Assembly: GCF_016735595.1 (NCBI RefSeq)
Contig: NZ_JAERRB010000010.1
Span: forward strand, 186,001-250,000
Source of the DNA: Chryseolinea lacunae
GTDB taxonomy: Bacteria; Bacteroidota; Bacteroidia; Cytophagales; Cyclobacteriaceae
Length of the DNA stretch: 64,000 nt
Direction: 5' to 3'
In this document: piece by piece, positions 1 through 64,000 of the stretch
Layout of the letters: each line of letters starts with the position of its first letter
Numbering within the stretch: the stretch's first letter is position 1
Made by a program: the position numbers and the translations under genes
The notes under the pieces: model-generated
Database searches by the model: none
What the model was told of the DNA's origin: nothing
What the model saw: only the letters and a program-made list of their open reading frames with translations

Positions 1-32
1 CATTGTCTGTTGGGGAATCGCAGTTTGCAAAC

Positions 33-887
33 ATGGGGAAGAAGCGAAAACGGGACGTTGAGCTCGTTATATTGTCAGACATCCACCTGGGCACCTATGG
101 GTGTCACGCAGAAGATCTACTGCGTTATCTCAAAACCATCCGTCCCAAAAAACTCATTCTTAACGGCGACATCATAGATATGTGGCAGTTCAGCAAACGC
201 TATTGGCCCAAGTCGCACATGGCGGTGGTGAAGCACATCACGGGCTTGCTGGCCAAGAACACAAAAATCGTTTACCTCACGGGCAACCACGACGAGATGC
301 TGCGCAAGTTTTCACACTTCCGCATTGGTTCCTTCCAGATCGACAACAAGCTGGTGTTGAAACTGAACGGCAAGCGCGCGTGGATTTTTCACGGCGATGT
401 GTTTGATGTGACCATGCAATATTCGAAATGGCTTGCCAAACTGGGCGCCATTGGCTACGACACGCTTATCCTGATCAACACCATGGTGAATTGGTTGCTG
501 GTGAAACTGGGGCGGGAAAAGATATCGCTTTCCAAACGGGTGAAAGACAGCGTGAAGTCGGCGGTGAAATTCATAAACGATTTTGAGAAGACGGCGGCCG
601 ACATTGCCATCGAGAACGAATACGACTACGTTATTTGCGGGCACATCCATCACCCGGAAATGAAAAAAATCCAAACCGAAAAAGGTGAAGTTATTTACTT
701 AAATTCGGGTGACTGGATTGAGAATCTTACAGCTCTGGAGTACGACGCCGGCCAATGGCGCATCTATCGTTATCACGACGATGCCCAGGCCCAGGCCGTT
801 AAACTCCCCAAGCGCTTCAACGAAAGCCTGGACGACGACAAGATTTTCAAGGGACTGGTCAATGAATTTTTAAACGTTAAAAAGTGA
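33..887 (+). CDS. LpxH-like calcineurin-fold phosphoesterase (UDP-2,3-diacylglucosamine diphosphatase family)
   Basis: This is a two-metal calcineurin-like phosphoesterase. From the ATG chosen here the ordered motifs are SDIHLG (residues 15-20), NGDIIDMW, GNHDE, HGDVFD and GHIHHPE, which together form the complete metal-ligand set. The family hydrolyses the pyrophosphate of UDP-2,3-diacylglucosamine in lipid A synthesis or acts on related envelope substrates, and works in the cytoplasm or at the inner-membrane face. The frame is also open to a TTG at position 3 and to the window edge, so the true start could lie upstream; ATG 33 is preferred because the conserved region begins soon after it. 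The stop overlaps the GTG start of the next gene by four bases, which indicates translational coupling with a glycosyltransferase. The exact substrate is inferred. Confidence 0.85.
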   Translation: MGKKRKRDVELVILSDIHLGTYGCHAEDLLRYLKTIRPKKLILNGDIIDMWQFSKRYWPKSHMAVVKHITGLLAKNTKIVYLTGNHDEMLRKFSHFRIGSFQIDNKLVLKLNGKRAWIFHGDVFDVTMQYSKWLAKLGAIGYDTLILINTMVNWLLVKLGREKISLSKRVKDSVKSAVKFINDFEKTAADIAIENEYDYVICGHIHHPEMKKIQTEKGEVIYLNSGDWIENLTALEYDAGQWRIYRYHDDAQAQAVKLPKRFNESLDDDKIFKGLVNEFLNVKK

Positions 888-1888
888 AAATCCTTTACGC
901 CATTCAGGGAACAGGCAACGGTCACCTAGCCCGCGCCGAAGACATCATCCCCATTCTGAAACAATATGGTGACCTCGACTTGTTTGTGAGCGGTGCACAG
1001 GCCGACATCAAACTGGCCTATCCCGTGAAGTACAAATCGAAAGGCCTGAGTTTTTACTTCGGCAAAAGCGGGGGCATCGATTTCGTGAAAACATTTCGGC
1101 ACAACAGCTCGAAGGAAGTGTATAAAGAAATCAAGAAATTCCCTGTAGAAAAATACGACCTCGTCATCAACGACTTTGAGCCCGTGACGGCGTGGGCCTG
1201 CCGCAAGCGCGACATTCCGTGTGTGGGGCTTAGTCATCAGTCATCCTTGTTGTCGCCCAAGGTTCCGAAGCCAAAAAAAATAGACCCGGTGGGAGAATGG
1301 GTGTTGCATAACTATGCACCCGTCGATTCGTATGTGTCGTTTCATTTCAACCGCTACGACAAGAACATGTTCACTCCCGTGATACGTGAGGCAGTGCGCA
1401 AAGCCAAAAACGAAACGAAAGATCACTACACGGTCTACCTGCCGTCGTATGATGACAAGAAGCTGGTGCCTTTGCTGGCAAAGATCAACAACGTGCGCTG
1501 GCACATTTTTTCGAAGCATGCGAAGAAGCCCTACCACGTGGGAAAGCTCTCGGTCTATCCTGTCAACAAAGATGAGTTCGCGGCAAGCATGACGTCGTCG
1601 CGGGGAGTTTTGTGTGGTGCGGGGTTTGAAACTCCGGCTGAGGCGCTCTACCTGGGCAAGAAGCTTTTGGTGGTGCCCATGAAGTCGCAGTTGGAGCAAC
1701 ACTACAATGCCGCGTCGTTGAAACAGCTCGGTGTGCCGGTGTTGAAGAAAATGAAGAAGAAAAGTATCGAAAAGATCATCGAATGGATCGATACCGATGC
1801 CCATGTATCTGTCGACTATAAAGACATCACCGCCGAAGCCGTAGAGATGGCGGTGGCCATGGGAACCCGTAAGATTGGCAAGCAATAA
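884..1888 (+). CDS. Glycosyltransferase-like protein (MJ1255/MurG-like GT-B fold)
   Basis: A 334-residue protein starting on GTG inside the GTGA overlap with the upstream phosphoesterase gene. The N-terminus has a Rossmann start (KILYAIQGTGNGHLARA) with the glycine-rich loop typical of MurG-like GT-B enzymes. The C-terminal half carries a nucleotide-sugar binding-like segment (SSRGVLCGAGFETPAEALYL) followed by KLLVVPMKSQLEQHYNA, as in that family. It probably transfers a sugar to an envelope lipid or polysaccharide on the cytoplasmic side. The coupling to an LpxH-like gene fits a joint role in lipid or LPS modification, but neither donor nor acceptor can be read from the sequence. Confidence 0.8.
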   Translation: MKILYAIQGTGNGHLARAEDIIPILKQYGDLDLFVSGAQADIKLAYPVKYKSKGLSFYFGKSGGIDFVKTFRHNSSKEVYKEIKKFPVEKYDLVINDFEPVTAWACRKRDIPCVGLSHQSSLLSPKVPKPKKIDPVGEWVLHNYAPVDSYVSFHFNRYDKNMFTPVIREAVRKAKNETKDHYTVYLPSYDDKKLVPLLAKINNVRWHIFSKHAKKPYHVGKLSVYPVNKDEFAASMTSSRGVLCGAGFETPAEALYLGKKLLVVPMKSQLEQHYNAASLKQLGVPVLKKMKKKSIEKIIEWIDTDAHVSVDYKDITAEAVEMAVAMGTRKIGKQ

Positions 1889-1989
1889 GCTTCATTTAGC
1901 AAGCCGGAGCATCCCGAACATTAAACTTTTCATAACTGCCCTGTAAACGTGGGGTAATAGTGGAGTTGTACTTTGTCGTTCATAAAGCT

Positions 1990-2679
1990 ATGGGCGACAA
2001 GAAATCTTTTCGGGTGCTTCTGGTAGATGACGACCGGGACATACTGGAGTTGTTGGAATACAATCTTGAAAAGGAAGGCTTCCGCGTGAAGGCCATCGAC
2101 GACAGTCTACAGGCCGTTGAGGTGGCCAAGGAATTTCATCCAGACCTTATCATTCTCGACATCATGATGCCACATCCCAACGGCATCGAAATCTGCAAGA
2201 CACTGCGCAGCATTAAACGTTTTGAGGATACCTACATTTTTTTCCTCACAGCAAAATCGGAGAGCTACTACCAGGAAGCGGCGCTCGACACCGGTGGCGA
2301 TGACTACATCGAGAAGGTGATCGGCTTGCGTGCGCTTACCTACAAAGTGAAGACGGTGCTGAAGCGCAATTTTGTGATCCGGAAAAGCATTCGCGAATTG
2401 AAAATCGGCAACCTGGTAATCAATCGTAAATCAAGCTCGGTCATGTTTAATCATGCCGAAATCACCCTGAGCCGACCGGAGTTTGAGTTGCTGTTTTTCT
2501 TTGCCCAGAATCCGAGGAAGACCATCTCGCACGAAAGCCTTCTCCGGAACATCTGGGGTTCAGAAATTTATCTATTCGACACATCGATCGAAGTCTATAT
2601 CGAAAACCTTCGTCACAAACTCGGCCTTAACCTCATTCATCGCACCTCCGACAACCGCTATCGCCTCGACATCAAATAG
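1990..2679 (+). CDS. OmpR/PhoB-family response regulator
   Basis: A two-domain response regulator of about 229 residues. The receiver domain shows the acidic pair in LLVDDDRD, the phospho-acceptor Asp57 in IILDIMMP, and a TAKSE segment for the conserved Thr/Lys switch. The C-terminal winged helix (about residues 130-228) ends with the OmpR-type pattern SIEVYIENLRHKL. A GTG at 1960 extends the frame by ten residues; ATG 1990 is chosen because it sits just before the receiver domain. No histidine kinase gene is adjacent, so its partner is unknown. It ends 10 bp from the convergent ThuA-type gene. Confidence 0.88.
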   Translation: MGDKKSFRVLLVDDDRDILELLEYNLEKEGFRVKAIDDSLQAVEVAKEFHPDLIILDIMMPHPNGIEICKTLRSIKRFEDTYIFFLTAKSESYYQEAALDTGGDDYIEKVIGLRALTYKVKTVLKRNFVIRKSIRELKIGNLVINRKSSSVMFNHAEITLSRPEFELLFFFAQNPRKTISHESLLRNIWGSEIYLFDTSIEVYIENLRHKLGLNLIHRTSDNRYRLDIK

Positions 2680-2689
2680 TGTGTGTTTG

Positions 2690-5600
2690 TTAGGGTACAA
2701 ATTCAATGCTGTTGAGTTTAAGAATGTCGTCATTAGGTTTGTCGGGTTTCACCACCACAAAATACACGTTGTGCATACCCGACTGGGGAGCCGACAGGAT
2801 GGCCGTGGCCGACTCAAACTTATCGAAACCGCCCGTGCTGTTGCACGTTGCCTTGGCGATGATGGGGCCTGCCTGTGAATCCATGCGCACTTCAATGACG
2901 CCGTTTTTATCCTTGGCACTATATTCAAAAATGAACTTCTTGATGCCGGTGAGGTCAATGTTGTTCAGCTGCATAAACGACTTGTGATCGGCTTCGGAAA
3001 GGTTGTTTCCAAACCTGCGTATGCCTACTTGCGCGTCGGTGTCTATCGCCCTCACTTTTGCAGGTCGCAGTGTCACCACATCGGTCTTTGTGATGGGGCC
3101 TACGCCGTTTGCTCCTTTGTCGGTATAGGTCGCGGTGATTTTATACATGCCGCGGGGCTCGTCGTCCTGGTGATCGTTCAGGGTCAACGTGCCTTGCGCG
3201 GGAATGGGAGACTTTTCTTTTTTCGTACGCGACAGCGAGATGATGTACTTCACCATCTCAGTCACGTCGCGCGCATCAAGTTGGGGGTGCGCGCTCATCA
3301 CGTGTTCTTTGCCCCATGTGCCGCCACCTCCGGCAATCACTTTCTTTGTCAACATGTCAATCGCCTCGGGTTTGCCTTTATAGCGTTGCGCTACCGCGGT
3401 GTACGTCGGGCCCACCGAGGGCTTGTCGATAGTGTGGCATGCCTTGCAATCGCTGGCTTGTATCAAAGCATAGCCTATGGGCACGTTCGTTGAGGCAGAC
3501 ACACCCGCTGTCTTGGCCGACGCATCGGGTGCACCAGGCTCAGGGTTGTAGTCATAAAAGACCTTCACCGCGCCGGGGGCTATCTTACCATCTTCGCGGT
3601 CGGAGGTAACAACAGTGTAGTTAAAAGGTTTCTTGCCCCAGTAGAATGAGCGGTTGCCTTTTGATGTAATGGCCACCTGAGGACGATCGTTTCCGGCCTT
3701 CACCACGATGGTGTCCGTCGCGGTCAATCCGGCCTTGTCGGTAACGCGAAGCACGGCGGCGTAGGTGCCGGGGGTTGTGTAAGTATAGGTTGGATTGGGA
3801 ATGTTGGCGCCGACGGTTTTTCCGTCAAACAGCCATTCATATGTAACGTTGTCGTCATCGTCAGGATCGTTTGTTCCCATGCTGCCGAACTTCACACGGA
3901 GCGGTGTTTCACCAACGGCTTCTTTCACAATGGGGAGCGCGCGATTTTCGGACGTGAGGAACACACGCTTGTTTAGTTGTGCCTGTGCCACCGAGTCGAT
4001 CACCCGCGCTTTAGCCACGGGTGCGCGGTTGCCGGTGTTGTATTCAATTTTCACCAGTCGCGCATCGTCGTTGTCGGCGCCATACACCGAGCCATACTCC
4101 AGCATATACATCACGCCATCACGACCAAATGCCATGTCAATGGGACGACGGAAGTCTCCATTGGCCGACATAAAAGGTTCGCTGCGTACATAGTTTTCAT
4201 CCTTGTCGAACCGCAGGGCCAACACCCAATTCCGCATCCAGTCAAACACGAACAACGCGCCATCATAATAGTCCGGGAATTTTGTTTTCGAAGAAGATGC
4301 TTTGTCAAACGTATAGAACGAGCCGGCCATGGCACTGCGTCCACCCTGACCCAGCTCGGGAAACTCGGGCGAAGCCGCATAGGGATACCAGATCATGGCT
4401 GACTGTGCCGGTGGCAATTCGTTCAACCCGGTGTTGTTGGGTGAATTGTTTATCGGCTTCTCCGCTACATAGAGTGGGCCGGCAGTGTTTTTAGCAAAGT
4501 CCCATTCGGCATACGCCTTGTTGTTGCCCACAAAATAGGGCCAGCCAAAGTTGCCTGCCTTCTTTGCCTGATTAAACTCGTCATAGCCTCGCGGACCCTG
4601 TGGGCCATCGTTGCCCGCATCGGGACCGATCTCTCCCCAATACAAAACGGAAGTCTTCGGGTTCACGGCAATGCGATAGGGATTGCGACATCCCATCACA
4701 AAAATCTCCGGACGGGTTTTCTCTGTGCCTTTCGGAAACAGGTTTCCATCCGGAATGGTGTACGTGCCATCGGGCTCGGGATGGATGCGCAACACTTTTC
4801 CCTTCAGATCATTGGTGTTGGCAGGACCACGCTGGGCATCAAGCGCATAAAATTCATCACCCGGGCGTTCATCCAGCGGAGGATAGCCGTTGGCAGGAAA
4901 GGGGCTTGAACTGTCGCCCGTGGACAGATAGAGATTGCCATTCTTGTCCCAGGCAAGAGAGCCGCCATGGTGCGCACCGCTGTTGATCTGCACAGGAACG
5001 TTCAATAGAATTTTTTCCGACGCCATGTCCAGCGTGTTGTCATCTTTCATGGTAAAGCGCGACAGGTTGAAGAGGATCGGCTCCCTGTCGATGGGCGGTG
5101 AATAGTACAGATAAATGAAATGATTTTTGGCGAAGTCCGGATCAAGCGTCACCCCGATCAGCCCGGTGCCTCCTTTGGTACAGACGTTGAAACGGTGCAC
5201 GATCTTATACTCTCCCGTGATCGTGTTATACATGCTGAGGTTAGCTGTGCGCAACTCCGAGAAGAAGATGCGACCATCGCCGGCCACGGCAAGTTCCATG
5301 GGTGTGTTGAGATCGTTCACAAGGATTGTCTTCACAAAACGGTTCTCTTCGGGCATGGCCACTGAATAAGCCTTACTGTAGTCTAGCACACCCGTGCCCA
5401 TGGCATACTTTAGACCGCCCAGCAGGTGAGCGGTGTAAAGGGGTTCGGTGTAGGATGAATCCTGATGACCGCCGCCGGTGTAGAACGCACGTCCGCCATC
5501 AAACTCATGATACCAGGCAATGGGGTGATCGGCGCCGTTGGTGCCCCCTTCATACGTATTCTCGTCGAGGTAAGCCAATACTTTCAGATCGGAATAAAAA

Positions 5601-6148
5601 GATTTATAGTTATACCACTCGTCGGTGCGTTCCCATGTGTCGGGCAGATGTTGCGTGGAGATATGCGATTTGTCGGTGACGTTCACGGTTGCTTTGCGCA
5701 CGTTCGAGTTGTTGGGATGGCTGGAAAAATAGGCGCCCATAAGTTTTCCATACCAGGGCCATTCATATTCTGTGTCGGCTGCCGAATGTATGCCCACATA
5801 GCCGCCTCCGGCTTGAATGTAGCGCTCAAAGGCTGCCTGTTGCTCGGCGTTCAAGACGTTGCGCGTCGTGTTGTTAAACACCACGGCGTGGTAGCGCCTG
5901 AGGCTGTCGTCGGTGAAATATGATGCGTTCTTGGTAGTGTCAACGGCAAAACCGTTCTCCGTACCCAACTTTTGTATGGCCGTGTTTGCAAACGGAATGG
6001 AGGAGTGTTTCCATCCGTTGGTCTTTGAGAATACCAAAACTCTGGGTGGGGTGGGGCCGGAGCTGTTGCGGCATCCGGACATAGAAAACATCACGATGAC
6101 AAAGAGCAGGGAGGAAATGAATTTCCCTCCGGACTTGATTCGAAACAT
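2690..6148 (-). CDS. Multidomain lipoprotein: ThuA - PQQ/GDH-like propeller - PKD - cytochrome c - CBM-like
   Basis: A secreted lipoprotein of about 1152 residues. A hydrophobic signal ends in SMSGC (lipobox Cys near residue 26). Next come a ThuA-like domain (RVLVFSKTNGWKH ... GGGYVGIHSAADTEYEWPWY), a sorbosone/glucose-dehydrogenase-type six-bladed propeller (about residues 270-700, with GAHHGGSLAWDKNGNLYLSTGD and a DEFNQAKKAGNFGWPYF segment), a PKD domain (about 745-830), a c-type haem motif CKACH followed by a candidate Met ligand in HVMSAHP, and a C-terminal carbohydrate-binding-like sandwich. It probably oxidises sugars at the outer surface or in the periplasm and passes electrons through its own haem. 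A TTG three codons upstream was rejected in favour of ATG 6148. It stands alone on the minus strand. Confidence 0.9.
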   Translation of the reverse strand: MFRIKSGGKFISSLLFVIVMFSMSGCRNSSGPTPPRVLVFSKTNGWKHSSIPFANTAIQKLGTENGFAVDTTKNASYFTDDSLRRYHAVVFNNTTRNVLNAEQQAAFERYIQAGGGYVGIHSAADTEYEWPWYGKLMGAYFSSHPNNSNVRKATVNVTDKSHISTQHLPDTWERTDEWYNYKSFYSDLKVLAYLDENTYEGGTNGADHPIAWYHEFDGGRAFYTGGGHQDSSYTEPLYTAHLLGGLKYAMGTGVLDYSKAYSVAMPEENRFVKTILVNDLNTPMELAVAGDGRIFFSELRTANLSMYNTITGEYKIVHRFNVCTKGGTGLIGVTLDPDFAKNHFIYLYYSPPIDREPILFNLSRFTMKDDNTLDMASEKILLNVPVQINSGAHHGGSLAWDKNGNLYLSTGDSSSPFPANGYPPLDERPGDEFYALDAQRGPANTNDLKGKVLRIHPEPDGTYTIPDGNLFPKGTEKTRPEIFVMGCRNPYRIAVNPKTSVLYWGEIGPDAGNDGPQGPRGYDEFNQAKKAGNFGWPYFVGNNKAYAEWDFAKNTAGPLYVAEKPINNSPNNTGLNELPPAQSAMIWYPYAASPEFPELGQGGRSAMAGSFYTFDKASSSKTKFPDYYDGALFVFDWMRNWVLALRFDKDENYVRSEPFMSANGDFRRPIDMAFGRDGVMYMLEYGSVYGADNDDARLVKIEYNTGNRAPVAKARVIDSVAQAQLNKRVFLTSENRALPIVKEAVGETPLRVKFGSMGTNDPDDDDNVTYEWLFDGKTVGANIPNPTYTYTTPGTYAAVLRVTDKAGLTATDTIVVKAGNDRPQVAITSKGNRSFYWGKKPFNYTVVTSDREDGKIAPGAVKVFYDYNPEPGAPDASAKTAGVSASTNVPIGYALIQASDCKACHTIDKPSVGPTYTAVAQRYKGKPEAIDMLTKKVIAGGGGTWGKEHVMSAHPQLDARDVTEMVKYIISLSRTKKEKSPIPAQGTLTLNDHQDDEPRGMYKITATYTDKGANGVGPITKTDVVTLRPAKVRAIDTDAQVGIRRFGNNLSEADHKSFMQLNNIDLTGIKKFIFEYSAKDKNGVIEVRMDSQAGPIIAKATCNSTGGFDKFESATAILSAPQSGMHNVYFVVVKPDKPNDDILKLNSIEFVP

Positions 6149-6320
6149 AGGGTGCAATGGTTATGGTGATGATAAAATAGCGAAAAAATCGCCCGCAGTT
6201 TTAGATTGTTTACCAAAGGAGCAGGGGCCGGTTAAGTGGAGCATGGGGTTTTGTCGGGCGTAAATCAATGGAGGATAGTAAAGCGATTTTCATATCTTCA
6301 GTCATGCAATCAGAACCCGT

Positions 6321-7964
6321 ATGAAGTATATCCTTCCGCTATTCCTGTGTCTCGCCCTTGCCGCATGCCGACGGGAGGAGCCCTTGAAAGAAGTGCCTCA
6401 GTGGACAACCCTCGAGATTTTGTTGACGGCCGAGAAGAGTTATCCAAATCCTTATACCGATGTGTCGGTATGGGCCGTGTTCAAAAATGACGCCGACTCG
6501 CTGGTTCGCCCTGCGTTTTGGGATGGCGCCAATCGCTGGAAAGTACGTTTCGCGCCACTCGATAGTGGCTCAACCTGGACCTGGAAATCGTACGCTTCGG
6601 TTGCCGACAACGGTCTGGCTAATAAAACCGGAGCGTTGAAATCCGTTTCCTATTCCGGATCAAACACACTTTTGAAACATGGCTTTCTGAAAATGTCACC
6701 CGGAAAACGGAATGCTGTACATGCCGACGGCACACCTTTTTTTGTTGTTGGCGACACCCCCTGGGGAATTCCCTTCAGGGCCACGGCGGAGCAAGTGAAG
6801 GTCTATTCGGCCGACCGTCAGAAAAAAGGATTCAACGCAGCCCTGCTCATGTCCGTGCAACCCGACCGTTATGCCGAAGGCCCCGCGCGACGCGACACCG
6901 TTACCGGATTTGCGCGTGGATTTGATGACTTACCCGAAGGGCACATCAACAAATTGAAGCCTGAATATTTTCAACACCTCGACAATCTCATGGATGTTCT
7001 CGTAGACCATGGAATTGTTCCGGTCTATCAACCCGTGTTCCATGGCTTCGGATGGAAAGGAAAAACGGTGCTGGGCACAACAGCCGATCCCACCGAGTAT
7101 GCGCGCTATTGTCAATACCTCGTGGCCCGCTACGGAAGCATGCCGGCCTTCTGGCTGGTGAGTGCCGACGGCACCGGCCTTGATCCGGGAGTGAAGCCAG
7201 GAGGAGAGATGGTTGAAATGTGGGATGCCTACAAGCAACCCACGGGCATCCACTACAATCCTGCAGACAACTACCTTGCTCCATGGGCGCAAGGCGATAG
7301 CACCAAATGCTTCCATCACAACCGCTCGCACCAGGCAGAACCATGGCTCGATTTTCAGTGGGCACAAAGCGGGCATGAGGGCAAGCACGTCACCTATAAA
7401 GTGAGTGAAATGTATGCCACTCAACCCACCAAAGCCAACCTCAACGGAGAGCCAACCTACGAAGGCATGGGTGGCGGAAAACTAGGTTTAGGATGGTGGC
7501 AGGGTGAGGAAGCGTGGTCGAACCTCATGGAAGGCGGAACGATGGGCGTTGTTTATGGCGCCGCCGGCCTCTGGCAATGGAAGATCACTCCCGACGAACC
7601 CGGCTGGGGTGCATGGACCGACCAACCCGTGTCGTGGCGCGAAGCAATTGACCTGGAGGGAAGTCGCTACGTGGGCTATGTGGCCAAAGCTTTCGCCGGC
7701 TTTGACTTTGCCGATATGGAAAAACGTTGGGAGCTAACAGAGGGGAACAAACCCTTGCTGGCCAAAGCAGGAAAATTTTATGTCGCTTATCTACCCGCAG
7801 GAGGTGAGTTGAAGGTTAAGGATGTTCCGGTGAATATGCCTTACTATTGGTTCAATCCCAAAACAGGCGAGGAGCAGGGTGGAGGAAAGAGCGAAGCGTC
7901 TATCACGTATCGAGCTCCGGATGCCGGTCCTTGGGTATTGCTCATCGGTGAACGTTCCAACTGA
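6321..7964 (+). CDS. Secreted GH140-like (DUF4038/DUF5060) glycoside hydrolase lipoprotein
   Basis: A 547-residue lipoprotein (signal with LALAAC, Cys16). An N-terminal DUF5060-like beta domain (about 28-110) is followed by a DUF4038-type TIM barrel starting at FLKMSPGKRNAVHADGTPFF with the characteristic GDTPWG. The last 90 residues form the small beta-sandwich annotated in this family as a putative collagen-binding domain. The described members are apiosidases and related enzymes of pectin side-chain breakdown (GH140). Candidate acid residues lie in WLVSADGTGLD and GEPTYEGMG, but I did not assign a catalytic pair. It lies 14 bp upstream of a GH78-like gene, so the two probably form one operon for plant-polysaccharide side chains; the substrate is inferred. 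Confidence 0.82.
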   Translation: MKYILPLFLCLALAACRREEPLKEVPQWTTLEILLTAEKSYPNPYTDVSVWAVFKNDADSLVRPAFWDGANRWKVRFAPLDSGSTWTWKSYASVADNGLANKTGALKSVSYSGSNTLLKHGFLKMSPGKRNAVHADGTPFFVVGDTPWGIPFRATAEQVKVYSADRQKKGFNAALLMSVQPDRYAEGPARRDTVTGFARGFDDLPEGHINKLKPEYFQHLDNLMDVLVDHGIVPVYQPVFHGFGWKGKTVLGTTADPTEYARYCQYLVARYGSMPAFWLVSADGTGLDPGVKPGGEMVEMWDAYKQPTGIHYNPADNYLAPWAQGDSTKCFHHNRSHQAEPWLDFQWAQSGHEGKHVTYKVSEMYATQPTKANLNGEPTYEGMGGGKLGLGWWQGEEAWSNLMEGGTMGVVYGAAGLWQWKITPDEPGWGAWTDQPVSWREAIDLEGSRYVGYVAKAFAGFDFADMEKRWELTEGNKPLLAKAGKFYVAYLPAGGELKVKDVPVNMPYYWFNPKTGEEQGGGKSEASITYRAPDAGPWVLLIGERSN

Positions 7965-7978
7965 AAAAACAACTTTGT

Positions 7979-9610
7979 ATGAGAATCTTGATTTCGTTTT
8001 ACCTCATCTTCAGTAGCGTGGCACAACTGCGCGCGCAGGATGTTTACAAAGACATGCGTGCGCGATGGTTAGAGAAAGCCCGGCAAGCCACACCGGAACT
8101 GAGGGAAACCGTGAAGCAACCCATCGGCGTTGTTTCGATGGAACGAGATGTAAAAGCTTTTCAGGGATGGCGGGCCGCTCCGCGTCATCCCATCGACTCG
8201 CTTTATACGGGGTCGTTCAAGAAGAAGTCGGGCATAGTACTGGACTTTGGTGAACACCTCACCGGGCATTTCACATTTTCGGTAGATAACATTCGCGGTG
8301 TGGCCGATGCTCCCCTGCGTTTCAAGTTCACCTTTGCCGAAGTTCCAGCCGAGGCCATGATGCCCTATGATCCTTATCAGGGAACACTGAGCCGCGCGTG
8401 GCTGCAGGATGAAATTGTTACGCTTTCTGAGGTGCCGGCCACCTACACGTTCAGTCGAAGGTTGGCCTTTCGCTATGTAAAGATTGAACTGTTGGGAAGT
8501 TCACGTTATTCTGATTTCAGGATAACGCACGTCGAAGCAAAAGCCACCACGAGTGTGACGTCGACTCCTGATGCACTGGCACCCGGAACGAATCCAATGA
8601 TTGCAGACATCGATAAAATTGGATTAACAACGCTGAAGGAATGCATGCAAACGGTGTATGAAGACGGACCAAAACGCGACCGCCGTTTGTGGATCGGCGA
8701 TCTTTATCTGGAAGCGCTGGCCAACGCATATTCCTATAAGAATCACACGCTAACCAAGCGATGTTTATACCTGCTGGCCGCGTTGAGCAATGATAAGGGT
8801 TATCTCAATGGCAATGTATTTGAGAAGCCCACGCCGCATCCCCAGGCCAACGTGCTTCTGGATTATGCGCTGTTATATAACCTCGTATTGAAAAACTATC
8901 TGGAGGCAACAGGCGATAAAGAAACCGTGATAGACCTTTGGCCCGTGGCTGTGAAGCAACTCGAAATAGCCAAACCCTATATCCAAAAAAACAACCTGCT
9001 GGACTACGAGAAAGCGGGTCATGACTATTGGCTATTCTTCGACTGGCGCGAAGGACTAGACAAACAGGCTGCTCTGCAAGGCCTCGTGATCCATGCGTAT
9101 CGCGAAACTTATGCGTTGGCAAAACTCCTGGGAAAGGAAAAGGACGTAGCAGAACTTCCTTCGCTCGTGCAAACACTTACCAAGGCCGCAAGGAAGAATC
9201 TATACGATCCCACCTTGAAAGTATTCGTAAGTGGACCATCACGGCAGGTATCATTCGCGTCGCAGGCGTGGATGGTTTTGGGCGGCGTGGCGACAAAGGC
9301 GGAGGGTGCCCAGGCGTTCCGGGCGTTGTCGGCCGTCAAGAGTGTGGTGTACCCGGGGGCACCGTATTTGTACCACTACGTCCTCGAAGCCATGATCCAA
9401 TGCGACCTGAAAGCAGAATCGAAAACGTTGATGATGAATTACTGGGGCGGGATGGTGTCGAAGGGAGCGGACACGTTTTGGGAAGTATACGATCCGCTTA
9501 ACGATTACTTAACACCCTACAATGCTTTTGTAGTAAATAGTTACTGCCACGCCTGGAGCTGTACACCGGTTTATTTCATCCGGAAGTACCCCGAGGTCTT
9601 TCAGCAGTAG
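7979..9610 (+). CDS. Secreted GH78-like alpha-L-rhamnosidase (six-hairpin glycosidase)
   Basis: A 543-residue exported protein with a signal peptide ending about VAQLRAQ. The N-terminal beta-sandwich contains VLDFGEHLTGHFTF, as in bacterial rhamnosidases that bind the sugar through an accessory domain. The (alpha/alpha)6 barrel begins near TLKECMQTVYEDGPKRDRRL, the counterpart of the GH78 DCPQRDER motif with its general-acid Asp, and continues with DYWLFFDWREGLDK and TFWEVYDP. It is short for GH78 because it has few accessory domains. The upstream GH140-like gene ends 14 bp before it. Rhamnose as the released sugar is inferred from family membership. Confidence 0.78.
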   Translation: MRILISFYLIFSSVAQLRAQDVYKDMRARWLEKARQATPELRETVKQPIGVVSMERDVKAFQGWRAAPRHPIDSLYTGSFKKKSGIVLDFGEHLTGHFTFSVDNIRGVADAPLRFKFTFAEVPAEAMMPYDPYQGTLSRAWLQDEIVTLSEVPATYTFSRRLAFRYVKIELLGSSRYSDFRITHVEAKATTSVTSTPDALAPGTNPMIADIDKIGLTTLKECMQTVYEDGPKRDRRLWIGDLYLEALANAYSYKNHTLTKRCLYLLAALSNDKGYLNGNVFEKPTPHPQANVLLDYALLYNLVLKNYLEATGDKETVIDLWPVAVKQLEIAKPYIQKNNLLDYEKAGHDYWLFFDWREGLDKQAALQGLVIHAYRETYALAKLLGKEKDVAELPSLVQTLTKAARKNLYDPTLKVFVSGPSRQVSFASQAWMVLGGVATKAEGAQAFRALSAVKSVVYPGAPYLYHYVLEAMIQCDLKAESKTLMMNYWGGMVSKGADTFWEVYDPLNDYLTPYNAFVVNSYCHAWSCTPVYFIRKYPEVFQQ

Positions 9611-9983
9611 GTGTGTATCATGGTGGGAAACAGCGAGACGCTCAAGCCTGCCGTTCAAATCTTTAATTTTCCGACCGTGTACAGGGGTAAAGGTTTTGTC
9701 TTGTAAGAGGGCAGACGTTTGATCGTTTGTATTCAAAAATGTTTTGACAAAATGGCCTTAGAAATTACATGCGCCATGAATTGCTGGGTTTGTGTGGGCA
9801 TTGTATACGGGTTTTATGGCTAGTTTTGGGGTGTTACTAAATGCAGGAGTGTGTCATTAAAAAGGAGAAGTAGTAACGCAACAACGATCTATGAGGAAGC
9901 ATCTACCAACAAAATCATCCCGGGCCACACTAGCCGGCCGCCATTTAATCACTATCTTTGCCGGTGTAAAACGTTTTTAAGCT
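9611..9983. other. Intergenic region ahead of the large T9SS protein gene
   Basis: This 373-bp gap holds no convincing gene. Its only clear signal is a TATCTTTG box close to the downstream start. I saw no strong terminator after the rhamnosidase-like gene. Confidence 0.5.
9953..9960 (+). promoter_or_regulatory. Bacteroidota -7 box (TATCTTTG) of the T9SS protein gene
   Basis: TATCTTTG fits the Bacteroidota -7 consensus TAnnTTTG exactly and lies 23 bp before ATG 9984. No good TTTG was found at the expected -33 position, so the call rests on the -7 box and its placement. Confidence 0.55.
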
Positions 9984-12900
9984 ATGGTGAAACTGTCTAC
10001 AATGGGTTGGTCGTTCCGAGCAATTCTCTCGTTCATTTTGTGTATCACGGGATACATTTCGATCGCACAGCAAACGTATTATGCGCGTGTGAATGGCAAC
10101 TGGACCACTGCGTCTACTTGGTCAACTTCGTCTTGCGGTGGGTCCGCTGCAACGACAACACCGGGGGCTTCGGACAACGTTATAATCTGTGCCGGCCGTA
10201 CGGTGACCTGGAACGGAGGTAATTCTACAACAGTTGCTAGCTTGGAAATTACCCCAACGGGTATTTTGACCATTAGCTCCAGTAGTAATATCTATTCGAA
10301 TTCCTTGATCTTGGATGGAACTGTTAACGGCGGGAGCAGCGGCGACCTTCGAATAAGCAATTCGGGTCCGTCCACCTTAAGTGGCGTTGGCTCGTATAGC
10401 AACACAAATACAAACAGTTATATAAGACTTCAAAATAACACAACAATCCTCGCGGGCTCTGATATTAAGTTTACAAACAACAGCCGTTTCAGTTTGAATG
10501 GTCGGACAGCCACCAACAATGGCAAAATTTCCATTTTGAACCCGTCGAATTTTACAGGCGGTGGCACGTTCGTGAATGCGGCGTCAACTTCCTATTTGCT
10601 ATATACGAGGCTGGGAAGTTTCCCTACGGGCACGACACTGACTGCAACCGCAACAGGCAACACAGTTGAATACCGTCCCGCTAACGGCAGCAGAAACATG
10701 GACGCTCAAAGCTCCTATTACAACCTCATTATTGGCGGGTCTGGGGCTACAGGAGTGTCACGCATCATCAGGACTACAACAACTATTCGGGGAAATCTTA
10801 CCATCAACGCTTCGGCGACGCTAGATATTTATCAGGGAACAAACATCAATATTGCCGGTAACTGGTCGAACAGCGGAAACTTCACCGAGCGGACCAGTTT
10901 GGTTACATTCAACGGAAGTCTGAACAACCAAACCGTTACTGCGGAGCAGTTTTATGATCTGACCATTAACAATTCATTTGCAGGAGGAACAGTTACGGCC
11001 AACGGCAACATCACGATAACTTCGGGCCGAACCCTGCGCATGACAGCCGGTGTTTTTGATATGGGAACTTTTACTCTAGGACAAACCGGTGCGGCAAGAC
11101 TTACGGCAACGGGTGGAGAACTAAGGCTTGGCAAAACCGGAACGACGCTTCCTGAATTGACGGGTACCTACAACATAACGGGCGGCACCATAACATTTAG
11201 TGGAGCAGGCAACCAAACGGTGAGGAGTTTGAACGCACCCCCGAGTAGTTATTACAATATTTCGTTTATCAACGCAGGAACAAAGACACTTGGAGGCGAC
11301 ATCAACGTCCGTGGAAACTGGACGAATACGGGACCTTCTGTGGCGGGTAACTTTACAACAACGTTTGGAGGAACCGGTGTGCAGACGATTACCAATGCTG
11401 CAGGAGAGTTGTTTTACAGAGTTACTGTAAACACAACCGGCCCCCTCACACTTGCTTCGTCAACCGACGCAACGATTTCAAATACGTTAACCCTGACATC
11501 AGGAAACATCAACCTGAACGGAAAAACATTGACGGTCGGCAATGGCGCTGCGGCCACATTGGTAAGAACGACAGGAACCGCCTATGGTGGATTCTTTAGA
11601 AGATATTTTCCAACCGTTGCGATTAGCAGCACGGCTGCTCCATTATATGGGTTGTTTCCCGTAGGTACCGCGCTTGCGTATAGACCGGTTCAAATAAATT
11701 CCACGAGCAATCCGACGACGGCTGGATACGTAACCGTGTCGCACAATGATGCCAACACAGCAACGGATGTTGCCTATACAGACAATGAATCAACGCCCAT
11801 TCAACGGGTGACGGATATGAACTCGGTGGTTTCGACAACGACGCTTGCAGGTGGCACATACACTCTAAGCGTCACGATGAATTCACTTTCCAATCAAGGG
11901 ACCGTGGCCGATTTAAGAATGGAAACTTTGGCAGGTCCTCCTTATGGGGTTGGAACTACGGTAGCCACAACCGGTACACCTGCAGCACCGACAGTGATAA
12001 GGTCGGGCCTGTCTGTTACTCAATTGAACAATTCGTTTGTGATTGGCACACGTGATAGAAGTGCTACACCCATGGTGGCATCTTATTATTCAAGAAAATC
12101 CAGCACATGGAATGATGCTACTACGGGAAACTCAACATGGTCACTGACACGTGGAGGAGTGAGTTGTAATTGTGTTCCTATTGCGTCCTCAATCGTTTAT
12201 ATCACGGCGGGGACTACAGTCAGATTATCCTCTGCAGCATCGACTGATTTTGTTTTTGTTGAATCGGGGGGTAACCTGACGGCGACAGGAGGAACGTTTA
12301 CAGTGAATTATGACCTTTCCACCCAAGGGACGGGCAGAATTACACCAACCGGGGGCACTTGGGGAGTGACCAGAAATATGACAATTTCCGGAACAAGCGT
12401 ATCCTCATCAAGTGCCCCGCTGACCATTGGAGGAAATCTTCAGATTGACGCAGGTAATAGCCTAACAATGGGAAACACTCTATCGGTTGCGGGTGACCTG
12501 GAAGTTGATGGTACTTTGGCAATGGGTGGGTCTACATTGACCCTAAGTGGTGTTAACACTACCATTACAGGAGTGACCGGAGCGGCTACCATTAGTGGAA
12601 CGGGGGCGATAAACGTCACACAATCAAAGACCATTCAGAATACGGCAGACATAACGATCGGTCCCAACATTAACCTTAGTGCCGGAATGACCATCACCAA
12701 CGGAGGTACAGTGACTCATACCGGAAGTTTGACAGGTGGATCTGCTACGTCTACGTGGGTTAACGATGTTAACGCGGTCTACAACGTTACTGGCGCGGTT
12801 ATGACCACCGGGGTACTCAACGCAAGCGCATCACCCAATACCGTCAACTATAATGGTGGCGGAGCGCAAACTGTTAAAGTGCCTCTTTCAAGTTACTACG

Positions 12901-14729
12901 ATCTTCAGATTTCAAATGCAGGCACGAAAACCACAGGCGGAGACATCGTAGTTGATAACTCCCTGACAATTCAGGATGCGGCTATATTTGATATGCTAAC
13001 AAGCACCCTGAATGGTGCTGGAGATTTGATCATGACGGGCACGTCGGAACTTGCGATTGGGAAAACCGCATCAGGAACTTACCCGGAGTTAGCGGGAGCA
13101 TATGCCTTGAGCGGTGGCACTGTCACACTTAAACAAGCCGCTGGAAATACATATGACGTGCGTCTCGTTGACTACTACAATCTCCAGCTCACGGGCAGCA
13201 ACGCGGCGACCTACAACTTCACGAATGGTGGAAATGTGACCAATAATTTGACTGTTGCGTTGGCGGGTACTGCGAAAATAGGGTCTTTAGGCGCTCCACT
13301 GAATGTGGCAAACGACTTTGTATTTAATAGTTCAAGTACAGCCACTTCGACTTTGGATAACGACGCGATCGTCGGCACATTGACAATGACTGCAGGCAGG
13401 CTGACAACAAGCGGGACTTTTACCCTTGAAATTAATGGAGCAGGTGGCTGGACATATAATGGCGGTACATTCACACAAGGGGCAACCACCAACATGCTTT
13501 TTTCAGGAGCAGCAGATCAAGCAATGGACGGTGCATTGCCCACTACAATAACGAATTTGGAGTTGAATAATTCGGGTCCCTTGGGAGTTGTTCTTGGTCA
13601 AGACATTACGGTTACTGGAACGCTGACGTTCACGTCAGGAAATCTTGTTACGTCAGGCGCAAACTTGCTTCTTCTATCAGCTACTTCGTCCATAACAGGT
13701 GTTTCGGACGATAGCTACGTAGAAGGGCCGATGCAGAAGGCTGGCGCTACCGATTTTACTTTTCCGGTAGGAAAGGATGGTGCTTACAGACCCATTACCG
13801 CAACCAGCCTGACGGCTACGGGAACCTTTCAGGCGGAATATTTCCACAGTGATCCCACGGCCTTATACAACACGGCACTGAAGGATCCGACCCTCGTGCG
13901 TGTCCAGACTGGTGAATATTGGATACTTAATGTTATTTCCGGTATCACTTCTGCATTTGTAACCCTAAGTTGGGATGCGTATTCTGGAACCGTTAATGAC
14001 TTGAGTAGCATAAAAGTGGCTCGTTGGAACGGCAGTATGTGGAAAGATCATGGAACTGCAGGTGTAACTGGAAGCGCTAGTCCGGCAACGGGAACGGTGA
14101 CGTCATCCGCGAAAGTCACCGCATTCAGTCCATTTACCCTGGCAACCGGCAACAACAACAACCCGCTTCCCGTCACCCTCGTGAGCTTCACAGCCAAACT
14201 ATTGTCGGGCGAAGTGGAGCTCGACTGGAATACTGCGACTGAAGTTGATAACGATTATTTCACCGTCGAAAAAACCAAAGACACGAAAAAGTATTCTGAA
14301 GTGTTGCGCGTGAAGGGCTCGGGAACAACCAGCATGGCTTCACACTACGGTGGCTTTGACAAAACACCGTACTCCGGTATTTCATACTATCGCCTCCGTC
14401 AAACTGACTTTGACGGCAAGACGGTGGATATCGGAATTGTTGCTGTGAACAACTCCGGGGGCTCTGAAAACCAAACGCTTTTAGTATTTCCTAACCCCGC
14501 ACGCAGCGTGCCTTTGAATGTTAACCTGAGAGGATACGGCGCGAATGAAGATGTGACACTAGATTTGAGAGATATCAAAGGATTGTCGATTTTATCCAAG
14601 GTTTTGACCACTGAGAACACAGGGGAATTGATTTACGCGATTGACACCACCTCGATTACTCCCGGGGTTTACATCCTGACGGTGCGTGGCAGTCATGGAC
14701 CTGCAAGTGTGAAGGTAGTTGTTCAATAG
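9984..14729 (+). CDS. Giant T9SS-exported surface protein with beta-helix-like repeats and type A sorting domain
   Basis: A 1581-residue protein. A signal peptide ends near ISIAQQ. The body is low in Cys and rich in Thr/Ser/Gly/Asn, with repeating units of the form SSYYNL-I-NAGTKTLGGDI-V-GN (near residues 425-440 and 970-985, with weaker ones elsewhere), suggesting a long solenoid. A module of the type NGNWTTASTWS...CxC occurs at the N-terminus and again near residue 690 (KSSTWNDATTGNSTWS). The C-terminus has a beta-rich region, then LVFPNPARS and a domain ending GVYILTVRG, a type A T9SS sorting signal. It is expected at the cell surface as an adhesin or matrix protein. A terminator follows directly. 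No ligand can be assigned. Confidence 0.88.
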   Translation: MVKLSTMGWSFRAILSFILCITGYISIAQQTYYARVNGNWTTASTWSTSSCGGSAATTTPGASDNVIICAGRTVTWNGGNSTTVASLEITPTGILTISSSSNIYSNSLILDGTVNGGSSGDLRISNSGPSTLSGVGSYSNTNTNSYIRLQNNTTILAGSDIKFTNNSRFSLNGRTATNNGKISILNPSNFTGGGTFVNAASTSYLLYTRLGSFPTGTTLTATATGNTVEYRPANGSRNMDAQSSYYNLIIGGSGATGVSRIIRTTTTIRGNLTINASATLDIYQGTNINIAGNWSNSGNFTERTSLVTFNGSLNNQTVTAEQFYDLTINNSFAGGTVTANGNITITSGRTLRMTAGVFDMGTFTLGQTGAARLTATGGELRLGKTGTTLPELTGTYNITGGTITFSGAGNQTVRSLNAPPSSYYNISFINAGTKTLGGDINVRGNWTNTGPSVAGNFTTTFGGTGVQTITNAAGELFYRVTVNTTGPLTLASSTDATISNTLTLTSGNINLNGKTLTVGNGAAATLVRTTGTAYGGFFRRYFPTVAISSTAAPLYGLFPVGTALAYRPVQINSTSNPTTAGYVTVSHNDANTATDVAYTDNESTPIQRVTDMNSVVSTTTLAGGTYTLSVTMNSLSNQGTVADLRMETLAGPPYGVGTTVATTGTPAAPTVIRSGLSVTQLNNSFVIGTRDRSATPMVASYYSRKSSTWNDATTGNSTWSLTRGGVSCNCVPIASSIVYITAGTTVRLSSAASTDFVFVESGGNLTATGGTFTVNYDLSTQGTGRITPTGGTWGVTRNMTISGTSVSSSSAPLTIGGNLQIDAGNSLTMGNTLSVAGDLEVDGTLAMGGSTLTLSGVNTTITGVTGAATISGTGAINVTQSKTIQNTADITIGPNINLSAGMTITNGGTVTHTGSLTGGSATSTWVNDVNAVYNVTGAVMTTGVLNASASPNTVNYNGGGAQTVKVPLSSYYDLQISNAGTKTTGGDIVVDNSLTIQDAAIFDMLTSTLNGAGDLIMTGTSELAIGKTASGTYPELAGAYALSGGTVTLKQAAGNTYDVRLVDYYNLQLTGSNAATYNFTNGGNVTNNLTVALAGTAKIGSLGAPLNVANDFVFNSSSTATSTLDNDAIVGTLTMTAGRLTTSGTFTLEINGAGGWTYNGGTFTQGATTNMLFSGAADQAMDGALPTTITNLELNNSGPLGVVLGQDITVTGTLTFTSGNLVTSGANLLLLSATSSITGVSDDSYVEGPMQKAGATDFTFPVGKDGAYRPITATSLTATGTFQAEYFHSDPTALYNTALKDPTLVRVQTGEYWILNVISGITSAFVTLSWDAYSGTVNDLSSIKVARWNGSMWKDHGTAGVTGSASPATGTVTSSAKVTAFSPFTLATGNNNNPLPVTLVSFTAKLLSGEVELDWNTATEVDNDYFTVEKTKDTKKYSEVLRVKGSGTTSMASHYGGFDKTPYSGISYYRLRQTDFDGKTVDIGIVAVNNSGGSENQTLLVFPNPARSVPLNVNLRGYGANEDVTLDLRDIKGLSILSKVLTTENTGELIYAIDTTSITPGVYILTVRGSHGPASVKVVVQ

Positions 14730-14753
14730 TCTTTAGATCAAACAAAATAAAAG

Positions 14754-14789
14754 AGGCTGTCTCACTTGGTGAGGCAGCCTTTTTGTTTT
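14754..14789 (+). terminator. Rho-independent terminator after the T9SS protein gene
   Basis: A 12-bp stem (14754-14765 pairing with 14769-14780, one G-T wobble) closes on the loop TTG and is followed by TTTTGTTTTG. It separates the surface-protein gene from the HsdS/HsdM-like operon. Confidence 0.9.
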
Positions 14790-14939
14790 GTTGGGGTAGT
14801 GGAGAAGAATGCAAAATGTGAAAAAAATGGGCCTTACGGTGAAAACGATTAGGTTTTGATTTTCAGTGAATTGAGTGTGTTGTGCTTGGAAGGACGATGA
14901 GGTAAAAAATACACCCGCAGCGTTATGCGAAAAAATAAT

Positions 14940-14971
14940 TTTGCGATCCCTTGAGGGTTTGAATTACTTTG
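14940..14971 (+). promoter_or_regulatory. Promoter of the HsdS/HsdM-like operon
   Basis: TTTG at 14940-14943 and TTACTTTG at 14964-14971 are separated by 20 bp, close to the Bacteroidota -33/-7 promoter pattern (TTTG and TAnnTTTG, one mismatch). The ATG of the first gene lies 18 bp after the -7 box. With the terminator upstream, this makes the operon an independent transcription unit. Confidence 0.5.
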
Positions 14972-14989
14972 TTGCATAGCGATACCGTT

Positions 14990-15580
14990 ATGATAGCAAC
15001 CTGTCCAATAAATAGTCTGCTGATAAAAATTTTCTCAGGCTACTCTTTCCGACGTAGAATTATACACGATGACGATGGTGACCTTCGCGTTATTCAAATG
15101 AAGGACCTGATGCATCACTATTCGGCCATAAAAATCAGTGGTCTTACGCGGGTTTATTCGGAGAACCTTGAACGAAAAACATTGTTGGCTAAGGGAGATG
15201 TGTTGCTGGTTGCTAAGGGGGCGCACAATTGTGCGTTGGAGTATGATTTGAATTTGCCTATGGCTATCGCCTCGTCTGCGTTTTTTGTTCTGCGACCGGA
15301 TCCGGAGAAGGTTTTGCCTGCGTATCTCGCGTGGTATTTGAATCAATCGAACGTTCAGAATTTCTTTGCGGCTAACCAATCAGGATCGTACATGCTCAGT
15401 GTGGCGAAGACCACGCTTGAGCGCGTCACGGTGCAATTACCTTCACGTGAGATTCAGGAAAAGATTGTTGCGGTTGACAAACTTGTGAGAAAGGAAGGCC
15501 TTCTGATGCAATCGATCATGCAAAAGAAAAAGATGTTGGTTACCTCGGCGCTGATGAAACTTGTTGATAAAAAAGTATGA
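14990..15580 (+). CDS. Half-size HsdS-like DNA specificity subunit (single TRD)
   Basis: About 196 residues with one target-recognition-domain unit. A recognisable HsdS start (IKIFSGYSFRRR, with a VIQMKDL strand) is followed by LLAKGDVLLVAKGA, then the HsdS pattern in which residues near LPAYLAWYLNQ precede SGSYMLSVAKTTLERVTVQL and REIQEKIVAVDKLV, ending in one long helix. Type I S subunits normally have two such units in about 400 residues, so this is half a subunit and may dimerise. A TTG at 14969 extends the frame but ATG 14990 fits the promoter. It overlaps the HsdM-like gene by ATGA. The role is DNA recognition by homology; the sequence recognised cannot be read. Confidence 0.8.
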   Translation: MIATCPINSLLIKIFSGYSFRRRIIHDDDGDLRVIQMKDLMHHYSAIKISGLTRVYSENLERKTLLAKGDVLLVAKGAHNCALEYDLNLPMAIASSAFFVLRPDPEKVLPAYLAWYLNQSNVQNFFAANQSGSYMLSVAKTTLERVTVQLPSREIQEKIVAVDKLVRKEGLLMQSIMQKKKMLVTSALMKLVDKKV

Positions 15581-17637
15581 GCACGGAAAAGAGCAAGATC
15601 GGAGCTGCATTAGATTTGGCTGATGAAACGTTTCGTGCCAGCGAAGATTCATGGCTGAAATTGCAGGGAGTGCTGGCAATTTTTCTGCTGCGCTATATGA
15701 GTGATCTTTGGCATGATACACATGAGCGTGCGAAAGAACAGTTTGGTAGCGATGAAGCATGGATTCAACGCAAGATGAAGCGTGTGAGATTTTTAATGCC
15801 TCCCGGAAATGATATTGATTCGTTGGTTAGCGGCGCTAGATATTCTTCGGTGAGTGCCGCCACGGACGCCGTGTTTCAGCATATTGCTAAGGAGAATTCT
15901 GAAAACATGAAGGATGTTTTTAATAGTTTGATTTTTGATTCAGAGGCTTTTGGTAAAACGCGAGAAAGGGACCAGAGGTTAAAAAGACTTTTGGTGGATT
16001 TGTCGGGACGGAGTTGGAGCACTCAGCTTTTGCATGGAAATGACGTTGGAAGTGCTGCGTTGAATCTCATCGATAGATTCTTTGAAACCTCGTTGTCGCA
16101 CGGGGGGAACCATACGCCATCGGCCGTTTCCGAATTGGTTGCCAAGCTATTGGACCCGCAGCCGGGCATGCGGATATATGACCCCTTTCTGGGCACAGGT
16201 TCGTTGCTGGTGGCCATGGCGAAACAGGTCAAGGACCGTGATGGACATCCGTCGCGCAATTTTGCGCTGTACGGCCAGGAGGTTAATCGCGATGCGTGGG
16301 TTACAGCCAAGCTTAATATGTTTCTTAATAGTCTTGACGATGCCAGAATTGCCTTTGGTGATACGTTGAAGAAACCTGCACACCTTGAAAACAACAACCT
16401 CATGTTGTTTGAGCGCGTGGGCAGTTCCCTTCCGTTCACAGCCACGGTGGTCACCTCAGAGGAAGCAAGGCGCGATGTGTTCCAACGTTTTGGGTATGGC
16501 TTTCCCGCCAAGGGCAAAAGCGAATGGGCTTATATGCTGCACATCGTCTCAGCAATAGCACCCGGAGGAATGGGTGTTGTTGTGGTTCCGCAGGGAGCAT
16601 TGTTTCGGGGGCGCCAGGAGAAGAAGATTCGGGAAAGGCTTGTCGCAAAAAATCTCGTTGATGCCGTGATTGAATTGCCGCCGCGTTTGTTTTTTGGACG
16701 CACAACGCCCATGGCAATTCTTGTTTTCAGAAAGAACCGGAAGAGTAAGAATATTTTGTTTGTAGATGCCAGCCGTGAATTTCTGGCGGGGAAGGCTCAA
16801 AATTCGTTGCGATCGGAAGACATCGAGAAAATAGTGGGAGTTTGCCGTGAGCGGGAATTTATGCCGCAGTATTCGCGACTTGTTCCTGTCGATGACGTGA
16901 AGCAGGAACAATGTAATCTTAGTGTTGCACGCTATGTCAACAGAAAAGCGCTGTTCGAGGACGAATCGGAAATCATATCAAGGAATGAGGAAATGGAGCA
17001 GTTGGAGGATGCGTTGCAAGAGGTAAGGGTTGAGATCAAATCGAAGCTTGCCGAGTTGGCGATCTATGGCCTCGACGACATCAATCTGACCAAGGCCACC
17101 GACGGGGCTCTTCTTTATGTCTCTCCGATGATCGCAGCGGCTAATCGGCTGGCGTATCGGTTGAGAAAACTCCTTCACGAAGCTGGAGAAGATAATGCTG
17201 TTACATTGAGCCATCACCGCAGGCTGGATGCTATTGTGGACGCCTATCGGCAGGAAAAAATTGGAGGGGAGGAATACTTGCAGCGTGTTCTGGCGATAAA
17301 GGGAGATGTGGAAGCGTATTGCTATGGAACATTTCCAGCATCCGTCAGGTATGGCGAGGATACGCGGACGTTGTTTGGAATTTTGTCGTCGATGTTATTG
17401 GAGGCCGATCAGGATCCTGTTGAGGCTAATCTGGAAGAGTTGGTTCATCGTGTAGTAGATGTGTTGCAGCGATCGGCTGTTCGCGATTGGAGCTCCGCTA
17501 TAAATCATATTAAGGAAACTCAGGGAAAGCTTGAGGATATTTTGCGGGTTGATCAGGGGCAACTTCGAAGATCGGTACGTTGGGATCTGCTTGTTGAGCA
17601 GTGCATCGAAGCAGGAAAGGATTACTATCACTTATAA
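15577..17637 (+). CDS. HsdM-like N6-adenine methyltransferase homologue lacking NPP(F/Y), with HsdR-C-like extension
   Basis: A 686-residue HsdM homologue. Residues 1-150 match the helical HsdM N-domain. Then come HTPSAVSELVAKLL, SAM motif I as DPFLGTG (202-208), GQEVNRD (233-239), GDTLKKP and, later, VVVVPQGALFRGRQEKKIR and ILFVDASREF, all in HsdM order. Where type I methylases have NPPF/Y (catalytic motif IV) this protein reads VVTSEEARRD (about 291-300), with nothing like NPP nearby. The lost motif argues against normal adenine methylation. Residues about 500-686, after a coiled segment, resemble the C-terminal helical domain of HsdR that docks on the methylase (EELVHRVVDVLQRSAVRDW). The ATG overlaps the hsdS-like stop. 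No motor or nuclease domain is present. Confidence 0.82.
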   Translation: MSTEKSKIGAALDLADETFRASEDSWLKLQGVLAIFLLRYMSDLWHDTHERAKEQFGSDEAWIQRKMKRVRFLMPPGNDIDSLVSGARYSSVSAATDAVFQHIAKENSENMKDVFNSLIFDSEAFGKTRERDQRLKRLLVDLSGRSWSTQLLHGNDVGSAALNLIDRFFETSLSHGGNHTPSAVSELVAKLLDPQPGMRIYDPFLGTGSLLVAMAKQVKDRDGHPSRNFALYGQEVNRDAWVTAKLNMFLNSLDDARIAFGDTLKKPAHLENNNLMLFERVGSSLPFTATVVTSEEARRDVFQRFGYGFPAKGKSEWAYMLHIVSAIAPGGMGVVVVPQGALFRGRQEKKIRERLVAKNLVDAVIELPPRLFFGRTTPMAILVFRKNRKSKNILFVDASREFLAGKAQNSLRSEDIEKIVGVCREREFMPQYSRLVPVDDVKQEQCNLSVARYVNRKALFEDESEIISRNEEMEQLEDALQEVRVEIKSKLAELAIYGLDDINLTKATDGALLYVSPMIAAANRLAYRLRKLLHEAGEDNAVTLSHHRRLDAIVDAYRQEKIGGEEYLQRVLAIKGDVEAYCYGTFPASVRYGEDTRTLFGILSSMLLEADQDPVEANLEELVHRVVDVLQRSAVRDWSSAINHIKETQGKLEDILRVDQGQLRRSVRWDLLVEQCIEAGKDYYHL

Positions 17638-17663
17638 CGTTCACTTTTTAAACTTTTGCGGAT

Positions 17664-17936
17664 ATGGATGAACATCAAGACAAGATGGTTTTTAAAATTG
17701 AATCTTCGTCAAAATTAACGGTGGAGATTATTGCAGAGTTCGAACGCTTGTTGGAATCGGCCACGCCGGAAGAATACAGGGATACGCTGATGGAGATTTA
17801 TCACCTCTACCTCATCTATGAACACGGAAATTTGCCGCTGAATTTTGATGAGATGGCATCACAAATGTATACTCTCACGGAGTTTCTGCGAAGGGTGGAG
17901 GCGGAGATCCGGAAGAAGAACACAGACCCTTCGTGA
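17664..17936 (+). CDS. Small acidic helical protein, third gene of the HsdS/HsdM-like operon
   Basis: A 90-residue protein I do not recognise. It is acidic (many Glu/Asp) and predicted helical, with LTVEIIAEFERLLES and TEFLRRVEAEIRKK as amphipathic helices; it has no signal peptide or membrane segment. It begins 26 bp after the HsdM-like gene on the same strand, before a convergent ABC-F gene, so it is probably co-transcribed and could be an accessory or regulatory partner. It could equally be an unrelated small protein; only the position supports the link. Confidence 0.65.
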   Translation: MDEHQDKMVFKIESSSKLTVEIIAEFERLLESATPEEYRDTLMEIYHLYLIYEHGNLPLNFDEMASQMYTLTEFLRRVEAEIRKKNTDPS

Positions 17937-17958
17937 AAAGGGTATAAGGTTGAAATGC

Positions 17959-19599
17959 CTACTTGTTGTTGCGTTCGATCTCGCGAAGGTTCTCCATTTT
18001 TTTGTTCCGGAGAAATCCGTTGATGTCTTCAAAATGTTCTTTGATTCGCTTGTTGCCGAATTCAAACACTTTTGTTGCCAGGCCGTCGAGGAAGTCGCGA
18101 TCGTGCGATACAAGGATGAGTGTGCCGTCGAAGGATATGAGGGCTTCTTTCAGGATGTCTTTTGTTTTGATGTCGAGGTGGTTGGTAGGTTCATCCAGAA
18201 TCAGCAGGTTCACGGGTTGCAGGAGTAGCTTGATCATGGCGAGGCGAGTCTTTTCGCCTCCGGAGAGCACTTTCACTTTCTTGTCGATGGTTTCGCCACT
18301 GAACATGAATGCGCCAAGAATGTCTTTGATCTTAGTGCGCACATCGCCCTGTGCAATCTGGTCGATGGTTTCGAAAACCGTGAGGCTTTCATCGAGCAGT
18401 GCGGCTTGATTTTGAGCGAAGTATCCAATGAGGCTGTTGTGACCGAGCTGAAGCTTTCCCTCGTATTCAAGCTCTCCCATGATGGCTTTCACCAGCGTGG
18501 ATTTTCCTTCGCCGTTTTTTCCGACCAGGGCCACGCGTTCGCCGCGGGCAATGGTGATGGAGGCATCCTGAAAAACAACGTGATCGCCATAGCGTTTGGT
18601 CAGGCCTTCCACGATGACAGGGTAATTTCCGGAACGCGGAGCAGGCGGGAACTTCAGGTTGAGCGCCGATGTGTCGACCTCATCCACTTCCACGATCTCA
18701 ATTTTCTCCAGCATCTTCACGCGCGATTGCACCTGAAGTGTTTTTGAATACGTGCCTTTGAAACGATCGATGAATTCCTGTATGTCGGCAATCTGCTTGG
18801 CCTGGTCGTCAAATTGTTTCTGTTGTTGCTCGCGACGCTCTTTGCGGAGTTGCAGGTAGTGTGTGTAGTTGGTTTTATAATCGTAGATGCGCCCCATGGT
18901 CACCTCGATGGTGCGGTTGGTGAGGTTGTCTACAAAGGTCTTATCGTGACTGATCACGATAACCGCTTTGGCGTTGTTGATGAGAAAATCTTCGAGCCAC
19001 TGAATGGATTCGATGTCCATGTGGTTGGTAGGCTCATCCAGGAGGATGAGGTCGGGCTTTTGCAGCAAGATCTTCGCCAGTTCAATGCGCATGCGCCATC
19101 CGCCGCTGAATTCTTTTGTGGGGCGCGTGAAGTCCGAGCGCAGAAAGCCAAGACCCATCAATGTTTTCTCTACTTCCGCGTCGAAATTGATTTCCTCGAT
19201 AGAGTAATATTTCTCACTGAGTTCCGAGACCTGTTCGATGATTTTAGAATATTCGTCAGACTCATAGTCGGTGCGTGTCTCCAGTTGATGGTTCAGTTCG
19301 TCCATCTGCTTTTTCATGTCCAGTATTTTGGAGAAGGCTTTTGATGCTTCCTCAAAAACCGAGGCATTGTCTTCCGTCAAAAGGTGTTGGGGCAGGTATG
19401 CGATGATGGCGTCTTTGGGAGCCGACACTTTGCCGCGTGTAGGTTTGCTCACGCCGGCAATGATCTTCAGCAGCGTGGACTTGCCCGCACCGTTTTTACC
19501 CATGAGGGCAATCCGGTCGTTGTCGTTGATGTTGAAGGTGATGTTGCTAAAAAGGGCTGAACCGTTAAACTCTACACTGACCGCGTCGACTGAAATCAT
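17959..19599 (-). CDS. ABC-F family ATPase (ribosome-associated type)
   Basis: A 546-residue soluble protein with two ABC ATPase domains and no membrane segments. Walker A motifs are GKNGAGKST (34-42) and GKNGEGKST; signature/Walker B pairs are FSGGWRMR...LILLDEPTNHMD and LSGGEKTR...LLILDEPTNHLD. Between them lies a charged linker (about 240-300) containing YLQLRKERREQQQKQFDDQ, as in ABC-F translation factors. Members act on the ribosome to resolve stalled or initiating complexes; some give antibiotic resistance by target protection. The short linker and generic context favour a housekeeping role. Confidence 0.92.
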   Translation of the reverse strand: MISVDAVSVEFNGSALFSNITFNINDNDRIALMGKNGAGKSTLLKIIAGVSKPTRGKVSAPKDAIIAYLPQHLLTEDNASVFEEASKAFSKILDMKKQMDELNHQLETRTDYESDEYSKIIEQVSELSEKYYSIEEINFDAEVEKTLMGLGFLRSDFTRPTKEFSGGWRMRIELAKILLQKPDLILLDEPTNHMDIESIQWLEDFLINNAKAVIVISHDKTFVDNLTNRTIEVTMGRIYDYKTNYTHYLQLRKERREQQQKQFDDQAKQIADIQEFIDRFKGTYSKTLQVQSRVKMLEKIEIVEVDEVDTSALNLKFPPAPRSGNYPVIVEGLTKRYGDHVVFQDASITIARGERVALVGKNGEGKSTLVKAIMGELEYEGKLQLGHNSLIGYFAQNQAALLDESLTVFETIDQIAQGDVRTKIKDILGAFMFSGETIDKKVKVLSGGEKTRLAMIKLLLQPVNLLILDEPTNHLDIKTKDILKEALISFDGTLILVSHDRDFLDGLATKVFEFGNKRIKEHFEDINGFLRNKKMENLREIERNNK

Positions 19600-19647
19600 G
19601 ATTTTTGAAATAAGGGGGCAAATATATTATTAAATTGCCAGCCCTTA

Positions 19648-20532
19648 ATGGGTTTTCCGGGTATGATTCCTTTTTTTATCATCATTGCGTTCTGTATTGG
19701 ATTTGGCATTTTCTATTCCCGGCAACACCAGAAGAAGGTGGTGACAACGCCCATTCCTGAGGCATGGAAAGCCATTTTGCGTCAGAATGTGACGTTCTAC
19801 ACCAACCTTCCCGCATCCGAAAAGCAACGGTTTGAAAACGATGTGATGCGCTTCCTGGCCAACGTGCGCATTACCGGTATCGAAACCACCCTCGACATCA
19901 CCGACAAATTGCTCGTGGCCAGTAGCGCGGCTATTCCTGTGTTCGGATTTCCCGATTGGGACTATACCTTCCTGGACGAGGTGTTGCTTTATCCTGGCCA
20001 CTTCGATCGCGACTACGACATTGGAAGCAAAAACGAAGCTATCCTGGGCATGGTGGGCAGCGGAACGCTCGAAGGCAAAATGATCCTGTCCCAACCCGCC
20101 CTTCGCGCAGGCTTCGCGAACCGGTCGGATAAACAAAACGTGGGCATCCACGAGTTCGTTCACCTCCTCGACAAGGAGGACGGGAGCGTCGACGGCGTTC
20201 CTACTGTTCTGAACGACAAGGCCTATGCCGGCCCCTGGCTGCAACTGATTCATGCCAGCATGAAAGACATCCTGAAAGGAAAGAGCGACATCAATGTTTA
20301 TGGCGCCACCAACGAACAAGAGTTTCTTGCCGTGGTGGGCGAATACTTTTTTGAACGCCCGCAGTTGCTTCAGAAAAATCACCCTCAGCTTTACACACTT
20401 CTCGCGCAAGCCTTTCACCAGGACACGGCGCGTCTTGCCGGGGCAGCGCCGCCCGTGCGCTCTTCCATTCAGCGGAACGATCCGTGCCCGTGTGGTCTGG
20501 ACAAGAAGTTCAAGCATTGCTGTGGAGCGTAG
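19648..20532 (+). CDS. MtfA-type zinc peptidase with C-terminal SEC-C motif
   Basis: A 294-residue protein with an N-terminal membrane anchor (about residues 5-23), an MtfA-like peptidase domain with HEFVH at 168-172 and downstream ATNEQEFLAVVGEYFFERP for the third zinc ligand region, and a C-terminal SEC-C type zinc motif RNDPCPCGLDKKFKHCCG. In enterobacteria MtfA binds the regulator Mlc and has aminopeptidase activity; here Mlc is not in view, so the substrate is unknown. The SEC-C tail is shared with SecA and suggests docking on a chaperone or ribosomal partner. It is divergent from the ABC-F gene and upstream of an orphan ABC ATPase. Confidence 0.85.
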   Translation: MGFPGMIPFFIIIAFCIGFGIFYSRQHQKKVVTTPIPEAWKAILRQNVTFYTNLPASEKQRFENDVMRFLANVRITGIETTLDITDKLLVASSAAIPVFGFPDWDYTFLDEVLLYPGHFDRDYDIGSKNEAILGMVGSGTLEGKMILSQPALRAGFANRSDKQNVGIHEFVHLLDKEDGSVDGVPTVLNDKAYAGPWLQLIHASMKDILKGKSDINVYGATNEQEFLAVVGEYFFERPQLLQKNHPQLYTLLAQAFHQDTARLAGAAPPVRSSIQRNDPCPCGLDKKFKHCCGA

Positions 20533-20583
20533 TATGAAATTTACGTGGCCAACACCAGGACGTTCAGCACCAACAAACATTGC

Positions 20584-21546
20584 ATGGCATTTCTAGAAGT
20601 ATCCGGAATTTATAAGCAGCGCGACGATGGCCACGTGCTCAGGAACATCAGCTTTTCACTTGGGCAGTTTCAGAAGATAGCGATTGCTGGCGAAACCGGA
20701 TCGGGGAAGAGCACTTTACTGAAAGCCATTGCCGGGTTGAATCAGCCCGACGCCGGAGAGATCTTTTTTGAAGGTGTGCGCGTGTTGGGCGCTGGAGAGA
20801 AACTGGTGGCTGGCCATCCGGCAATCGCTTATCTGTCACAGCATTTTGAATTGCCCAAGTCACTTCGTATCGAACAAGTGTTGCACTACGCCAGCAAGCT
20901 TTCGGACGACGACGCTCAACGCTTGTATGACGTGTGCCAGATCACGCATTTGCTGGGGCGCAAAACCGACCAACTGTCGGGAGGCGAACGTCAGCGGGTT
21001 GCGCTGGCAAAGTTGCTCATAACGTCGCCAAAGTTGTTGCTGATGGACGAACCCTTCTCGAACCTGGATATGGCTCATAAAACCACCCTGAAGGCTGTGG
21101 TGGATGACATCGGGCATAGGTTGGGCATTTCGTGTATGCTGGTGTCGCACGATCCAGATGACACCTTGCCCTGGGCCGATTCCATTATCGTGATACGCGA
21201 TGGAGAAATCGTGCAGCAGGGAAGCCCACACGAGGTTTACCATGCACCAATCAACGAATATGTGGCCGCGCTCTTTGGTAAGTATTTCATTCTCACGCCT
21301 TCGCTGGCAAAAGCCTTTGGGCATGCCTCTGACGAAGGCCGTTTTGTGAGACCTGAGGAATTCCAGGTGTCGCGCGAGGGCCGGCTCGGGCAACCCGGTG
21401 TTGTTTCGGCCGTGCACTATTTTGGAAGTCATTATGAGCTGGATGTTGCTGTTGCCGGACAACTCCTCACCGTGCGAGGCAAAGATCCTTTTGCAAAAGG
21501 AGAGAACGTCTTCATTTTATTTACTTCGCAAGACGCAGTTATTTGA
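20584..21546 (+). CDS. Orphan ABC transporter ATPase with TOBE-like tail
   Basis: An ATPase of about 320 residues with Walker A GETGSGKST, signature LSGGERQRVALAKLL, Walker B LLLMDEPFSNLD and switch His in LVSHDPDD. The last 80 residues form a TOBE-like domain, as in PotA/FbpC/MalK-type importers. No permease or binding-protein gene is adjacent. ATG 20584 is used instead of a GTG 13 codons upstream because it gives the usual short N-terminus before the ABC domain. It may serve a permease encoded elsewhere. Confidence 0.82.
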   Translation: MAFLEVSGIYKQRDDGHVLRNISFSLGQFQKIAIAGETGSGKSTLLKAIAGLNQPDAGEIFFEGVRVLGAGEKLVAGHPAIAYLSQHFELPKSLRIEQVLHYASKLSDDDAQRLYDVCQITHLLGRKTDQLSGGERQRVALAKLLITSPKLLLMDEPFSNLDMAHKTTLKAVVDDIGHRLGISCMLVSHDPDDTLPWADSIIVIRDGEIVQQGSPHEVYHAPINEYVAALFGKYFILTPSLAKAFGHASDEGRFVRPEEFQVSREGRLGQPGVVSAVHYFGSHYELDVAVAGQLLTVRGKDPFAKGENVFILFTSQDAVI

Positions 21547-21774
21547 TATTTCGGACGAACCCAACACGGTGTAGGCGGGGTAACTTTTTCCGTTGAGATG
21601 GGTTGAACGGTATTAGATGGGATTACAATCGTTTACGAACACTTTGGCGCTGGCTTGGGATGGAGTCGTCTTCGTTGCCCGGACTGAAATTCTGGAGAAG
21701 GATGGAAAGCCTTACGCCGATCCCCGTTAACCTGCACGCTGCTGTAATTTCGCCCATTCAATTTAACGTGCAGT

Positions 21775-22320
21775 ATGGATCATTCAACCGACCAGGTAAC
21801 AATCGCCGTGGCGTTCATCACGGACATCCTGAAAATCTACAAAGAGAAATCACAAAAAGACTACGAAACCCTGAAGGCCATGACGGCCAACATCAACTTG
21901 CAGATCCCGACACACCAGGTGCCGATGGATATCTACAACAAAATGTGTGACTATATCGAACAGCAATTGGGCCAGGCCAACATGCGTGTGGTGGGCCGGC
22001 AAATTGGCCGCACAGCCTTCGAAGCCATGAAGACCTATAAGATGGTAAGCGACAAATCGACGCCGCTCGAAACCATGAAAGCCCTCGCCACCACGGCCAG
22101 CACCATGATCAAGGACCCGAAAGGAAGAGGCTGGGAGATTCTCGAATCATCGCCCAAGCACATCACCATGCGCAGAACCCAGACCTTCAACAGTTCGCTG
22201 CAATTCGGGTTGCTGGACGAAATCATTCGCAAAACCGGTGTGCTATCACCCAAAGTGGAATATGCGAAATCAGTAAAAGCTGGTGACTCCTTCGACGACT
22301 ACAAGATCTCCTGGATATAG
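21775..22320 (+). CDS. Uncharacterised 181-residue cytoplasmic protein
   Basis: A soluble protein that I cannot assign with confidence. It has a helical N-terminal half, RVVGRQIGRTAFEAMK in the middle, and a C-terminal segment SSLQFGLLDEIIRKTG. The pattern recalls DUF2378/V4R-like domains, where a helical sensor ends in a similar LxGLL-like strand-helix, but this is weak. No signal peptide or membrane segment is seen. A rho-independent terminator follows, so it is probably transcribed alone. Confidence 0.7.
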   Translation: MDHSTDQVTIAVAFITDILKIYKEKSQKDYETLKAMTANINLQIPTHQVPMDIYNKMCDYIEQQLGQANMRVVGRQIGRTAFEAMKTYKMVSDKSTPLETMKALATTASTMIKDPKGRGWEILESSPKHITMRRTQTFNSSLQFGLLDEIIRKTGVLSPKVEYAKSVKAGDSFDDYKISWI

Positions 22321-22349
22321 AATCACGTTAACGGTCATATTGTTTTTTG

Positions 22350-22376
22350 AAAAGGAGGGAAGCCTCCTTTTTTTTG
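22350..22376 (+). terminator. Rho-independent terminator after the 181-residue protein gene
   Basis: A 9-bp perfect stem (22350-22358 with 22363-22371) with loop GAAG runs into a T tract. Confidence 0.85.
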
Positions 22377-22579
22377 TGGCCGAATGTCTGGTCACTCCTA
22401 TGTTATGATAACCACTGACCGTGGAAAATTTACACACCTTCGTCTTGTCACCCGGTAACCTCATTCTCGCAAGACAGCTCATAACGACGCATGGCGGCTC
22501 ATTATGGCCATTGATCGGAAGAAATTAAACTGTGCATGCTTTTTGTCGAGGGCTTGTCGTTAGTTTGCCGAACCCTACT

Positions 22580-24877
22580 ATGAAGCAATCATTTTTTGAA
22601 CTGTTGGAGCGCCTGAAGGTGGCCCTGGGCCGTGTTGTTAATTCTTCATTCCGGCATCAGCGAGCCATACGCATCGCCCTGCTCGCGGTGGCGGGTTTGC
22701 TGGCATTGATATTTCTGTTTGTCGGGCTGGTTTGGATTGGACTGTTTGGCCATGTTCCCAACCGGACCGAGCTCCGAACCATACGACATCAGGTAGCCAC
22801 AGAAGTATATAGCGCCGACAGTGTACTGCTGGGCCGTTACTATTTGCAAGAACGTTCCACCGTTCCGTCGTCGGCCATTTCCGATAATCTCAAGAACGCA
22901 CTCATTGCCACGGAAGACGCCCGTTTCTATCAGCACAGCGGCATCGACACGCGGAGTCTGTTCAGGGTATTCATCAAAGGCATTCTTTTTCAACGCGAGT
23001 CGGCAGGCGGGGGGAGCACGTTGACGCAACAGCTTGCCAAGAATTTGTATCCGCGTCAATCGCATGCTGTTTTCTCGCTCGCGGCTAACAAGGTGAAGGA
23101 GATGATTGTTGCACGTCGCCTGGAGCGCGTGTATTCAAAGGATGAGATCCTTACGCTATACCTGAACACCATTCCTTTTGGCGACAATGTGTATGGCATC
23201 AAAACGGCGGCCGAGCGATTCTATTCCGTGCCCGTCAATAAGCTCACCACAGATCAATCTGCCGTGCTGGTGGGGATGCTGAAGGCCACGCACACTTACA
23301 ATCCCCGGATATTTCCCGAACGTGCCAAGGGCAGACGCGATGTGGTGCTGGAGCAGATGGAGAAATACGGTTATCTCACTGAAGAGGAAAAAACGTCGTT
23401 GCAAAAACGTCCCTTAAAACTTCAGTACCAAAGGCTCACACACAACTCGGGACTTGCTCCCTACTTTCGTTCCTATATCCAGAACGAATTGCTCGCCTGG
23501 TGTCAAAAACATCAGAAGGCCGATGGCACGCCTTACAACTTATATACCGATGGCTTGAAAGTATATACCACCATCGACTCGCGCATGCAACGCTATGCCG
23601 AGCAAGCCATGCAGCTGCACATGAAGATTCTTCAAAAGAAATTTGTAGCGCAGGTAGACAAGCGAAGTGTAAAAAACGCTGCAGCAGCCAAACTTAAGTT
23701 CATGCCACGCTATGTGTCCCAAAAGCGCGAAGGGCTCTCGGAGAAAGAGATCATGGCTGACTGGAAAAAAGGTGGTCTCCGAAAAGTGTTTACATGGGAT
23801 GGCGAAAAAGAAATGGACATGAGCGCTTACGATTCTTTGGTGCATCATCTCCAGTTTTTGCAGGCAGGCATACTCGCAGTCGATCCTCATTCCGGCGCCA
23901 TCAAAGCTTGGGTAGGAGGGATCGATCATGAATTTTTCCAATTCGACCACGTGCGTGAAACCACGAAGCGGCAAGTTGGATCCACCTTCAAGCCGATAGT
24001 GTATGCCTCTGCCGTGGAGCAAGGCGTGAGTCCTTGCGACTATATTTCAGCACGCAAAACGGCCTACACAAACATGGAAGGCTGGACCCCTGAGAATTCG
24101 CACGACGATACCTATGATCAGAAGTATTCTATGGAAGGCGGCCTGGCCGGTTCCGTCAACACGGTGTCGGTGAAGCTGCTCGAGAAGGCGGGCATACCCA
24201 ACGCCATTGCCACCGCCCGCAAGATGGGCATCACCAGCGAACTTCCGGCGGTGCCTTCCATCGCGCTCGGCACACCGTCTATTTCGATGTTGGAAATGGT
24301 CGGCGCCTACAGCGTATTTGCCAACGGAGGCAACCACGTGGAACCTACTTATCTCACGGCGATTGCAGAAGGCAACGGCACTGTGCTGGAGCAATTTGAC
24401 GTGAAGCCCAAACCTACCCGCGCCGTCGCGAAGGAGACGGCCGACATCATGCTGCACATGCTTGAGCGTGTGGTGAACGAAGGCACCGGCGCAAGCCTGC
24501 GCTCGCGCTACGGCCTGCGAAACGACATCGCCGGCAAAACGGGCACAACCCAATCTAACGCCGACGGGTGGTTTATCGGCATCACGCCCAAGCTGGTGAT
24601 TGGCTGCTGGGTAGGAGCAGACGATCCGGCCATTCACTTCCGCAGTACCTCACTGGGCCAGGGGGCTTCCACGGCGCTGCCCATTGTGGGCGGCATGCTC
24701 CAGCAAATGAACAAGGACAACACACTTCGCGCCGTCACCACCGCGCGCTTTGCACCGCTCTCGCCTGAGGTGGCGGGTAAATTGGATTGCAGCATGGCGC
24801 GCTCGGACCGGAACTTCTTTCAGCGTCTCTTCAAGACCAAAAAGAAAACGAAACGCACAACATTCCGTGACCGTTGA
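22580..24877 (+). CDS. Class A penicillin-binding protein (PBP1a-like)
   Basis: A bifunctional peptidoglycan synthase of 765 residues. It has a transmembrane anchor (about 35-60), a GT51 glycosyltransferase domain with ATEDARFYQHSGID and GGSTLTQQLAKNLY (catalytic Glu in the first motif), and a transpeptidase domain with the SxxK serine in GSTFKP, SVN in GSVNTVS and KTG in GKTGTTQSNADGWF. The C-terminus is basic. It polymerises lipid II and cross-links stem peptides in the periplasm. ATG 22580 is chosen over a GTG 16 codons upstream. It is transcribed alone. Confidence 0.94.
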   Translation: MKQSFFELLERLKVALGRVVNSSFRHQRAIRIALLAVAGLLALIFLFVGLVWIGLFGHVPNRTELRTIRHQVATEVYSADSVLLGRYYLQERSTVPSSAISDNLKNALIATEDARFYQHSGIDTRSLFRVFIKGILFQRESAGGGSTLTQQLAKNLYPRQSHAVFSLAANKVKEMIVARRLERVYSKDEILTLYLNTIPFGDNVYGIKTAAERFYSVPVNKLTTDQSAVLVGMLKATHTYNPRIFPERAKGRRDVVLEQMEKYGYLTEEEKTSLQKRPLKLQYQRLTHNSGLAPYFRSYIQNELLAWCQKHQKADGTPYNLYTDGLKVYTTIDSRMQRYAEQAMQLHMKILQKKFVAQVDKRSVKNAAAAKLKFMPRYVSQKREGLSEKEIMADWKKGGLRKVFTWDGEKEMDMSAYDSLVHHLQFLQAGILAVDPHSGAIKAWVGGIDHEFFQFDHVRETTKRQVGSTFKPIVYASAVEQGVSPCDYISARKTAYTNMEGWTPENSHDDTYDQKYSMEGGLAGSVNTVSVKLLEKAGIPNAIATARKMGITSELPAVPSIALGTPSISMLEMVGAYSVFANGGNHVEPTYLTAIAEGNGTVLEQFDVKPKPTRAVAKETADIMLHMLERVVNEGTGASLRSRYGLRNDIAGKTGTTQSNADGWFIGITPKLVIGCWVGADDPAIHFRSTSLGQGASTALPIVGGMLQQMNKDNTLRAVTTARFAPLSPEVAGKLDCSMARSDRNFFQRLFKTKKKTKRTTFRDR

Positions 24878-25045
24878 CGTCAGTCGGCTTTGGCCACTCC
24901 CATCGCTGTTTACTAATTGCCCCAGGTGCGCGTAAAATCCACACTGTCCTTTTAAAGAAAAGCGGCTTCGATGCTTCTGAGCACATTTCGTTTTCTGCAC
25001 GATTTTTAATCTGCTTTTCCTGAAACACTATGTTCAACCTTAAAC

Positions 25046-25054
25046 AAAGGAGGG
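25046..25054 (+). promoter_or_regulatory. Strong Shine-Dalgarno site of the PRC-barrel gene
   Basis: AAAGGAGGG lies just before ATG 25058, unusually strong for this window, and supports that start and high expression. Confidence 0.7.
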
Positions 25055-25057
25055 ATT

Positions 25058-25480
25058 ATGAATGTGCACGGAAAAGATTATGAAGTAGACAATGTGACGG
25101 GGAGAAATCATGAGGGGCCGATGGCCAATCTTCCGGTTCGACGCCTCACGGCCACCTCTATCATTGGTGACCCGGTGCAGAATGAAGAGGGCGAAAGCCT
25201 GGGCACGATCGATAACCTGATGATCAACGTTGTGAGCGGCGGCATTGACTATGCTGTGCTCGAATTCGGTTCGTTTCTGGGGTTGGGCGGCAAACTGTTC
25301 GCCATCCCGTTCACCAAACTTTATCTCGACGCTGATCGGGAGTGTTTTGTGCTGGACCGCGACCGCGACAGTTTCAAATCCATGCCGGGTTTTGACAAGA
25401 GCCATTGGCCGGCCACCAACGATCATTCCTATTATAACGACGTCAATTCATATTGGGGCGACACGATAGCGCCTGTCTAA
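25058..25480 (+). CDS. PRC-barrel domain protein
   Basis: A 140-residue soluble protein. Residues about 28-100 form a PRC-barrel (LTATSIIGDPVQNEEGESLG, IDNLMINVVSGGIDYAVLEF, KLFAIPFTKL). Such stand-alone PRC-barrel proteins occur widely in stress-induced contexts; no catalytic function is known. The C-terminal tail is Tyr/Asn/Asp rich. The strong ribosome site fits an abundant small protein. Confidence 0.88.
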   Translation: MNVHGKDYEVDNVTGRNHEGPMANLPVRRLTATSIIGDPVQNEEGESLGTIDNLMINVVSGGIDYAVLEFGSFLGLGGKLFAIPFTKLYLDADRECFVLDRDRDSFKSMPGFDKSHWPATNDHSYYNDVNSYWGDTIAPV

Positions 25481-25625
25481 CAAAGAAAACGCCATTGCGC
25501 TGTGGGGCGGTCCATGCATCTTCCGGGATAGGTTAAGGTTGGAAGACGCAGGATAGCCCCCTCGCTGGCGCTCCGAACTTACACCTGCCAGGGTCAATTG
25601 ATTGCTAAAAACTGCTCAAAGCTTT

Positions 25626-25658
25626 ACGATATATCGTTGATTATCCACGATATATCGT
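25626..25658. repeat. Tandem pair of ACGATATATCGT palindromes
   Basis: The perfect 12-bp palindrome ACGATATATCGT occurs at 25626-25637 and again at 25647-25658, with 21 bp (about two helical turns) from start to start. This spacing puts both copies on one face of the DNA, as in cooperative operators. No regulator gene is adjacent and the bound factor is unknown. Confidence 0.6.
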
Positions 25659-25668
25659 CATTCATCCA

Positions 25669-25839
25669 CTACGGCTTTTCTCGGAATCGCTGTTTCCAGG
25701 TCAGAAATGTCTGCTTGTCTCCAAAGCATAGTCCACCATCATTCCATTGAAGGTATCCATGGATTTGTCTTTGGGCTTCTTTGTTCTGCCATAACCATGC
25801 GTTCGTAGTGTTCAGGACTTGGGTGTAGGGTGCCTTTAC
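25669..25839 (-). pseudogene. Possible remnant of a small gene (open frame without start)
   Basis: On the minus strand a 56-codon open frame without an ATG/GTG/TTG start at its 5' end ends at TAG. Its translation is protein-like, including ATAW-like helix text and WNDGGLCFGDKQTFLTWKQR. An in-frame TGA precedes it, and an ATG just upstream after GGAGG is in a different frame and stops after 35 codons. This pattern fits a frameshifted small gene, but no family was recognised and chance cannot be excluded. Confidence 0.3.
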
Positions 25840-25840
25840 T

Positions 25841-25888
25841 CATCCTCCGTTTATCCTCCGTATTTAAACGGAGGATAAACGGAGGATG
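25841..25888. repeat. Perfect 21-bp inverted repeat built from a tandem 11-bp unit
   Basis: Positions 25841-25861 pair perfectly with 25868-25888 around a 6-nt loop (ATTTAA). Each arm is itself a tandem of ATCCTCCGT units with 11-bp period. There is no T tract on either side, so it is not a standard terminator. Confidence 0.8.
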
Positions 25889-26005
25889 GTTAGAGCTAAT
25901 ACCTTGCCACGAACAACAGGTCCACTGGCGGTTTGCCTCTCAATATTTCTACATTTCAACCGCTTCTTTTTTATCTTCGCATTCACCATTTTGACTTCAT
26001 AAGGC

Positions 26006-26668
26006 ATGAGTGCAACAACCCCCGAAACGATAACCATTCCCGTATCCGACAGCATTGGCGCGGTGTCGGGACTGCTTATTTTGCCTGAACATCCTAAGGC
26101 CCTGATGGTGCTGGCACATGGAGCAGGAGCAGGAATGGAGCACGCGTTCATGGAAAAGCTTGCCTGGCAATTGGCCGGAGTGGGCATCGGCACGCTGCGC
26201 TACAACTTCCCGTTTACCGAAAACAAGAAGAAGCGGCCCGACGTGGCGGCTGTAGCAGAAAAAACCGTAGGGGCTGCGTTGGCAAAAGCGCGTGAGCTGT
26301 TTCCGAAGCTTCCCTTGTTTGCAGCAGGCAAGTCGTTTGGAGGAAGAATGTCGTCGCGGTTTCTATCAGGAAAGTCAGACACGGGCATCCGCGGCATAGT
26401 CTTCTATGGCTTTCCCCTTCATCCGGCAGGAGCTCCCGCAACGGATCGGGCAGAGCACCTCGGACAGGTTGCCGTTCCCATACTGTTTCTTCAGGGCACA
26501 AGAGATGCCCTGGCAGATCTGACGCTGATCACCCAGGTATGCGGAAAGCTTCCGTTGGCCACACTGGTGACTTTCGAGGGAGCCGATCATTCATTCAAAA
26601 AAGGGAAAAAGGAGTTTATCGAAGAGTTGGTACCGGCAACCGCTGACTGGCTAAAGGAGAAACTGTAG
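26006..26668 (+). CDS. Alpha/beta hydrolase of the KANL3/Tex30 type
   Basis: A 220-residue cytoplasmic hydrolase. It has the oxyanion-type strand ALMVLAHGAGAGMEH, the nucleophile elbow GKSFGG (Ser110), the acid Asp in LQGTRDALAD and the base His in EGADHSFK. This arrangement matches small KANL3/Tex30-like or dienelactone-hydrolase-like enzymes. The natural ester or thioester substrate is unknown. ATG 26006 lies 27 bp after a near-consensus TATCTTCG -7 box. Confidence 0.85.
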   Translation: MSATTPETITIPVSDSIGAVSGLLILPEHPKALMVLAHGAGAGMEHAFMEKLAWQLAGVGIGTLRYNFPFTENKKKRPDVAAVAEKTVGAALAKARELFPKLPLFAAGKSFGGRMSSRFLSGKSDTGIRGIVFYGFPLHPAGAPATDRAEHLGQVAVPILFLQGTRDALADLTLITQVCGKLPLATLVTFEGADHSFKKGKKEFIEELVPATADWLKEKL

Positions 26669-26729
26669 GAATCGATTGCTGTTCAACAAACTAACATCAC
26701 AACGGAAGGGCGTCGCCCCATCGGCATTT

Positions 26730-27014
26730 TTAAATGCTGCTCTTATAGGGCAGGCGCGGCTTTGAAACATTGTGCTTCGACTCCACAAATTCTTCGATGC
26801 TGTTGTAGAAGCGCAGGCGGTGTTTGAAGATTGTTTTGCTTCCAATGGCCTTTTTGAAATCGCGGAGACAATGTTTGTCTTCGATCCAATAGAGTGTGAG
26901 GCCACGTTCGTTTGAGAAGCCAGGCATGAACGTGAAGCTGGAGTGCTCCAGGTTGTGCCGTACGTCGTTTTCGAAATTAGCCTTGCCTCTTAAATACACG
27001 GTTGTCCATTCCAT
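26730..27014 (-). CDS. Small uncharacterised protein (94 residues)
   Basis: From ATG 27014 the protein begins MEWTTVYLRGKANFENDV and continues with a short aromatic/basic domain (LTLYWIEDKHCLRDFKKAIG). An open frame continues 44 codons upstream to a non-ATG start, but that extension is low in protein character and overlaps the promoter side of the cold-shock gene, so the shorter form is chosen. The fold looks like a small alpha/beta domain. Function unknown. Confidence 0.6.
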   Translation of the reverse strand: MEWTTVYLRGKANFENDVRHNLEHSSFTFMPGFSNERGLTLYWIEDKHCLRDFKKAIGSKTIFKHRLRFYNSIEEFVESKHNVSKPRLPYKSSI

Positions 27015-27333
27015 AGTTATCTTTTGCGTTGTCGCGTTTAACGGATTTAAATTCTGGATTCCCAAGCCTTGCAGCACGGCCTTCGGGCGAATGCTCGCCC
27101 AGGGAAATTTTGTTTGCTTCTTGCTGTTTATCAATAAGTTACGCATACAAATCTACTATCAATACGCGAAGTTGCGGTGATTAGTTTCAGTAATTGCGAA
27201 AGAATTGCACAAATCATTACAGGAAGGAGAAATGCTTCCCAATCCGATAATTTTATTACGTCGTGTTGACGCCGAACTGCGTTACTTAGAAATATTCTAT
27301 TATCTTTGCGTCAAGTTTTTATAATTATTAATA
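27015..27333. other. Divergent intergenic region upstream of the cold-shock gene
   Basis: This 319-bp region separates a minus-strand small gene from the cold-shock gene. It contains a 30-codon open frame (27232-27324) behind AGGAAGGAG and the TATCTTTG box at 27301-27308. No RNA gene was identified. Confidence 0.5.
27301..27308 (+). promoter_or_regulatory. Bacteroidota -7 box (TATCTTTG) of the cold-shock gene
   Basis: TATCTTTG matches TAnnTTTG exactly and lies 25 bp before ATG 27334, giving a short AT-rich leader. No TTTG was found at the usual -33 spacing. Confidence 0.6.
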
Positions 27334-27531
27334 ATGAAAGAAGGAACAGTAAAATTCTTTAATGAATCCAAAGGATTCGGATTTATCAAAGAAACAGCAA
27401 CAGGACAAGAGTATTTTGTACACATCTCAGGACTTCTTGTCGATGCAATTCACGAAAATGATGAAGTCACTTTCGAATTGAAAGAAGGCAAAAAAGGATT
27501 GAATGCGGTTAACGTTCGTTTAGCCAACTAA
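27334..27531 (+). CDS. Cold-shock-domain protein (CspA family)
   Basis: A 65-residue single cold-shock domain. Both RNA-binding motifs are present as KGFGFIK (RNP1) and YFVHISGL (RNP2, with VHIS). The length equals typical bacterial CspA proteins. It binds single-stranded RNA/DNA and melts secondary structure, often in growth as well as cold. It is monocistronic, with a -7 box ahead and a strong terminator 19 bp after the stop. Confidence 0.95.
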   Translation: MKEGTVKFFNESKGFGFIKETATGQEYFVHISGLLVDAIHENDEVTFELKEGKKGLNAVNVRLAN

Positions 27532-27550
27532 TAACACATCATTCTTGCAC

Positions 27551-27590
27551 AAAAGCCACCCCGACAGATCGGGGTGGCTTTTTTGTTTTT
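27551..27590 (+). terminator. Rho-independent terminator of the cold-shock gene
   Basis: A 13-bp perfect stem (27551-27563 with 27570-27582) with a 6-nt loop is embedded in A and T tracts (AAAAGCC...GGCTTTTTT), so it could work in both directions. Confidence 0.93.
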
Positions 27591-27628
27591 ATATTCATCC
27601 CGCACATTTTTAAAACCAGCACCCCGGC

Positions 27629-28411
27629 ATGAAACGCATATTCCTCATGAGTTTTCTCTCCCTCTTTGCTTACCTGAAAGGCCTTACGCAGGACTTTTCA
27701 CTGTTCGACAAGAAGACTTTCACCGGGTCGGCCGGAACGCTTCCGTATCGGATTCTATATCCCAAGGCATATGACGAGAAGAATGTCTATCCGCTGGTGT
27801 TGCTGCTGCACGGCGCCGGCGAACGGGGAAACGACAACGAGAAGCAGCTCACCTGGGGCGCCTCCATCTTTCTGAATGCCGAACACCGCGCCACCTTTCC
27901 CTGCATCGTTGTGATTCCGCAATGCCCGACAAACGACTATTGGGCATCGGTGAAATTTGAGCGCACCCACTATCCGCTTGATCTTGATTTTAACTACACC
28001 TATCCCGAGACCACCGCGCTCAAGACCGCCATGGAGCTTGTGGAAGACATCACAAAGCGCGAACGGGTCGATAAGCGGCGGGTCTATATCGTCGGATTAT
28101 CGATGGGTGGAATGGGCACGTTCGAGGCAGTGTTTCGGCATCGCGATGTGTTTGCAGCGGCCATTCCCATTTGTGGTGGCGCCGACCTGAAAGCATATAC
28201 CCGGCGCGTGGCCAAGATTCCGTTTTGGATCTTTCACGGTGAGAAAGACAACGTGGTGCCTGTCAAACATTCGCGTAACATCTATGCAAAGTTGAAGAGC
28301 TTCGAAGCTCAGGTTAAATACACAGAATATCCCGGCGTGGGGCACGACAGTTGGGTGAAGGCCTTTGCCGACACCGACTTCATTCCCTGGCTATTCACCA
28401 ACAAACGCTGA
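27629..28411 (+). CDS. Secreted esterase of the alpha/beta-hydrolase (PHB-depolymerase/feruloyl-esterase-like) type
   Basis: A 260-residue exported hydrolase with a signal peptide ending near LKGLTQ. It has YPLVLLLHGAGERGND as oxyanion strand, nucleophile GLSMGGMGTFE, acid in HGEKDNVVPV and base in GVGHDSW. This combination is typical of prolyl-oligopeptidase-related esterases such as PHB-depolymerase-like or acetyl-xylan esterases. It probably acts in the periplasm or outside. A 153-residue lipoprotein gene follows 20 bp downstream and may be co-transcribed. Confidence 0.85.
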   Translation: MKRIFLMSFLSLFAYLKGLTQDFSLFDKKTFTGSAGTLPYRILYPKAYDEKNVYPLVLLLHGAGERGNDNEKQLTWGASIFLNAEHRATFPCIVVIPQCPTNDYWASVKFERTHYPLDLDFNYTYPETTALKTAMELVEDITKRERVDKRRVYIVGLSMGGMGTFEAVFRHRDVFAAAIPICGGADLKAYTRRVAKIPFWIFHGEKDNVVPVKHSRNIYAKLKSFEAQVKYTEYPGVGHDSWVKAFADTDFIPWLFTNKR

Positions 28412-28431
28412 AACGAAACACTTACACACTT

Positions 28432-28893
28432 ATGAAAAACACGAAACGAATTTATACAGGATTGTCGTCGCTGGTCCTCGTGCTGCTGCTAACCGCCTGC
28501 TCGCTCAAGGCTCAAAAAGAGTCGGACATCCGCCAGATTGAATTCACCAAAACCGGTCGGGGCTATCAGGAAAACGTGAGGGTCACAGCCGATAGCGTGA
28601 TCTCGAAAATAGAAGACTTCAGGGCCGAAGAGAAATCGAAACGGACCGGCAGAAAACTCGCGCCCAAAGAATGGGAAACATTGCTCAAGACGTTGGCCGG
28701 TGTTGAGTTGAAAGAAGTTCCAACGCTTCCTCCACCAACAGACCGACGCGCATACGACGGCGCGTTAGCGGCCAGTCTTCAGATCACCACCACACAAAAT
28801 CAAACCTTTGGTCATTCGTTCGACAACGAAGAGCCTCACGCTAAGCTCGTGCCCCTGATGAAAGCGGTGCGCGCGCTCACGGCCTCGAAGTGA
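28432..28893 (+). CDS. Small lipoprotein of unknown function
   Basis: About 153 residues with a type II signal (LVLLLTACS). After the Cys, the sequence contains RQIEFTKTGRGYQENVRVTA and a compact alpha/beta region ending in LMKAVRALTASK. ATG 28432 is preferred over an extended start because it places the signal peptide at the N-terminus. It follows the esterase by 20 bp. No family was recognised. Confidence 0.75.
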   Translation: MKNTKRIYTGLSSLVLVLLLTACSLKAQKESDIRQIEFTKTGRGYQENVRVTADSVISKIEDFRAEEKSKRTGRKLAPKEWETLLKTLAGVELKEVPTLPPPTDRRAYDGALAASLQITTTQNQTFGHSFDNEEPHAKLVPLMKAVRALTASK

Positions 28894-28894
28894 T

Positions 28895-30013
28895 TTATTC
28901 CCACCAGGCTTTATTGGGCAGGTAACTGTTCAACTTCAACACTTCGCCGATGCGGGGTGTGGTGAGGGGCATGTGCAACACCGCGGCTTCCTTTTTTGCG
29001 CGGCGAATAGGATCGCGCCAGGGATGGACGGACAGGGTGAACTTGCCCCAGTGCACCGGCATGAGCACGCGTGTTTTCAGATCGATGGCCGCCTGAACGG
29101 TTTGCTCCGGCATCATGTGTATGAACGGCCACTTGCGGTCGTATTGTCCGCATTCCAGCAGGGCAATGTCGAAGGGACCGAATTTGTCGCCGATGTTTTT
29201 GAACGAGCCGTCATAGCCCGAGTCGCCCCCGATGAATATCCGGTTTGTGGGTGTGCTCAGCACGAACGATGCCCACAGCGTTTGGTAGCGTGTGAACCCT
29301 CTTCCTGAAAAATGTCTTGCCGGTGTTGCTGTCAGTTGCATGCCCGGCGAAATGGTTTCGCCTTCCCACCAGTCGAATTCATGGATGCGTTCTTCTTCGA
29401 TGCCCCAGTGTGCGAGGTGCGATCCCACGCCCAGGGCGGTATAGAAGTTTTTGGTTTTGTCTTTCAGTTTCAGGATGCTATTGTAGTCGAGGTGGTCGTA
29501 GTGATCGTGCGTGATAATCACGGCATCGAGGTCGGGGAAGTCGTCGAGGCTGTAGGGTGTCTCAATGGGATAGGCCTTCATGCCCATGTATTGCACGGGC
29601 GACGCGCGCAAGCTGAATACAGGATCGACCAGGATATTCTTGCCATCGATGTGGATAAGGTAGGATGAATGTCCGAACCAGACGATGGACGGCTCGCCGT
29701 CGGGCAGGTGCTTCAGGTCGGTGCGCACAGAGGGAAGCGTTTTGGTTGGCTCCTTGTCTTCGCCCTTCGAGAAGTATTCGGTGACCATATCCATATACGA
29801 AACGTCTTTTGCCAGCATGGGCGTTTCTTCCAGGTTCTGAAAGGCGCCGTCGCGATAGTGTGGCGATTTTTTGATGCGTTCCAGTCGTGCGCCGGAAGGA
29901 AGTTTGCCAAAGGGTTTCTGCTGCATAAACAAGTAGGTAATCAAGCTGAGGGCCACAACCGTTAGCGCCAGGCCTTTAATGATTCTGATAACAATCCGTT
30001 TCAGTCGTGACAT
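28895..30013 (-). CDS. Membrane-anchored MBL-fold hydrolase (NAPE-PLD/UlaG-like)
   Basis: About 372 residues with an N-terminal membrane anchor (about 10-30). The metallo-beta-lactamase core has SIVWFGHSSYLIHIDG, the metal motif THDHYDHLD, ARHFSGRG, GGDSGYDG and late PVHWGKF. This His/Asp set matches the NAPE-PLD-like branch that cleaves phosphodiester lipids; other members act on nucleotides or sugar lactones. The anchor places it on the periplasmic face. ATG 30013 is chosen over a TTG five codons upstream. Confidence 0.85.
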   Translation of the reverse strand: MSRLKRIVIRIIKGLALTVVALSLITYLFMQQKPFGKLPSGARLERIKKSPHYRDGAFQNLEETPMLAKDVSYMDMVTEYFSKGEDKEPTKTLPSVRTDLKHLPDGEPSIVWFGHSSYLIHIDGKNILVDPVFSLRASPVQYMGMKAYPIETPYSLDDFPDLDAVIITHDHYDHLDYNSILKLKDKTKNFYTALGVGSHLAHWGIEEERIHEFDWWEGETISPGMQLTATPARHFSGRGFTRYQTLWASFVLSTPTNRIFIGGDSGYDGSFKNIGDKFGPFDIALLECGQYDRKWPFIHMMPEQTVQAAIDLKTRVLMPVHWGKFTLSVHPWRDPIRRAKKEAAVLHMPLTTPRIGEVLKLNSYLPNKAWWE

Positions 30014-30212
30014 AGGGATGAGTCGCAAAAGGTAGCCTTATTATTTTGCCCGCCCGTAAAAAAATTGCGCCGTCGTGCAACCTAAGTCAGCGTAGATCAA
30101 TCTTTCTGCCGTCCAGGTTTTCAATTGAAAGGGTGCAAGGTCCAAAAAAATTGAACCCTAACCCTTGAAACCTTTCACCTTTCATCCAGTACCTCATCAA
30201 ACGCCAAACCCC

Positions 30213-32576
30213 ATGCTGAAGAACTACCTGCTCGTCACTTTCCGGAACCTGGTTAAAAACAGTGTCTACTCGGTCATCAACATCGCCGGTCTTTCCATCG
30301 GCATTGCGTGCAGCATCCTCATCCTGCTGTGGGTGTTCGACGAGCTTTCGTTTGACCGCTTTCATCCCAAAACCGACAGGCTTTTCCAGGTGTGGATACA
30401 TGCTTCCTACGACGGCAAAATAAATTCCTGGACGTCGGTGCCCTTGCCTACCTATGAGGCCATGAAGACGGCCGACAGCAACATCAAGAACTCTGTTGTT
30501 GCCGACTGGGGTGGTGATCACATGCTGACGGTGGGGGAGACGCGCATTCTGAAGAAAGGACATTATGTGAGCGAAGAGTTTCTTACCATGTTTGAGTTCC
30601 CGCTCGTTAAGGGTAATGCCGCGCAGGTGTTGACCGACGTTCACTCCATTGTTATCAGCGAAGCTGCAGCCAAAGCGTTGTTTGGCGATGCCGATCCGAT
30701 CAATCAGGTGATCCGCGTGGACGACGAAGCAGATTTGAAGGTGACCGGTGTGCTGAAGAACGTGCCCGAAAATTCAAGCTTCCAGTTCGACTGCCTGTTG
30801 CCATGGAAATATAATGAGACGCGTTCGTGGGTTAAGGAAAACAAAAGCAACTGGGGCAACTATTCGTTTCAGGTGTTTGTAGAGCTCAACGACGGCAACA
30901 AGGAAGAAGCCGTGGAGAAAGCGATTGTAGACATGCTCGCCAAGCACGACCAGGTGGATACGAAGCGTGAGTTTTTTCTTCATCCGCTGGCCCGCTGGCG
31001 CCTGCATTCCCACTTTGAAAATGGGAAGGAAAGCGGCGGCATGATCGAGTATGTTCAGATGTTTACGGTCATCGCCATCTTCATTCTCATCATCGCCTGC
31101 ATCAACTTCATGAACCTGGCCACGGCGCGTTCCGAACGGCGTGCACGTGAAGTGGGCATACGCAAGAGCGTGGGATCGCGACGGTTTGAAATTATCTTTC
31201 AGTTTCTGGGCGAGTCTTTGCTAATCTCCTTCCTGGCGTTTGTGATTGCCGTATTGCTGGCAGAGTTGCTGTTGCCGGCTTATAATAATCTCGTAGACAA
31301 GCATCTGTTCATTGCCTATAACAGCGCGTCGTTCTGGATATTTGCTTTTGGTCTTATCTTCTTCACGGGCATTATCTCGGGTAGTTATCCGGCATTCTAC
31401 CTGTCGTCGTTTCAGCCTTCCAAAGTATTGAAAGGCAAAGTGCAGGTGGGAAAAAGTGCCAGTCTGCCGCGGAAGATATTGGTGACGCTGCAGTTCGGTT
31501 TTTCTATTCTGCTCATCATCGGCACGCTGGTTATCTACCGGCAAATCGAACACGTGAAGAGTCGCGACCTGGGCTATAGCCAGAAGAACCTCATCACGGT
31601 TGACTATACCACCGACGTTGGCAAGAACTACAAAGTATTGAAACAGGAACTCCTTCAATCGGGGGCGGTGAGTTCGGTCACGAAATCAAACAGTCCCATC
31701 ACGGGCATCTATTCGAACAATTTTTTGGCCTGGCCAGGCATGGAGCCAGGACGCAAGGTGTTGTTTGCCACCATTGCCACAGAATATGACTACACCAAAA
31801 CCATGGGCATAAAACTGGTGGAAGGCCGCGATTTCTCCGAGGATTTCAAAAGCGACACTGCTGCCATCCTTGTGAACAAAGCCGCAATGGACATCATGCA
31901 ACTGAAAAACCCTCTTGGTGCACAGCTTGACCTATGGGACAGGAAGGTGGAATTGATCGGCATCGTAGACAATGTTTTGATGGGATCGCCCGAACATCAG
32001 ATCGGCCCCATGTTCATCGTGTTGCAGCCGGAGTGGATCAGCGCGGTGTCTATACGCCTCGCCGGCGCCAATGATTTGAAGGAAGAGCTGAGCAAAGTGG
32101 AAGCGATTTTCAAGAAGTACAATCCTGCCTATCCGTTTGAATATACGTTTGTGGATGTGGAGTTTCAGAAGAAGTTCACCACCATTGCCATGACCAGCAA
32201 ACTGGCAAGCCTCTTTGCATCGCTGGCCATTTTCATTACGGGCCTGGGCTTGTTTGGCCTGGCGGCATTCACGGCAGAGCAGCGCACCAAGGAGATTGGC
32301 ATCCGCAAGGTGTTGGGAGCTTCGGTGGGCAGCTTGGTGGGTTTGATGTCGAAAGATTTCTCGCGACTTGTCATCATCGCCTTTGTGGTGGCGGCGCCGG
32401 TGGCGTGGTGGTTGTTGAATATTTTCCTGGAGCGCTATCAGTATCGCATCAGCATTCCGTGGTGGGTGTTTCCGTTCACGGGCTTTGTGGCGCTGGCGTT
32501 TGCGTTGATCATTGTGAGCACACAGGCGATGCGTGCCGCCAGAAGCAACCCGGTGAATTCGCTTCGGAACGAGTAA
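30213..32576 (+). CDS. MacB/FtsX-type ABC permease
   Basis: A 787-residue membrane protein. It has the N-terminal signature LVKNSVYSVINIAGLSIGIA, a large periplasmic MacB-PCD-like domain, a first FtsX block (about 280-440, FMNLATARSERRAREVGIRK), a second periplasmic region and a second FtsX block (about 670-780, AEQRTKEIGIRKVLGAS). The family couples ATP hydrolysis by a separate ABC ATPase to periplasmic work such as lipoprotein or peptide export. No ATPase gene is adjacent. ATG 30213 follows several in-frame non-ATG codons. Confidence 0.9.
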   Translation: MLKNYLLVTFRNLVKNSVYSVINIAGLSIGIACSILILLWVFDELSFDRFHPKTDRLFQVWIHASYDGKINSWTSVPLPTYEAMKTADSNIKNSVVADWGGDHMLTVGETRILKKGHYVSEEFLTMFEFPLVKGNAAQVLTDVHSIVISEAAAKALFGDADPINQVIRVDDEADLKVTGVLKNVPENSSFQFDCLLPWKYNETRSWVKENKSNWGNYSFQVFVELNDGNKEEAVEKAIVDMLAKHDQVDTKREFFLHPLARWRLHSHFENGKESGGMIEYVQMFTVIAIFILIIACINFMNLATARSERRAREVGIRKSVGSRRFEIIFQFLGESLLISFLAFVIAVLLAELLLPAYNNLVDKHLFIAYNSASFWIFAFGLIFFTGIISGSYPAFYLSSFQPSKVLKGKVQVGKSASLPRKILVTLQFGFSILLIIGTLVIYRQIEHVKSRDLGYSQKNLITVDYTTDVGKNYKVLKQELLQSGAVSSVTKSNSPITGIYSNNFLAWPGMEPGRKVLFATIATEYDYTKTMGIKLVEGRDFSEDFKSDTAAILVNKAAMDIMQLKNPLGAQLDLWDRKVELIGIVDNVLMGSPEHQIGPMFIVLQPEWISAVSIRLAGANDLKEELSKVEAIFKKYNPAYPFEYTFVDVEFQKKFTTIAMTSKLASLFASLAIFITGLGLFGLAAFTAEQRTKEIGIRKVLGASVGSLVGLMSKDFSRLVIIAFVVAAPVAWWLLNIFLERYQYRISIPWWVFPFTGFVALAFALIIVSTQAMRAARSNPVNSLRNE

Positions 32577-32591
32577 ACATGTTGTGGGGTG

Positions 32592-32786
32592 CTAATCAAG
32601 TATCTCTTTCACTCTGCCCACGTCGCCCGACTCCAGCCTCACCTTGATGCCGTGGGTGTGGTTGGGCGACTTGGTGAGAATGTCTTTCACCACGCCTTCG
32701 GTTAGTGCGCCCGAGCGCTGATCTTTTTTGAGGACAATGGCCACGCGTTGGCCGGCCCGGATGTTTGAGCGTTGTGTTCCGTTCAT
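32592..32786 (-). CDS. ywbE: YwbE-family (DUF2196) small protein
   Basis: A 64-residue protein matching YwbE at full length: RSNIRAGQRVAIVLKKDQRS, GVVKDILTKSPNHTHGIKV, GRVKEI. It is a small beta-rich domain of unknown function found widely in bacteria. It lies convergent to the permease gene, 15 bp from its stop. Confidence 0.9.
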   Translation of the reverse strand: MNGTQRSNIRAGQRVAIVLKKDQRSGALTEGVVKDILTKSPNHTHGIKVRLESGDVGRVKEILD

Positions 32787-32836
32787 CTGCCAGTATTATG
32801 CTGAACGGCAAAGCTAATACCTTGCAGATCTTTAAA

Positions 32837-32895
32837 ACAAAAAATCAGGTCAGAACTTCGATGCGGATTATTAGTCCTCCTAGGTTCTGACCTGA
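32837..32895 (-). terminator. Terminator of the DUF4142 gene
   Basis: Read on the minus strand, a 12-bp perfect stem (32884-32895 with 32845-32856) is followed by a TTTT tract and more T-rich sequence. It lies 35 bp after the stop of the DUF4142 gene. The loop is long (27 nt), which lowers confidence in its strength. Confidence 0.7.
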
Positions 32896-32930
32896 GATTT
32901 TTGAGCTTTTATGCGTTGGCTTGTTCGGCC

Positions 32931-33512
32931 TTACGATTTCAGATTCTTATCGCACGTGGTCAACTTGTCCAAATGAGTCTTCAGGTGCGGAAGGGTTTGG
33001 TTGATCCATTCCTTCAGCGTCGAGTCGTCTGTTTTCTCCCAGTTGCTTTCAAAGTCTTTGATGGTTTTCTCGTGCTTGTCAACGAGCGTGTTGCACCACT
33101 TTTTGTCAAAGTCTTTGGCATCCTGTTTTTCAAGGTCGGCAATCTTGTCTTTGGCGTCGTCCTTTTCTTCAACAGGTATGGAGATGCCGCGTTTGGAGGC
33201 GAAGTCTTTCAATTGGTTCAGCACCGCGGTGTGATCGTCTACCAGCATGGCGGCGATGGCCTGCACTTCGGTGTTTGAAGATCTGGTTTTGGCAATCTCG
33301 GCCATTTTGATCTCGGCATAGTTTCCAGCCACAGCGTTGGCTACAAACTCCGCGTCGCGTTCGGAAGCTTTTGTTTCGAACTTGTCTTCGTTCTGCTCTT
33401 CGGCCACCTCGTTGCTATCGGTGTTTTCTTCTTTGTTCTTTGACGGGCCGCAGCCTACCAGGAAAATTCCCAGCGCTAGTGCCGCCAGCATATTAAGGGT
33501 TTTATATTTCAT
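32931..33512 (-). CDS. DUF4142 helical-bundle lipoprotein
   Basis: A 193-residue lipoprotein (signal ends GIFLVGC, Cys21) with an acidic linker and a DUF4142-type ferritin-like four-helix bundle (KASERDAEFVANAVAGNYAE, VQAIAAMLVDDHTAVLNQLK, WCNTLVDKHEKTIKDFE). Members are envelope proteins of unknown activity often linked to stress. It shares strand and neighbourhood with the DUF2383-type gene, 25 bp away. Confidence 0.88.
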   Translation of the reverse strand: MKYKTLNMLAALALGIFLVGCGPSKNKEENTDSNEVAEEQNEDKFETKASERDAEFVANAVAGNYAEIKMAEIAKTRSSNTEVQAIAAMLVDDHTAVLNQLKDFASKRGISIPVEEKDDAKDKIADLEKQDAKDFDKKWCNTLVDKHEKTIKDFESNWEKTDDSTLKEWINQTLPHLKTHLDKLTTCDKNLKS

Positions 33513-33537
33513 GCTTTTGTAGTTTTGGGTTGTATGA

Positions 33538-34008
33538 TTACTTTTCGATTTCGGTGAATTGATCGCGATAGGTCTTCACCAGATCGTGCGATCCTTTCAG
33601 CAAAGCTTTCTGACGGGCAATGAGGCCAAGCACGGTAGGATCTACTTCGGAGCCGGAGTCCATCGCATCACTGTAGGCGCGTTGTGCGGCGTCTTCACCA
33701 AACTCGCAGGCGCGGAGCATAGACACGGCGTCGTTGCCGCTGAAGGTTGCCTTCACGTCCATCCACGTTCTGTAGATTTTTCCGGAAGTAGTGGTGTCGG
33801 ATGCCGGTTGACCACCGAGGTCCACCACTTGCGCCGACAGTTCTTCCACATAGTCACGGCTTTCTTCGGCCATGCGGTGGAAAAGCGTCTTCAGGTCTGC
33901 CTCAGCAATTTCTGTGTTGGACGAAGCTTTTTTATAGCCTTCAATTCTGTCGTTATTGATTCGGATGAGGTCGTTCAGTACCTCAATGGTTTTTTCATTC
34001 TTTTCCAT
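33538..34008 (-). CDS. PA2169-type (DUF2383) four-helix bundle protein
   Basis: A 156-residue soluble helical protein with the family pattern VLNDLIRINNDRIEGYKKA, a central AEESRDYVEELSAQV and a last helix LKGSHDLVKTYRDQF. The fold is ferritin-like but no metal set is obvious. Such proteins accompany general stress responses. It is 25 bp upstream of the DUF4142 gene and likely in one operon with it. Confidence 0.88.
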   Translation of the reverse strand: MEKNEKTIEVLNDLIRINNDRIEGYKKASSNTEIAEADLKTLFHRMAEESRDYVEELSAQVVDLGGQPASDTTTSGKIYRTWMDVKATFSGNDAVSMLRACEFGEDAAQRAYSDAMDSGSEVDPTVLGLIARQKALLKGSHDLVKTYRDQFTEIEK

Positions 34009-34363
34009 GAGTGTTGTTCGTTAAGTTATTTGTAAACGTTTTCAACAGGAGGGTAAAAACCATGCCATGCAGGAAACACCCGTTCACGGCGTATGATGTG
34101 CTTTTCGGGGCCGTGAGCCACGGTGCTTGGGGAAAAAGATCGCGCTCGTGTGTAGCGCACACCCTAAACGGCGACGAGATGTTGCGTGAAAAACGAAGGC
34201 AGACGTGCCTCCGCTACAATTGAGCTGTCTTATATTTCGTTATGCGTAGGCTGGGAGAGGTTAGGCTGAAAACTCTTTGCAGGGGAAAAGGGTTAACTTC
34301 AAGACTGAGGTCTGCCGGATGGTGGAATCGCGCGTATTTCATTTTTATAAAAGACAATATTGT
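34009..34363. other. Divergent intergenic region, no gene seen
   Basis: This 355-bp region separates the DUF2383 gene from the metalloprotease gene. Both promoters should lie here. I saw no exact TAnnTTTG box, RNA gene or significant repeat. Confidence 0.45.
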
Positions 34364-36853
34364 ATGAGGATACACGTATTTGCCTTTCTGCTCATGGTTC
34401 TATCGGTGTCGTTGTTTGCACAGGTTCAGGTGCCTGTTCCGGCCACAACCACCACTGCGCCCGCTGCGCCACAGGATACTACAAAAAAAGAAACACCGGT
34501 GTCTGTTCCCGCGGGGAACGACCAGTCGTCGGCACCGCGCAACTACAACAACATTGTTCGCTCCAATACCATCACCCGTCGCGGGCTGTTCACCATTCAC
34601 AAGACCGACAACAACTACTACTTCGAAATTCCCGACAGCTTGCTAGGCCGTGACCTGCTGATCGTGTGCCGCATTGCGCAGGGGGCAGCGGGCATACGGC
34701 AGGAGTATACGGGCTATGCCGGCGATCAGATTAACAACACGGTGATCCGTTTCGAAAAAGGCCCCAGTCACAAACTGTTCCTGCGCCGCATCACCTTCGA
34801 GGAAAACGCCGGCGATAGCACCGACGCCATGTATAACGCCGTGGTGCGTTCGAACCTTCAACCGCTCGTGGCCGCGTTTGGTATTGGTGCGTATGGCCCG
34901 AGCGGTAGGAGCAGCCTCATCGACGTGACAGACTACATCAATGGCGACAACGACGTGTTCTTTTTCAACTCTGCCGCGCGCAAGACCATGCGTGTGGGCA
35001 GCATGCAAAACAACATGAGCTACATCAAGGATGTGAATGCCTTCCCGCTGAACCTGGAAATCAGAACCATAAAGACGTATGTGCAAACGGTGAGCGACAA
35101 CAATTTTACACTTGAGCTGAACACTTCCGTGGTATTGCTTCCCAAGAAACCCATGCGCAAGCGATTCTCGGACCGGCGCATTGGCTACTTCTCGGAACGC
35201 TATACCGACTATGATGCCAACCCGCAAGGCGTGAGGGTGGTGAGCTACATCAAACGCTGGCGCCTCGAGCCCAAACCCGAAGACGTGGCGAAATACATCG
35301 CAGGCGAATTGGTGGAGCCTCAGAAACCGATCGTCTACTATATCGACCCGGCCACGCCCAAAGTGTGGGTGCCGTACCTGATCAAAGGTGTGACCGACTG
35401 GCAGGTGGCGTTCGAAAAGGCGGGGTTCAAGAATGCGATCATTGCGCTGGAGGCACCCACGGCCCGTGAGAACTCCAACTGGAGCCTCGAGGATTCGCGT
35501 CACTCGGCCATTGTCTACAAGCCGTCGTCGTTTGCCAACGCGGCGGGGCCCATCATCACCGATCCCCGAAGCGGCGAGATCCTGGAAAGCCACATCAACT
35601 GGTATCACAACCTCATGTCTATTCTGCGGGAGTGGTATATGATTCAATGTGCACCCAACGACCCCCGCGCCCAGAAGATGACCTTCGACGATGAACTGAT
35701 GGGTCAGCTCATTCGCTCGGTGGCGTCTCACGAAGTGGGGCACTCGCTTGGGCTCACGCACAACTTTGGTGCAAGCGCCACCGTGCCCGTAGAAAAACTT
35801 CGCGACCGCGAGTGGCTGGCCACCAACGGCCACACACCGTCGATCATGGACTATGCCCGCTTCAACTATGTGGCCCAACCCGAAGATAGCGTGGGCGAAC
35901 GCGGACTCATTTCGCGTATCGGTGTGTACGACATCTGGGCCATTGAGTGGGGATACCGTTGGCTGCCCCGTGCAAAGACCGCCGAAGAAGAAACTCCAGT
36001 CATGACCATCTGGGCCAACGAGCGCCTGCGCAACGACAAGCTGCGGTTTGGTTCGGAGTTCTCCACAGACGACCCGCGCTCGCAAACCGAAGACCTTGGC
36101 GACAACGCCATGCGCGCCGGCGACTATGGCATCAAGAATCTACAACGCGTGGTGCCCCACCTCACCGAGTGGACCTATCAACCGCACGAAGGTTATCGCA
36201 GCCTCACAACCATGTATAACGCTCTTACAAACCAGTTTGACTATTACCTCGGCCACGTGATGACCTACATTGGCGGAGAATATGAAACCCTGAAATCCAT
36301 GGACCAACCCGGACCGGTCTATGAAACGGTGCCGGTAGACCAGCAACGCGAAGCGATGGACTTCCTGTCGCGTCACATCTTTCAAACCCCGATGTGGCTG
36401 CTCGACACGGCCATACTCACCCGCATCGGGCAATCGCCAACACAAATTATCAGCCGTTCGCAGGACATGGTGTTGTCGAGTCTGCTCAGCCCTTCGCGCC
36501 TTTCGAGGATCGTGACCTCCGAAGCTACTTATGGACGCAAGGCCTATCCGCTCATTAATTACCTCGACGAGCTGGACGAGGCGCTGTGGACCGAACTCAA
36601 TACGTATGAAAGCATCAGCCTTTACCGGCGCAACCTGCAGCGGTCCTACATCGAACGCCTGCTTGACCTGGCCAGTCCATCCAAATCCGACCGGGAGTAT
36701 CGCGACGTGGCGCCCATCGTCATCATCAAGCTGGGGGAGATTCAGCAGCACATCAGGAAGGGCATGCTGAAGATGAAAGACGTGATGAGCATCTACCACC
36801 TTCGCTACATCGACAACAAAATCACCACCACGCTGGCCGACAAGCAGCGCTGA
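34364..36853 (+). CDS. Secreted zinc metalloprotease (metzincin; DUF5117/DUF5118/DUF4953 type)
   Basis: About 829 residues with a signal peptide ending near VSLFAQ and a Pro/Thr/Ala-rich linker. The N-terminal two thirds have the DUF5118/DUF5117 order, then the zinc site HEVGHSLGLTH with His456, Glu457, His460 and His466 in the metzincin pattern HExxHxxGxxH, followed by SIMDYARFNYV, which provides the Met-turn. The C-terminal 250 residues belong to the DUF4953-like helical domain. It probably degrades peptides in the periplasm or outside. It stands alone. Confidence 0.92.
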   Translation: MRIHVFAFLLMVLSVSLFAQVQVPVPATTTTAPAAPQDTTKKETPVSVPAGNDQSSAPRNYNNIVRSNTITRRGLFTIHKTDNNYYFEIPDSLLGRDLLIVCRIAQGAAGIRQEYTGYAGDQINNTVIRFEKGPSHKLFLRRITFEENAGDSTDAMYNAVVRSNLQPLVAAFGIGAYGPSGRSSLIDVTDYINGDNDVFFFNSAARKTMRVGSMQNNMSYIKDVNAFPLNLEIRTIKTYVQTVSDNNFTLELNTSVVLLPKKPMRKRFSDRRIGYFSERYTDYDANPQGVRVVSYIKRWRLEPKPEDVAKYIAGELVEPQKPIVYYIDPATPKVWVPYLIKGVTDWQVAFEKAGFKNAIIALEAPTARENSNWSLEDSRHSAIVYKPSSFANAAGPIITDPRSGEILESHINWYHNLMSILREWYMIQCAPNDPRAQKMTFDDELMGQLIRSVASHEVGHSLGLTHNFGASATVPVEKLRDREWLATNGHTPSIMDYARFNYVAQPEDSVGERGLISRIGVYDIWAIEWGYRWLPRAKTAEEETPVMTIWANERLRNDKLRFGSEFSTDDPRSQTEDLGDNAMRAGDYGIKNLQRVVPHLTEWTYQPHEGYRSLTTMYNALTNQFDYYLGHVMTYIGGEYETLKSMDQPGPVYETVPVDQQREAMDFLSRHIFQTPMWLLDTAILTRIGQSPTQIISRSQDMVLSSLLSPSRLSRIVTSEATYGRKAYPLINYLDELDEALWTELNTYESISLYRRNLQRSYIERLLDLASPSKSDREYRDVAPIVIIKLGEIQQHIRKGMLKMKDVMSIYHLRYIDNKITTTLADKQR

Positions 36854-36964
36854 CTCTTTCGTGGCATTATCGGTACGTTAATGTATCTTTAAATTCGCAA
36901 TATGCGCATCGGCGATCGCGTGGATTGCCTTACTTTTAAGCGTACCCTTTATTTAAACCAGCGA

Positions 36965-39463
36965 ATGGAAACACGCCGCGATTTTCTTAAAAAGGTAGCC
37001 ATGCTCTCTGCCGCTGCCGGTGGAGCAGGTGTGCTGCCCCCCTCAATTCAAAAAGCATTTGCCATTAACCCTGCCGTTGGCAGCACCTACCTCGATGCCG
37101 AACACGTGGTGATTCTCATGCAGGAGAACCGCTCGTTCGACCACAGCTATGGCACCCTGCAGGGCGTGCGCGGTTTCAACGACCCGCGGGCCATCACACT
37201 ACCCAACAAAAACAAAGTGTGGCTTCAGACCAACGCCGCAGGCGAGACTTATGCACCCTTTCGCCTCAACATGAAAGACACCAAAGCCACCTGGATGGGC
37301 TCGCTGCCCCACAGCTGGACAAACCAGGTGGACGCCCGCAACGGGGGCCGATGCGATCAATGGCTCATCGCCAAACCTTCGGGCGAAGAAGAATATAAAG
37401 ACATGCCGCTCACCCTGGGGCACTACAACCGCGAAGACCTGCCGTTCTATTATGCACTGGCCGATGCCTTCACCGTGTGTGATCAGAACTTCTGTTCGTC
37501 GCTGACCGGCACAACGCCCAACCGTCTATACCTATGGACCGGCACCATCCGCGAAAATGTTTCGGCACAAGCGCGTGTGCGCAACGAAGAGCTTGACTAT
37601 GATAGACCCGCACAATGGACCACCTTCCCCGAACGATTGGAAGAACGTGGCGTGTCGTGGAAGATCTATCAAAACGAACTGAGTGTGGGCGCAGGATTTG
37701 AAGGCGAAGAAGACTCATGGCTTTCGAACTTTACCGACAATCCCATTGAGTGGTTCTCGCAATATCATGTCAAGTTCTCGCAGGTATATATCAAACATCT
37801 GCCCGCGCAGATCGAGAAGATTACTCATGAGATTGCAGCGGCCGAAAAGAAATTGCAAGGCATGCCTGCCGGCGAAGAAGCCAAAGCGTTTGCCTCCAGG
37901 ATTGAAAGAGGCAAGACAACGCTTGCCGAATTGCAGCAGGACCTGAAGACGCTCACCCCCGAAGCCTTCGCGAAAATTCCGGAGCGTGAGAAGAGCCTGC
38001 ACCGGAAAGCGTTCACCACCAACAGCAACGATCCAGACTATCATACGCTCACCACGGCCAAGTATGAAGACGGCGGTACCGTGCGCGAAATGAAAGTCCC
38101 CAAGGGCGATGTGCTTCATCAGTTTCGCCAGGATGTGAAGAATGGAACACTGCCCGCCGTTTCGTGGCTGGTGGCTCCCGAGAACTTTTCCGATCACCCC
38201 GGCGCACCATGGTATGGCGCGTGGTATGTTTCGGAAACGCTCGACATCCTCACGCAAAACCCGGAGGTATGGAAGAAGACCATCTTCATCCTGGCCTACG
38301 ACGAAAACGACGGCTACTTCGATCACGTGCCCCCCTTTGTTCCACCACATCCCACCAAACCCAACACCGGCAAACTGTCGCCGGGTCTGGATGCCAATAT
38401 CGAATATGTTACCATGGCGCAGGAGCTGAAACGCAAGCCTGCTGCAGACAGTCGTGAAAGCTCCATTGGTTTAGGATACCGTGTGCCGCTGGTGATTGCC
38501 TCGCCGTGGAGTCGCGGTGGCGCGGTGTGCTCGCAGGTGTTTGATCACACCTCTGTCATTCAGTTCCTGGAGAAATTTGTATCGCACAAAACCGGAAAGC
38601 CCTTAACCGAAACCAACATCACGGCCTGGCGTCGCGCGGTGTGTGGCGACCTCACGTCTTCCTTCATTCCCTATAACGGAGAGACGTTTTCGTTGCCGCC
38701 GTTTGTGAATAAGGAATCGTTTATTGAAGGTGTTCACAAAGCGCAGTTCAAGCAACTCCCCGCCGGCTTTCAGAAGATCACGGCAGAAGAAGCGGCAAAA
38801 ATCAATAACGACCCATCGTCGTCTGCACTCATGCCACAACAGGAGAAAGGCACGCGCACATCGCGGCCGTTGCCCTACCAGCTTTATGCCCACGGCAAGC
38901 TTAGTGAAGACAGGAAGAGCATTGTCATAAACTTCGATGCCCGCACAGAGAAATTCGGAGCAGCTTCCAGCGGCTCACCCTTTCATGTGTATTCGCACGG
39001 CAAAACGTTTGCCACACGCGCCTATGCGGTGTCTGCCGGAAAGCCCATTGCAGACACATGGATGTTGACAGACTTTGGTGCTGATGGCTATGATCTTCAT
39101 GTGTATGGTCCCAATGGCTTTTACCGCACATTCAAAGGAACATCGCTCGATCCTTCACTGGAAGTGACCGTAGACTATTCGCGCGCAGGCAAAGAGTTCA
39201 ATGGAAATGTAGACGTGCTGGTGGTGAACAAAAGCAAAAGCAAATTCACCATCGACGTGAAAGACTGGGCCTATCAGAATGGCACACGCGGAAACGTTGT
39301 GCAGCCAGGAGGGAAGCTCACCACCACACTCGACCTTACGGAAAGCTCGGGCTGGTATGACTTCAGCGTGCTGATCCGCGAAATGCCAGGCTTTGAGCGC
39401 CGCTTTGCCGGCCGCGTGGAAACAGGCCGCCCTGGCACAACCGATCCGTTGATTGGAAGGTAG
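36965..39463 (+). CDS. Tat-exported phospholipase C (phosphocholine-specific type)
   Basis: About 832 residues. A Tat signal with twin arginine METRRDFLKKVAMLS leads the protein. The catalytic domain has VVILMQENRSFDHSYGTLQG, GTTPNRLYLWTG, WKIYQNE, and FILAYDENDGYFDHVPPF, the acid phosphatase/phospholipase C pattern. The C-terminus holds two DUF756 beta domains (about 640-810). It hydrolyses phosphatidylcholine-type lipids outside the cytoplasm. A central coiled insert (about 270-340) is longer than in the pseudomonad enzymes. ATG 36965 is chosen because it starts the Tat signal. Confidence 0.92.
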   Translation: METRRDFLKKVAMLSAAAGGAGVLPPSIQKAFAINPAVGSTYLDAEHVVILMQENRSFDHSYGTLQGVRGFNDPRAITLPNKNKVWLQTNAAGETYAPFRLNMKDTKATWMGSLPHSWTNQVDARNGGRCDQWLIAKPSGEEEYKDMPLTLGHYNREDLPFYYALADAFTVCDQNFCSSLTGTTPNRLYLWTGTIRENVSAQARVRNEELDYDRPAQWTTFPERLEERGVSWKIYQNELSVGAGFEGEEDSWLSNFTDNPIEWFSQYHVKFSQVYIKHLPAQIEKITHEIAAAEKKLQGMPAGEEAKAFASRIERGKTTLAELQQDLKTLTPEAFAKIPEREKSLHRKAFTTNSNDPDYHTLTTAKYEDGGTVREMKVPKGDVLHQFRQDVKNGTLPAVSWLVAPENFSDHPGAPWYGAWYVSETLDILTQNPEVWKKTIFILAYDENDGYFDHVPPFVPPHPTKPNTGKLSPGLDANIEYVTMAQELKRKPAADSRESSIGLGYRVPLVIASPWSRGGAVCSQVFDHTSVIQFLEKFVSHKTGKPLTETNITAWRRAVCGDLTSSFIPYNGETFSLPPFVNKESFIEGVHKAQFKQLPAGFQKITAEEAAKINNDPSSSALMPQQEKGTRTSRPLPYQLYAHGKLSEDRKSIVINFDARTEKFGAASSGSPFHVYSHGKTFATRAYAVSAGKPIADTWMLTDFGADGYDLHVYGPNGFYRTFKGTSLDPSLEVTVDYSRAGKEFNGNVDVLVVNKSKSKFTIDVKDWAYQNGTRGNVVQPGGKLTTTLDLTESSGWYDFSVLIREMPGFERRFAGRVETGRPGTTDPLIGR

Positions 39464-39502
39464 TCAACATAAAAGAACGCTGTGACATAACCTCATGCGG
39501 AA

Positions 39503-39595
39503 TGGTCCAAGCACAGTCTCTCGTCTCGAGGACTGTGCGCGTTCCTTCAAATCCCGCATAGTCCTCGAAACGAGAGACTATGCTATGATGGACCA
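39503..39595. repeat. BIME-like double palindrome element, copy 1
   Basis: Two 28-nt imperfect palindromes, GCACAGTC...GACTGTGC (39511-39538) and GCATAGTC...GACTATGC (39556-39583), lie in opposite orientation: one resembles the reverse complement of the other with a paired C/T-G/A change. An outer 7-bp inverted repeat TGGTCCA/TGGACCA bounds the element. A second copy lies 1.3 kb away. Confidence 0.8.
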
Positions 39596-39628
39596 CGTAT
39601 GATCACAACCGATAATAACATTCTTAAT

Positions 39629-39677
39629 AAGCATCGTGACGCAAGCACTCTCTGCCGGTCACGATGCTTTTGTTTTT
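39629..39677 (+). terminator. Rho-independent terminator, probably of the phospholipase C gene
   Basis: A 12-bp perfect stem (39629-39640 with 39658-39669) with a 17-nt loop is followed by TTGTTTTT on the plus strand. It ends just before the stop of the minus-strand lipoprotein gene. Confidence 0.7.
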
Positions 39678-39682
39678 ATAGG

Positions 39683-40747
39683 TTACTCTATAGTCTTGGT
39701 AGTAGTAACACCGTTGATGGTTATTGTGAGGGTACGGTTTGTGCAGGAGCCGTCGCCAAAATCAACAACTACGGTGTCGGTTCTGTAGTGTGTTTCGAGC
39801 GTGCCGCTTACCGGGCCGGAGCGTCTGCCTTCGCACGCCAGGTTTTCGGAAAGGGGTTTGGTGGTTTGGTGGGAATAGATCACCGTGCCGTCGGCTGCCG
39901 TAACAAAGGTCTTCACTTCTGTTGTGATCTCGCCGCTTATAGGGCGGCCGTTGTCGTTTAGCACCACGGTGGATGTGCGTGTTTTGTCGCTCGTCCAGGT
40001 GGCCACGGTGCCGTCGCTGAAGGTGATCTTTCCATCGGTGACAGTGGTGACGGATTTGCCCGAGCCGGTGGTGGCGTCGAATGTGCTGGTGCGTGTCTTT
40101 GTTCCCTCAATGGTGTTGCCGTTCACGGCGTAGTTCTCAAAGGTTGTCACTTCTGTTTTGTTGGCACTGTCGCCACTGCGTGTGATAATGATTTTGCCCG
40201 ACCGTGTGATCGTGACGGTGTCGCGCCGGTAGGTGACTCCGCTGCCAAAGTCGATCACCGTCTTCGCGATCTTCGACAACAATGAATCATAGACCGGGAA
40301 CTGATGACCACTGAAGCTGCAACCATTTGGGCCACCCGTGGCGGGAAGCGTGAGCGCAATTACGTTGCCGCTGGCATCGTAGTTTGTGATGGTTGCACCA
40401 CCGTTACGCGAAATGCGAAGTCCCCTGAAGTCGCTGGCGCTCTCGGCATCGATGATGGTGAGCAACTCTTCCGTAGGTGCCAGAAGATTGGCGCCGTCAA
40501 GTATGCCCCTGAACTTCGGATGGCCACGACGACCATGCGCATTTTCGTGAGTGTCGGTGCTGTCGGTGCTGCTTCCGTTGATGCGGAAGCTTGTGCCGCT
40601 GGCCAGTTGCCCCGACGTTTCGGCCACGTCTATCAAGGTTGTGTTGCTGGTGCTGGTGTCCGACAGGGCGTTGTCGGCGTTCTCGTTGGCGCAACTCCAG
40701 ACGAATAAGGCCACGAGGGCCGCGAAAAGAATACGTATGTTTTTCAT
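39683..40747 (-). CDS. Uncharacterised surface lipoprotein with beta-strand repeats
   Basis: A 354-residue lipoprotein (signal ends LFVWSC, Cys19). The mature part has a Ser/Thr-rich linker, a His/Gly/Arg patch (HENAHGRRGHPKF), and a long region of alternating Thr-rich strands such as DTVTITRSGKIIITRSGD and TEVTTFENYAVNGNTIEG. It is probably exposed on the outer membrane. No family was recognised. It is flanked on both sides by copies of the double-palindrome element. Confidence 0.8.
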   Translation of the reverse strand: MKNIRILFAALVALFVWSCANENADNALSDTSTSNTTLIDVAETSGQLASGTSFRINGSSTDSTDTHENAHGRRGHPKFRGILDGANLLAPTEELLTIIDAESASDFRGLRISRNGGATITNYDASGNVIALTLPATGGPNGCSFSGHQFPVYDSLLSKIAKTVIDFGSGVTYRRDTVTITRSGKIIITRSGDSANKTEVTTFENYAVNGNTIEGTKTRTSTFDATTGSGKSVTTVTDGKITFSDGTVATWTSDKTRTSTVVLNDNGRPISGEITTEVKTFVTAADGTVIYSHQTTKPLSENLACEGRRSGPVSGTLETHYRTDTVVVDFGDGSCTNRTLTITINGVTTTKTIE

Positions 40748-40861
40748 GAGCTTTCCATTTGCCTCTTAATACGCTCAAGCTGCACAGGAAATTGCTTGAA
40801 TGACGGGATCATAGACAGGATGGGCTAATGTGTAGACGACCCATGTCATCTTGTTTGTGAT

Positions 40862-40941
40862 GTCGTAGCACAGTCTATCGAGGACTGTGCGTTTCATTAT
40901 AGAACCCGCATAGTCCTCGAAGCGAGAGACTATGCTACGAC
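40862..40941. repeat. BIME-like double palindrome element, copy 2
   Basis: The same double-hairpin arrangement as at 39503: GCACAGTC...GACTGTGC (40868-40890, shortened loop) and GCATAGTC...GACTATGC (40908-40935). The outer inverted repeat is GTCGTAG/CTACGAC, different in sequence from copy 1 but again complementary, so pairing is conserved while bases differ. Confidence 0.8.
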
Positions 40942-40996
40942 GATAAAGCTTTGACGCTTCCTTATATATCGCTTAGTCGAAGCAAACACTGCGTCA

Positions 40997-41575
40997 TCAC
41001 GCCACCACCATCCGCTCCGTTTCCTTCTCACGGCGGGCTTTCTTCACGTCAGCTTTAATGGCAAACACTGTCGCGAGGTAGGCGGCCGACACAAAGAAGG
41101 GAATGGCCACAAAACGTTGATCGGGAAGTGTATACCATAGCACCGTGCAACCAACGGTTCTTGCGATGGCATGTGCCATGTAGAGTGGGCGGCCATAGGT
41201 CCAGCCGATCACGGGCCAGTGAATGCCCATGCCCACGCCGATGGCGAGGGGCACGAAAGAGAGGTCGGCACGGGCGCCGGCAAACGCGAGGGGCCAGAAC
41301 ATGAGCATGGAAACAAACGCCGGCAGCAGCAGGTTGGTGAGGGCCGACTTTACCATCAGGTCTGACTTCATTGGCTTGGCCAACGCAAGGCCCAGGGGAA
41401 AGATGAGACCCGACGTGAACGCCGCCAGCGGAAACCAGAAGCGTGGTGCCACATAAAGACCGGCAATGCCCAGGGCAAGCCAGTATATAAATCCTGCCAC
41501 AGGCAAGGCTAGCCCGCCGTTGGCGTTGATGAAGGCGTTTCTTTTTTCGAGGAGGAGGCTTTCTTTAAGATTCAT
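40997..41575 (-). CDS. DUF7010-like multi-pass membrane protein
   Basis: A 192-residue integral membrane protein with about five to six hydrophobic segments (LALPVAGFIYWLALGIAGLY, FPLAAFTSGLIFPLGLAL, LTNLLLPAFVSMLMFWPLAF, FVPLAIGVGMGIHWPVIGW, VAIPFFVSAAYLATVFAI) and a basic cytoplasmic tail. The pattern resembles DUF7010 proteins, but this assignment comes from memory of the family text. Function unknown. Confidence 0.75.
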   Translation of the reverse strand: MNLKESLLLEKRNAFINANGGLALPVAGFIYWLALGIAGLYVAPRFWFPLAAFTSGLIFPLGLALAKPMKSDLMVKSALTNLLLPAFVSMLMFWPLAFAGARADLSFVPLAIGVGMGIHWPVIGWTYGRPLYMAHAIARTVGCTVLWYTLPDQRFVAIPFFVSAAYLATVFAIKADVKKARREKETERMVVA

Positions 41576-41718
41576 AGGTCTAACAGGTTAAGGAGGTTCA
41601 GATAGTTAAGGTAGCGGTGGCGTTGTGATAAACAATAGGATGGTGAAGTGAATAGCACGATCGGAGAAGTGAATGGCAGGAATGAAGCGATATGGCGAGA
41701 CTCCTGCTTTAAGATACA

Positions 41719-42591
41719 TCATTTCAGAAAGTTATCTACGGTCAGGAAGAACCAGGCAGGTTCATCATAGAAGATGAAGTGTTTCGCGGTGTCGTTGATG
41801 GCCACGGTGGCGTGCTTCACGTTGGCCACTTGTGCCTGGTAGGCCGCCACTGAGCCATCGTGTGTGGCCCCATAGCTTTTGTAGGCGGCCCACTGACCCA
41901 TCACCAGCACGGGACTTTGAATGGCGGCCACGGTGGGGCGAAGGTCGGTGGTGAACATCTCATACATCACTTCGCCCTGGGTGGGTGAGTCGGCTTTCGA
42001 GGCAATCTCGGCCACCTGGCTGATGCGTTCGGGGCTGGTGATCATCGACTGCAGGATGCGTTGTTGATTTGTTTTGATTTGCTCGGGGGTCTGGCCGGCC
42101 ATGGAGTTCTTCATGTTCAGGGCCATGGGTTTCATGTTGTCGGGTGTAGCGCTGGGGTTGGCCAGCACACTCAGGAAGGGAATCCCGTCAACAGCAATCA
42201 CTTTCTGAAACAGGTCGGGTGCCGACGCGGCGGCCCAGAGCGAAAGGAAACCGCCCATGCTATGTCCCATGATAATCGGGTTCTTCAACTTCTTGTCTTT
42301 CACATACGTAATCACCTCGTCCTTCATCGACTCCAGGAAGTGGTCGCTCAGGGCAGGGGCGTTGCCACCAAATCCCGCCAGGGTGATGACGTGGCATTCA
42401 TAGGCATTCTGGTAGTGTTCAACAGTCTCCTTCCAAACTTCGCCGGAGCAGAACAGGCCATGGATGAGGATCATGGGCTGGCCTTTTCCTGTTACGTTGA
42501 CCGTGAACAGCTTTTGACCGTTGGCCAGGAAGTTGGTCAGCAGGAAGGAAGCCAGCAGGGCAATGGTGGGGAGGGAATAGATTCGTTTCAT
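41719..42591 (-). CDS. Secreted alpha/beta hydrolase
   Basis: About 290 residues with a signal peptide ending near TNFLANGQ. Catalytic elements are MILIHGLFCSGEVW (oxyanion loop), GHSMGG (nucleophile), and a late His in NDTAKHFIFYDEP; the acid is expected between them. The fold is the generic epoxide-hydrolase/esterase type. An ATG eight codons upstream is also possible. It is divergent from the LytS-like kinase gene. Confidence 0.85.
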   Translation of the reverse strand: MKRIYSLPTIALLASFLLTNFLANGQKLFTVNVTGKGQPMILIHGLFCSGEVWKETVEHYQNAYECHVITLAGFGGNAPALSDHFLESMKDEVITYVKDKKLKNPIIMGHSMGGFLSLWAAASAPDLFQKVIAVDGIPFLSVLANPSATPDNMKPMALNMKNSMAGQTPEQIKTNQQRILQSMITSPERISQVAEIASKADSPTQGEVMYEMFTTDLRPTVAAIQSPVLVMGQWAAYKSYGATHDGSVAAYQAQVANVKHATVAINDTAKHFIFYDEPAWFFLTVDNFLK

Positions 42592-42847
42592 GATTTTCGG
42601 GTTTTGCGTTTTCATGCTTCAAAGGAACGGCGGTGTGCACGGCCCGGAAATTTTTATTGACTAACTGCACCAATGCCATGACCATCTGCTCCAGCCGACA
42701 ATAGCAGGCGGCATCATGCTGATTCTACAGGTTTCTACCCTGCACCCTGGCGCATGATTCCGGTTGGTCAATGCTTCGGCGCAGTTGGTCAATGGAATTA
42801 TTGTGTTTGGGCGGCGATGTTTTACTTTGGGGTTTGAACTGAACCGC

Positions 42848-43879
42848 ATGACGGACACGCGCATCACGCTCTGGCAAAAGCTCTATCGCATCAAAGCACA
42901 TCACCTGGTGTTGTGGGTTTGCTATTTCCTGTTCTGGATGACGGTCTACCAGGAGCAATACAAATCCAAGGTGATGCTGTTGTTTGTGATCTCGTTCTAT
43001 TTTGTGTTTAATGCCGCCACGTTCTACAGTGTTATTTATGTGCTGATTCCCAGGTACTTCAATACCCGTCGCTATGGGCTTTTCTGCCTCCTGTTTGTGG
43101 GTATGTTGCTGGTCGCTTCCGCGGGATTGGCGGTGTGCATCTCCATGATCTTCAAGGCGAACAACAGCGTCTTTGCGAGCCACTATAGTGTGATCTTCTT
43201 TTATGCGCTGACGTCTAACGGTACCGTGTTGGGTGCGTTTGGGGCAGCAAAGTTTCTGGTCGACCGGGTGAAGAACGACCGCCATTCACGCATCGTGGAG
43301 CATCAGCGGCTGGAGTCGGAATTGCAATACCTGAAGGCGCAGGTAAACCCTCACTTCCTGTTCAACGCCATCAACAGCGTTTACTTTCTTATTAAGAAGG
43401 ACCCCGACATGGCTTCCGAAACGCTCATCAAACTATCGGATCTGCTCCGCTTCCAACTCTACGATTGCTCCGACGACAAGATTGCCATCGAGAAAGAGCT
43501 TGAATATCTTCAAAACTACATCGCCCTCGAAAAGCTCCGGAAGGGCAGCAAGGTGAAAGTGGACTACGCGCCCGAAGGCATCCTTTCGGGATTTCAGATT
43601 GCCCCGTTTCTCATGATCCCCTTTCTCGAAAATGCGTTCAAGTTTGTATCCAACGACAGCGACAAACCCAACGAGATCCGCTTCGGTCTGACCCGCAACG
43701 ACAACCAACTCGTGGCCACCTTCTTTAACACCCACGACGGCTTGCCAAAGAGCACGGTGGGAGGCATCGGGCTGAAGAATGTGAAACGCAGGCTCGAACT
43801 GTTGTATCCCGATCGCCACACCCTGCACATCGACAGCACAGCGCGCACCTATTCTGTAACCCTGACCCTGACGTTATGA
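42848..43879 (+). CDS. LytS-family sensor histidine kinase
   Basis: A 343-residue protein with four N-terminal membrane helices (about 18-135) followed by the His_kinase domain: LKAQVNPHFLFNAINS carries the phospho-acceptor His, and an HATPase-like C-terminus has FLENAFKFV and GIGLKNVKRRLELLY. No extracellular sensor domain is seen, as is typical. Its stop overlaps the regulator ATG by four bases (ATGA). ATG 42848 follows an upstream non-ATG frame extension and fits the first membrane helix. Confidence 0.92.
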   Translation: MTDTRITLWQKLYRIKAHHLVLWVCYFLFWMTVYQEQYKSKVMLLFVISFYFVFNAATFYSVIYVLIPRYFNTRRYGLFCLLFVGMLLVASAGLAVCISMIFKANNSVFASHYSVIFFYALTSNGTVLGAFGAAKFLVDRVKNDRHSRIVEHQRLESELQYLKAQVNPHFLFNAINSVYFLIKKDPDMASETLIKLSDLLRFQLYDCSDDKIAIEKELEYLQNYIALEKLRKGSKVKVDYAPEGILSGFQIAPFLMIPFLENAFKFVSNDSDKPNEIRFGLTRNDNQLVATFFNTHDGLPKSTVGGIGLKNVKRRLELLYPDRHTLHIDSTARTYSVTLTLTL

Positions 43880-44610
43880 CCTTGAAAATACAGACCATCA
43901 TTGTAGAAGACGAACCCCTGGCCCGCGAAGGCCTGCTCTCGTATGTGCGCGAGATCGGCTTCCTCGAGATCAAGGCCACCTGCGAAGACGCCCTCGAAGC
44001 CAACAAGGTGCTCGGGTCCACGCCGGTAGACCTCATGTTTCTCGATATCCAGATGCCCAAAATCACGGGCATCGAATTCCTGAAGTCCATCAAAGAGCCG
44101 CCCATGGCCATCATGACCACGGCCTATCCCAACTTCGCCCTTCAGGGCTATGAGCTGGATGTGGTGGACTATCTGGTGAAGCCCTTTCCGTTCGAGCGTT
44201 TTCTGAAGTCGGTGAACAAAGCCCGCGACTTTTTTGAGCTGAAGCAGAAGGGCAGGAGCGTCGGCAGCGGCCCCACCGAACCCAGGGAAAAGACTGACGA
44301 GGACTACTTCTTTGTGAAAGTGGACTATCGCTACGAAAAGATTCACTACAAAGACGTTATGTATGTGGAGGGCATGGAGAACTATGTGGTCATTCACACG
44401 GCGGCGCAGCAATACATGACGCTGCTGCGCATGAAGAACCTGGAGGAGATCCTGCAGGCGCCCGCGTTTCTTCGGATTCACAAGTCGTATATCGTGGCCG
44501 TGAGGGCCATCTCGGCCATCGACGGCAACGAGGTGGTGGTGGGAAACAAACGCCTGCCGATCAGCCGCGACAAGAAAGCGGAGATCCTGGAGCGCTTAAT
44601 TAAAAATTGA
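43876..44610 (+). CDS. LytTR-family response regulator
   Basis: A 244-residue partner of the LytS-like kinase. The receiver domain has VEDEPLAREG and the phospho-acceptor Asp57 in FLDIQMPKITG. The C-terminal LytTR DNA-binding domain (about 140-242) has FVKVDYRYEKIHYKDV, YVEGMENYVVIHT and FLRIHKSYIV. Such pairs regulate envelope or surface-polymer genes in Bacteroidota; the target is not evident here. Confidence 0.93.
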   Translation: MTLKIQTIIVEDEPLAREGLLSYVREIGFLEIKATCEDALEANKVLGSTPVDLMFLDIQMPKITGIEFLKSIKEPPMAIMTTAYPNFALQGYELDVVDYLVKPFPFERFLKSVNKARDFFELKQKGRSVGSGPTEPREKTDEDYFFVKVDYRYEKIHYKDVMYVEGMENYVVIHTAAQQYMTLLRMKNLEEILQAPAFLRIHKSYIVAVRAISAIDGNEVVVGNKRLPISRDKKAEILERLIKN

Positions 44611-44687
44611 CAGTAAAGTTTTTAAACTTTAACATTTTCAATAACTTAGCAGCACCTGATTCATTTTTTAATCTAACTGATAATGTT

Positions 44688-45545
44688 ATGAGAGCAATCT
44701 GGAAAGGACATATCCAATTCTCGCTGGTCACCATCCCGGTTCGTATTTACAACGCCATTGATACTGGCCAAACCATTAGCTTCAACCTGCTGTCGAAAGA
44801 AGGGCACAACCCAGTGAGCTACGAGAAGAAGGATAAAGTGACCGGCCAAACCCTGCGCCAGGAAGACATCGTGAAAGGTTACCAGTACGAGCCTGGCCAA
44901 TACGTGATCATCGAAAATGAAGACTTCGCCAAAGTGAAGTTGAAAAGCGAGAAGGTGATCGAGATCGAAGGCTTTGTCGATTCCTCGGAAGTGCACCCCA
45001 CCTTGTTTGAAACACCCTATTATATCGGGCCCGATGGCGACATCGCAGCCAAAACCTACGGACTTCTGTCTGAGACGCTGAAGGCGTCTGGAAAGATCGC
45101 CGTGGGCAAAGTGGTGCTTCGCGACCGCGAAACGCCGTTGCTGTTGTCGCCTCACGACGGCGGCATCATCATGTACCGCCTCCGCTATCCCAACGAGGTG
45201 CGCAGCATGCGCGAGGTGCCCCAGCTCCTGGAAGTGAAAGCCGACAAGGAACAGTTGAAGCTGGCCAAAACGCTGGTCGACTCCATGACCACCAAGTTCA
45301 GCAACATCGAAATGAAAGACCATTATTTCGATGCCCTCAAAGGCATCATCGATGCCAAGATAGAAGGCAAGGAAGTGGTGATGGTGGAAGAAGAGGAGCC
45401 CAAAGTGGTCGACATCATGACCGCCCTCAAAGCCAGCATCGACGCCGCCAAGAAGCCGATGGAGAAAGCCAAAGGCACCGCCGCCAAAGAGAAAGCCACC
45501 GAAAAAGCCGAGAAGCCAAAAGCCAAAACGCGGAAGGCGAGCTAG
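44688..45545 (+). CDS. ku: Ku protein (bacterial NHEJ)
   Basis: A 285-residue Ku homodimer subunit, beginning MRAIWKGHIQFSLVTIPVRI, as in bacterial Ku. The core continues with EDIVKGYQYEPGQYV, FVDSSEVHPTLFETPYYI and YRLRYPNEVRSM, and ends in a Lys/Ala/Glu-rich tail (about 240-285) like the DNA-binding tails of other bacterial Ku proteins. It binds double-strand DNA ends and recruits LigD. No ligD gene is in view. The frame opens 27 codons upstream, overlapping the LytTR gene, but the conserved start is ATG 44688. Confidence 0.94.
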   Translation: MRAIWKGHIQFSLVTIPVRIYNAIDTGQTISFNLLSKEGHNPVSYEKKDKVTGQTLRQEDIVKGYQYEPGQYVIIENEDFAKVKLKSEKVIEIEGFVDSSEVHPTLFETPYYIGPDGDIAAKTYGLLSETLKASGKIAVGKVVLRDRETPLLLSPHDGGIIMYRLRYPNEVRSMREVPQLLEVKADKEQLKLAKTLVDSMTTKFSNIEMKDHYFDALKGIIDAKIEGKEVVMVEEEEPKVVDIMTALKASIDAAKKPMEKAKGTAAKEKATEKAEKPKAKTRKAS

Positions 45546-45612
45546 GAAACTACGGTTCAAAACTACTTGGGCTTCCCGAGGGGCAGCGCTTTCACCTTTC
45601 GTACATTACCGT

Positions 45613-45620
45613 TAACTTTG
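45613..45620 (+). promoter_or_regulatory. -7 box (TAACTTTG) just upstream of the TPR gene start
   Basis: TAACTTTG fits TAnnTTTG exactly and ends 6 bp before ATG 45627. With the usual distance from -7 to +1 the transcript would begin at or next to the start codon, so the mRNA may be leaderless. Confidence 0.5.
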
Positions 45621-45626
45621 TACGAC

Positions 45627-46223
45627 ATGGCCAAGGTTGTTAAATTTCCTCTTCCCGATCCTGAGAAGTTCGGACCCGTGCGGGTTCAGAAGAAGAGGTC
45701 TGTCGAACCGAAACCACCCGGCCAGCTCAACCTGTTTACCGGTGCCAAGATTGTGCGGCTTCACCAACTCTCCGAGTTCGAAGAAGCCCTCATGATCGAC
45801 AACCAGGGCGACGTGAACGAAGCCCGCAAGCTTTACCAGAAAGCCATCGACGATGGCGACTCCCTGGCCGATGCCTATTGCAACCTCGGCATCCTGGAAT
45901 GGCAGGAAGGCTACACCACAAAGGCCATCGACAATTTCACCCTGAGTCTCAAGAACGACCCGCGCCACTTCGAGGCGCACTATAACCTGGCGAACCTCTA
46001 CGGAGAGATTGGCAACTTTCCGTTGGCGAAAGTGCACTATGAAGTGTCCATCGAAATCGAGCCATCGTTTCCCAATAGTTATTTTAACCTTGGCCTCACC
46101 CTGGCCATGAACAAGGAATTTCCCGAAGCTGTGCTGGTGCTGCAACGCTACCGCCAGCTCACGTCGCCCGATAACTATAAGCAGGCCGACGACCTCATCA
46201 GCAAACTGCAGCAAGCCTATTGA
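45627..46223 (+). CDS. TPR-repeat protein
   Basis: A 198-residue cytoplasmic protein. After a basic, Pro-rich N-terminus, four TPR-like helix pairs follow, e.g. EEALMIDNQGDVNEARKLYQ, ADAYCNLGILEWQEGYTTKA, FEAHYNLANLYGEIGNFPLA and SYFNLGLTLAMNKEFPEAVL. TPRs bind other proteins; the partner is unknown. It is convergent with the DUF3667 gene. Confidence 0.88.
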   Translation: MAKVVKFPLPDPEKFGPVRVQKKRSVEPKPPGQLNLFTGAKIVRLHQLSEFEEALMIDNQGDVNEARKLYQKAIDDGDSLADAYCNLGILEWQEGYTTKAIDNFTLSLKNDPRHFEAHYNLANLYGEIGNFPLAKVHYEVSIEIEPSFPNSYFNLGLTLAMNKEFPEAVLVLQRYRQLTSPDNYKQADDLISKLQQAY

Positions 46224-46253
46224 TGTTGATTTGAGGAAGGAGCGAAGCTCCCC

Positions 46254-47117
46254 TTAGATGGAAAGCATCGTGACAATGAACAGCACGAAGCGATAGGCCT
46301 CCAGCGCCAGAAACAATCCCACCACACCCAGCATGGCCTTGATGACCAAACGTTTTCCCTTTTGGTTATAGAACGTCTTGGCCGCCCGGAAAATGAAATA
46401 CACATTGGTGGCAATGAAGATGAGCGTGAGCGTGATGTCGTTCAGGTAGGTGCCCCAGGTGAAGTGCCCCCAATGAAAGAGTTTGCTGAACACCAGGAAA
46501 ATGAGCGAAAGGCCAATGGCATTTAGCGCCATGTTGAAGCTGGTGAGTTCCACCGCCAGGGCCACGTGGTCGGTATAGAACCGGTTCTTCTTTCGGAAGA
46601 TGAGGCTGAGGGGCACAGACGCCAGCACCACAAAAATCACCACCAGCAGTTTGGCCAGGTTGGTGGTTTCCTGGTTGTAGATCAATTCGAAACCCTGCAT
46701 GCTCAGCCCTTGCTCAACCACTTTGTGGTGCACCATTTTGCGCGCCAGGTTGCTGTGGGGCAACACGTTCAGTTGGGTGTAGAGCGACGCGTTGAACATC
46801 TGCAACACCGGGAACAGGAAGTAGACCAGGTTCAGGATGAAGAACATTTGCAGGGGGCGCATGTAGCGCACCCGTCGCCCATCAACATACTCCCGTGCCA
46901 GGAAGCCCGGGTTGGAGAGGGTGAGGCGTAGCGATTTCAGGAACTTGTTGTCCACAAAGGTGGTGGAGATCAGCACCGTGGTGAGAATGGAATTGAGCTT
47001 TCGGTCTTTGGGTTCGATCACCTTCTCGCCACACAGGTTGCAGTAGATACCCTTGAAGGTGTGACCACAGTTTTTGCAGATGTGTTCCGGCAGGTCGGTT
47101 TGCTGAGAGATTTCCAT
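46254..47117 (-). CDS. DUF3667 membrane protein with N-terminal zinc ribbon
   Basis: About 287 residues. A four-Cys zinc ribbon CKNCGHTFKGIYCNLCG (about 14-30) leads into four to five membrane segments (about 95-280). This combination is the DUF3667 signature, common in Bacteroidota; function unknown. ATG 47117 (MEISQQTDL) is preferred over two upstream ATGs because the zinc ribbon sits close to it. The stop lies 31 bp from the TPR gene. Confidence 0.88.
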   Translation of the reverse strand: MEISQQTDLPEHICKNCGHTFKGIYCNLCGEKVIEPKDRKLNSILTTVLISTTFVDNKFLKSLRLTLSNPGFLAREYVDGRRVRYMRPLQMFFILNLVYFLFPVLQMFNASLYTQLNVLPHSNLARKMVHHKVVEQGLSMQGFELIYNQETTNLAKLLVVIFVVLASVPLSLIFRKKNRFYTDHVALAVELTSFNMALNAIGLSLIFLVFSKLFHWGHFTWGTYLNDITLTLIFIATNVYFIFRAAKTFYNQKGKRLVIKAMLGVVGLFLALEAYRFVLFIVTMLSI

Positions 47118-47201
47118 TTTCGGTGGGCGAAGATACGCCATAGGCTCAGGAGAAAACAAGGGCAAGGGCAGCGGGAATATTACACGTCACAGGAAGTGGG
47201 C

Positions 47202-47738
47202 CTAAGCGGCGGATCGACGATCCATCTTAGCCAACGCCTTCAGTGTCTTCGCGCCGCGCGACAGGAAGGCAGGCTTCGCGTAGGGCATCTGATCTTCGAT
47301 GATGATCTTCAGTTCTTCTTTCAGCTCCGGCTCCGACTGCACAAGGGCGAGCAGCACGGTCATGGAAAATACTTTCACGGCCACCGTTTCCGATTTGCTC
47401 TGGAGGTAGCCAAAGGCGAGGGCGGCCACCTTTCCATGATAGCGCTTGGGTAGTTCAACGAACTGCAGCAGGCGCATGGTGTTGCGCTTCACCGCGTCGT
47501 GGATGCCCGGTTTCTTCAGAAAATCAAGGAGTTGCTTCAGGTGGGGGAGAATCAGGTTCGGGTGATGCTCGGCGATGACGCTCAGCGGCCAGGCGGCCCT
47601 CTGGGTAATACGGTAAGGACCAGCAAGATAAACCTCTACCAAAGCTTTAAATCGGGTCTTGTTATGACCCACATAATCAACGATTTTGGTCATTTGAGCT
47701 TTGGAGTGCTCTTTTTCGAGGGCCTTGGTCAAATCCAT
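47202..47738 (-). CDS. HEAT-like helical repeat protein
   Basis: A 178-residue soluble, fully helical protein. Helices such as KTRFKALVEVYLAGPYRITQ, PHLKQLLDFLKKPGIHDAVK and VKVFSMTVLLALVQSEP recall HEAT/ARM repeats and DNA-alkylation-repair-like folds, but no catalytic residues of AlkC/AlkD are evident. Function unknown. Confidence 0.75.
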   Translation of the reverse strand: MDLTKALEKEHSKAQMTKIVDYVGHNKTRFKALVEVYLAGPYRITQRAAWPLSVIAEHHPNLILPHLKQLLDFLKKPGIHDAVKRNTMRLLQFVELPKRYHGKVAALAFGYLQSKSETVAVKVFSMTVLLALVQSEPELKEELKIIIEDQMPYAKPAFLSRGAKTLKALAKMDRRSAA

Positions 47739-47853
47739 TCGAAGGAATATTTGATCGGTTATCGGAAGTAAAGTCTGATAAACATTTCTGAACGAGGCCG
47801 GTTACCTCGATTGACTACTTTCACATCACGATTAAAAACAGGAGGGACGACGT

Positions 47854-47982
47854 ATGGAATTATTCATTACTATATTCTCAACCGTAGTGGTGCAGCTCGG
47901 GCTTTGCGTTTTCTGTTTCATCAAAAAACAGTCGGACCACCACGTGCTCGACAAGACTTCAGAGATTAGCTTTAGCCGCTAA
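47854..47982 (+). CDS. Small single-pass membrane protein (42 residues)
   Basis: A short gene with a strong Shine-Dalgarno AGGAGGG (47840-47846) seven bases before its ATG. The product begins MELFITIFSTVVVQLGLCVF (one membrane helix) and ends with a polar tail containing KKQSDHHVLDKTSE. Its 3' end overlaps the convergent HD-PycTM gene by 24 bp. Support comes from the ribosome site and amphipathic logic; function unknown. Confidence 0.55.
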   Translation: MELFITIFSTVVVQLGLCVFCFIKKQSDHHVLDKTSEISFSR

Positions 47983-49179
47983 CTGAAACGCCACGATAAA
48001 CGACAAGATTGCCACCACGAAGCCGAACATGAAAATGCTGTAGGCGATCCGGAGGTGGCGGTACTTTCTGCCCAACACTTTTCCAAGGTAATAGATGTCT
48101 TTGATGAGGCTTCCGTAGAGGTAGTCTGCGTCTTTCATCATTTCCTTCATGCTCCACTCATATTCTTCCAGCTTCATGGCGTGAAAGTTTCCGAAAAACA
48201 GGAGGTTGGTCTTCTTGTTCCGAATGTCGTCGCGTGTGAACTTTCCTGACGATACGTTGGGCCGGCTGGCCAGAATGGAAAACACCATCGTGGCCAGACA
48301 CACCGTGATGAGGATGATGGTGGGAATGGTGAGGTAGGGATTTTCTTCCAGCTTGCGCACCAGCACCGACACCACCAACGACAAGATGATGGAGTTGATG
48401 GTGATGAGAATGTTGGCCTTGTTATCGACCATCTGGCTCAGCATGATGTGGTTGTGCGAGGTGGTGCGGAACATGGTTTCGATGCCGCGGTCGGGCTTTA
48501 ACGTCTTGGCCTTCTCGAGCTTACCCTTCAGGTGCTCCACTTCTTCTTCGAGCTTGCGGTATTTCTTTTCGCTCACACCGTCGCTGCCGCCTTTCAGTAG
48601 TGTTTTCAATTTCTTGATGTTCTTTTTCTTGCCTTCTTCCAAAACAGATTGCCCATAGAGCGTTTTATACTCGTGATACTTTAAAAAGTTGATGTTCGAC
48701 TGTATCCATTCTTCGTTGGTCATGTGCTGGTCGTTCAGCAACGACCACTCGGCCCGCAGCAGTTCGCCTTTCTCCTGGCAAGCTTTGGTGGCCAGGTGAT
48801 AGAGGTCGGCGTCGCACAGCACCTTGCCGATTTCGTTCTGCGGGTTTTGCGGCATCTTTGTGGCGCCTATGGCCAGGGCGATGTCGTTGATTCTTTTCTC
48901 GGCAATGCCCAGGCCCTTCATCCATTCGGTGGCGATGGCGATGGAGGCAGCCTCATGATCCTGCGACCCGTTCTTGTAGCCCACGTCGTGAAGCCAGGCC
49001 GCCACAATCACCGACTCCAGGTCTTCGGCACTCAGTTGGGTGTACTTGCCAATCTCGGTAGCCGCAGCCACCACGTCACGGGTGTGTTCGAGGTTGTGAA
49101 AAACGTGCTTTTCGAAGGCTCGATCGTGGAAAATTTCCTCTGCTAGCGTTTGCGCTTGCCTGATGAACTCAGAATCCAT
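47959..49179 (-). CDS. HD-domain protein fused to a Pycsar effector-type membrane domain (PycTM/DUF5706)
   Basis: A 406-residue fusion. Residues 1-165 are an HD phosphohydrolase domain with HNLEH (28-32), LHD (63-65) and GSQDHE; a charged coiled linker follows (about 180-235). The rest matches the PycTM/DUF5706 membrane domain: DNKAN (252-256) before helices at about 256-274 and 282-304, a cytoplasmic loop, and a last helix at about 378-400. PycTM proteins are the membrane effectors of Pycsar anti-phage systems; HD fusions are common in Bacteroidota. No nucleotide cyclase gene is adjacent, so a defence role is not demonstrated here. Confidence 0.88.
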   Translation of the reverse strand: MDSEFIRQAQTLAEEIFHDRAFEKHVFHNLEHTRDVVAAATEIGKYTQLSAEDLESVIVAAWLHDVGYKNGSQDHEAASIAIATEWMKGLGIAEKRINDIALAIGATKMPQNPQNEIGKVLCDADLYHLATKACQEKGELLRAEWSLLNDQHMTNEEWIQSNINFLKYHEYKTLYGQSVLEEGKKKNIKKLKTLLKGGSDGVSEKKYRKLEEEVEHLKGKLEKAKTLKPDRGIETMFRTTSHNHIMLSQMVDNKANILITINSIILSLVVSVLVRKLEENPYLTIPTIILITVCLATMVFSILASRPNVSSGKFTRDDIRNKKTNLLFFGNFHAMKLEEYEWSMKEMMKDADYLYGSLIKDIYYLGKVLGRKYRHLRIAYSIFMFGFVVAILSFIVAFQLAAKANL

Positions 49180-49325
49180 AACTGTTAAAAGCTAAAGGTA
49201 GAAAATATTTTATCTTCGAATCGGTGGAAAGCCCCCCGATGAAACAAACTTTATAGCTTCGTGCAATTTTCATCGGGAGTTCACCCACCGGTCGACTCGA
49301 TAAGTATTGGCTAGAACGTTCGCGC

Positions 49326-52300
49326 ATGTTAAAAACTATACCCCCCGCTCTGTTATTCTTTTTCGGCTCCCTTGGCCTATGGGCGCAGGCTCCCGCCGAG
49401 GTGGCCTACACGCTTTATCTCGTGGGCGATGCCGGTGAACCCGCCATTGTTGACCAACCCCTCGGCAAGGCCCTGCGCCGCGAGGTGTCCGCTTCGGGTG
49501 CCAACGCCACCGTGGTCTATCTGGGCGACAACATTTATCCCAAAGGCATGCCGCCCGTGGGCTCCAAGCAACGCGCCATTTCCGAAACCATTCTGAAAAC
49601 ACAGGCCGGGTGGATTCAAGGCCTCGACGCCAAAGGCATTTTTCTGCCTGGCAACCACGATTGGCAACGCGCCCGTCGCCGCGGCCAGGAATACATTCTG
49701 AACCAGCAGCAGTTTCTCGATTCGCTGCACGACAACAACATAACCCTCTTGCCCCGCGATGCCTGCCCGGGTCCTGTGGAAATTCCACTCACCGAAAAGG
49801 CTGTGCTCGTCATCCTCGACACGCAATGGCTTCTTCACCCGTGGGACAAACCCGGTGAGGAAAGCGACTGCGATGCCAAAACACCGGCCGAAGTGTGGCT
49901 GTTGCTGAGCGACATCTTTGCCCGCAACGCCGGCAAGCGTGTGATTGTGGCCGCCCACCATCCGCTCATCACACACGGCGAACACGGTGGCGTGTTCCAA
50001 TTGAAAGACCACCTCTTTCCCCTCACGGCCGCGAACCATAATTTATACATCCCCATGCCGGTGATCGGCTCCATCTACCCGCTCTACCGGAAATGGTTTG
50101 GCGATGTGCAGGATGCAGCCCATCCGTTGTATAAGGAGATGAGCGGCCTCATCCAGAACCTGATGCTGCAATATCCCGGAAGCGTCTATGCCGCCGGGCA
50201 TGAGCATGCCCTGCAATATCTGGTGCGCGACAGCCTTCACCTCATTGTGAGCGGCGCAGGCTCCAAGACATCGTTCGTGAAGCAAAAGCAATACTCCAAA
50301 TATGCGGGCGCCGTGCAAGGCTATGTGAAGCTCACGCTTTATACAGACGGTTCGGCTCTGACAGAATACAAACAGGTGGACGAAACCTATCCCGAAGGCA
50401 AGTCGGTCTATAGCGACAAGCTTCCGGCATTGCATCGCATGAAGCCGCTGCCGGAGCAAGGCGCGGTGTCGTTCAAAGACAAGGTGGTGCGCGTGAAGGC
50501 CAGCGAACAGTATGCCGCCAGCAAGACCCACGAGCGCCTGCTGGGCGCCAACTACCGGTCGGCCTGGGGGCAGGAAATAGATGTGCCTGTGTTCGACATC
50601 GCCACCGAGCAGGGTGGGCTCAAGATTGTGCAGAAGGGTGGAGGCATGCAGACGCTTTCGCTGCGCCTCGAAGACTCGACGGGTCGGGAGTTTGTGCTCC
50701 GCTCCATTGAAAAATATCCGGAGAACGCCGTGCCCGAAATGCTTCGGAAAACCTTTGCACAGGACCTGGTGCAGGATCAGATATCGGCCTCACATCCATA
50801 CTCGGCCGTGGTGGTTCCCGGCCTTGCCGACGCGGCCCAGATCTATCACACTAACCCCCGCATCGTCTACATTCCCGACGATGCTCGCCTGGGAATCTAT
50901 CGCCGCCAATTCGCCAACACCCTGTCGCTGTTCGAAGAGCGGCCGGCGGGCGATTGGTCTGACAAGGCATTTTTTGGTAATTCAAAGAATATAATAAACA
51001 CAAGTAAAGTCCTGGAAAGGACCGAAAAGGACAACGATAACCAGGTTGATCAGCGGTTCGTGCTGCGCTCGCGCATCTTCGATTTGTGGATTGGCGACTG
51101 GGACCGTCACGACGATCAATGGCGCTGGTCTTCATTCAAAACAAAAAAAGGAGAGACCTACCGGCCCGTGCCGCGCGACCGCGACCAGGCGTTCTTTGTG
51201 AATGAGGGTGTGATCCCCAAGATCTGGAGTCGCAAGTGGGCGTTGCCGAAGTTTGAAGGCTTTGCTGAAACCATACGGTGGCCCTCCGGATTGTCGTTCA
51301 ACGCACGCTACTTCGACCGCACATTTCTGACCGAGCCATCGGAAGACGAGTGGGTGGCCGCCGCCAAAGACCTGCAACTGAAATTGACCGACGAGGTGAT
51401 TGAGACTTCCATCAAAGCATGGCCCATAGAGATCTATGATCTTCATGGTAAGGAAGTGATCCAGAAACTGAAAGTGCGGCGCGAGAACCTGGTGAAAGAC
51501 GCGGTCTTACATTATAAGTTTTTGGCAAAGGCCGTGGAAGTGGTTGGCTCGGAGAAGGATGAAAAGTTCGACGTGCAACGACAGCCCTCGGGCGATGTGT
51601 TGGTGAAGGTCTATAAATACAAAGACGGCGAAGAAGGCAAGAAACTGTATGAACGTCTTTTCAAGAAATTCGAAACGAAAGAGATCCGGTTGTATGGCCG
51701 CGGAGGAAAAGACCTGTTTGCCGTGACGGGCACAACCCCTCAAAGCATTTTGGTGCGTGTGATTGGCGGCGACGGCAAAGACACCTTGCGCGACGAGTCG
51801 CACGTGACCGGGCTGGCCAACAAGACATTGTTCTATGACCTGAAAGAAGGCAGCACCGTGGTGACCAAAGGCGAAACCGGCAATCGTATGTCGGATGATT
51901 CACAGGTGAATGAATGGGACCGCAAGGCCTTCAAATATAACACGTTAGCACCCCTGGTGACGGGCAACGTGAACCCCGACGACGGACTGTTTATCGGGGG
52001 CGGGTTTCTTTACCAGACGCAAGGCTTCAGAAAGTCGCCGTTCAAGTCGCGCCACTTTGCACTGTTCAGCGTGGCGCCGCGCACGGCCTCGTTCAATCTT
52101 TCGTATCGTGGTGACTTCAACAACGTGGTGGGCAAGTGGGGGCTGCAAATCATTGCCGACCTGAAACAACCCAACTACGTGAACAACTTCTTCGGGTGGG
52201 GCAACGAAAGTGTGTATGACCTGAACATCGACGACAAGCCGCAACACGCCGGGCTGTCTACGCCCATTGAATATTATCGTTATCGCTTTGAGGAATGGAA

Positions 52301-53051
52301 ACTGGAAGCTTATATCACCCGTCGCATTGGCAACTGGGGATTGCTCCAGGCCGGACCCGCCTTTCAGCGCGTGGAGGTGGAAGATCCGGGAGGTAAGGAC
52401 CGGTTTATAGAAGAGTATGCGGCTACCTTGCCCTATCCGTTGTTCGACGGCCACAACACCTATACGGGGGGCGCGTGGAAATTCACCGTCGACAAACGCA
52501 ACAACCCCATATTCACTACCCGTGGCGTTGTGTTTGCCGTGAGCGGACGCAACATGGCCGGTGTGGACATGCGTGCCCACAGCTTCTCGTCCTACGAAAG
52601 TTCGCTGAGCCTCTATCATTCGTTCCGGTTTCCGTCGCGCATTGTGTTTGCCGCGCGTGTAGGAGGAGGATTGAATACGGGGACGTATGAATTCTATCAG
52701 GCCCAGATTTTGAGTGGCCGCACGGAAATAAGAGGCTTCCGCAAAACAAGATTTTATGGCGACAGCCGTTTATACTCCAACCTCGAAATGCGGATCAAGC
52801 TGTTGAGTCTGAAAACGTATTTGTTTCCAGCCAGCCTGGGCATAGTGGGCTTCCACGATTTTGGAAGAGTGTGGTATAAGGACGCCAATGGAAACGACCC
52901 GTCAACCGTGTCGGGAAAATCTAGCGAATGGCACCGGGGGTGGGGTGGTGGACTGTGGTTCACGCCGTTTAACCTCACGATATTGTCGGTAGAAGCCGCG
53001 CACTCCGAAGAGGGCACGTTGGGCTACATCCGGATGGGCTTTTTGTTTTGA
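49326..53051 (+). CDS. Outer-membrane protein: metallophosphoesterase - kinase-like segment - Omp85-like beta-barrel
   Basis: A 1241-residue exported protein (signal ends LGLWAQ). Residues about 25-340 are a calcineurin-like phosphatase with GDAGE (34-38), GDN (67-69), GNHD (109-112), AHH (210-212) and GHEH (291-294). Residues about 420-680 contain REFVLRSIEK, then IFDLWIGDWDRHDDQWRW (584-601) and VPRDRDQAFF (615-624), which resemble the DxDRHxxN catalytic loop and D-x-D metal motif of CotH/Fam20C/HipA-type kinases. After a GGDGKDTL patch, a 16-strand-like beta-barrel (about 880-1241) ends in a Phe, as in Omp85-type proteins. The kinase-like reading is my inference. Confidence 0.85.
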   Translation: MLKTIPPALLFFFGSLGLWAQAPAEVAYTLYLVGDAGEPAIVDQPLGKALRREVSASGANATVVYLGDNIYPKGMPPVGSKQRAISETILKTQAGWIQGLDAKGIFLPGNHDWQRARRRGQEYILNQQQFLDSLHDNNITLLPRDACPGPVEIPLTEKAVLVILDTQWLLHPWDKPGEESDCDAKTPAEVWLLLSDIFARNAGKRVIVAAHHPLITHGEHGGVFQLKDHLFPLTAANHNLYIPMPVIGSIYPLYRKWFGDVQDAAHPLYKEMSGLIQNLMLQYPGSVYAAGHEHALQYLVRDSLHLIVSGAGSKTSFVKQKQYSKYAGAVQGYVKLTLYTDGSALTEYKQVDETYPEGKSVYSDKLPALHRMKPLPEQGAVSFKDKVVRVKASEQYAASKTHERLLGANYRSAWGQEIDVPVFDIATEQGGLKIVQKGGGMQTLSLRLEDSTGREFVLRSIEKYPENAVPEMLRKTFAQDLVQDQISASHPYSAVVVPGLADAAQIYHTNPRIVYIPDDARLGIYRRQFANTLSLFEERPAGDWSDKAFFGNSKNIINTSKVLERTEKDNDNQVDQRFVLRSRIFDLWIGDWDRHDDQWRWSSFKTKKGETYRPVPRDRDQAFFVNEGVIPKIWSRKWALPKFEGFAETIRWPSGLSFNARYFDRTFLTEPSEDEWVAAAKDLQLKLTDEVIETSIKAWPIEIYDLHGKEVIQKLKVRRENLVKDAVLHYKFLAKAVEVVGSEKDEKFDVQRQPSGDVLVKVYKYKDGEEGKKLYERLFKKFETKEIRLYGRGGKDLFAVTGTTPQSILVRVIGGDGKDTLRDESHVTGLANKTLFYDLKEGSTVVTKGETGNRMSDDSQVNEWDRKAFKYNTLAPLVTGNVNPDDGLFIGGGFLYQTQGFRKSPFKSRHFALFSVAPRTASFNLSYRGDFNNVVGKWGLQIIADLKQPNYVNNFFGWGNESVYDLNIDDKPQHAGLSTPIEYYRYRFEEWKLEAYITRRIGNWGLLQAGPAFQRVEVEDPGGKDRFIEEYAATLPYPLFDGHNTYTGGAWKFTVDKRNNPIFTTRGVVFAVSGRNMAGVDMRAHSFSSYESSLSLYHSFRFPSRIVFAARVGGGLNTGTYEFYQAQILSGRTEIRGFRKTRFYGDSRLYSNLEMRIKLLSLKTYLFPASLGIVGFHDFGRVWYKDANGNDPSTVSGKSSEWHRGWGGGLWFTPFNLTILSVEAAHSEEGTLGYIRMGFLF

Positions 53052-53113
53052 CGAGGCTTCAGATTATCGTTATCTTTCATACTCGAAGACCCTTTGAATA
53101 AACTGTGTTTTTT

Positions 53114-56100
53114 ATGCGGCCGTGGATGATCAGGTTATCGGTTTCGTTCTTTTGGGTTGGGATGATCGTTTCCATGCAGGCCTTGGCTGATCCCACGCCG
53201 GATATCACCTTTATTGAAAACAAAAATCAGTGGCCGGCCAACGTTCAGTTTTCGGCCACCATACCCGGCGGCAACATGGTGTTGCAACGGGGCGGCTTCA
53301 GCTATCGCTTCATCGACCAGGGCAAACTGCAGGCGCTTCACGACCGGTCGCATCACAAACACAGCGAGGCAAACAACCCGACACAAGGCGGCGAAGAACT
53401 CATTCAGGGCCACGTGGTGGACGTTACGTTTTCGGGTGCAAACCCCGACGCCGTGCCGCATCCCTTCGGACAATCGTCGGCCTATTTCAATTACTTCATT
53501 GGCAACGACCCGGCGCAGTGGGCTTCCGAAGCACATGCCTTTCAGGGAGTACTCTATCCGTCATTCTATGCCGGCATCGATTTGAAAGTATACGGCCTTG
53601 GCCAGCAGGTGAAGTATGACCTGGTGGTGGCACCCTATGCAGACCCGTCGCTGATCAGCATGGTGTATGAAGGCACCGACGCCTTGCTGCTCGACAAAGG
53701 AAATCTCTATGTGAAAACTTCGGTGGCCGATGTGATTGAGCAGCGGCCGGTAGCCTATCAGTTCATCGATGGCAAGCGCGTGGAGGTGAAGTGTGAATTT
53801 TACCTGGAAGGCAACCGCCTGTCGTTTTGCTTTCCACAAGGCTACGACCCATGCTATGAGCTGGTGATTGATCCCCTGCTGATTTTCTCAACCTATTCCG
53901 GATCAACAGCCGACAACTGGGGCAGCACGGCTACGCCCGGCGAGCGGGGTACACTCTATTCGGCGGGCGTGACCAGCCGAAACCTGGGCGGATTCTTTCC
54001 GGCTACACCGGGGGCCTTTCAAACCAGCTATGGCGGCGCCTATGATGTGGGACTGTTGAAGTATGACTCCACCGGCAGCACCTTGCTCTATGCTTCACAC
54101 CTGGGGGGCGACCTGTCCGAATCGCCACACAGCCTGGTGATGAATGCCAGCCACGAGTTGGTCGTGCTGGGCACCACCAGTTCCATAAACTTTCCGACAT
54201 CAGCAACCGCGTTCGACCGCAGCTTCAACGGAGGCACTGCCGTGCAAAACGTGGTGGACTTCGGTCGGGGCACCGACATCTTCCTGAGCCGCGTGAGCAG
54301 CGACGGTAAACAATTGCTTGCCTCAACCTATGTTGGCGGTTCGGCCAACGATGGGCAGAATCCACCCTTCAGTCCGCTCACGCAAAACTATGGCGACGAA
54401 CTTCGCGGCGATGTGATCACCGATGAGTTTGATAATGTGTACATCAGTTCGGTGACTTCGTCGGCAGACTTCCCGGTGCTGAATAGCATCGACAATTCAT
54501 ACAACGGTGGGGAGACCGACGCCATTCTGATGAAGCTCAACAAAAACCTTTCGGCCATCACATGGTCAACATTTCTGGGCGGTGCAGACGCGGATGCATC
54601 GCACACCCTGAAGTTTAACAAGGCGGGTGATATTTATATTGCAGGTGGCACAGCCAGCACCGACTTCCCCGTCACTACCGGGTCCTTTCAAACGACCATG
54701 GCGGGTTTTGCCGATGGCTGGATCGCCCGTGTCGATCACGATGGCAGCGCCATTAAGCAAGCGACCTTTACCGGCACACTGGGCTTTGATCAAATCTATT
54801 TCCTGGACCTGAATGAAGACGATGAAGTGTATGTCTATGGGCAGACCACAGGAGCCTTTCTGGTCACTGCGGGCGTGTTTCGCAATGCCAACAGCGGGCA
54901 GTTTGTTCAAAAACTGAATTCGTCACTTTCTTCGGTTGTGTTCTCTACCGTGTTTGGTTCGGGGCGCGGCATACCCGACATATCGCCCACGGCATTTCTG
55001 GTGAACGAGTGCAACAACATCTACATGTCGGGGTGGGGTGGTGCCGTGAACGAGGATCATTGGCCAACCAATTTCAACGGCATGCCCGTGACACCCGATG
55101 CCTACCAGCGCACCACATCGGGTTCGGACTTTTACTTCATGGTGTTGACCGACGATGCATCGCAGTTTCTGTATGGAACCTATCTTGGCGGAACACAATC
55201 GAAGACGCACGTTGATGGTGGCACAAGTCGCTTCGATAAAGGTGGTATTGTCTATCATGCTGTATGCTCTGGTTGTGCCTTCGACAATGCTTCGGGGGGG
55301 CCGTCGTCCGATTTTCCGACCACACCCAATGCCCACTCGCGCACCAACAACAGTCAGAATTGCAACAACGCCGCGTTCAAGTTCGACTTGTCGTCGTTGA
55401 AAGCCCGCATACAATCCAACTCTGTGGCGCTCGATCGCCCGGGCCTCAACGTGGTTTGCATTCCCGACTCTATCGTGTTTCAAAACTTCAGCACCGGCGG
55501 TGAGATTTATGAGTGGGACCTGGGCGACGGTACCAAAATCACAAAGTTCGACACGTCTATGGTGGTGCACCGCTATCAAAACACGGGCACGTACACCATC
55601 TGGCTGAAGGCGATAGACAAAGGCACCTGCATTGGGAAAGATTCCACCAGCACCAAGGTGAACGTGTTCATCGCGAAAGCCAAAGTGCAGGACGACGATG
55701 CCCTTTGCTTCAATGCGTCCTATACGCTGACGGCGAGCGGCGGTGCGGTGTATGCCTGGCAGAGTAAGGATGGAGCCTTTACGTCGGGAGACGCTACCCC
55801 AACCGTTAGTCCGAAAGACACCACGATCTATTATGTGACGGTGACCGAGGCCACGGGTTGTGTGAAGAAGGACACGGTGCAACTTAACGTGATTCCCCTC
55901 ATTGCACCCGACTTCGAAATAGACCGAACCGCCGAATGTTTTAACCGGCCCGTCATATCCGTTCGCAACCTCACGGACAGCCTCTGGCAAAACGACCGCA
56001 TCTTCTTTGATTTTGGGGATGGCGCAACGTCCGATGGCGAGCAGGAGCAACACGAATATGAGAAAGACGGCATGTATAACGTGAAGCTGGTGGCCGTGCG

Positions 56101-56419
56101 GGAATTTTGTGTGACAGAGAAAGTGGTGCCGACGGCCATATTCAAATTATTGATCCCCAACATCATTACTCCCGGCAAAGCCGATAACACCAACGACAGC
56201 TTCACCATTCAGTATGGTGACGTACCCGGTTTGACACCGGCAGACTACGGCTTCAAAACCTCGGTAGTGATCTACAACCGATGGGGCAAGAAAGTGTTTG
56301 GTGCCGACGACTATCAATACGACTGGGAGGGCGAAGGCCTTGCGGCCGGTGTGTATTATTACGAAGTGACGGTGAGCGACCACGCAACGTGCAAGAGTTG
56401 GGTGCAGGTGGTGAAGTGA
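53114..56419 (+). CDS. Gliding-associated T9SS type B surface protein (DUF7948, SBBP, PKD)
   Basis: About 1101 residues with a signal peptide ending near MQALAD. The N-terminal DUF7948 region begins ITFIENKNQWPANV; a long SBBP-type beta-propeller follows (repeats such as LLASTYVGGSANDG, ITWSTFLGGADADA), then a PKD domain YEWDLGDGTKITKF...YTIWLKAID, a second Ig/PKD unit (FFDFGDGATSDGE) and a C-terminal type B sorting domain (VVIYNRWGKKVFGADDYQY...AGVYYYEVTV). The architecture is typical of proteins exported by the type IX system in gliding Bacteroidota. A GTG three codons upstream was rejected. Confidence 0.93.
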   Translation: MRPWMIRLSVSFFWVGMIVSMQALADPTPDITFIENKNQWPANVQFSATIPGGNMVLQRGGFSYRFIDQGKLQALHDRSHHKHSEANNPTQGGEELIQGHVVDVTFSGANPDAVPHPFGQSSAYFNYFIGNDPAQWASEAHAFQGVLYPSFYAGIDLKVYGLGQQVKYDLVVAPYADPSLISMVYEGTDALLLDKGNLYVKTSVADVIEQRPVAYQFIDGKRVEVKCEFYLEGNRLSFCFPQGYDPCYELVIDPLLIFSTYSGSTADNWGSTATPGERGTLYSAGVTSRNLGGFFPATPGAFQTSYGGAYDVGLLKYDSTGSTLLYASHLGGDLSESPHSLVMNASHELVVLGTTSSINFPTSATAFDRSFNGGTAVQNVVDFGRGTDIFLSRVSSDGKQLLASTYVGGSANDGQNPPFSPLTQNYGDELRGDVITDEFDNVYISSVTSSADFPVLNSIDNSYNGGETDAILMKLNKNLSAITWSTFLGGADADASHTLKFNKAGDIYIAGGTASTDFPVTTGSFQTTMAGFADGWIARVDHDGSAIKQATFTGTLGFDQIYFLDLNEDDEVYVYGQTTGAFLVTAGVFRNANSGQFVQKLNSSLSSVVFSTVFGSGRGIPDISPTAFLVNECNNIYMSGWGGAVNEDHWPTNFNGMPVTPDAYQRTTSGSDFYFMVLTDDASQFLYGTYLGGTQSKTHVDGGTSRFDKGGIVYHAVCSGCAFDNASGGPSSDFPTTPNAHSRTNNSQNCNNAAFKFDLSSLKARIQSNSVALDRPGLNVVCIPDSIVFQNFSTGGEIYEWDLGDGTKITKFDTSMVVHRYQNTGTYTIWLKAIDKGTCIGKDSTSTKVNVFIAKAKVQDDDALCFNASYTLTASGGAVYAWQSKDGAFTSGDATPTVSPKDTTIYYVTVTEATGCVKKDTVQLNVIPLIAPDFEIDRTAECFNRPVISVRNLTDSLWQNDRIFFDFGDGATSDGEQEQHEYEKDGMYNVKLVAVREFCVTEKVVPTAIFKLLIPNIITPGKADNTNDSFTIQYGDVPGLTPADYGFKTSVVIYNRWGKKVFGADDYQYDWEGEGLAAGVYYYEVTVSDHATCKSWVQVVK

Positions 56420-56461
56420 GATTGATCGTATCTCCTTGGCCAAAGATCGGTAAGCCACGCC

Positions 56462-56878
56462 CTACGCGTTCGCCTGAGCAAACGCCATCTTCATAAACTT
56501 CCTTACTTCTGCATTAACATCTTCGACGCTTGAAAGACGAAGGTGGTGGTTGTATTGCGACGTGCCTGGCACCTGCGCAATTCTGGTAAAGCAAAGATTG
56601 TCTTCGTAAGGCTTTGGAAACGGAAAAACAACATCAACAAAGTCGCGTCCCAGCCGGGTGATGTAGGCGATGCGGGTTTTGGCCGCCAGTGCAATCATAG
56701 ACTTGGTGGGATGAACCGTGACCGGTCCGATCTTTTGATATTGCTCCACAAAATATCGAAATAACGCCAGTGTGTGCTCGGATTTGTTGTACAGAAAATC
56801 GCCAAGCACCTTGTCGCCACACGAGTGGCTTTGGTTGGCTTTCACAAAGTTTTGACGGCAGAGCGGACAGGTCCACAT
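56462..56878 (-). CDS. DUF5655-type protein with N-terminal zinc ribbon
   Basis: A 138-residue cytoplasmic protein. The N-terminus WTCPLCRQNFVKANQSHSCG contains a CxxC...HxC putative zinc site; the DUF5655-like domain has TKSMIALAAKTRIAYITRLG and NHHLRLSSVEDVNAEV. Related domains occur in nucleic-acid or transport contexts but no function is established. A 58-residue membrane protein gene lies 12 bp upstream on the same strand. Confidence 0.82.
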   Translation of the reverse strand: MWTCPLCRQNFVKANQSHSCGDKVLGDFLYNKSEHTLALFRYFVEQYQKIGPVTVHPTKSMIALAAKTRIAYITRLGRDFVDVVFPFPKPYEDNLCFTRIAQVPGTSQYNHHLRLSSVEDVNAEVRKFMKMAFAQANA

Positions 56879-56890
56879 GGCGCAACAATG

Positions 56891-57067
56891 CTATGCAGCA
56901 AACGAAGTCACGATCAACACCACACCTGCGAGAATACCCAGCAGGATGTCGGTGCGGCGCACCATTTGATAAACAAGGTTGCCCTGTGTTTGCTTCCCTG
57001 TCTTCACAAACAAAAAAACGAACGTGATCAGGAATAGTATTCCGAAGATGAACTTGTAGTATACCAT
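56891..57067 (-). CDS. Small two-helix membrane protein (58 residues)
   Basis: Read from ATG 57067, the protein is MVYYKFIFGILFLITFVFLF (first helix), a short basic loop KTGKQTQGN...RRTD, and ILLGILAGVVLIVTSFAA (second helix), ending at a TAG. It lies 12 bp upstream of the DUF5655 gene and is probably co-transcribed. It is too short for confident family assignment, but the two clean helices and tight spacing support a real gene. Confidence 0.65.
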   Translation of the reverse strand: MVYYKFIFGILFLITFVFLFVKTGKQTQGNLVYQMVRRTDILLGILAGVVLIVTSFAA

Positions 57068-57193
57068 AGCACCTTGTGTTTAGGCTATGAAGATAAGAAA
57101 ATCGGAGCGGGGTTCTAAATTTCTTTTTCAGGCCTCGTTGTCGATCGCTTCTAAATCCCGCAAAGGATGGTAAAGAATCTTGTAAAGTAGTGG

Positions 57194-58126
57194 TTAGCTT
57201 TTCGTAGCCTTCTGGGTCGGAAATATTCCAAAGTTAAGAAGCTCTGTGTGTCGCACTACCGAAATGTCGACCATGTTGAGGATGTCTTTTTTGGTAAGCT
57301 CCTTGAACAGCTCCTGCAACGAGTTCATGGGCTTGCCGTTGAAGGCCGTGATGATGTCGCCCTCTTTCACCTGCGACAATGCCGCCGGCGAGTTTGGTTC
57401 GATGCTCACCACAAACAATCCTTTTTGATTGGGCAGATGGAAATGCCGCAGCACCTTTGGTGTGATGTTCACTTCCTGGAGCATAAAGCCAAGGTAGGCT
57501 TTGAATACTTTTCCGTTCTTGATGATCTGGCTGGCCACCTCTTTCGCGGTGTTGATGTCAACAGAAAAGCTGAGGCCTTGTGCGCCGGTGATGATGGCGG
57601 TGTTCACACCCACCACTTCGCCGTCGGTGTTGATGAGCGGACCGCCCGAGTTGCCGGGGTTGAGGGCGGCATCTGATTGGATCACGTTGTCGACCAGCAT
57701 GCCCGACTGCGAGCGTAGTGTGCGACCCAATGCGCCTACCACACCCGTTGTGACGGTGTGCTGATAGCCAAACGGGTTGCCAATGGCAATGACCAACTGA
57801 CCGATTTGCAGTTGCTGCGCATCGCCAAGGGTGGCCACAGAATAGCCGTCGCTATAGATCTTCAGGATGGCCAGATCTGTGTCGGGGTCGGCACCGACAA
57901 CGGTGCCTTCTATTTCGTTTTCGTTGAGGAGCGATACCATAATTTTCTCCGCGCCCTGCACCACGTGGTGGTTGGTGAAGATGAGACCATCGGATGAAAA
58001 GATGAAGCCTGAGCCTGAACCGGCGGGGCGTAGCTTGCCTTGCACGGTTTTGAATACATCAATTTTGACAACGGCGTTCTTCGCGGTGTTCACAGCCGCG
58101 ATGATCATTTGCGAGAAAGCATCCAT
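57194..58126 (-). CDS. S1C-family (HtrA-like) serine protease without signal peptide
   Basis: A 310-residue trypsin-like protease with one PDZ domain. The triad is His54 in TNHHVV, Asp84 in DPDTDLAIL and Ser160 in NPGNSGGP; the PDZ region (about 215-300) has LGFMLQEVNITP and VKEGDIITAFNGKPM. Unlike DegP/HtrA it has no signal peptide or membrane anchor, so a cytoplasmic location is likely. It could act in internal protein quality control. Confidence 0.9.
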   Translation of the reverse strand: MDAFSQMIIAAVNTAKNAVVKIDVFKTVQGKLRPAGSGSGFIFSSDGLIFTNHHVVQGAEKIMVSLLNENEIEGTVVGADPDTDLAILKIYSDGYSVATLGDAQQLQIGQLVIAIGNPFGYQHTVTTGVVGALGRTLRSQSGMLVDNVIQSDAALNPGNSGGPLINTDGEVVGVNTAIITGAQGLSFSVDINTAKEVASQIIKNGKVFKAYLGFMLQEVNITPKVLRHFHLPNQKGLFVVSIEPNSPAALSQVKEGDIITAFNGKPMNSLQELFKELTKKDILNMVDISVVRHTELLNFGIFPTQKATKS

Positions 58127-58234
58127 ACGCTGAAATTTCAGAGTACGTCCTCAAAAAGCTGCCCAGTTGGTTTGGGTGGAAGATTTGGCTGGTTATTGAA
58201 TGGCGGCAAAGCCAATTTGACAGGAGAGAGGACC

Positions 58235-58621
58235 TTAATAGCCAACTCCCCTGACAAGTTTCCTGGCTTCCAGCACAATCTGCACCTCGGCCGACAGGTC
58301 GGCCAGCTCATCCAACTCGGCATCACTATAAACCAAAAACAGATTGCTGTGCGGACTTGAATAGATGCGGGTGCGACCGTGGGGCAGAGGATTATAGTTT
58401 TCGCGCGAATGACGATAGGAGACCACCCACTCAAAAAAGCGTAGCATCTGCTCTTCATCAAACACCAGGAGCACCGTTTTGTAGGCCACGTTATATTCCT
58501 GGCAGCACGGACACCGGCTCACAAAGCCGTTGCTGGACTCGGTAATGATTTCGCGTTCGGATTTGGAATGCATGGGCGTGGAGGTTAAAAATAGTGAGAG
58601 GTCTTTTTTTAGTTCGGCCAT
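58235..58621 (-). CDS. DUF6686-like small protein coupled to the haem operon
   Basis: A 128-residue protein with a CPCCQEYNVAYKT zinc-knuckle-like segment and a central LFVFDEEQ...RFFEWVVSY region, resembling the Bacteroidota DUF6686 proteins. Its ATG overlaps the stop of the hmuY-like gene by one base (TAATG), so it is translationally coupled. Function unknown; position suggests a link to haem or iron handling. A later ATG (58573) is possible. Confidence 0.72.
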   Translation of the reverse strand: MAELKKDLSLFLTSTPMHSKSEREIITESSNGFVSRCPCCQEYNVAYKTVLLVFDEEQMLRFFEWVVSYRHSRENYNPLPHGRTRIYSSPHSNLFLVYSDAELDELADLSAEVQIVLEARKLVRGVGY

Positions 58622-59259
58622 TATTTTACAGTAGACTCAAAGTTGCGCGTGCCATCGGGTTGATAGATGTAGCGGAACGTGAAATAGCGCGACAACGGAC
58701 GAGTTGCCAGGTCAGCAAACGTGGTGGTGGTAGTCGAGGGATTGCCTTTGTAGTAGCTGATGATTTCTACTTTCACATATTTTCCATCGGCTGTTTTCAA
58801 CACAATCACTTTGCCGGCGTTGGGAAGAATGGCGTGGTTAGGAACCGATGTTGTGCCGGTGTAGGTATACCAACCGCTGGTGCCGCTGCCCACGATGGCC
58901 TTGGCTGCTTGACTGTCGGCGGTGTAGCCGTCTGCGGGAGCTTCTTTCAGTTCGTCGAAGATACCACTCACAATTTGTCCTTGTGCCTGGCCCGGGCCGC
59001 TCACGCCACCGTTGAGCACGAGCGTGGTGCCGCGAAAACCAATGTCCCATTTGGAGGATACGCTGTCGGTGTTGGCCACCACGGCGCCATTGGCAAAACT
59101 GAACAAGGTAAAGTTTTTGGTGCTTTCCGAATTGAGGTCTTTCACTTCGCTGGCGGTGAGTTTCACAGGTGTATTATCGTCATCGTCGTCGCTGCAGGCA
59201 GTGAACACAGTTAGCGCGAGGAACAACATGGCGGCATTCAATTTCAGAATAGATTTCAT
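58621..59259 (-). CDS. hmuY: HmuY-family haem-binding lipoprotein
   Basis: A 212-residue lipoprotein (signal ends LTVFTAC, Cys22, followed by an Asp run). The mature beta-rich domain has FTLFSFANGAVVANTD and KWDIGFRGTTLVLNGG, the HmuY opening pattern, and YFTFRYIYQPDGTR near the end. HmuY in Porphyromonas strips haem from host proteins and passes it to HmuR; haem-ligand His residues cannot be assigned here. The gene lies 27 bp after the TonB receptor gene. Confidence 0.88.
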   Translation of the reverse strand: MKSILKLNAAMLFLALTVFTACSDDDDDNTPVKLTASEVKDLNSESTKNFTLFSFANGAVVANTDSVSSKWDIGFRGTTLVLNGGVSGPGQAQGQIVSGIFDELKEAPADGYTADSQAAKAIVGSGTSGWYTYTGTTSVPNHAILPNAGKVIVLKTADGKYVKVEIISYYKGNPSTTTTTFADLATRPLSRYFTFRYIYQPDGTRNFESTVK

Positions 59260-59286
59260 AATAGTAGAAGTTAAAAAGTGTATAGA

Positions 59287-61440
59287 TTAAAGTGTTGATT
59301 TGTTTTTCTTCGAAAGCGTGAACGCAGCACTCACCCAAAGCAATCGCCCGGGAAGTGTGGGAATGTATTGCGGACTGGAATAGTCTAACAGGTTGTCGCA
59401 TCCGGCTTGCAGGCGCAGCGATTTGCGGATGGTCTTGGCCACAGAGAGATTCACGGTGGCATAGCCCTTCACATATTCGCTGTCGTCGTCCAGGATCACG
59501 TTGTTGTTCATGTCGGCAAAGCCATAACGTCCGCGATAGATGGCGCGCAGGGTGGCGCTCCAGCCGTGGGCTTCGTCGTTGTAGAACAGCTTGGCGTTGA
59601 GCATGTGGCGCGAGCGATTGAACAAGCCGCCATATTCATTTGCTTTCACGCGGCGTGTCACGTTGGTTTCCGGATCGCGTGCATACACTTCGCCAGCGTT
59701 GAGCTGGTCGATCACCGCCTTGTCTTTTGCCACCAGGTATTGATAGCCCAGCGAAAGCGTCAGGTTGTCGGTGGCCATAAAAGACGATTCCATTTCAGCA
59801 CCTTGCGTGAACACCTGGGCCAGGTTGTAGTAGCTGTACACAAACTGTCCGTTGGTTTTGCGCGCCACAGGTTTGGTGTCGATGATGTCGCGGATGTCGT
59901 TGCGAAAAGCATTCAGTGAAACAGAAACACGTTTGGCCGGAACCAGCTTCACACCAAGATTATAGGCACGCGACGATTCCGCTTTCAGCTCGCCAAACGT
60001 TGCGGGGTCGGCCAGCATGGCGTCGATCTGACCGTCTTGTTGCAGGCGCGCAATGCCCTGCAAAAGCTCCTCTGAACCCAGCACGGTGTAGCCCACCGTA
60101 GAGTTGGTGAAGTTGAGGTATAGCTGACGGAAGTCGGGAGCTTTGAACCCCACTCCAAACGAACCGCGCACACTCAGCCAATGGTTCACGTCATACTGCG
60201 CCGATAATTTCGGACTGAACTGCGAACCATAGGCGCTATGCTGATCGAAACGTCCACCGGCCAGCACATTCAACTTCGACAGCGGCTGCCATTCGTATTG
60301 CGCATAGGCATAGTTGGTCTGATAGGTCATCCGGTTGTCGTAGCGCGTTGCCGCCACGCTCTCCCAGATTCTGCCCACACCCAAGGTCACCACGTTGCGT
60401 GTGTTCACAAAATATTCGACCTGCACTTCCGGACGCAGAAACGTTTGATCGAAATAGGTGTCGTCATACACGGCGCCGTCTGTCCGGTAGTTCAGTGTCG
60501 AAGTTGTGCTATATTTTGAATGATAGAACCGGAGCGTTGTCTTCCATTTGTCCGACAGTTTAAAATGCATCACGGGGTTCACGTTCCAGTCTTTCACAGT
60601 TCCCTTGCCATCCAGCAGTGCGATGTCGGAGCCGTCGGCGATGCTGCTCACGCTGCTTTGTGATTCGGTGAAGTAGCGACCCGACAGCGAGAACTTGGTG
60701 CGCGACGACAGGTCGTAAGACACACGCGTCTGGTATGTGTAGTTTGTGAAAGGACTAACCGTTTTCCCATCAGTGTCCGGTGTCAGGTCGTAGCCGTCGG
60801 TGCTGTAGCGGTTTGCAAAGGCGTAGATGCCCAGTTTCTCGCGTTGATAGTTCACGGTGCCGGAGAAATCGGTGGTTTGATTTGCCCCGTAGCGCGTCGT
60901 GATGGTTCCGCTGGTTCCGGCTGGACGGTCGGTGATGATGTTCACCACACCGGCCAATGCTTCCGATCCATAGAGACTGGAGCTTGGTCCTTTCATGATC
61001 TCTACCTGGCGGATGTTGCCCACAGCAATGCGATTCAGCTCAAGCGTTCCCGCAGCGCGGCCAATGAGTGGTTCGCCGTCGATGAGAATAAGCGTATACT
61101 CCGGCGCGAAGCCCTGCATCTGAATGCCCGTGCCATGATCGCTCACCAGGGTGAGGCCGGTTTGTTCGGCCAGCACGTCGTTCAGGCGAAGCGAGCCCAT
61201 GTTCTTGATTTGTTGCTGCGAAATGACGGTGACCGGCACCGGCAATTCAGAAAGCGCCCGCTCGCTGCGGGTAGCCGAGATCACCACAGCATCCAGCTGA
61301 CGCGACGCCAGCGAATCCTGCGCCCGCACAACGGGAATGCTGAGCGCCACCAAACCAAGCGCTAGCATTCCCCGCGTCAACCCCTTCCGATAGGGATCGA
61401 CAGCAAAGGCAACATAAACAGTATCAAAAAATGTAGTCAT
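59287..61440 (-). CDS. hmuR: TonB-dependent haem receptor (HmuR-like)
   Basis: A 717-residue outer-membrane receptor. A signal peptide (ends IPVVRAQ) precedes the plug domain (LDAVVISATRSERALSELPV, IQMQGFAPEYTLILIDGEP, IEMKGPSSSLYGSEALAGVV), which contains the TonB-box-like ATRS region. The barrel follows to the C-terminal Phe-rich end. Neighbouring hmuY, hmuS, hmuV and hmuU genes identify the substrate as haem. ATG 61440 is used; a longer upstream frame overlaps the hmuS gene and is rejected. Confidence 0.92.
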   Translation of the reverse strand: MTTFFDTVYVAFAVDPYRKGLTRGMLALGLVALSIPVVRAQDSLASRQLDAVVISATRSERALSELPVPVTVISQQQIKNMGSLRLNDVLAEQTGLTLVSDHGTGIQMQGFAPEYTLILIDGEPLIGRAAGTLELNRIAVGNIRQVEIMKGPSSSLYGSEALAGVVNIITDRPAGTSGTITTRYGANQTTDFSGTVNYQREKLGIYAFANRYSTDGYDLTPDTDGKTVSPFTNYTYQTRVSYDLSSRTKFSLSGRYFTESQSSVSSIADGSDIALLDGKGTVKDWNVNPVMHFKLSDKWKTTLRFYHSKYSTTSTLNYRTDGAVYDDTYFDQTFLRPEVQVEYFVNTRNVVTLGVGRIWESVAATRYDNRMTYQTNYAYAQYEWQPLSKLNVLAGGRFDQHSAYGSQFSPKLSAQYDVNHWLSVRGSFGVGFKAPDFRQLYLNFTNSTVGYTVLGSEELLQGIARLQQDGQIDAMLADPATFGELKAESSRAYNLGVKLVPAKRVSVSLNAFRNDIRDIIDTKPVARKTNGQFVYSYYNLAQVFTQGAEMESSFMATDNLTLSLGYQYLVAKDKAVIDQLNAGEVYARDPETNVTRRVKANEYGGLFNRSRHMLNAKLFYNDEAHGWSATLRAIYRGRYGFADMNNNVILDDDSEYVKGYATVNLSVAKTIRKSLRLQAGCDNLLDYSSPQYIPTLPGRLLWVSAAFTLSKKNKSTL

Positions 61441-61445
61441 GATGG

Positions 61446-62522
61446 TCAGAGAGCAGATAATGATTTCACCACAGCGCGCCACTCGGTCTTCTCGGGAATG
61501 CCGGGTTTGCGCAGACCGAAGAATTGCGCGATCATATTTTTCTCCACGTCGAAAAGTTCGATCGAGGTCACATCGCCTTCGGTTGTAGGCTTGCGCACTA
61601 CCCATGCCGTGTGCACAAGGTCCATGCGCATGTGCATGTTGAAATCGGGATCGAGTATGTTGAGCCATTGTTCAGGACCCGTGTGGCCGCGCTCGAGCAC
61701 GCGAATGGTCCGCACTTTCCCCTGATGTATTTGCAGATTGCCACGGTTTCCCGCGAAGATCATGATGGGCAATTTGGTTGCGGAAGCTTCGTCGAGTATC
61801 CGTTTGGGTGTGGTCTTGGGATTGACGCGATAGGTGAAGGTGCCTTCGGCCAACTCCAGGGCATGATAGCGATGCACGTTGTGACGACGCAGCAAACCGA
61901 AGAAGTCGTGTGTGTCTTTCAACTCGCTCCATTCTTTCAGAAATGCTTCGGTGTCTTCAGGACCGTTCTGGGCTTCGGATGCATATGGGGTCACGTCGAG
62001 ATCAGGGTTTTGATCGGCTGCGCGGAAGTCTTGCACGAGACTTTCGTAGGCAGCGACGTCGCTTTTTTCCTGCAGGTATATTTTGGTTACAGCATCGCCG
62101 GCGCCATCAAACACCTGGATGCTTTTCAGGATGCGGTCCGATTTCTCCTCGGTCACAGCAAACGCAAACTTCCAGCCGCTAAAGAACACGCGCGTCTCGA
62201 TGGGGCCGATCACGGTAGCCATGGCACGGGCACCTTCGCCCATCACATCGATTTGTTGAAAGGGACCTTTGTGTTCCAGAATGCACGTGCCGTTGCGCGT
62301 GAGCGACATCACTTTGCCCAGCGTTTTGAAACGGGTGAGCAATTCGGGCCACGGGCCTTGCAAGCGCACAACCTGCTCGCCCGTTTTGGTAGCCAACAGT
62401 TCGGCTTCGCTCACACCCAGATCCTTTGCGGCTTCGCGGATGCGGATGCCAGGCTTTGCATTTTGAATTCCTCTCCAGGCTTCGATGAGGGAGGATGATT
62501 TACTTTCGGCGATGATGCTCAT
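61446..62522 (-). CDS. hmuS: Haem-degrading factor HemS/HmuS
   Basis: A 358-residue cytoplasmic protein with two structural repeats as in HemS/HmuS: an N-terminal half with LGVSEAELLATKTGEQVVRL and MSLTRNGTCILEHKGPFQQ, and a C-terminal half with HNVHRYHALELAEGTFTYRV and LPIMIFAGNRGNLQIHQGKV. It binds incoming haem in the cytoplasm and takes part in its breakdown or transfer. The stop is 5 bp from the TonB receptor ATG. Confidence 0.93.
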   Translation of the reverse strand: MSIIAESKSSSLIEAWRGIQNAKPGIRIREAAKDLGVSEAELLATKTGEQVVRLQGPWPELLTRFKTLGKVMSLTRNGTCILEHKGPFQQIDVMGEGARAMATVIGPIETRVFFSGWKFAFAVTEEKSDRILKSIQVFDGAGDAVTKIYLQEKSDVAAYESLVQDFRAADQNPDLDVTPYASEAQNGPEDTEAFLKEWSELKDTHDFFGLLRRHNVHRYHALELAEGTFTYRVNPKTTPKRILDEASATKLPIMIFAGNRGNLQIHQGKVRTIRVLERGHTGPEQWLNILDPDFNMHMRMDLVHTAWVVRKPTTEGDVTSIELFDVEKNMIAQFFGLRKPGIPEKTEWRAVVKSLSAL

Positions 62523-62563
62523 GTGTGTTATTCGTTTAGCGTTATTTAATTAGAGTTATTGTT

Positions 62564-63376
62564 TCAAAGGTTGATGGCGACCGATCGCGGTTCCGAAAAG
62601 GTTTCGCGTTCGGGAATGATGTAGGGGCAGTTGTTGCACGGGTCGCGATAGATGTTGACGCGGCAGCAAAACGTTTCTTCAATCACGGGCTTGGTGAACA
62701 CGACATGTGCTTCGCCCGAGGCGATAATCTTGCCGGCCCGCAAAAAATACAGATCGTCTGCAAACTGCACGGCCTGGTTCAGGTCGTGCACAATGGCCAT
62801 CACACCAATGTTGCGCGAACAGGCCTTCTTGGCAAGCGCGAAAATGAGTTGCTGCTGGGCAATGTCGAGGCTGCTGGTGGGTTCGTCCAGCAAAATGTAG
62901 CGGGGAAAGAGGGTCTCCTCCCAAACCTGCGTCAACACACGGGCCAGCTGCACGCGTTGCTTTTCGCCACCCGAAAGCGTGAGGTAGCTGCGGTCGCGAA
63001 AAGCTTCGAGGCCCGTGAGCGCGACCACTTCGTCTACGATGTCGTCGTTTTCCCTGCGCGTGCTGCGATGGCCATGACGACCCAGTTCCACAATTTGCTG
63101 CACCGTGAAGGCAAACGAGATGGTGGTGTTTTGCGAAAGCACGGCGCGCACCAGCGACAGCTCGCGCGGTGAGTAAACTCTTGCCGACTTGCCATTTACC
63201 AGCACTTCGCCCTGATAGTTTCGGTGTTCCTGTGCAAGGGTTTTCAGCAATGTGCTTTTGCCCGCGCCGTTTGGTCCGGCCACCGCCGTGAACTTGCCCG
63301 GCACCACCGTGAGGTTCACGTTGTGAAGCAATTGCTTTTCGCCAATGCGGTAGGATATGTTCGTGGCTTGATACAT
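62564..63376 (-). CDS. hmuV: Haem ABC transporter ATPase HmuV with Cys-rich tail
   Basis: A 270-residue ATPase with Walker A GPNGAGKST, signature LSGGEKQRVQLARVL, Walker B ILLDEPTSSLD and switch His in VHDLNQ. It drives the HmuU permease. The last 40 residues contain CCRVNIYRDPCNNCP, a CC-x8-CxxC pattern not seen in typical BtuD/HmuV proteins. Its ATG overlaps the hmuU stop by one base (TAATG). Confidence 0.93.
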   Translation of the reverse strand: MYQATNISYRIGEKQLLHNVNLTVVPGKFTAVAGPNGAGKSTLLKTLAQEHRNYQGEVLVNGKSARVYSPRELSLVRAVLSQNTTISFAFTVQQIVELGRHGHRSTRRENDDIVDEVVALTGLEAFRDRSYLTLSGGEKQRVQLARVLTQVWEETLFPRYILLDEPTSSLDIAQQQLIFALAKKACSRNIGVMAIVHDLNQAVQFADDLYFLRAGKIIASGEAHVVFTKPVIEETFCCRVNIYRDPCNNCPYIIPERETFSEPRSVAINL

Positions 63377-64000
63377 TAGAGTTCGTGTTTGCGTTTGGCG
63401 CGAAGAAGAAGGCCGATGAAGAAAGGCGCACCCACAAGGGCTGTCACCACACCAATGGGAAGTTCAGAAGGGGTCACCACGGTGCGGGCCACAATGTCGG
63501 CCAGCACCAGCAACAACGCTCCACCCAAAACGGAAGCAGGCAACACCAACCGGTTGTCGGGCCGAAGTCCGAGTCGGATCACGTGTGGCACTACCAATCC
63601 GATGAACCCAATGATGCCCGACAGCGACACACTGATGCCTACAGCCAATGCCGTCAGGGCAATGACCTGTTTTTTGACGCGCTCCACATTTGCACCGGAG
63701 TGATAGGCTTCGGCCTCGCCAAGCGCCAGCACGTTCAGCGCCGGAGCAAAGAAGAGCAAGGCGACACATGAGCCTACAAGCAACGGTCCAGCAACCAGAA
63801 GCTTATCCCACGTGGCACCTCCCAGGTCGCCCAGCGTCCAGAAGGTGAAGGTGCGCAACTGATTTTCGTCAGCATAGAAAATGGCAAGCCCGATGATGGC
63901 ACCCGACAACGCATTGAGTGCCACGCCCGAAAGAATGAGCACCGCGATGTTGGTTTGTCCCAGCTGACTGCTCAGGCGTAACACGATGAACGTGGCGACA
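63376..64000 (-). CDS. hmuU: Haem ABC permease HmuU (FecCD family), 5' end outside the window
   Basis: The C-terminal 200 or so residues of an FecCD/BtuC-type permease; the reading frame continues beyond position 64000, so the gene is cut by the window end. Visible membrane segments include ILSGVALNALSGAIIGLAIF, LLVAGPLLVGSCVALLFF, VSLSGIIGFIGLVVPHVIRL (the conserved permease motif) and LGGALLLVLADIVARTVV. It forms the inner-membrane channel for haem with HmuV. Confidence 0.92.
   Translation of the reverse strand, partial: VATFIVLRLSSQLGQTNIAVLILSGVALNALSGAIIGLAIFYADENQLRTFTFWTLGDLGGATWDKLLVAGPLLVGSCVALLFFAPALNVLALGEAEAYHSGANVERVKKQVIALTALAVGISVSLSGIIGFIGLVVPHVIRLGLRPDNRLVLPASVLGGALLLVLADIVARTVVTPSELPIGVVTALVGAPFFIGLLLRAKRKHEL

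Follow-up and report, generated by a model that had tools for sequence, protein, structure and literature searches.

A recurrent HsdM/half-HsdS pair lacking the catalytic motif in Cytophagales and its possible role as a non-methylating DNA-binding module

What does an HsdM homologue do once the catalytic motif of the methyltransferase is gone? The question is raised by a gene in Chryseolinea lacunae, and we addressed it with the window (the whole 64,000-nucleotide stretch of DNA that was analysed) and with related loci and genomes. The features are collected in Table 1. The gene is a single uninterrupted frame, so the initial annotation was right in finding no frameshift, and the HsdM motifs that it had reported are indeed in order: HTPSAV, DPFLGTG, GQE, GDTL, VVVPQG and FVDASREF. 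DPFLGTG, correctly recognised as SAM-binding motif I, also provides the DPxxGxG pattern by which membership of the HsdM family was judged, and SAM binding is putative. In Pfam the protein scores above the cut-off with both N6_Mtase (PF02384, 233.6 bits) and HsdM_N (PF12161, 29.5 bits). PacII (PDB 7vru and 7vs4) is its best match among solved structures both by sequence and by fold, the predicted fold matching PacII M1 most closely with a TM-score of 0.79 by target length. The score with the NCBIfam HsdM equivalog model TIGR00497 is 180.5 bits, below the curated cut-off of 242.75, and that with the MADS MAD2 model NF047738 is 32 bits for a cut-off of 720. Elsewhere in the window genome (G000), two further N6_Mtase matches are weaker (61.9 and 27.7 bits).

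Table 1. Features of the C. lacunae locus, in window positions.
Feature	Position	Strand	Size or residues	Basis or remark
Bipartite element CACC-N6-GTTATGC, candidate operator	14912..14928	+		Starts 78 bp upstream of half-HsdS start codon
Half-HsdS, single target recognition domain (TRD)	14990..15580	+	196 aa	Pfam, PADLOC, alignment, PDB profile
HsdM homologue, catalytic motif IV lost	15577..17637	+	686 aa	Pfam, PDB sequence search, predicted fold
SAM-binding motif I DPFLGTG, retained	16180..16200	+	aa 202-208	
True motif IV position, SLPF replacing NPPF	16426..16437	+	aa 284-287	Alignments
Region resembling HsdR C-terminal domain	17131..17628	+	aa 519-684 (about)	Sequence profile only
Small protein after hsdM	17664..17936	+	90 aa	In three Chryseolinea loci; paralogous family member

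The sequence NPP(F/Y), or NPP(F/Y/W) as used here to recognise an active HsdM, is absent. This loss had been noticed in the initial annotation, which placed TSEE at the catalytic site. The alignments rule out that position: opposite NPPF of PacII M1, EcoR124I HsdM and the relatives stands SLPF, in which Ser replaces the catalytic Asn and Leu the first Pro; the other two residues, Pro and Phe, are unchanged. TSEE (aa 293-296, nucleotides 16453-16464) starts nine residues beyond SLPF and pairs with the stretch following motif IV, which is of the KWGHE type in canonical HsdM and reads TVEE or TAEE in two Chryseolinea relatives.

Judged by comparison, the loss is not a chance misreading, since two congeneric and two sister-genus genomes also lack the motif. 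The half-HsdS/HsdM pair is present in three of six Chryseolinea genomes, all three without motif IV, which reads GALPL in C. serpens and GAPPM in genome G136. The other three genomes contain no close HsdM and no half-HsdS at E <= 1e-38, one of them (G015) having a different HsdM; the module is thus patchy within the genus. In the sister genus the motif is ANLMI (Parachryseolinea silvisoli) or ANLML (Dawidia soli). A separate clade in another Cytophagales family, here called f5, has His or Gln followed by PPF or PPY. There, motif IV could be read in all eight genomes (G298 has AQPPF), and each genome has one copy of the degenerate HsdM (E <= 1e-50), the match in G272 including one TAA. Two more loci, from MAGs, have SHPPF (L066) and ARPSF (L069). 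A first scan of genome contigs with P0001 gave 35 stretches, none of which was confirmed.

A tree of 36 HsdM proteins, built after removal of the motif columns, places the degenerate proteins on long branches, which belong to at least three lineages. Branch lengths are 1.21 for the window protein, 0.94 for the stem of C. serpens and G136, 2.2 for that of Parachryseolinea and Dawidia, 1.91 for the f5 stem, 1.72 for L066 and 0.97 for L069. The end branches of the 21 proteins with NPP(F/Y) measure 0.07-0.44 in 19 cases and about 1 for L103 and L104. The grouping of the window protein with C. serpens and G136 has an SH-aLRT value of 93, under the 95 mark. On this tree the loss of motif IV is recurrent.

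The gene organisation recalls type I systems. As in loci with half-HsdS, HsdM, full HsdS and HsdR, such as that of Fulvivirga imtechensis (L059), a half-HsdS gene lies upstream of a gene with the HsdM fold and motif order. The half-HsdS shares 4 nt with the start of hsdM and, according to alignment with relatives, probably begins at the ATG at 14990, although the frame in the ORF list begins upstream at TTG 14969. It matches Pfam Methylase_S with 27.5 bits and is called Specificity_I by PADLOC. Its profile matches HsdS chains and the 198-206-residue chains that the depositor of PDB entries 8vsq and 8vsr named 'Esub1' (E 3.4e-10 and 4e-10), on which we found nothing relevant in the open-licence literature. 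In C. serpens DSM 24574 (L031, on the same contig as L058) and in G136 (L032), this set of three genes comes after a similar gene of about 1580 codons. Compared with the window, the half-HsdS is 61-62% identical, the small protein 55-56% and HsdM 37-39%. Flanking genes are shared within Chryseolinea, and also within the Parachryseolinea/Dawidia pair.

The partners of an active type I enzyme are missing from the locus. The 15-kb stretch examined contains only the single-TRD half-HsdS and no two-TRD HsdS, and a search of it with three HsdR references found no HsdR nuclease-motor. With a single HsdM in these 15 kb, it also lacks a PacII-type pair of different M subunits; PacII differs in having two of them, one with NPPF and the other with NPPY, and a two-TRD HsdS (PMC9613975). 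HSDR_N (PF04313) gave no match above cut-off in G163, G136 or G000, the window genome, where the one match below it lies in a 154-aa frame. The domain exceeds the cut-off in 8 of the 12 genomes queried, including G177, G156 and f5 genomes.

A census of fetched stretches extends this difference from type I relatives. Full HsdS or HsdR lies near none of 14 degenerate loci (for L133 only 1.9 kb past HsdM was in view) and near 38 of 45 NPPF loci, the latter being those with NPP(F/Y/W) in a sample of 47 loci and nine larger regions. Among NPPF loci with at least 3 kb downstream of HsdM in view, 37 of 38 have full HsdS and/or HsdR. Of the seven NPPF loci with neither, L042 has room for them, and the other six stretches end within 0.5 kb of HsdM or inside it. 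These counts apply to HsdR as found with three references and to full HsdS as found with a profile of eleven, and other types could escape. Neither group includes L070 (NMPF, with full HsdS), L097 (motif masked, with HsdS and HsdR) or the fragments L067, L081, L076 and L101. A smaller first census gave 28 of 30 NPPF loci with HsdS or HsdR (Fisher p 1e-9); because the census rows are related, we do not lean on any p value. The initial annotation had held that relatives with NPP(F/Y) in the same operon would speak against a non-methylating role. Operons of half-HsdS and NPPF-type HsdM do exist and are widespread among the relatives, but since full HsdS and/or HsdR accompanies 38 of 45 of them and none of the 14 degenerate loci, it is more likely that they reflect the ancestral condition than that they refute such a role.

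The degenerate genes are under purifying selection. The dN/dS values (NG86) of half-HsdS and HsdM are 0.096 and 0.183 between C. serpens and G136 (0.129 for the small protein), 0.19 and 0.21 between Parachryseolinea and Dawidia, and 0.036 and 0.026 between the f5 genomes G233 and G218, i.e., 0.026-0.21 for HsdM and 0.036-0.19 for half-HsdS. By this measure purifying selection persists on both genes, which are not pseudogenes.

The relative conservation of the two subunits also differs between the groups. Active systems show faster divergence in recognition than in catalysis. Among 16 NPPF loci the half-HsdS is less conserved than HsdM in all 120 pairs, by 31 points on average (19 loci were taken, and L074, L092 and L094, without detected half-HsdS, were dropped). 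At the 14 degenerate loci, for which all 91 pairs were compared, half-HsdS is the more conserved subunit in 25 of 25 within-lineage pairs (mean difference 18.6 points). Between lineages this holds for 61 of 66 pairs, all five exceptions involving L069. An earlier comparison of 14 chosen degenerate pairs gave the same order in all 14. Despite the non-independence of the pairs, constraint is consistently reversed in the degenerate loci, where recognition is conserved and the catalytic subunit drifts. That the locus is instead a decaying restriction system, which has lost HsdR and full HsdS and keeps HsdM as a relic drifting to a pseudogene, would agree with the long branches, the lower identity of HsdM, the varied motif IV within one genus and the absence of the pair from three congeneric genomes, but it is very improbable in view of the intact frames, the low dN/dS, the flanks shared within genera, the conserved half-HsdS and the single copy in every f5 genome.

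Could the protein still methylate DNA by means of an unusual motif IV, which is Ser-Leu-Pro-Phe here and His/Gln-Pro-Pro-Phe in f5? In favour of this, the fold is preserved, as are motif I and the GQE region, and f5 combines PPF or PPY after His or Gln with a dN/dS of 0.026. Furthermore, some m4C enzymes have Ser at the position of the motif IV Asn. On the other hand, the sequences of C. serpens, G136 and the sister genus share no common alternative motif. PacII M1 and M2, which serve m6A and m4C methylation, both use Asn in this motif (PMC9613975). A Ser motif of the m4C type is held unlikely on these two grounds, M2 having NPPY, and we regard retained methylation activity in general as quite improbable.

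Two features had been overlooked in the initial annotation: a C-terminal stretch of about 170 residues that resembles HsdR, and a DNA element upstream of the operon. The first was found with a profile of the HsdR C-terminal domain, which consisted of 13 rows from 12 distinct loci (ten rows and three from relatives, two rows representing one locus); the matches in L055-L057 were too short and were excluded. In a set of 726 sequences that included 500 shuffles, one reversed copy, the ORFs of the window and of L031-L044, and true HsdRs, hmmsearch scored the window tail at 28.7 bits (E 4.3e-8). The best shuffle reached 10.1, the Parachryseolinea protein 11.8 and that of Dawidia 4.9. The C. serpens and G136 proteins scored below 1, and because the tail was not found in them it is not essential. 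A global hhalign comparison of the HsdR C-terminal domain with the window tail gave 96%, and a local one with three HsdR rows 1.5%. Pfam and NCBIfam show no HsdR domain in the tail, and no HsdR chain emerged when the PDB was searched by profile. Pairwise global alignment with HsdR gave a z of about 3, with some shuffles scoring higher. A model of the tail (pLDDT 73), partly circular because it was built with HsdR rows, matched no PDB entry at E <= 0.001 and no HsdR structure. Homology to the HsdR C-terminal domain, as suggested by the 13-row profile, is likely but not settled. The corresponding helical domain of EcoR124I HsdR is thought to assemble with HsdM (PMC5248579).

Such a tail could serve as a docking surface, which would suit not a transcriptional regulator but a component of defence or sensing, i.e., an anti-restriction decoy, a phage sensor or the partner of an effector, for example the 90-aa protein. 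The ancestry in restriction systems also fits this role, as does the frequent location of members of the 90-aa family beside XRE-like genes. However, inspection of the ORF lists by eye revealed neither an effector gene common to all degenerate loci nor defence-island neighbours, and we consider a role of this kind unlikely.

The second overlooked feature is a bipartite element with fixed spacing and the consensus CAYC-N6-RTTATGY, located 50-79 bp upstream of the half-HsdS in eight loci: the window, L031, L032, L033, L034, L059, L060 (measured from the aligned ATG) and L063. The last three have NPPF-type HsdM, and the element therefore spans active and dead loci and is common to degenerate loci and their type I relatives. 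Among 32 half-HsdS upstream regions, it occurs without mismatch in these eight and with at least two mismatches in the other 24, f5 and other half-HsdS groups included; the consensus was derived from the same eight loci in which it was counted. Shuffled upstream regions matched perfectly in 11 of 6400 cases. The eight are exactly the loci with the closest half-HsdS. Of three further loci, two have the element with one mismatch, L168 (the same as L018) at -76 and L169 at -3, the latter with another copy at -71 with two mismatches; in each case 4 of 500 shuffles match equally well. It is missing from L170, where the best match has three mismatches and two copies of CATTACGC are present. L171, from another half-HsdS group, has no match. 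As repeats of L059 and L060, L166 and L167 add no independent cases.

Counts on both strands for the element and the reversed pattern were 21 and 12 in G000, 17 and 22 in G163, 15 and 27 in G136, 10 and 33 in G177, 18 and 24 in G156, and 9 and 7 in G168. The element is thus not clearly enriched in these six genomes, which agrees better with local autoregulation than with a regulon.

The element may be bound by another regulator, e.g., of the XRE or RptR type, with half-HsdS and HsdM doing something else. Small dedicated repressors of type I systems do exist: RptR acts with promoter direct repeats (PMC12255303). In Parachryseolinea and Dawidia, the gene ahead of the operon is XRE-like. This possibility is still on the unlikely side in our estimate: no regulator gene is common to the element-bearing neighbourhoods (by eye), and the element tracks the closest half-HsdS group and is missing at other half-HsdS loci. 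The RptR case is similar in that the regulator is tracked by a conserved site, which lies upstream of an operon related to type I systems. It differs in that RptR is a small separate repressor, whereas the candidate binder in the window is the half-HsdS/HsdM pair itself.

We therefore lean, by a modest degree of confidence, toward a domesticated, non-methylating complex that binds DNA sequence-specifically and probably regulates its own promoter. The half-HsdS, with its one TRD, and the HsdM scaffold would form a complex recognising a specific DNA sequence. It would no longer methylate because the catalytic Asn-Pro-Pro-Phe is gone, and SAM would probably still be bound as a structural or allosteric ligand. 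The nuclease and motor of HsdR are absent, though a piece like its C-terminal domain is fused to the window HsdM. The complex would most likely bind CAYC-N6-RTTATGY beside its own promoter without modifying it, a non-modifying regulator by analogy with a nuclease-dead Cas protein. The initial annotation had proposed a non-methylating role with the HsdS-like partner, and this part of its reading is supported by the recurrent loss of motif IV, the purifying selection and the higher conservation of half-HsdS in 25 of 25 pairs; 'sensing or scaffolding', as it put the role, can be narrowed to sequence-specific DNA binding that is probably autoregulatory. The patchiness of the module (three of six genomes), the lack of indication of a wider regulon and the f5 loci without the element speak against this explanation.

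More tentatively, and with somewhat less than even confidence, we suggest that type I methyltransferases in Cytophagales were repeatedly converted into regulators that bind DNA but do not modify it. In full systems, a dedicated half-HsdS together with HsdM would already read a conserved bipartite site at its own promoter; this sub-module would have outlived the restriction enzyme in several lineages, lost catalysis and become a selected pair, core in one family, with an HsdR-derived tail in one branch. The parts are known. In the open-licence literature we found no report of a recurrent, selected and apparently non-methylating module, nor of an HsdM/half-HsdS module without motif IV. If correct, the recognition machinery of a restriction system would have become a regulator by conserving DNA recognition and discarding chemistry, and a testable function would be on offer for the half-HsdS gene that many type I loci have ahead of hsdM. 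With an element, two genes and environmental, culturable hosts, direct binding and reporter tests are within reach.

The form of the element bears on how such a complex might be built. Engineered half-HsdS proteins paired with HsdM (the SauSTORF499P CC398-1 half-HsdS and EcoR124I-NT) read symmetric targets (PMC6158711, PMC2877798). These enzymes resemble the pair described here in combining a single-TRD HsdS with HsdM, but they are engineered and active, while the window pair is natural and has lost its active-site motif. From a single TRD one would expect dimeric binding to a palindrome; the element is non-palindromic, which argues against a simple homodimer. Palindromes common to the f5 operon upstream regions did not exceed those in shuffles (six of seven loci, L137 being omitted as a near copy). 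The pattern TTATGC-N13-15-GCATAA occurs once each in G163 and G136, at the operon, and once elsewhere in the window genome; it is absent from three other congeners, and the reversed control matched in three genomes. Some NPPF loci (L060, L063 and, judged by its ATTATGT core, L168) have a second copy of the element near the start codon.

Upstream of the half-HsdS gene (single target recognition domain) at the further locus L170, the candidate operator element CAYC-N6-RTTATGY was not found. This region instead contains two copies of CATTACGC, about 4-98 bp upstream of the gene, and these sit roughly where relatives have their two copies of the element. Judged from sequence, the arrangement looks as if both upstream sites had been altered jointly.

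In f5, another Cytophagales family (L132-L138, L172-L179), a two-gene operon is kept, consisting of half-HsdS and an HsdM with H/Q-PPF at motif IV, the position of the catalytic NPP(F/Y). This HsdM occurs once in each of the eight genomes examined, and the flanks of the operon, judged by eye, are only partly common within genera. Across many phyla, half-HsdS is also encoded immediately upstream of hsdM in type I systems equipped with a full HsdS (L037-L044, L059-L104). A further motif IV variant and the features of the window are listed below.

Coordinates of the features
Feature	Position	Remark
Half-HsdS	14990-15580	similar to PDB chains 8vsq/8vsr
HsdM with motif IV NMPF	L070:1551-3044	type I operon, full HsdS present
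1581-aa repeat-rich protein	9984-14729	
90-aa protein	17664-17936	paralogous family member

The depositor's name for the PDB chains is Esub1, and a search of open-licence papers on them gave nothing relevant.

The 1581-aa protein is probably secreted, and its C-terminus resembles a type IX secretion sorting domain. Both Chryseolinea serpens and G136, a genome of the same genus, have a gene similar to it at the same position.

The family of the 90-aa protein has six matches in the genome of the window and six in G136. Several copies (L153, L155, L157, L158) are adjoined by XRE-like genes, named by eye; in Parachryseolinea and Dawidia (L033/L034), an XRE-like gene also lies upstream of the half-HsdS operon.
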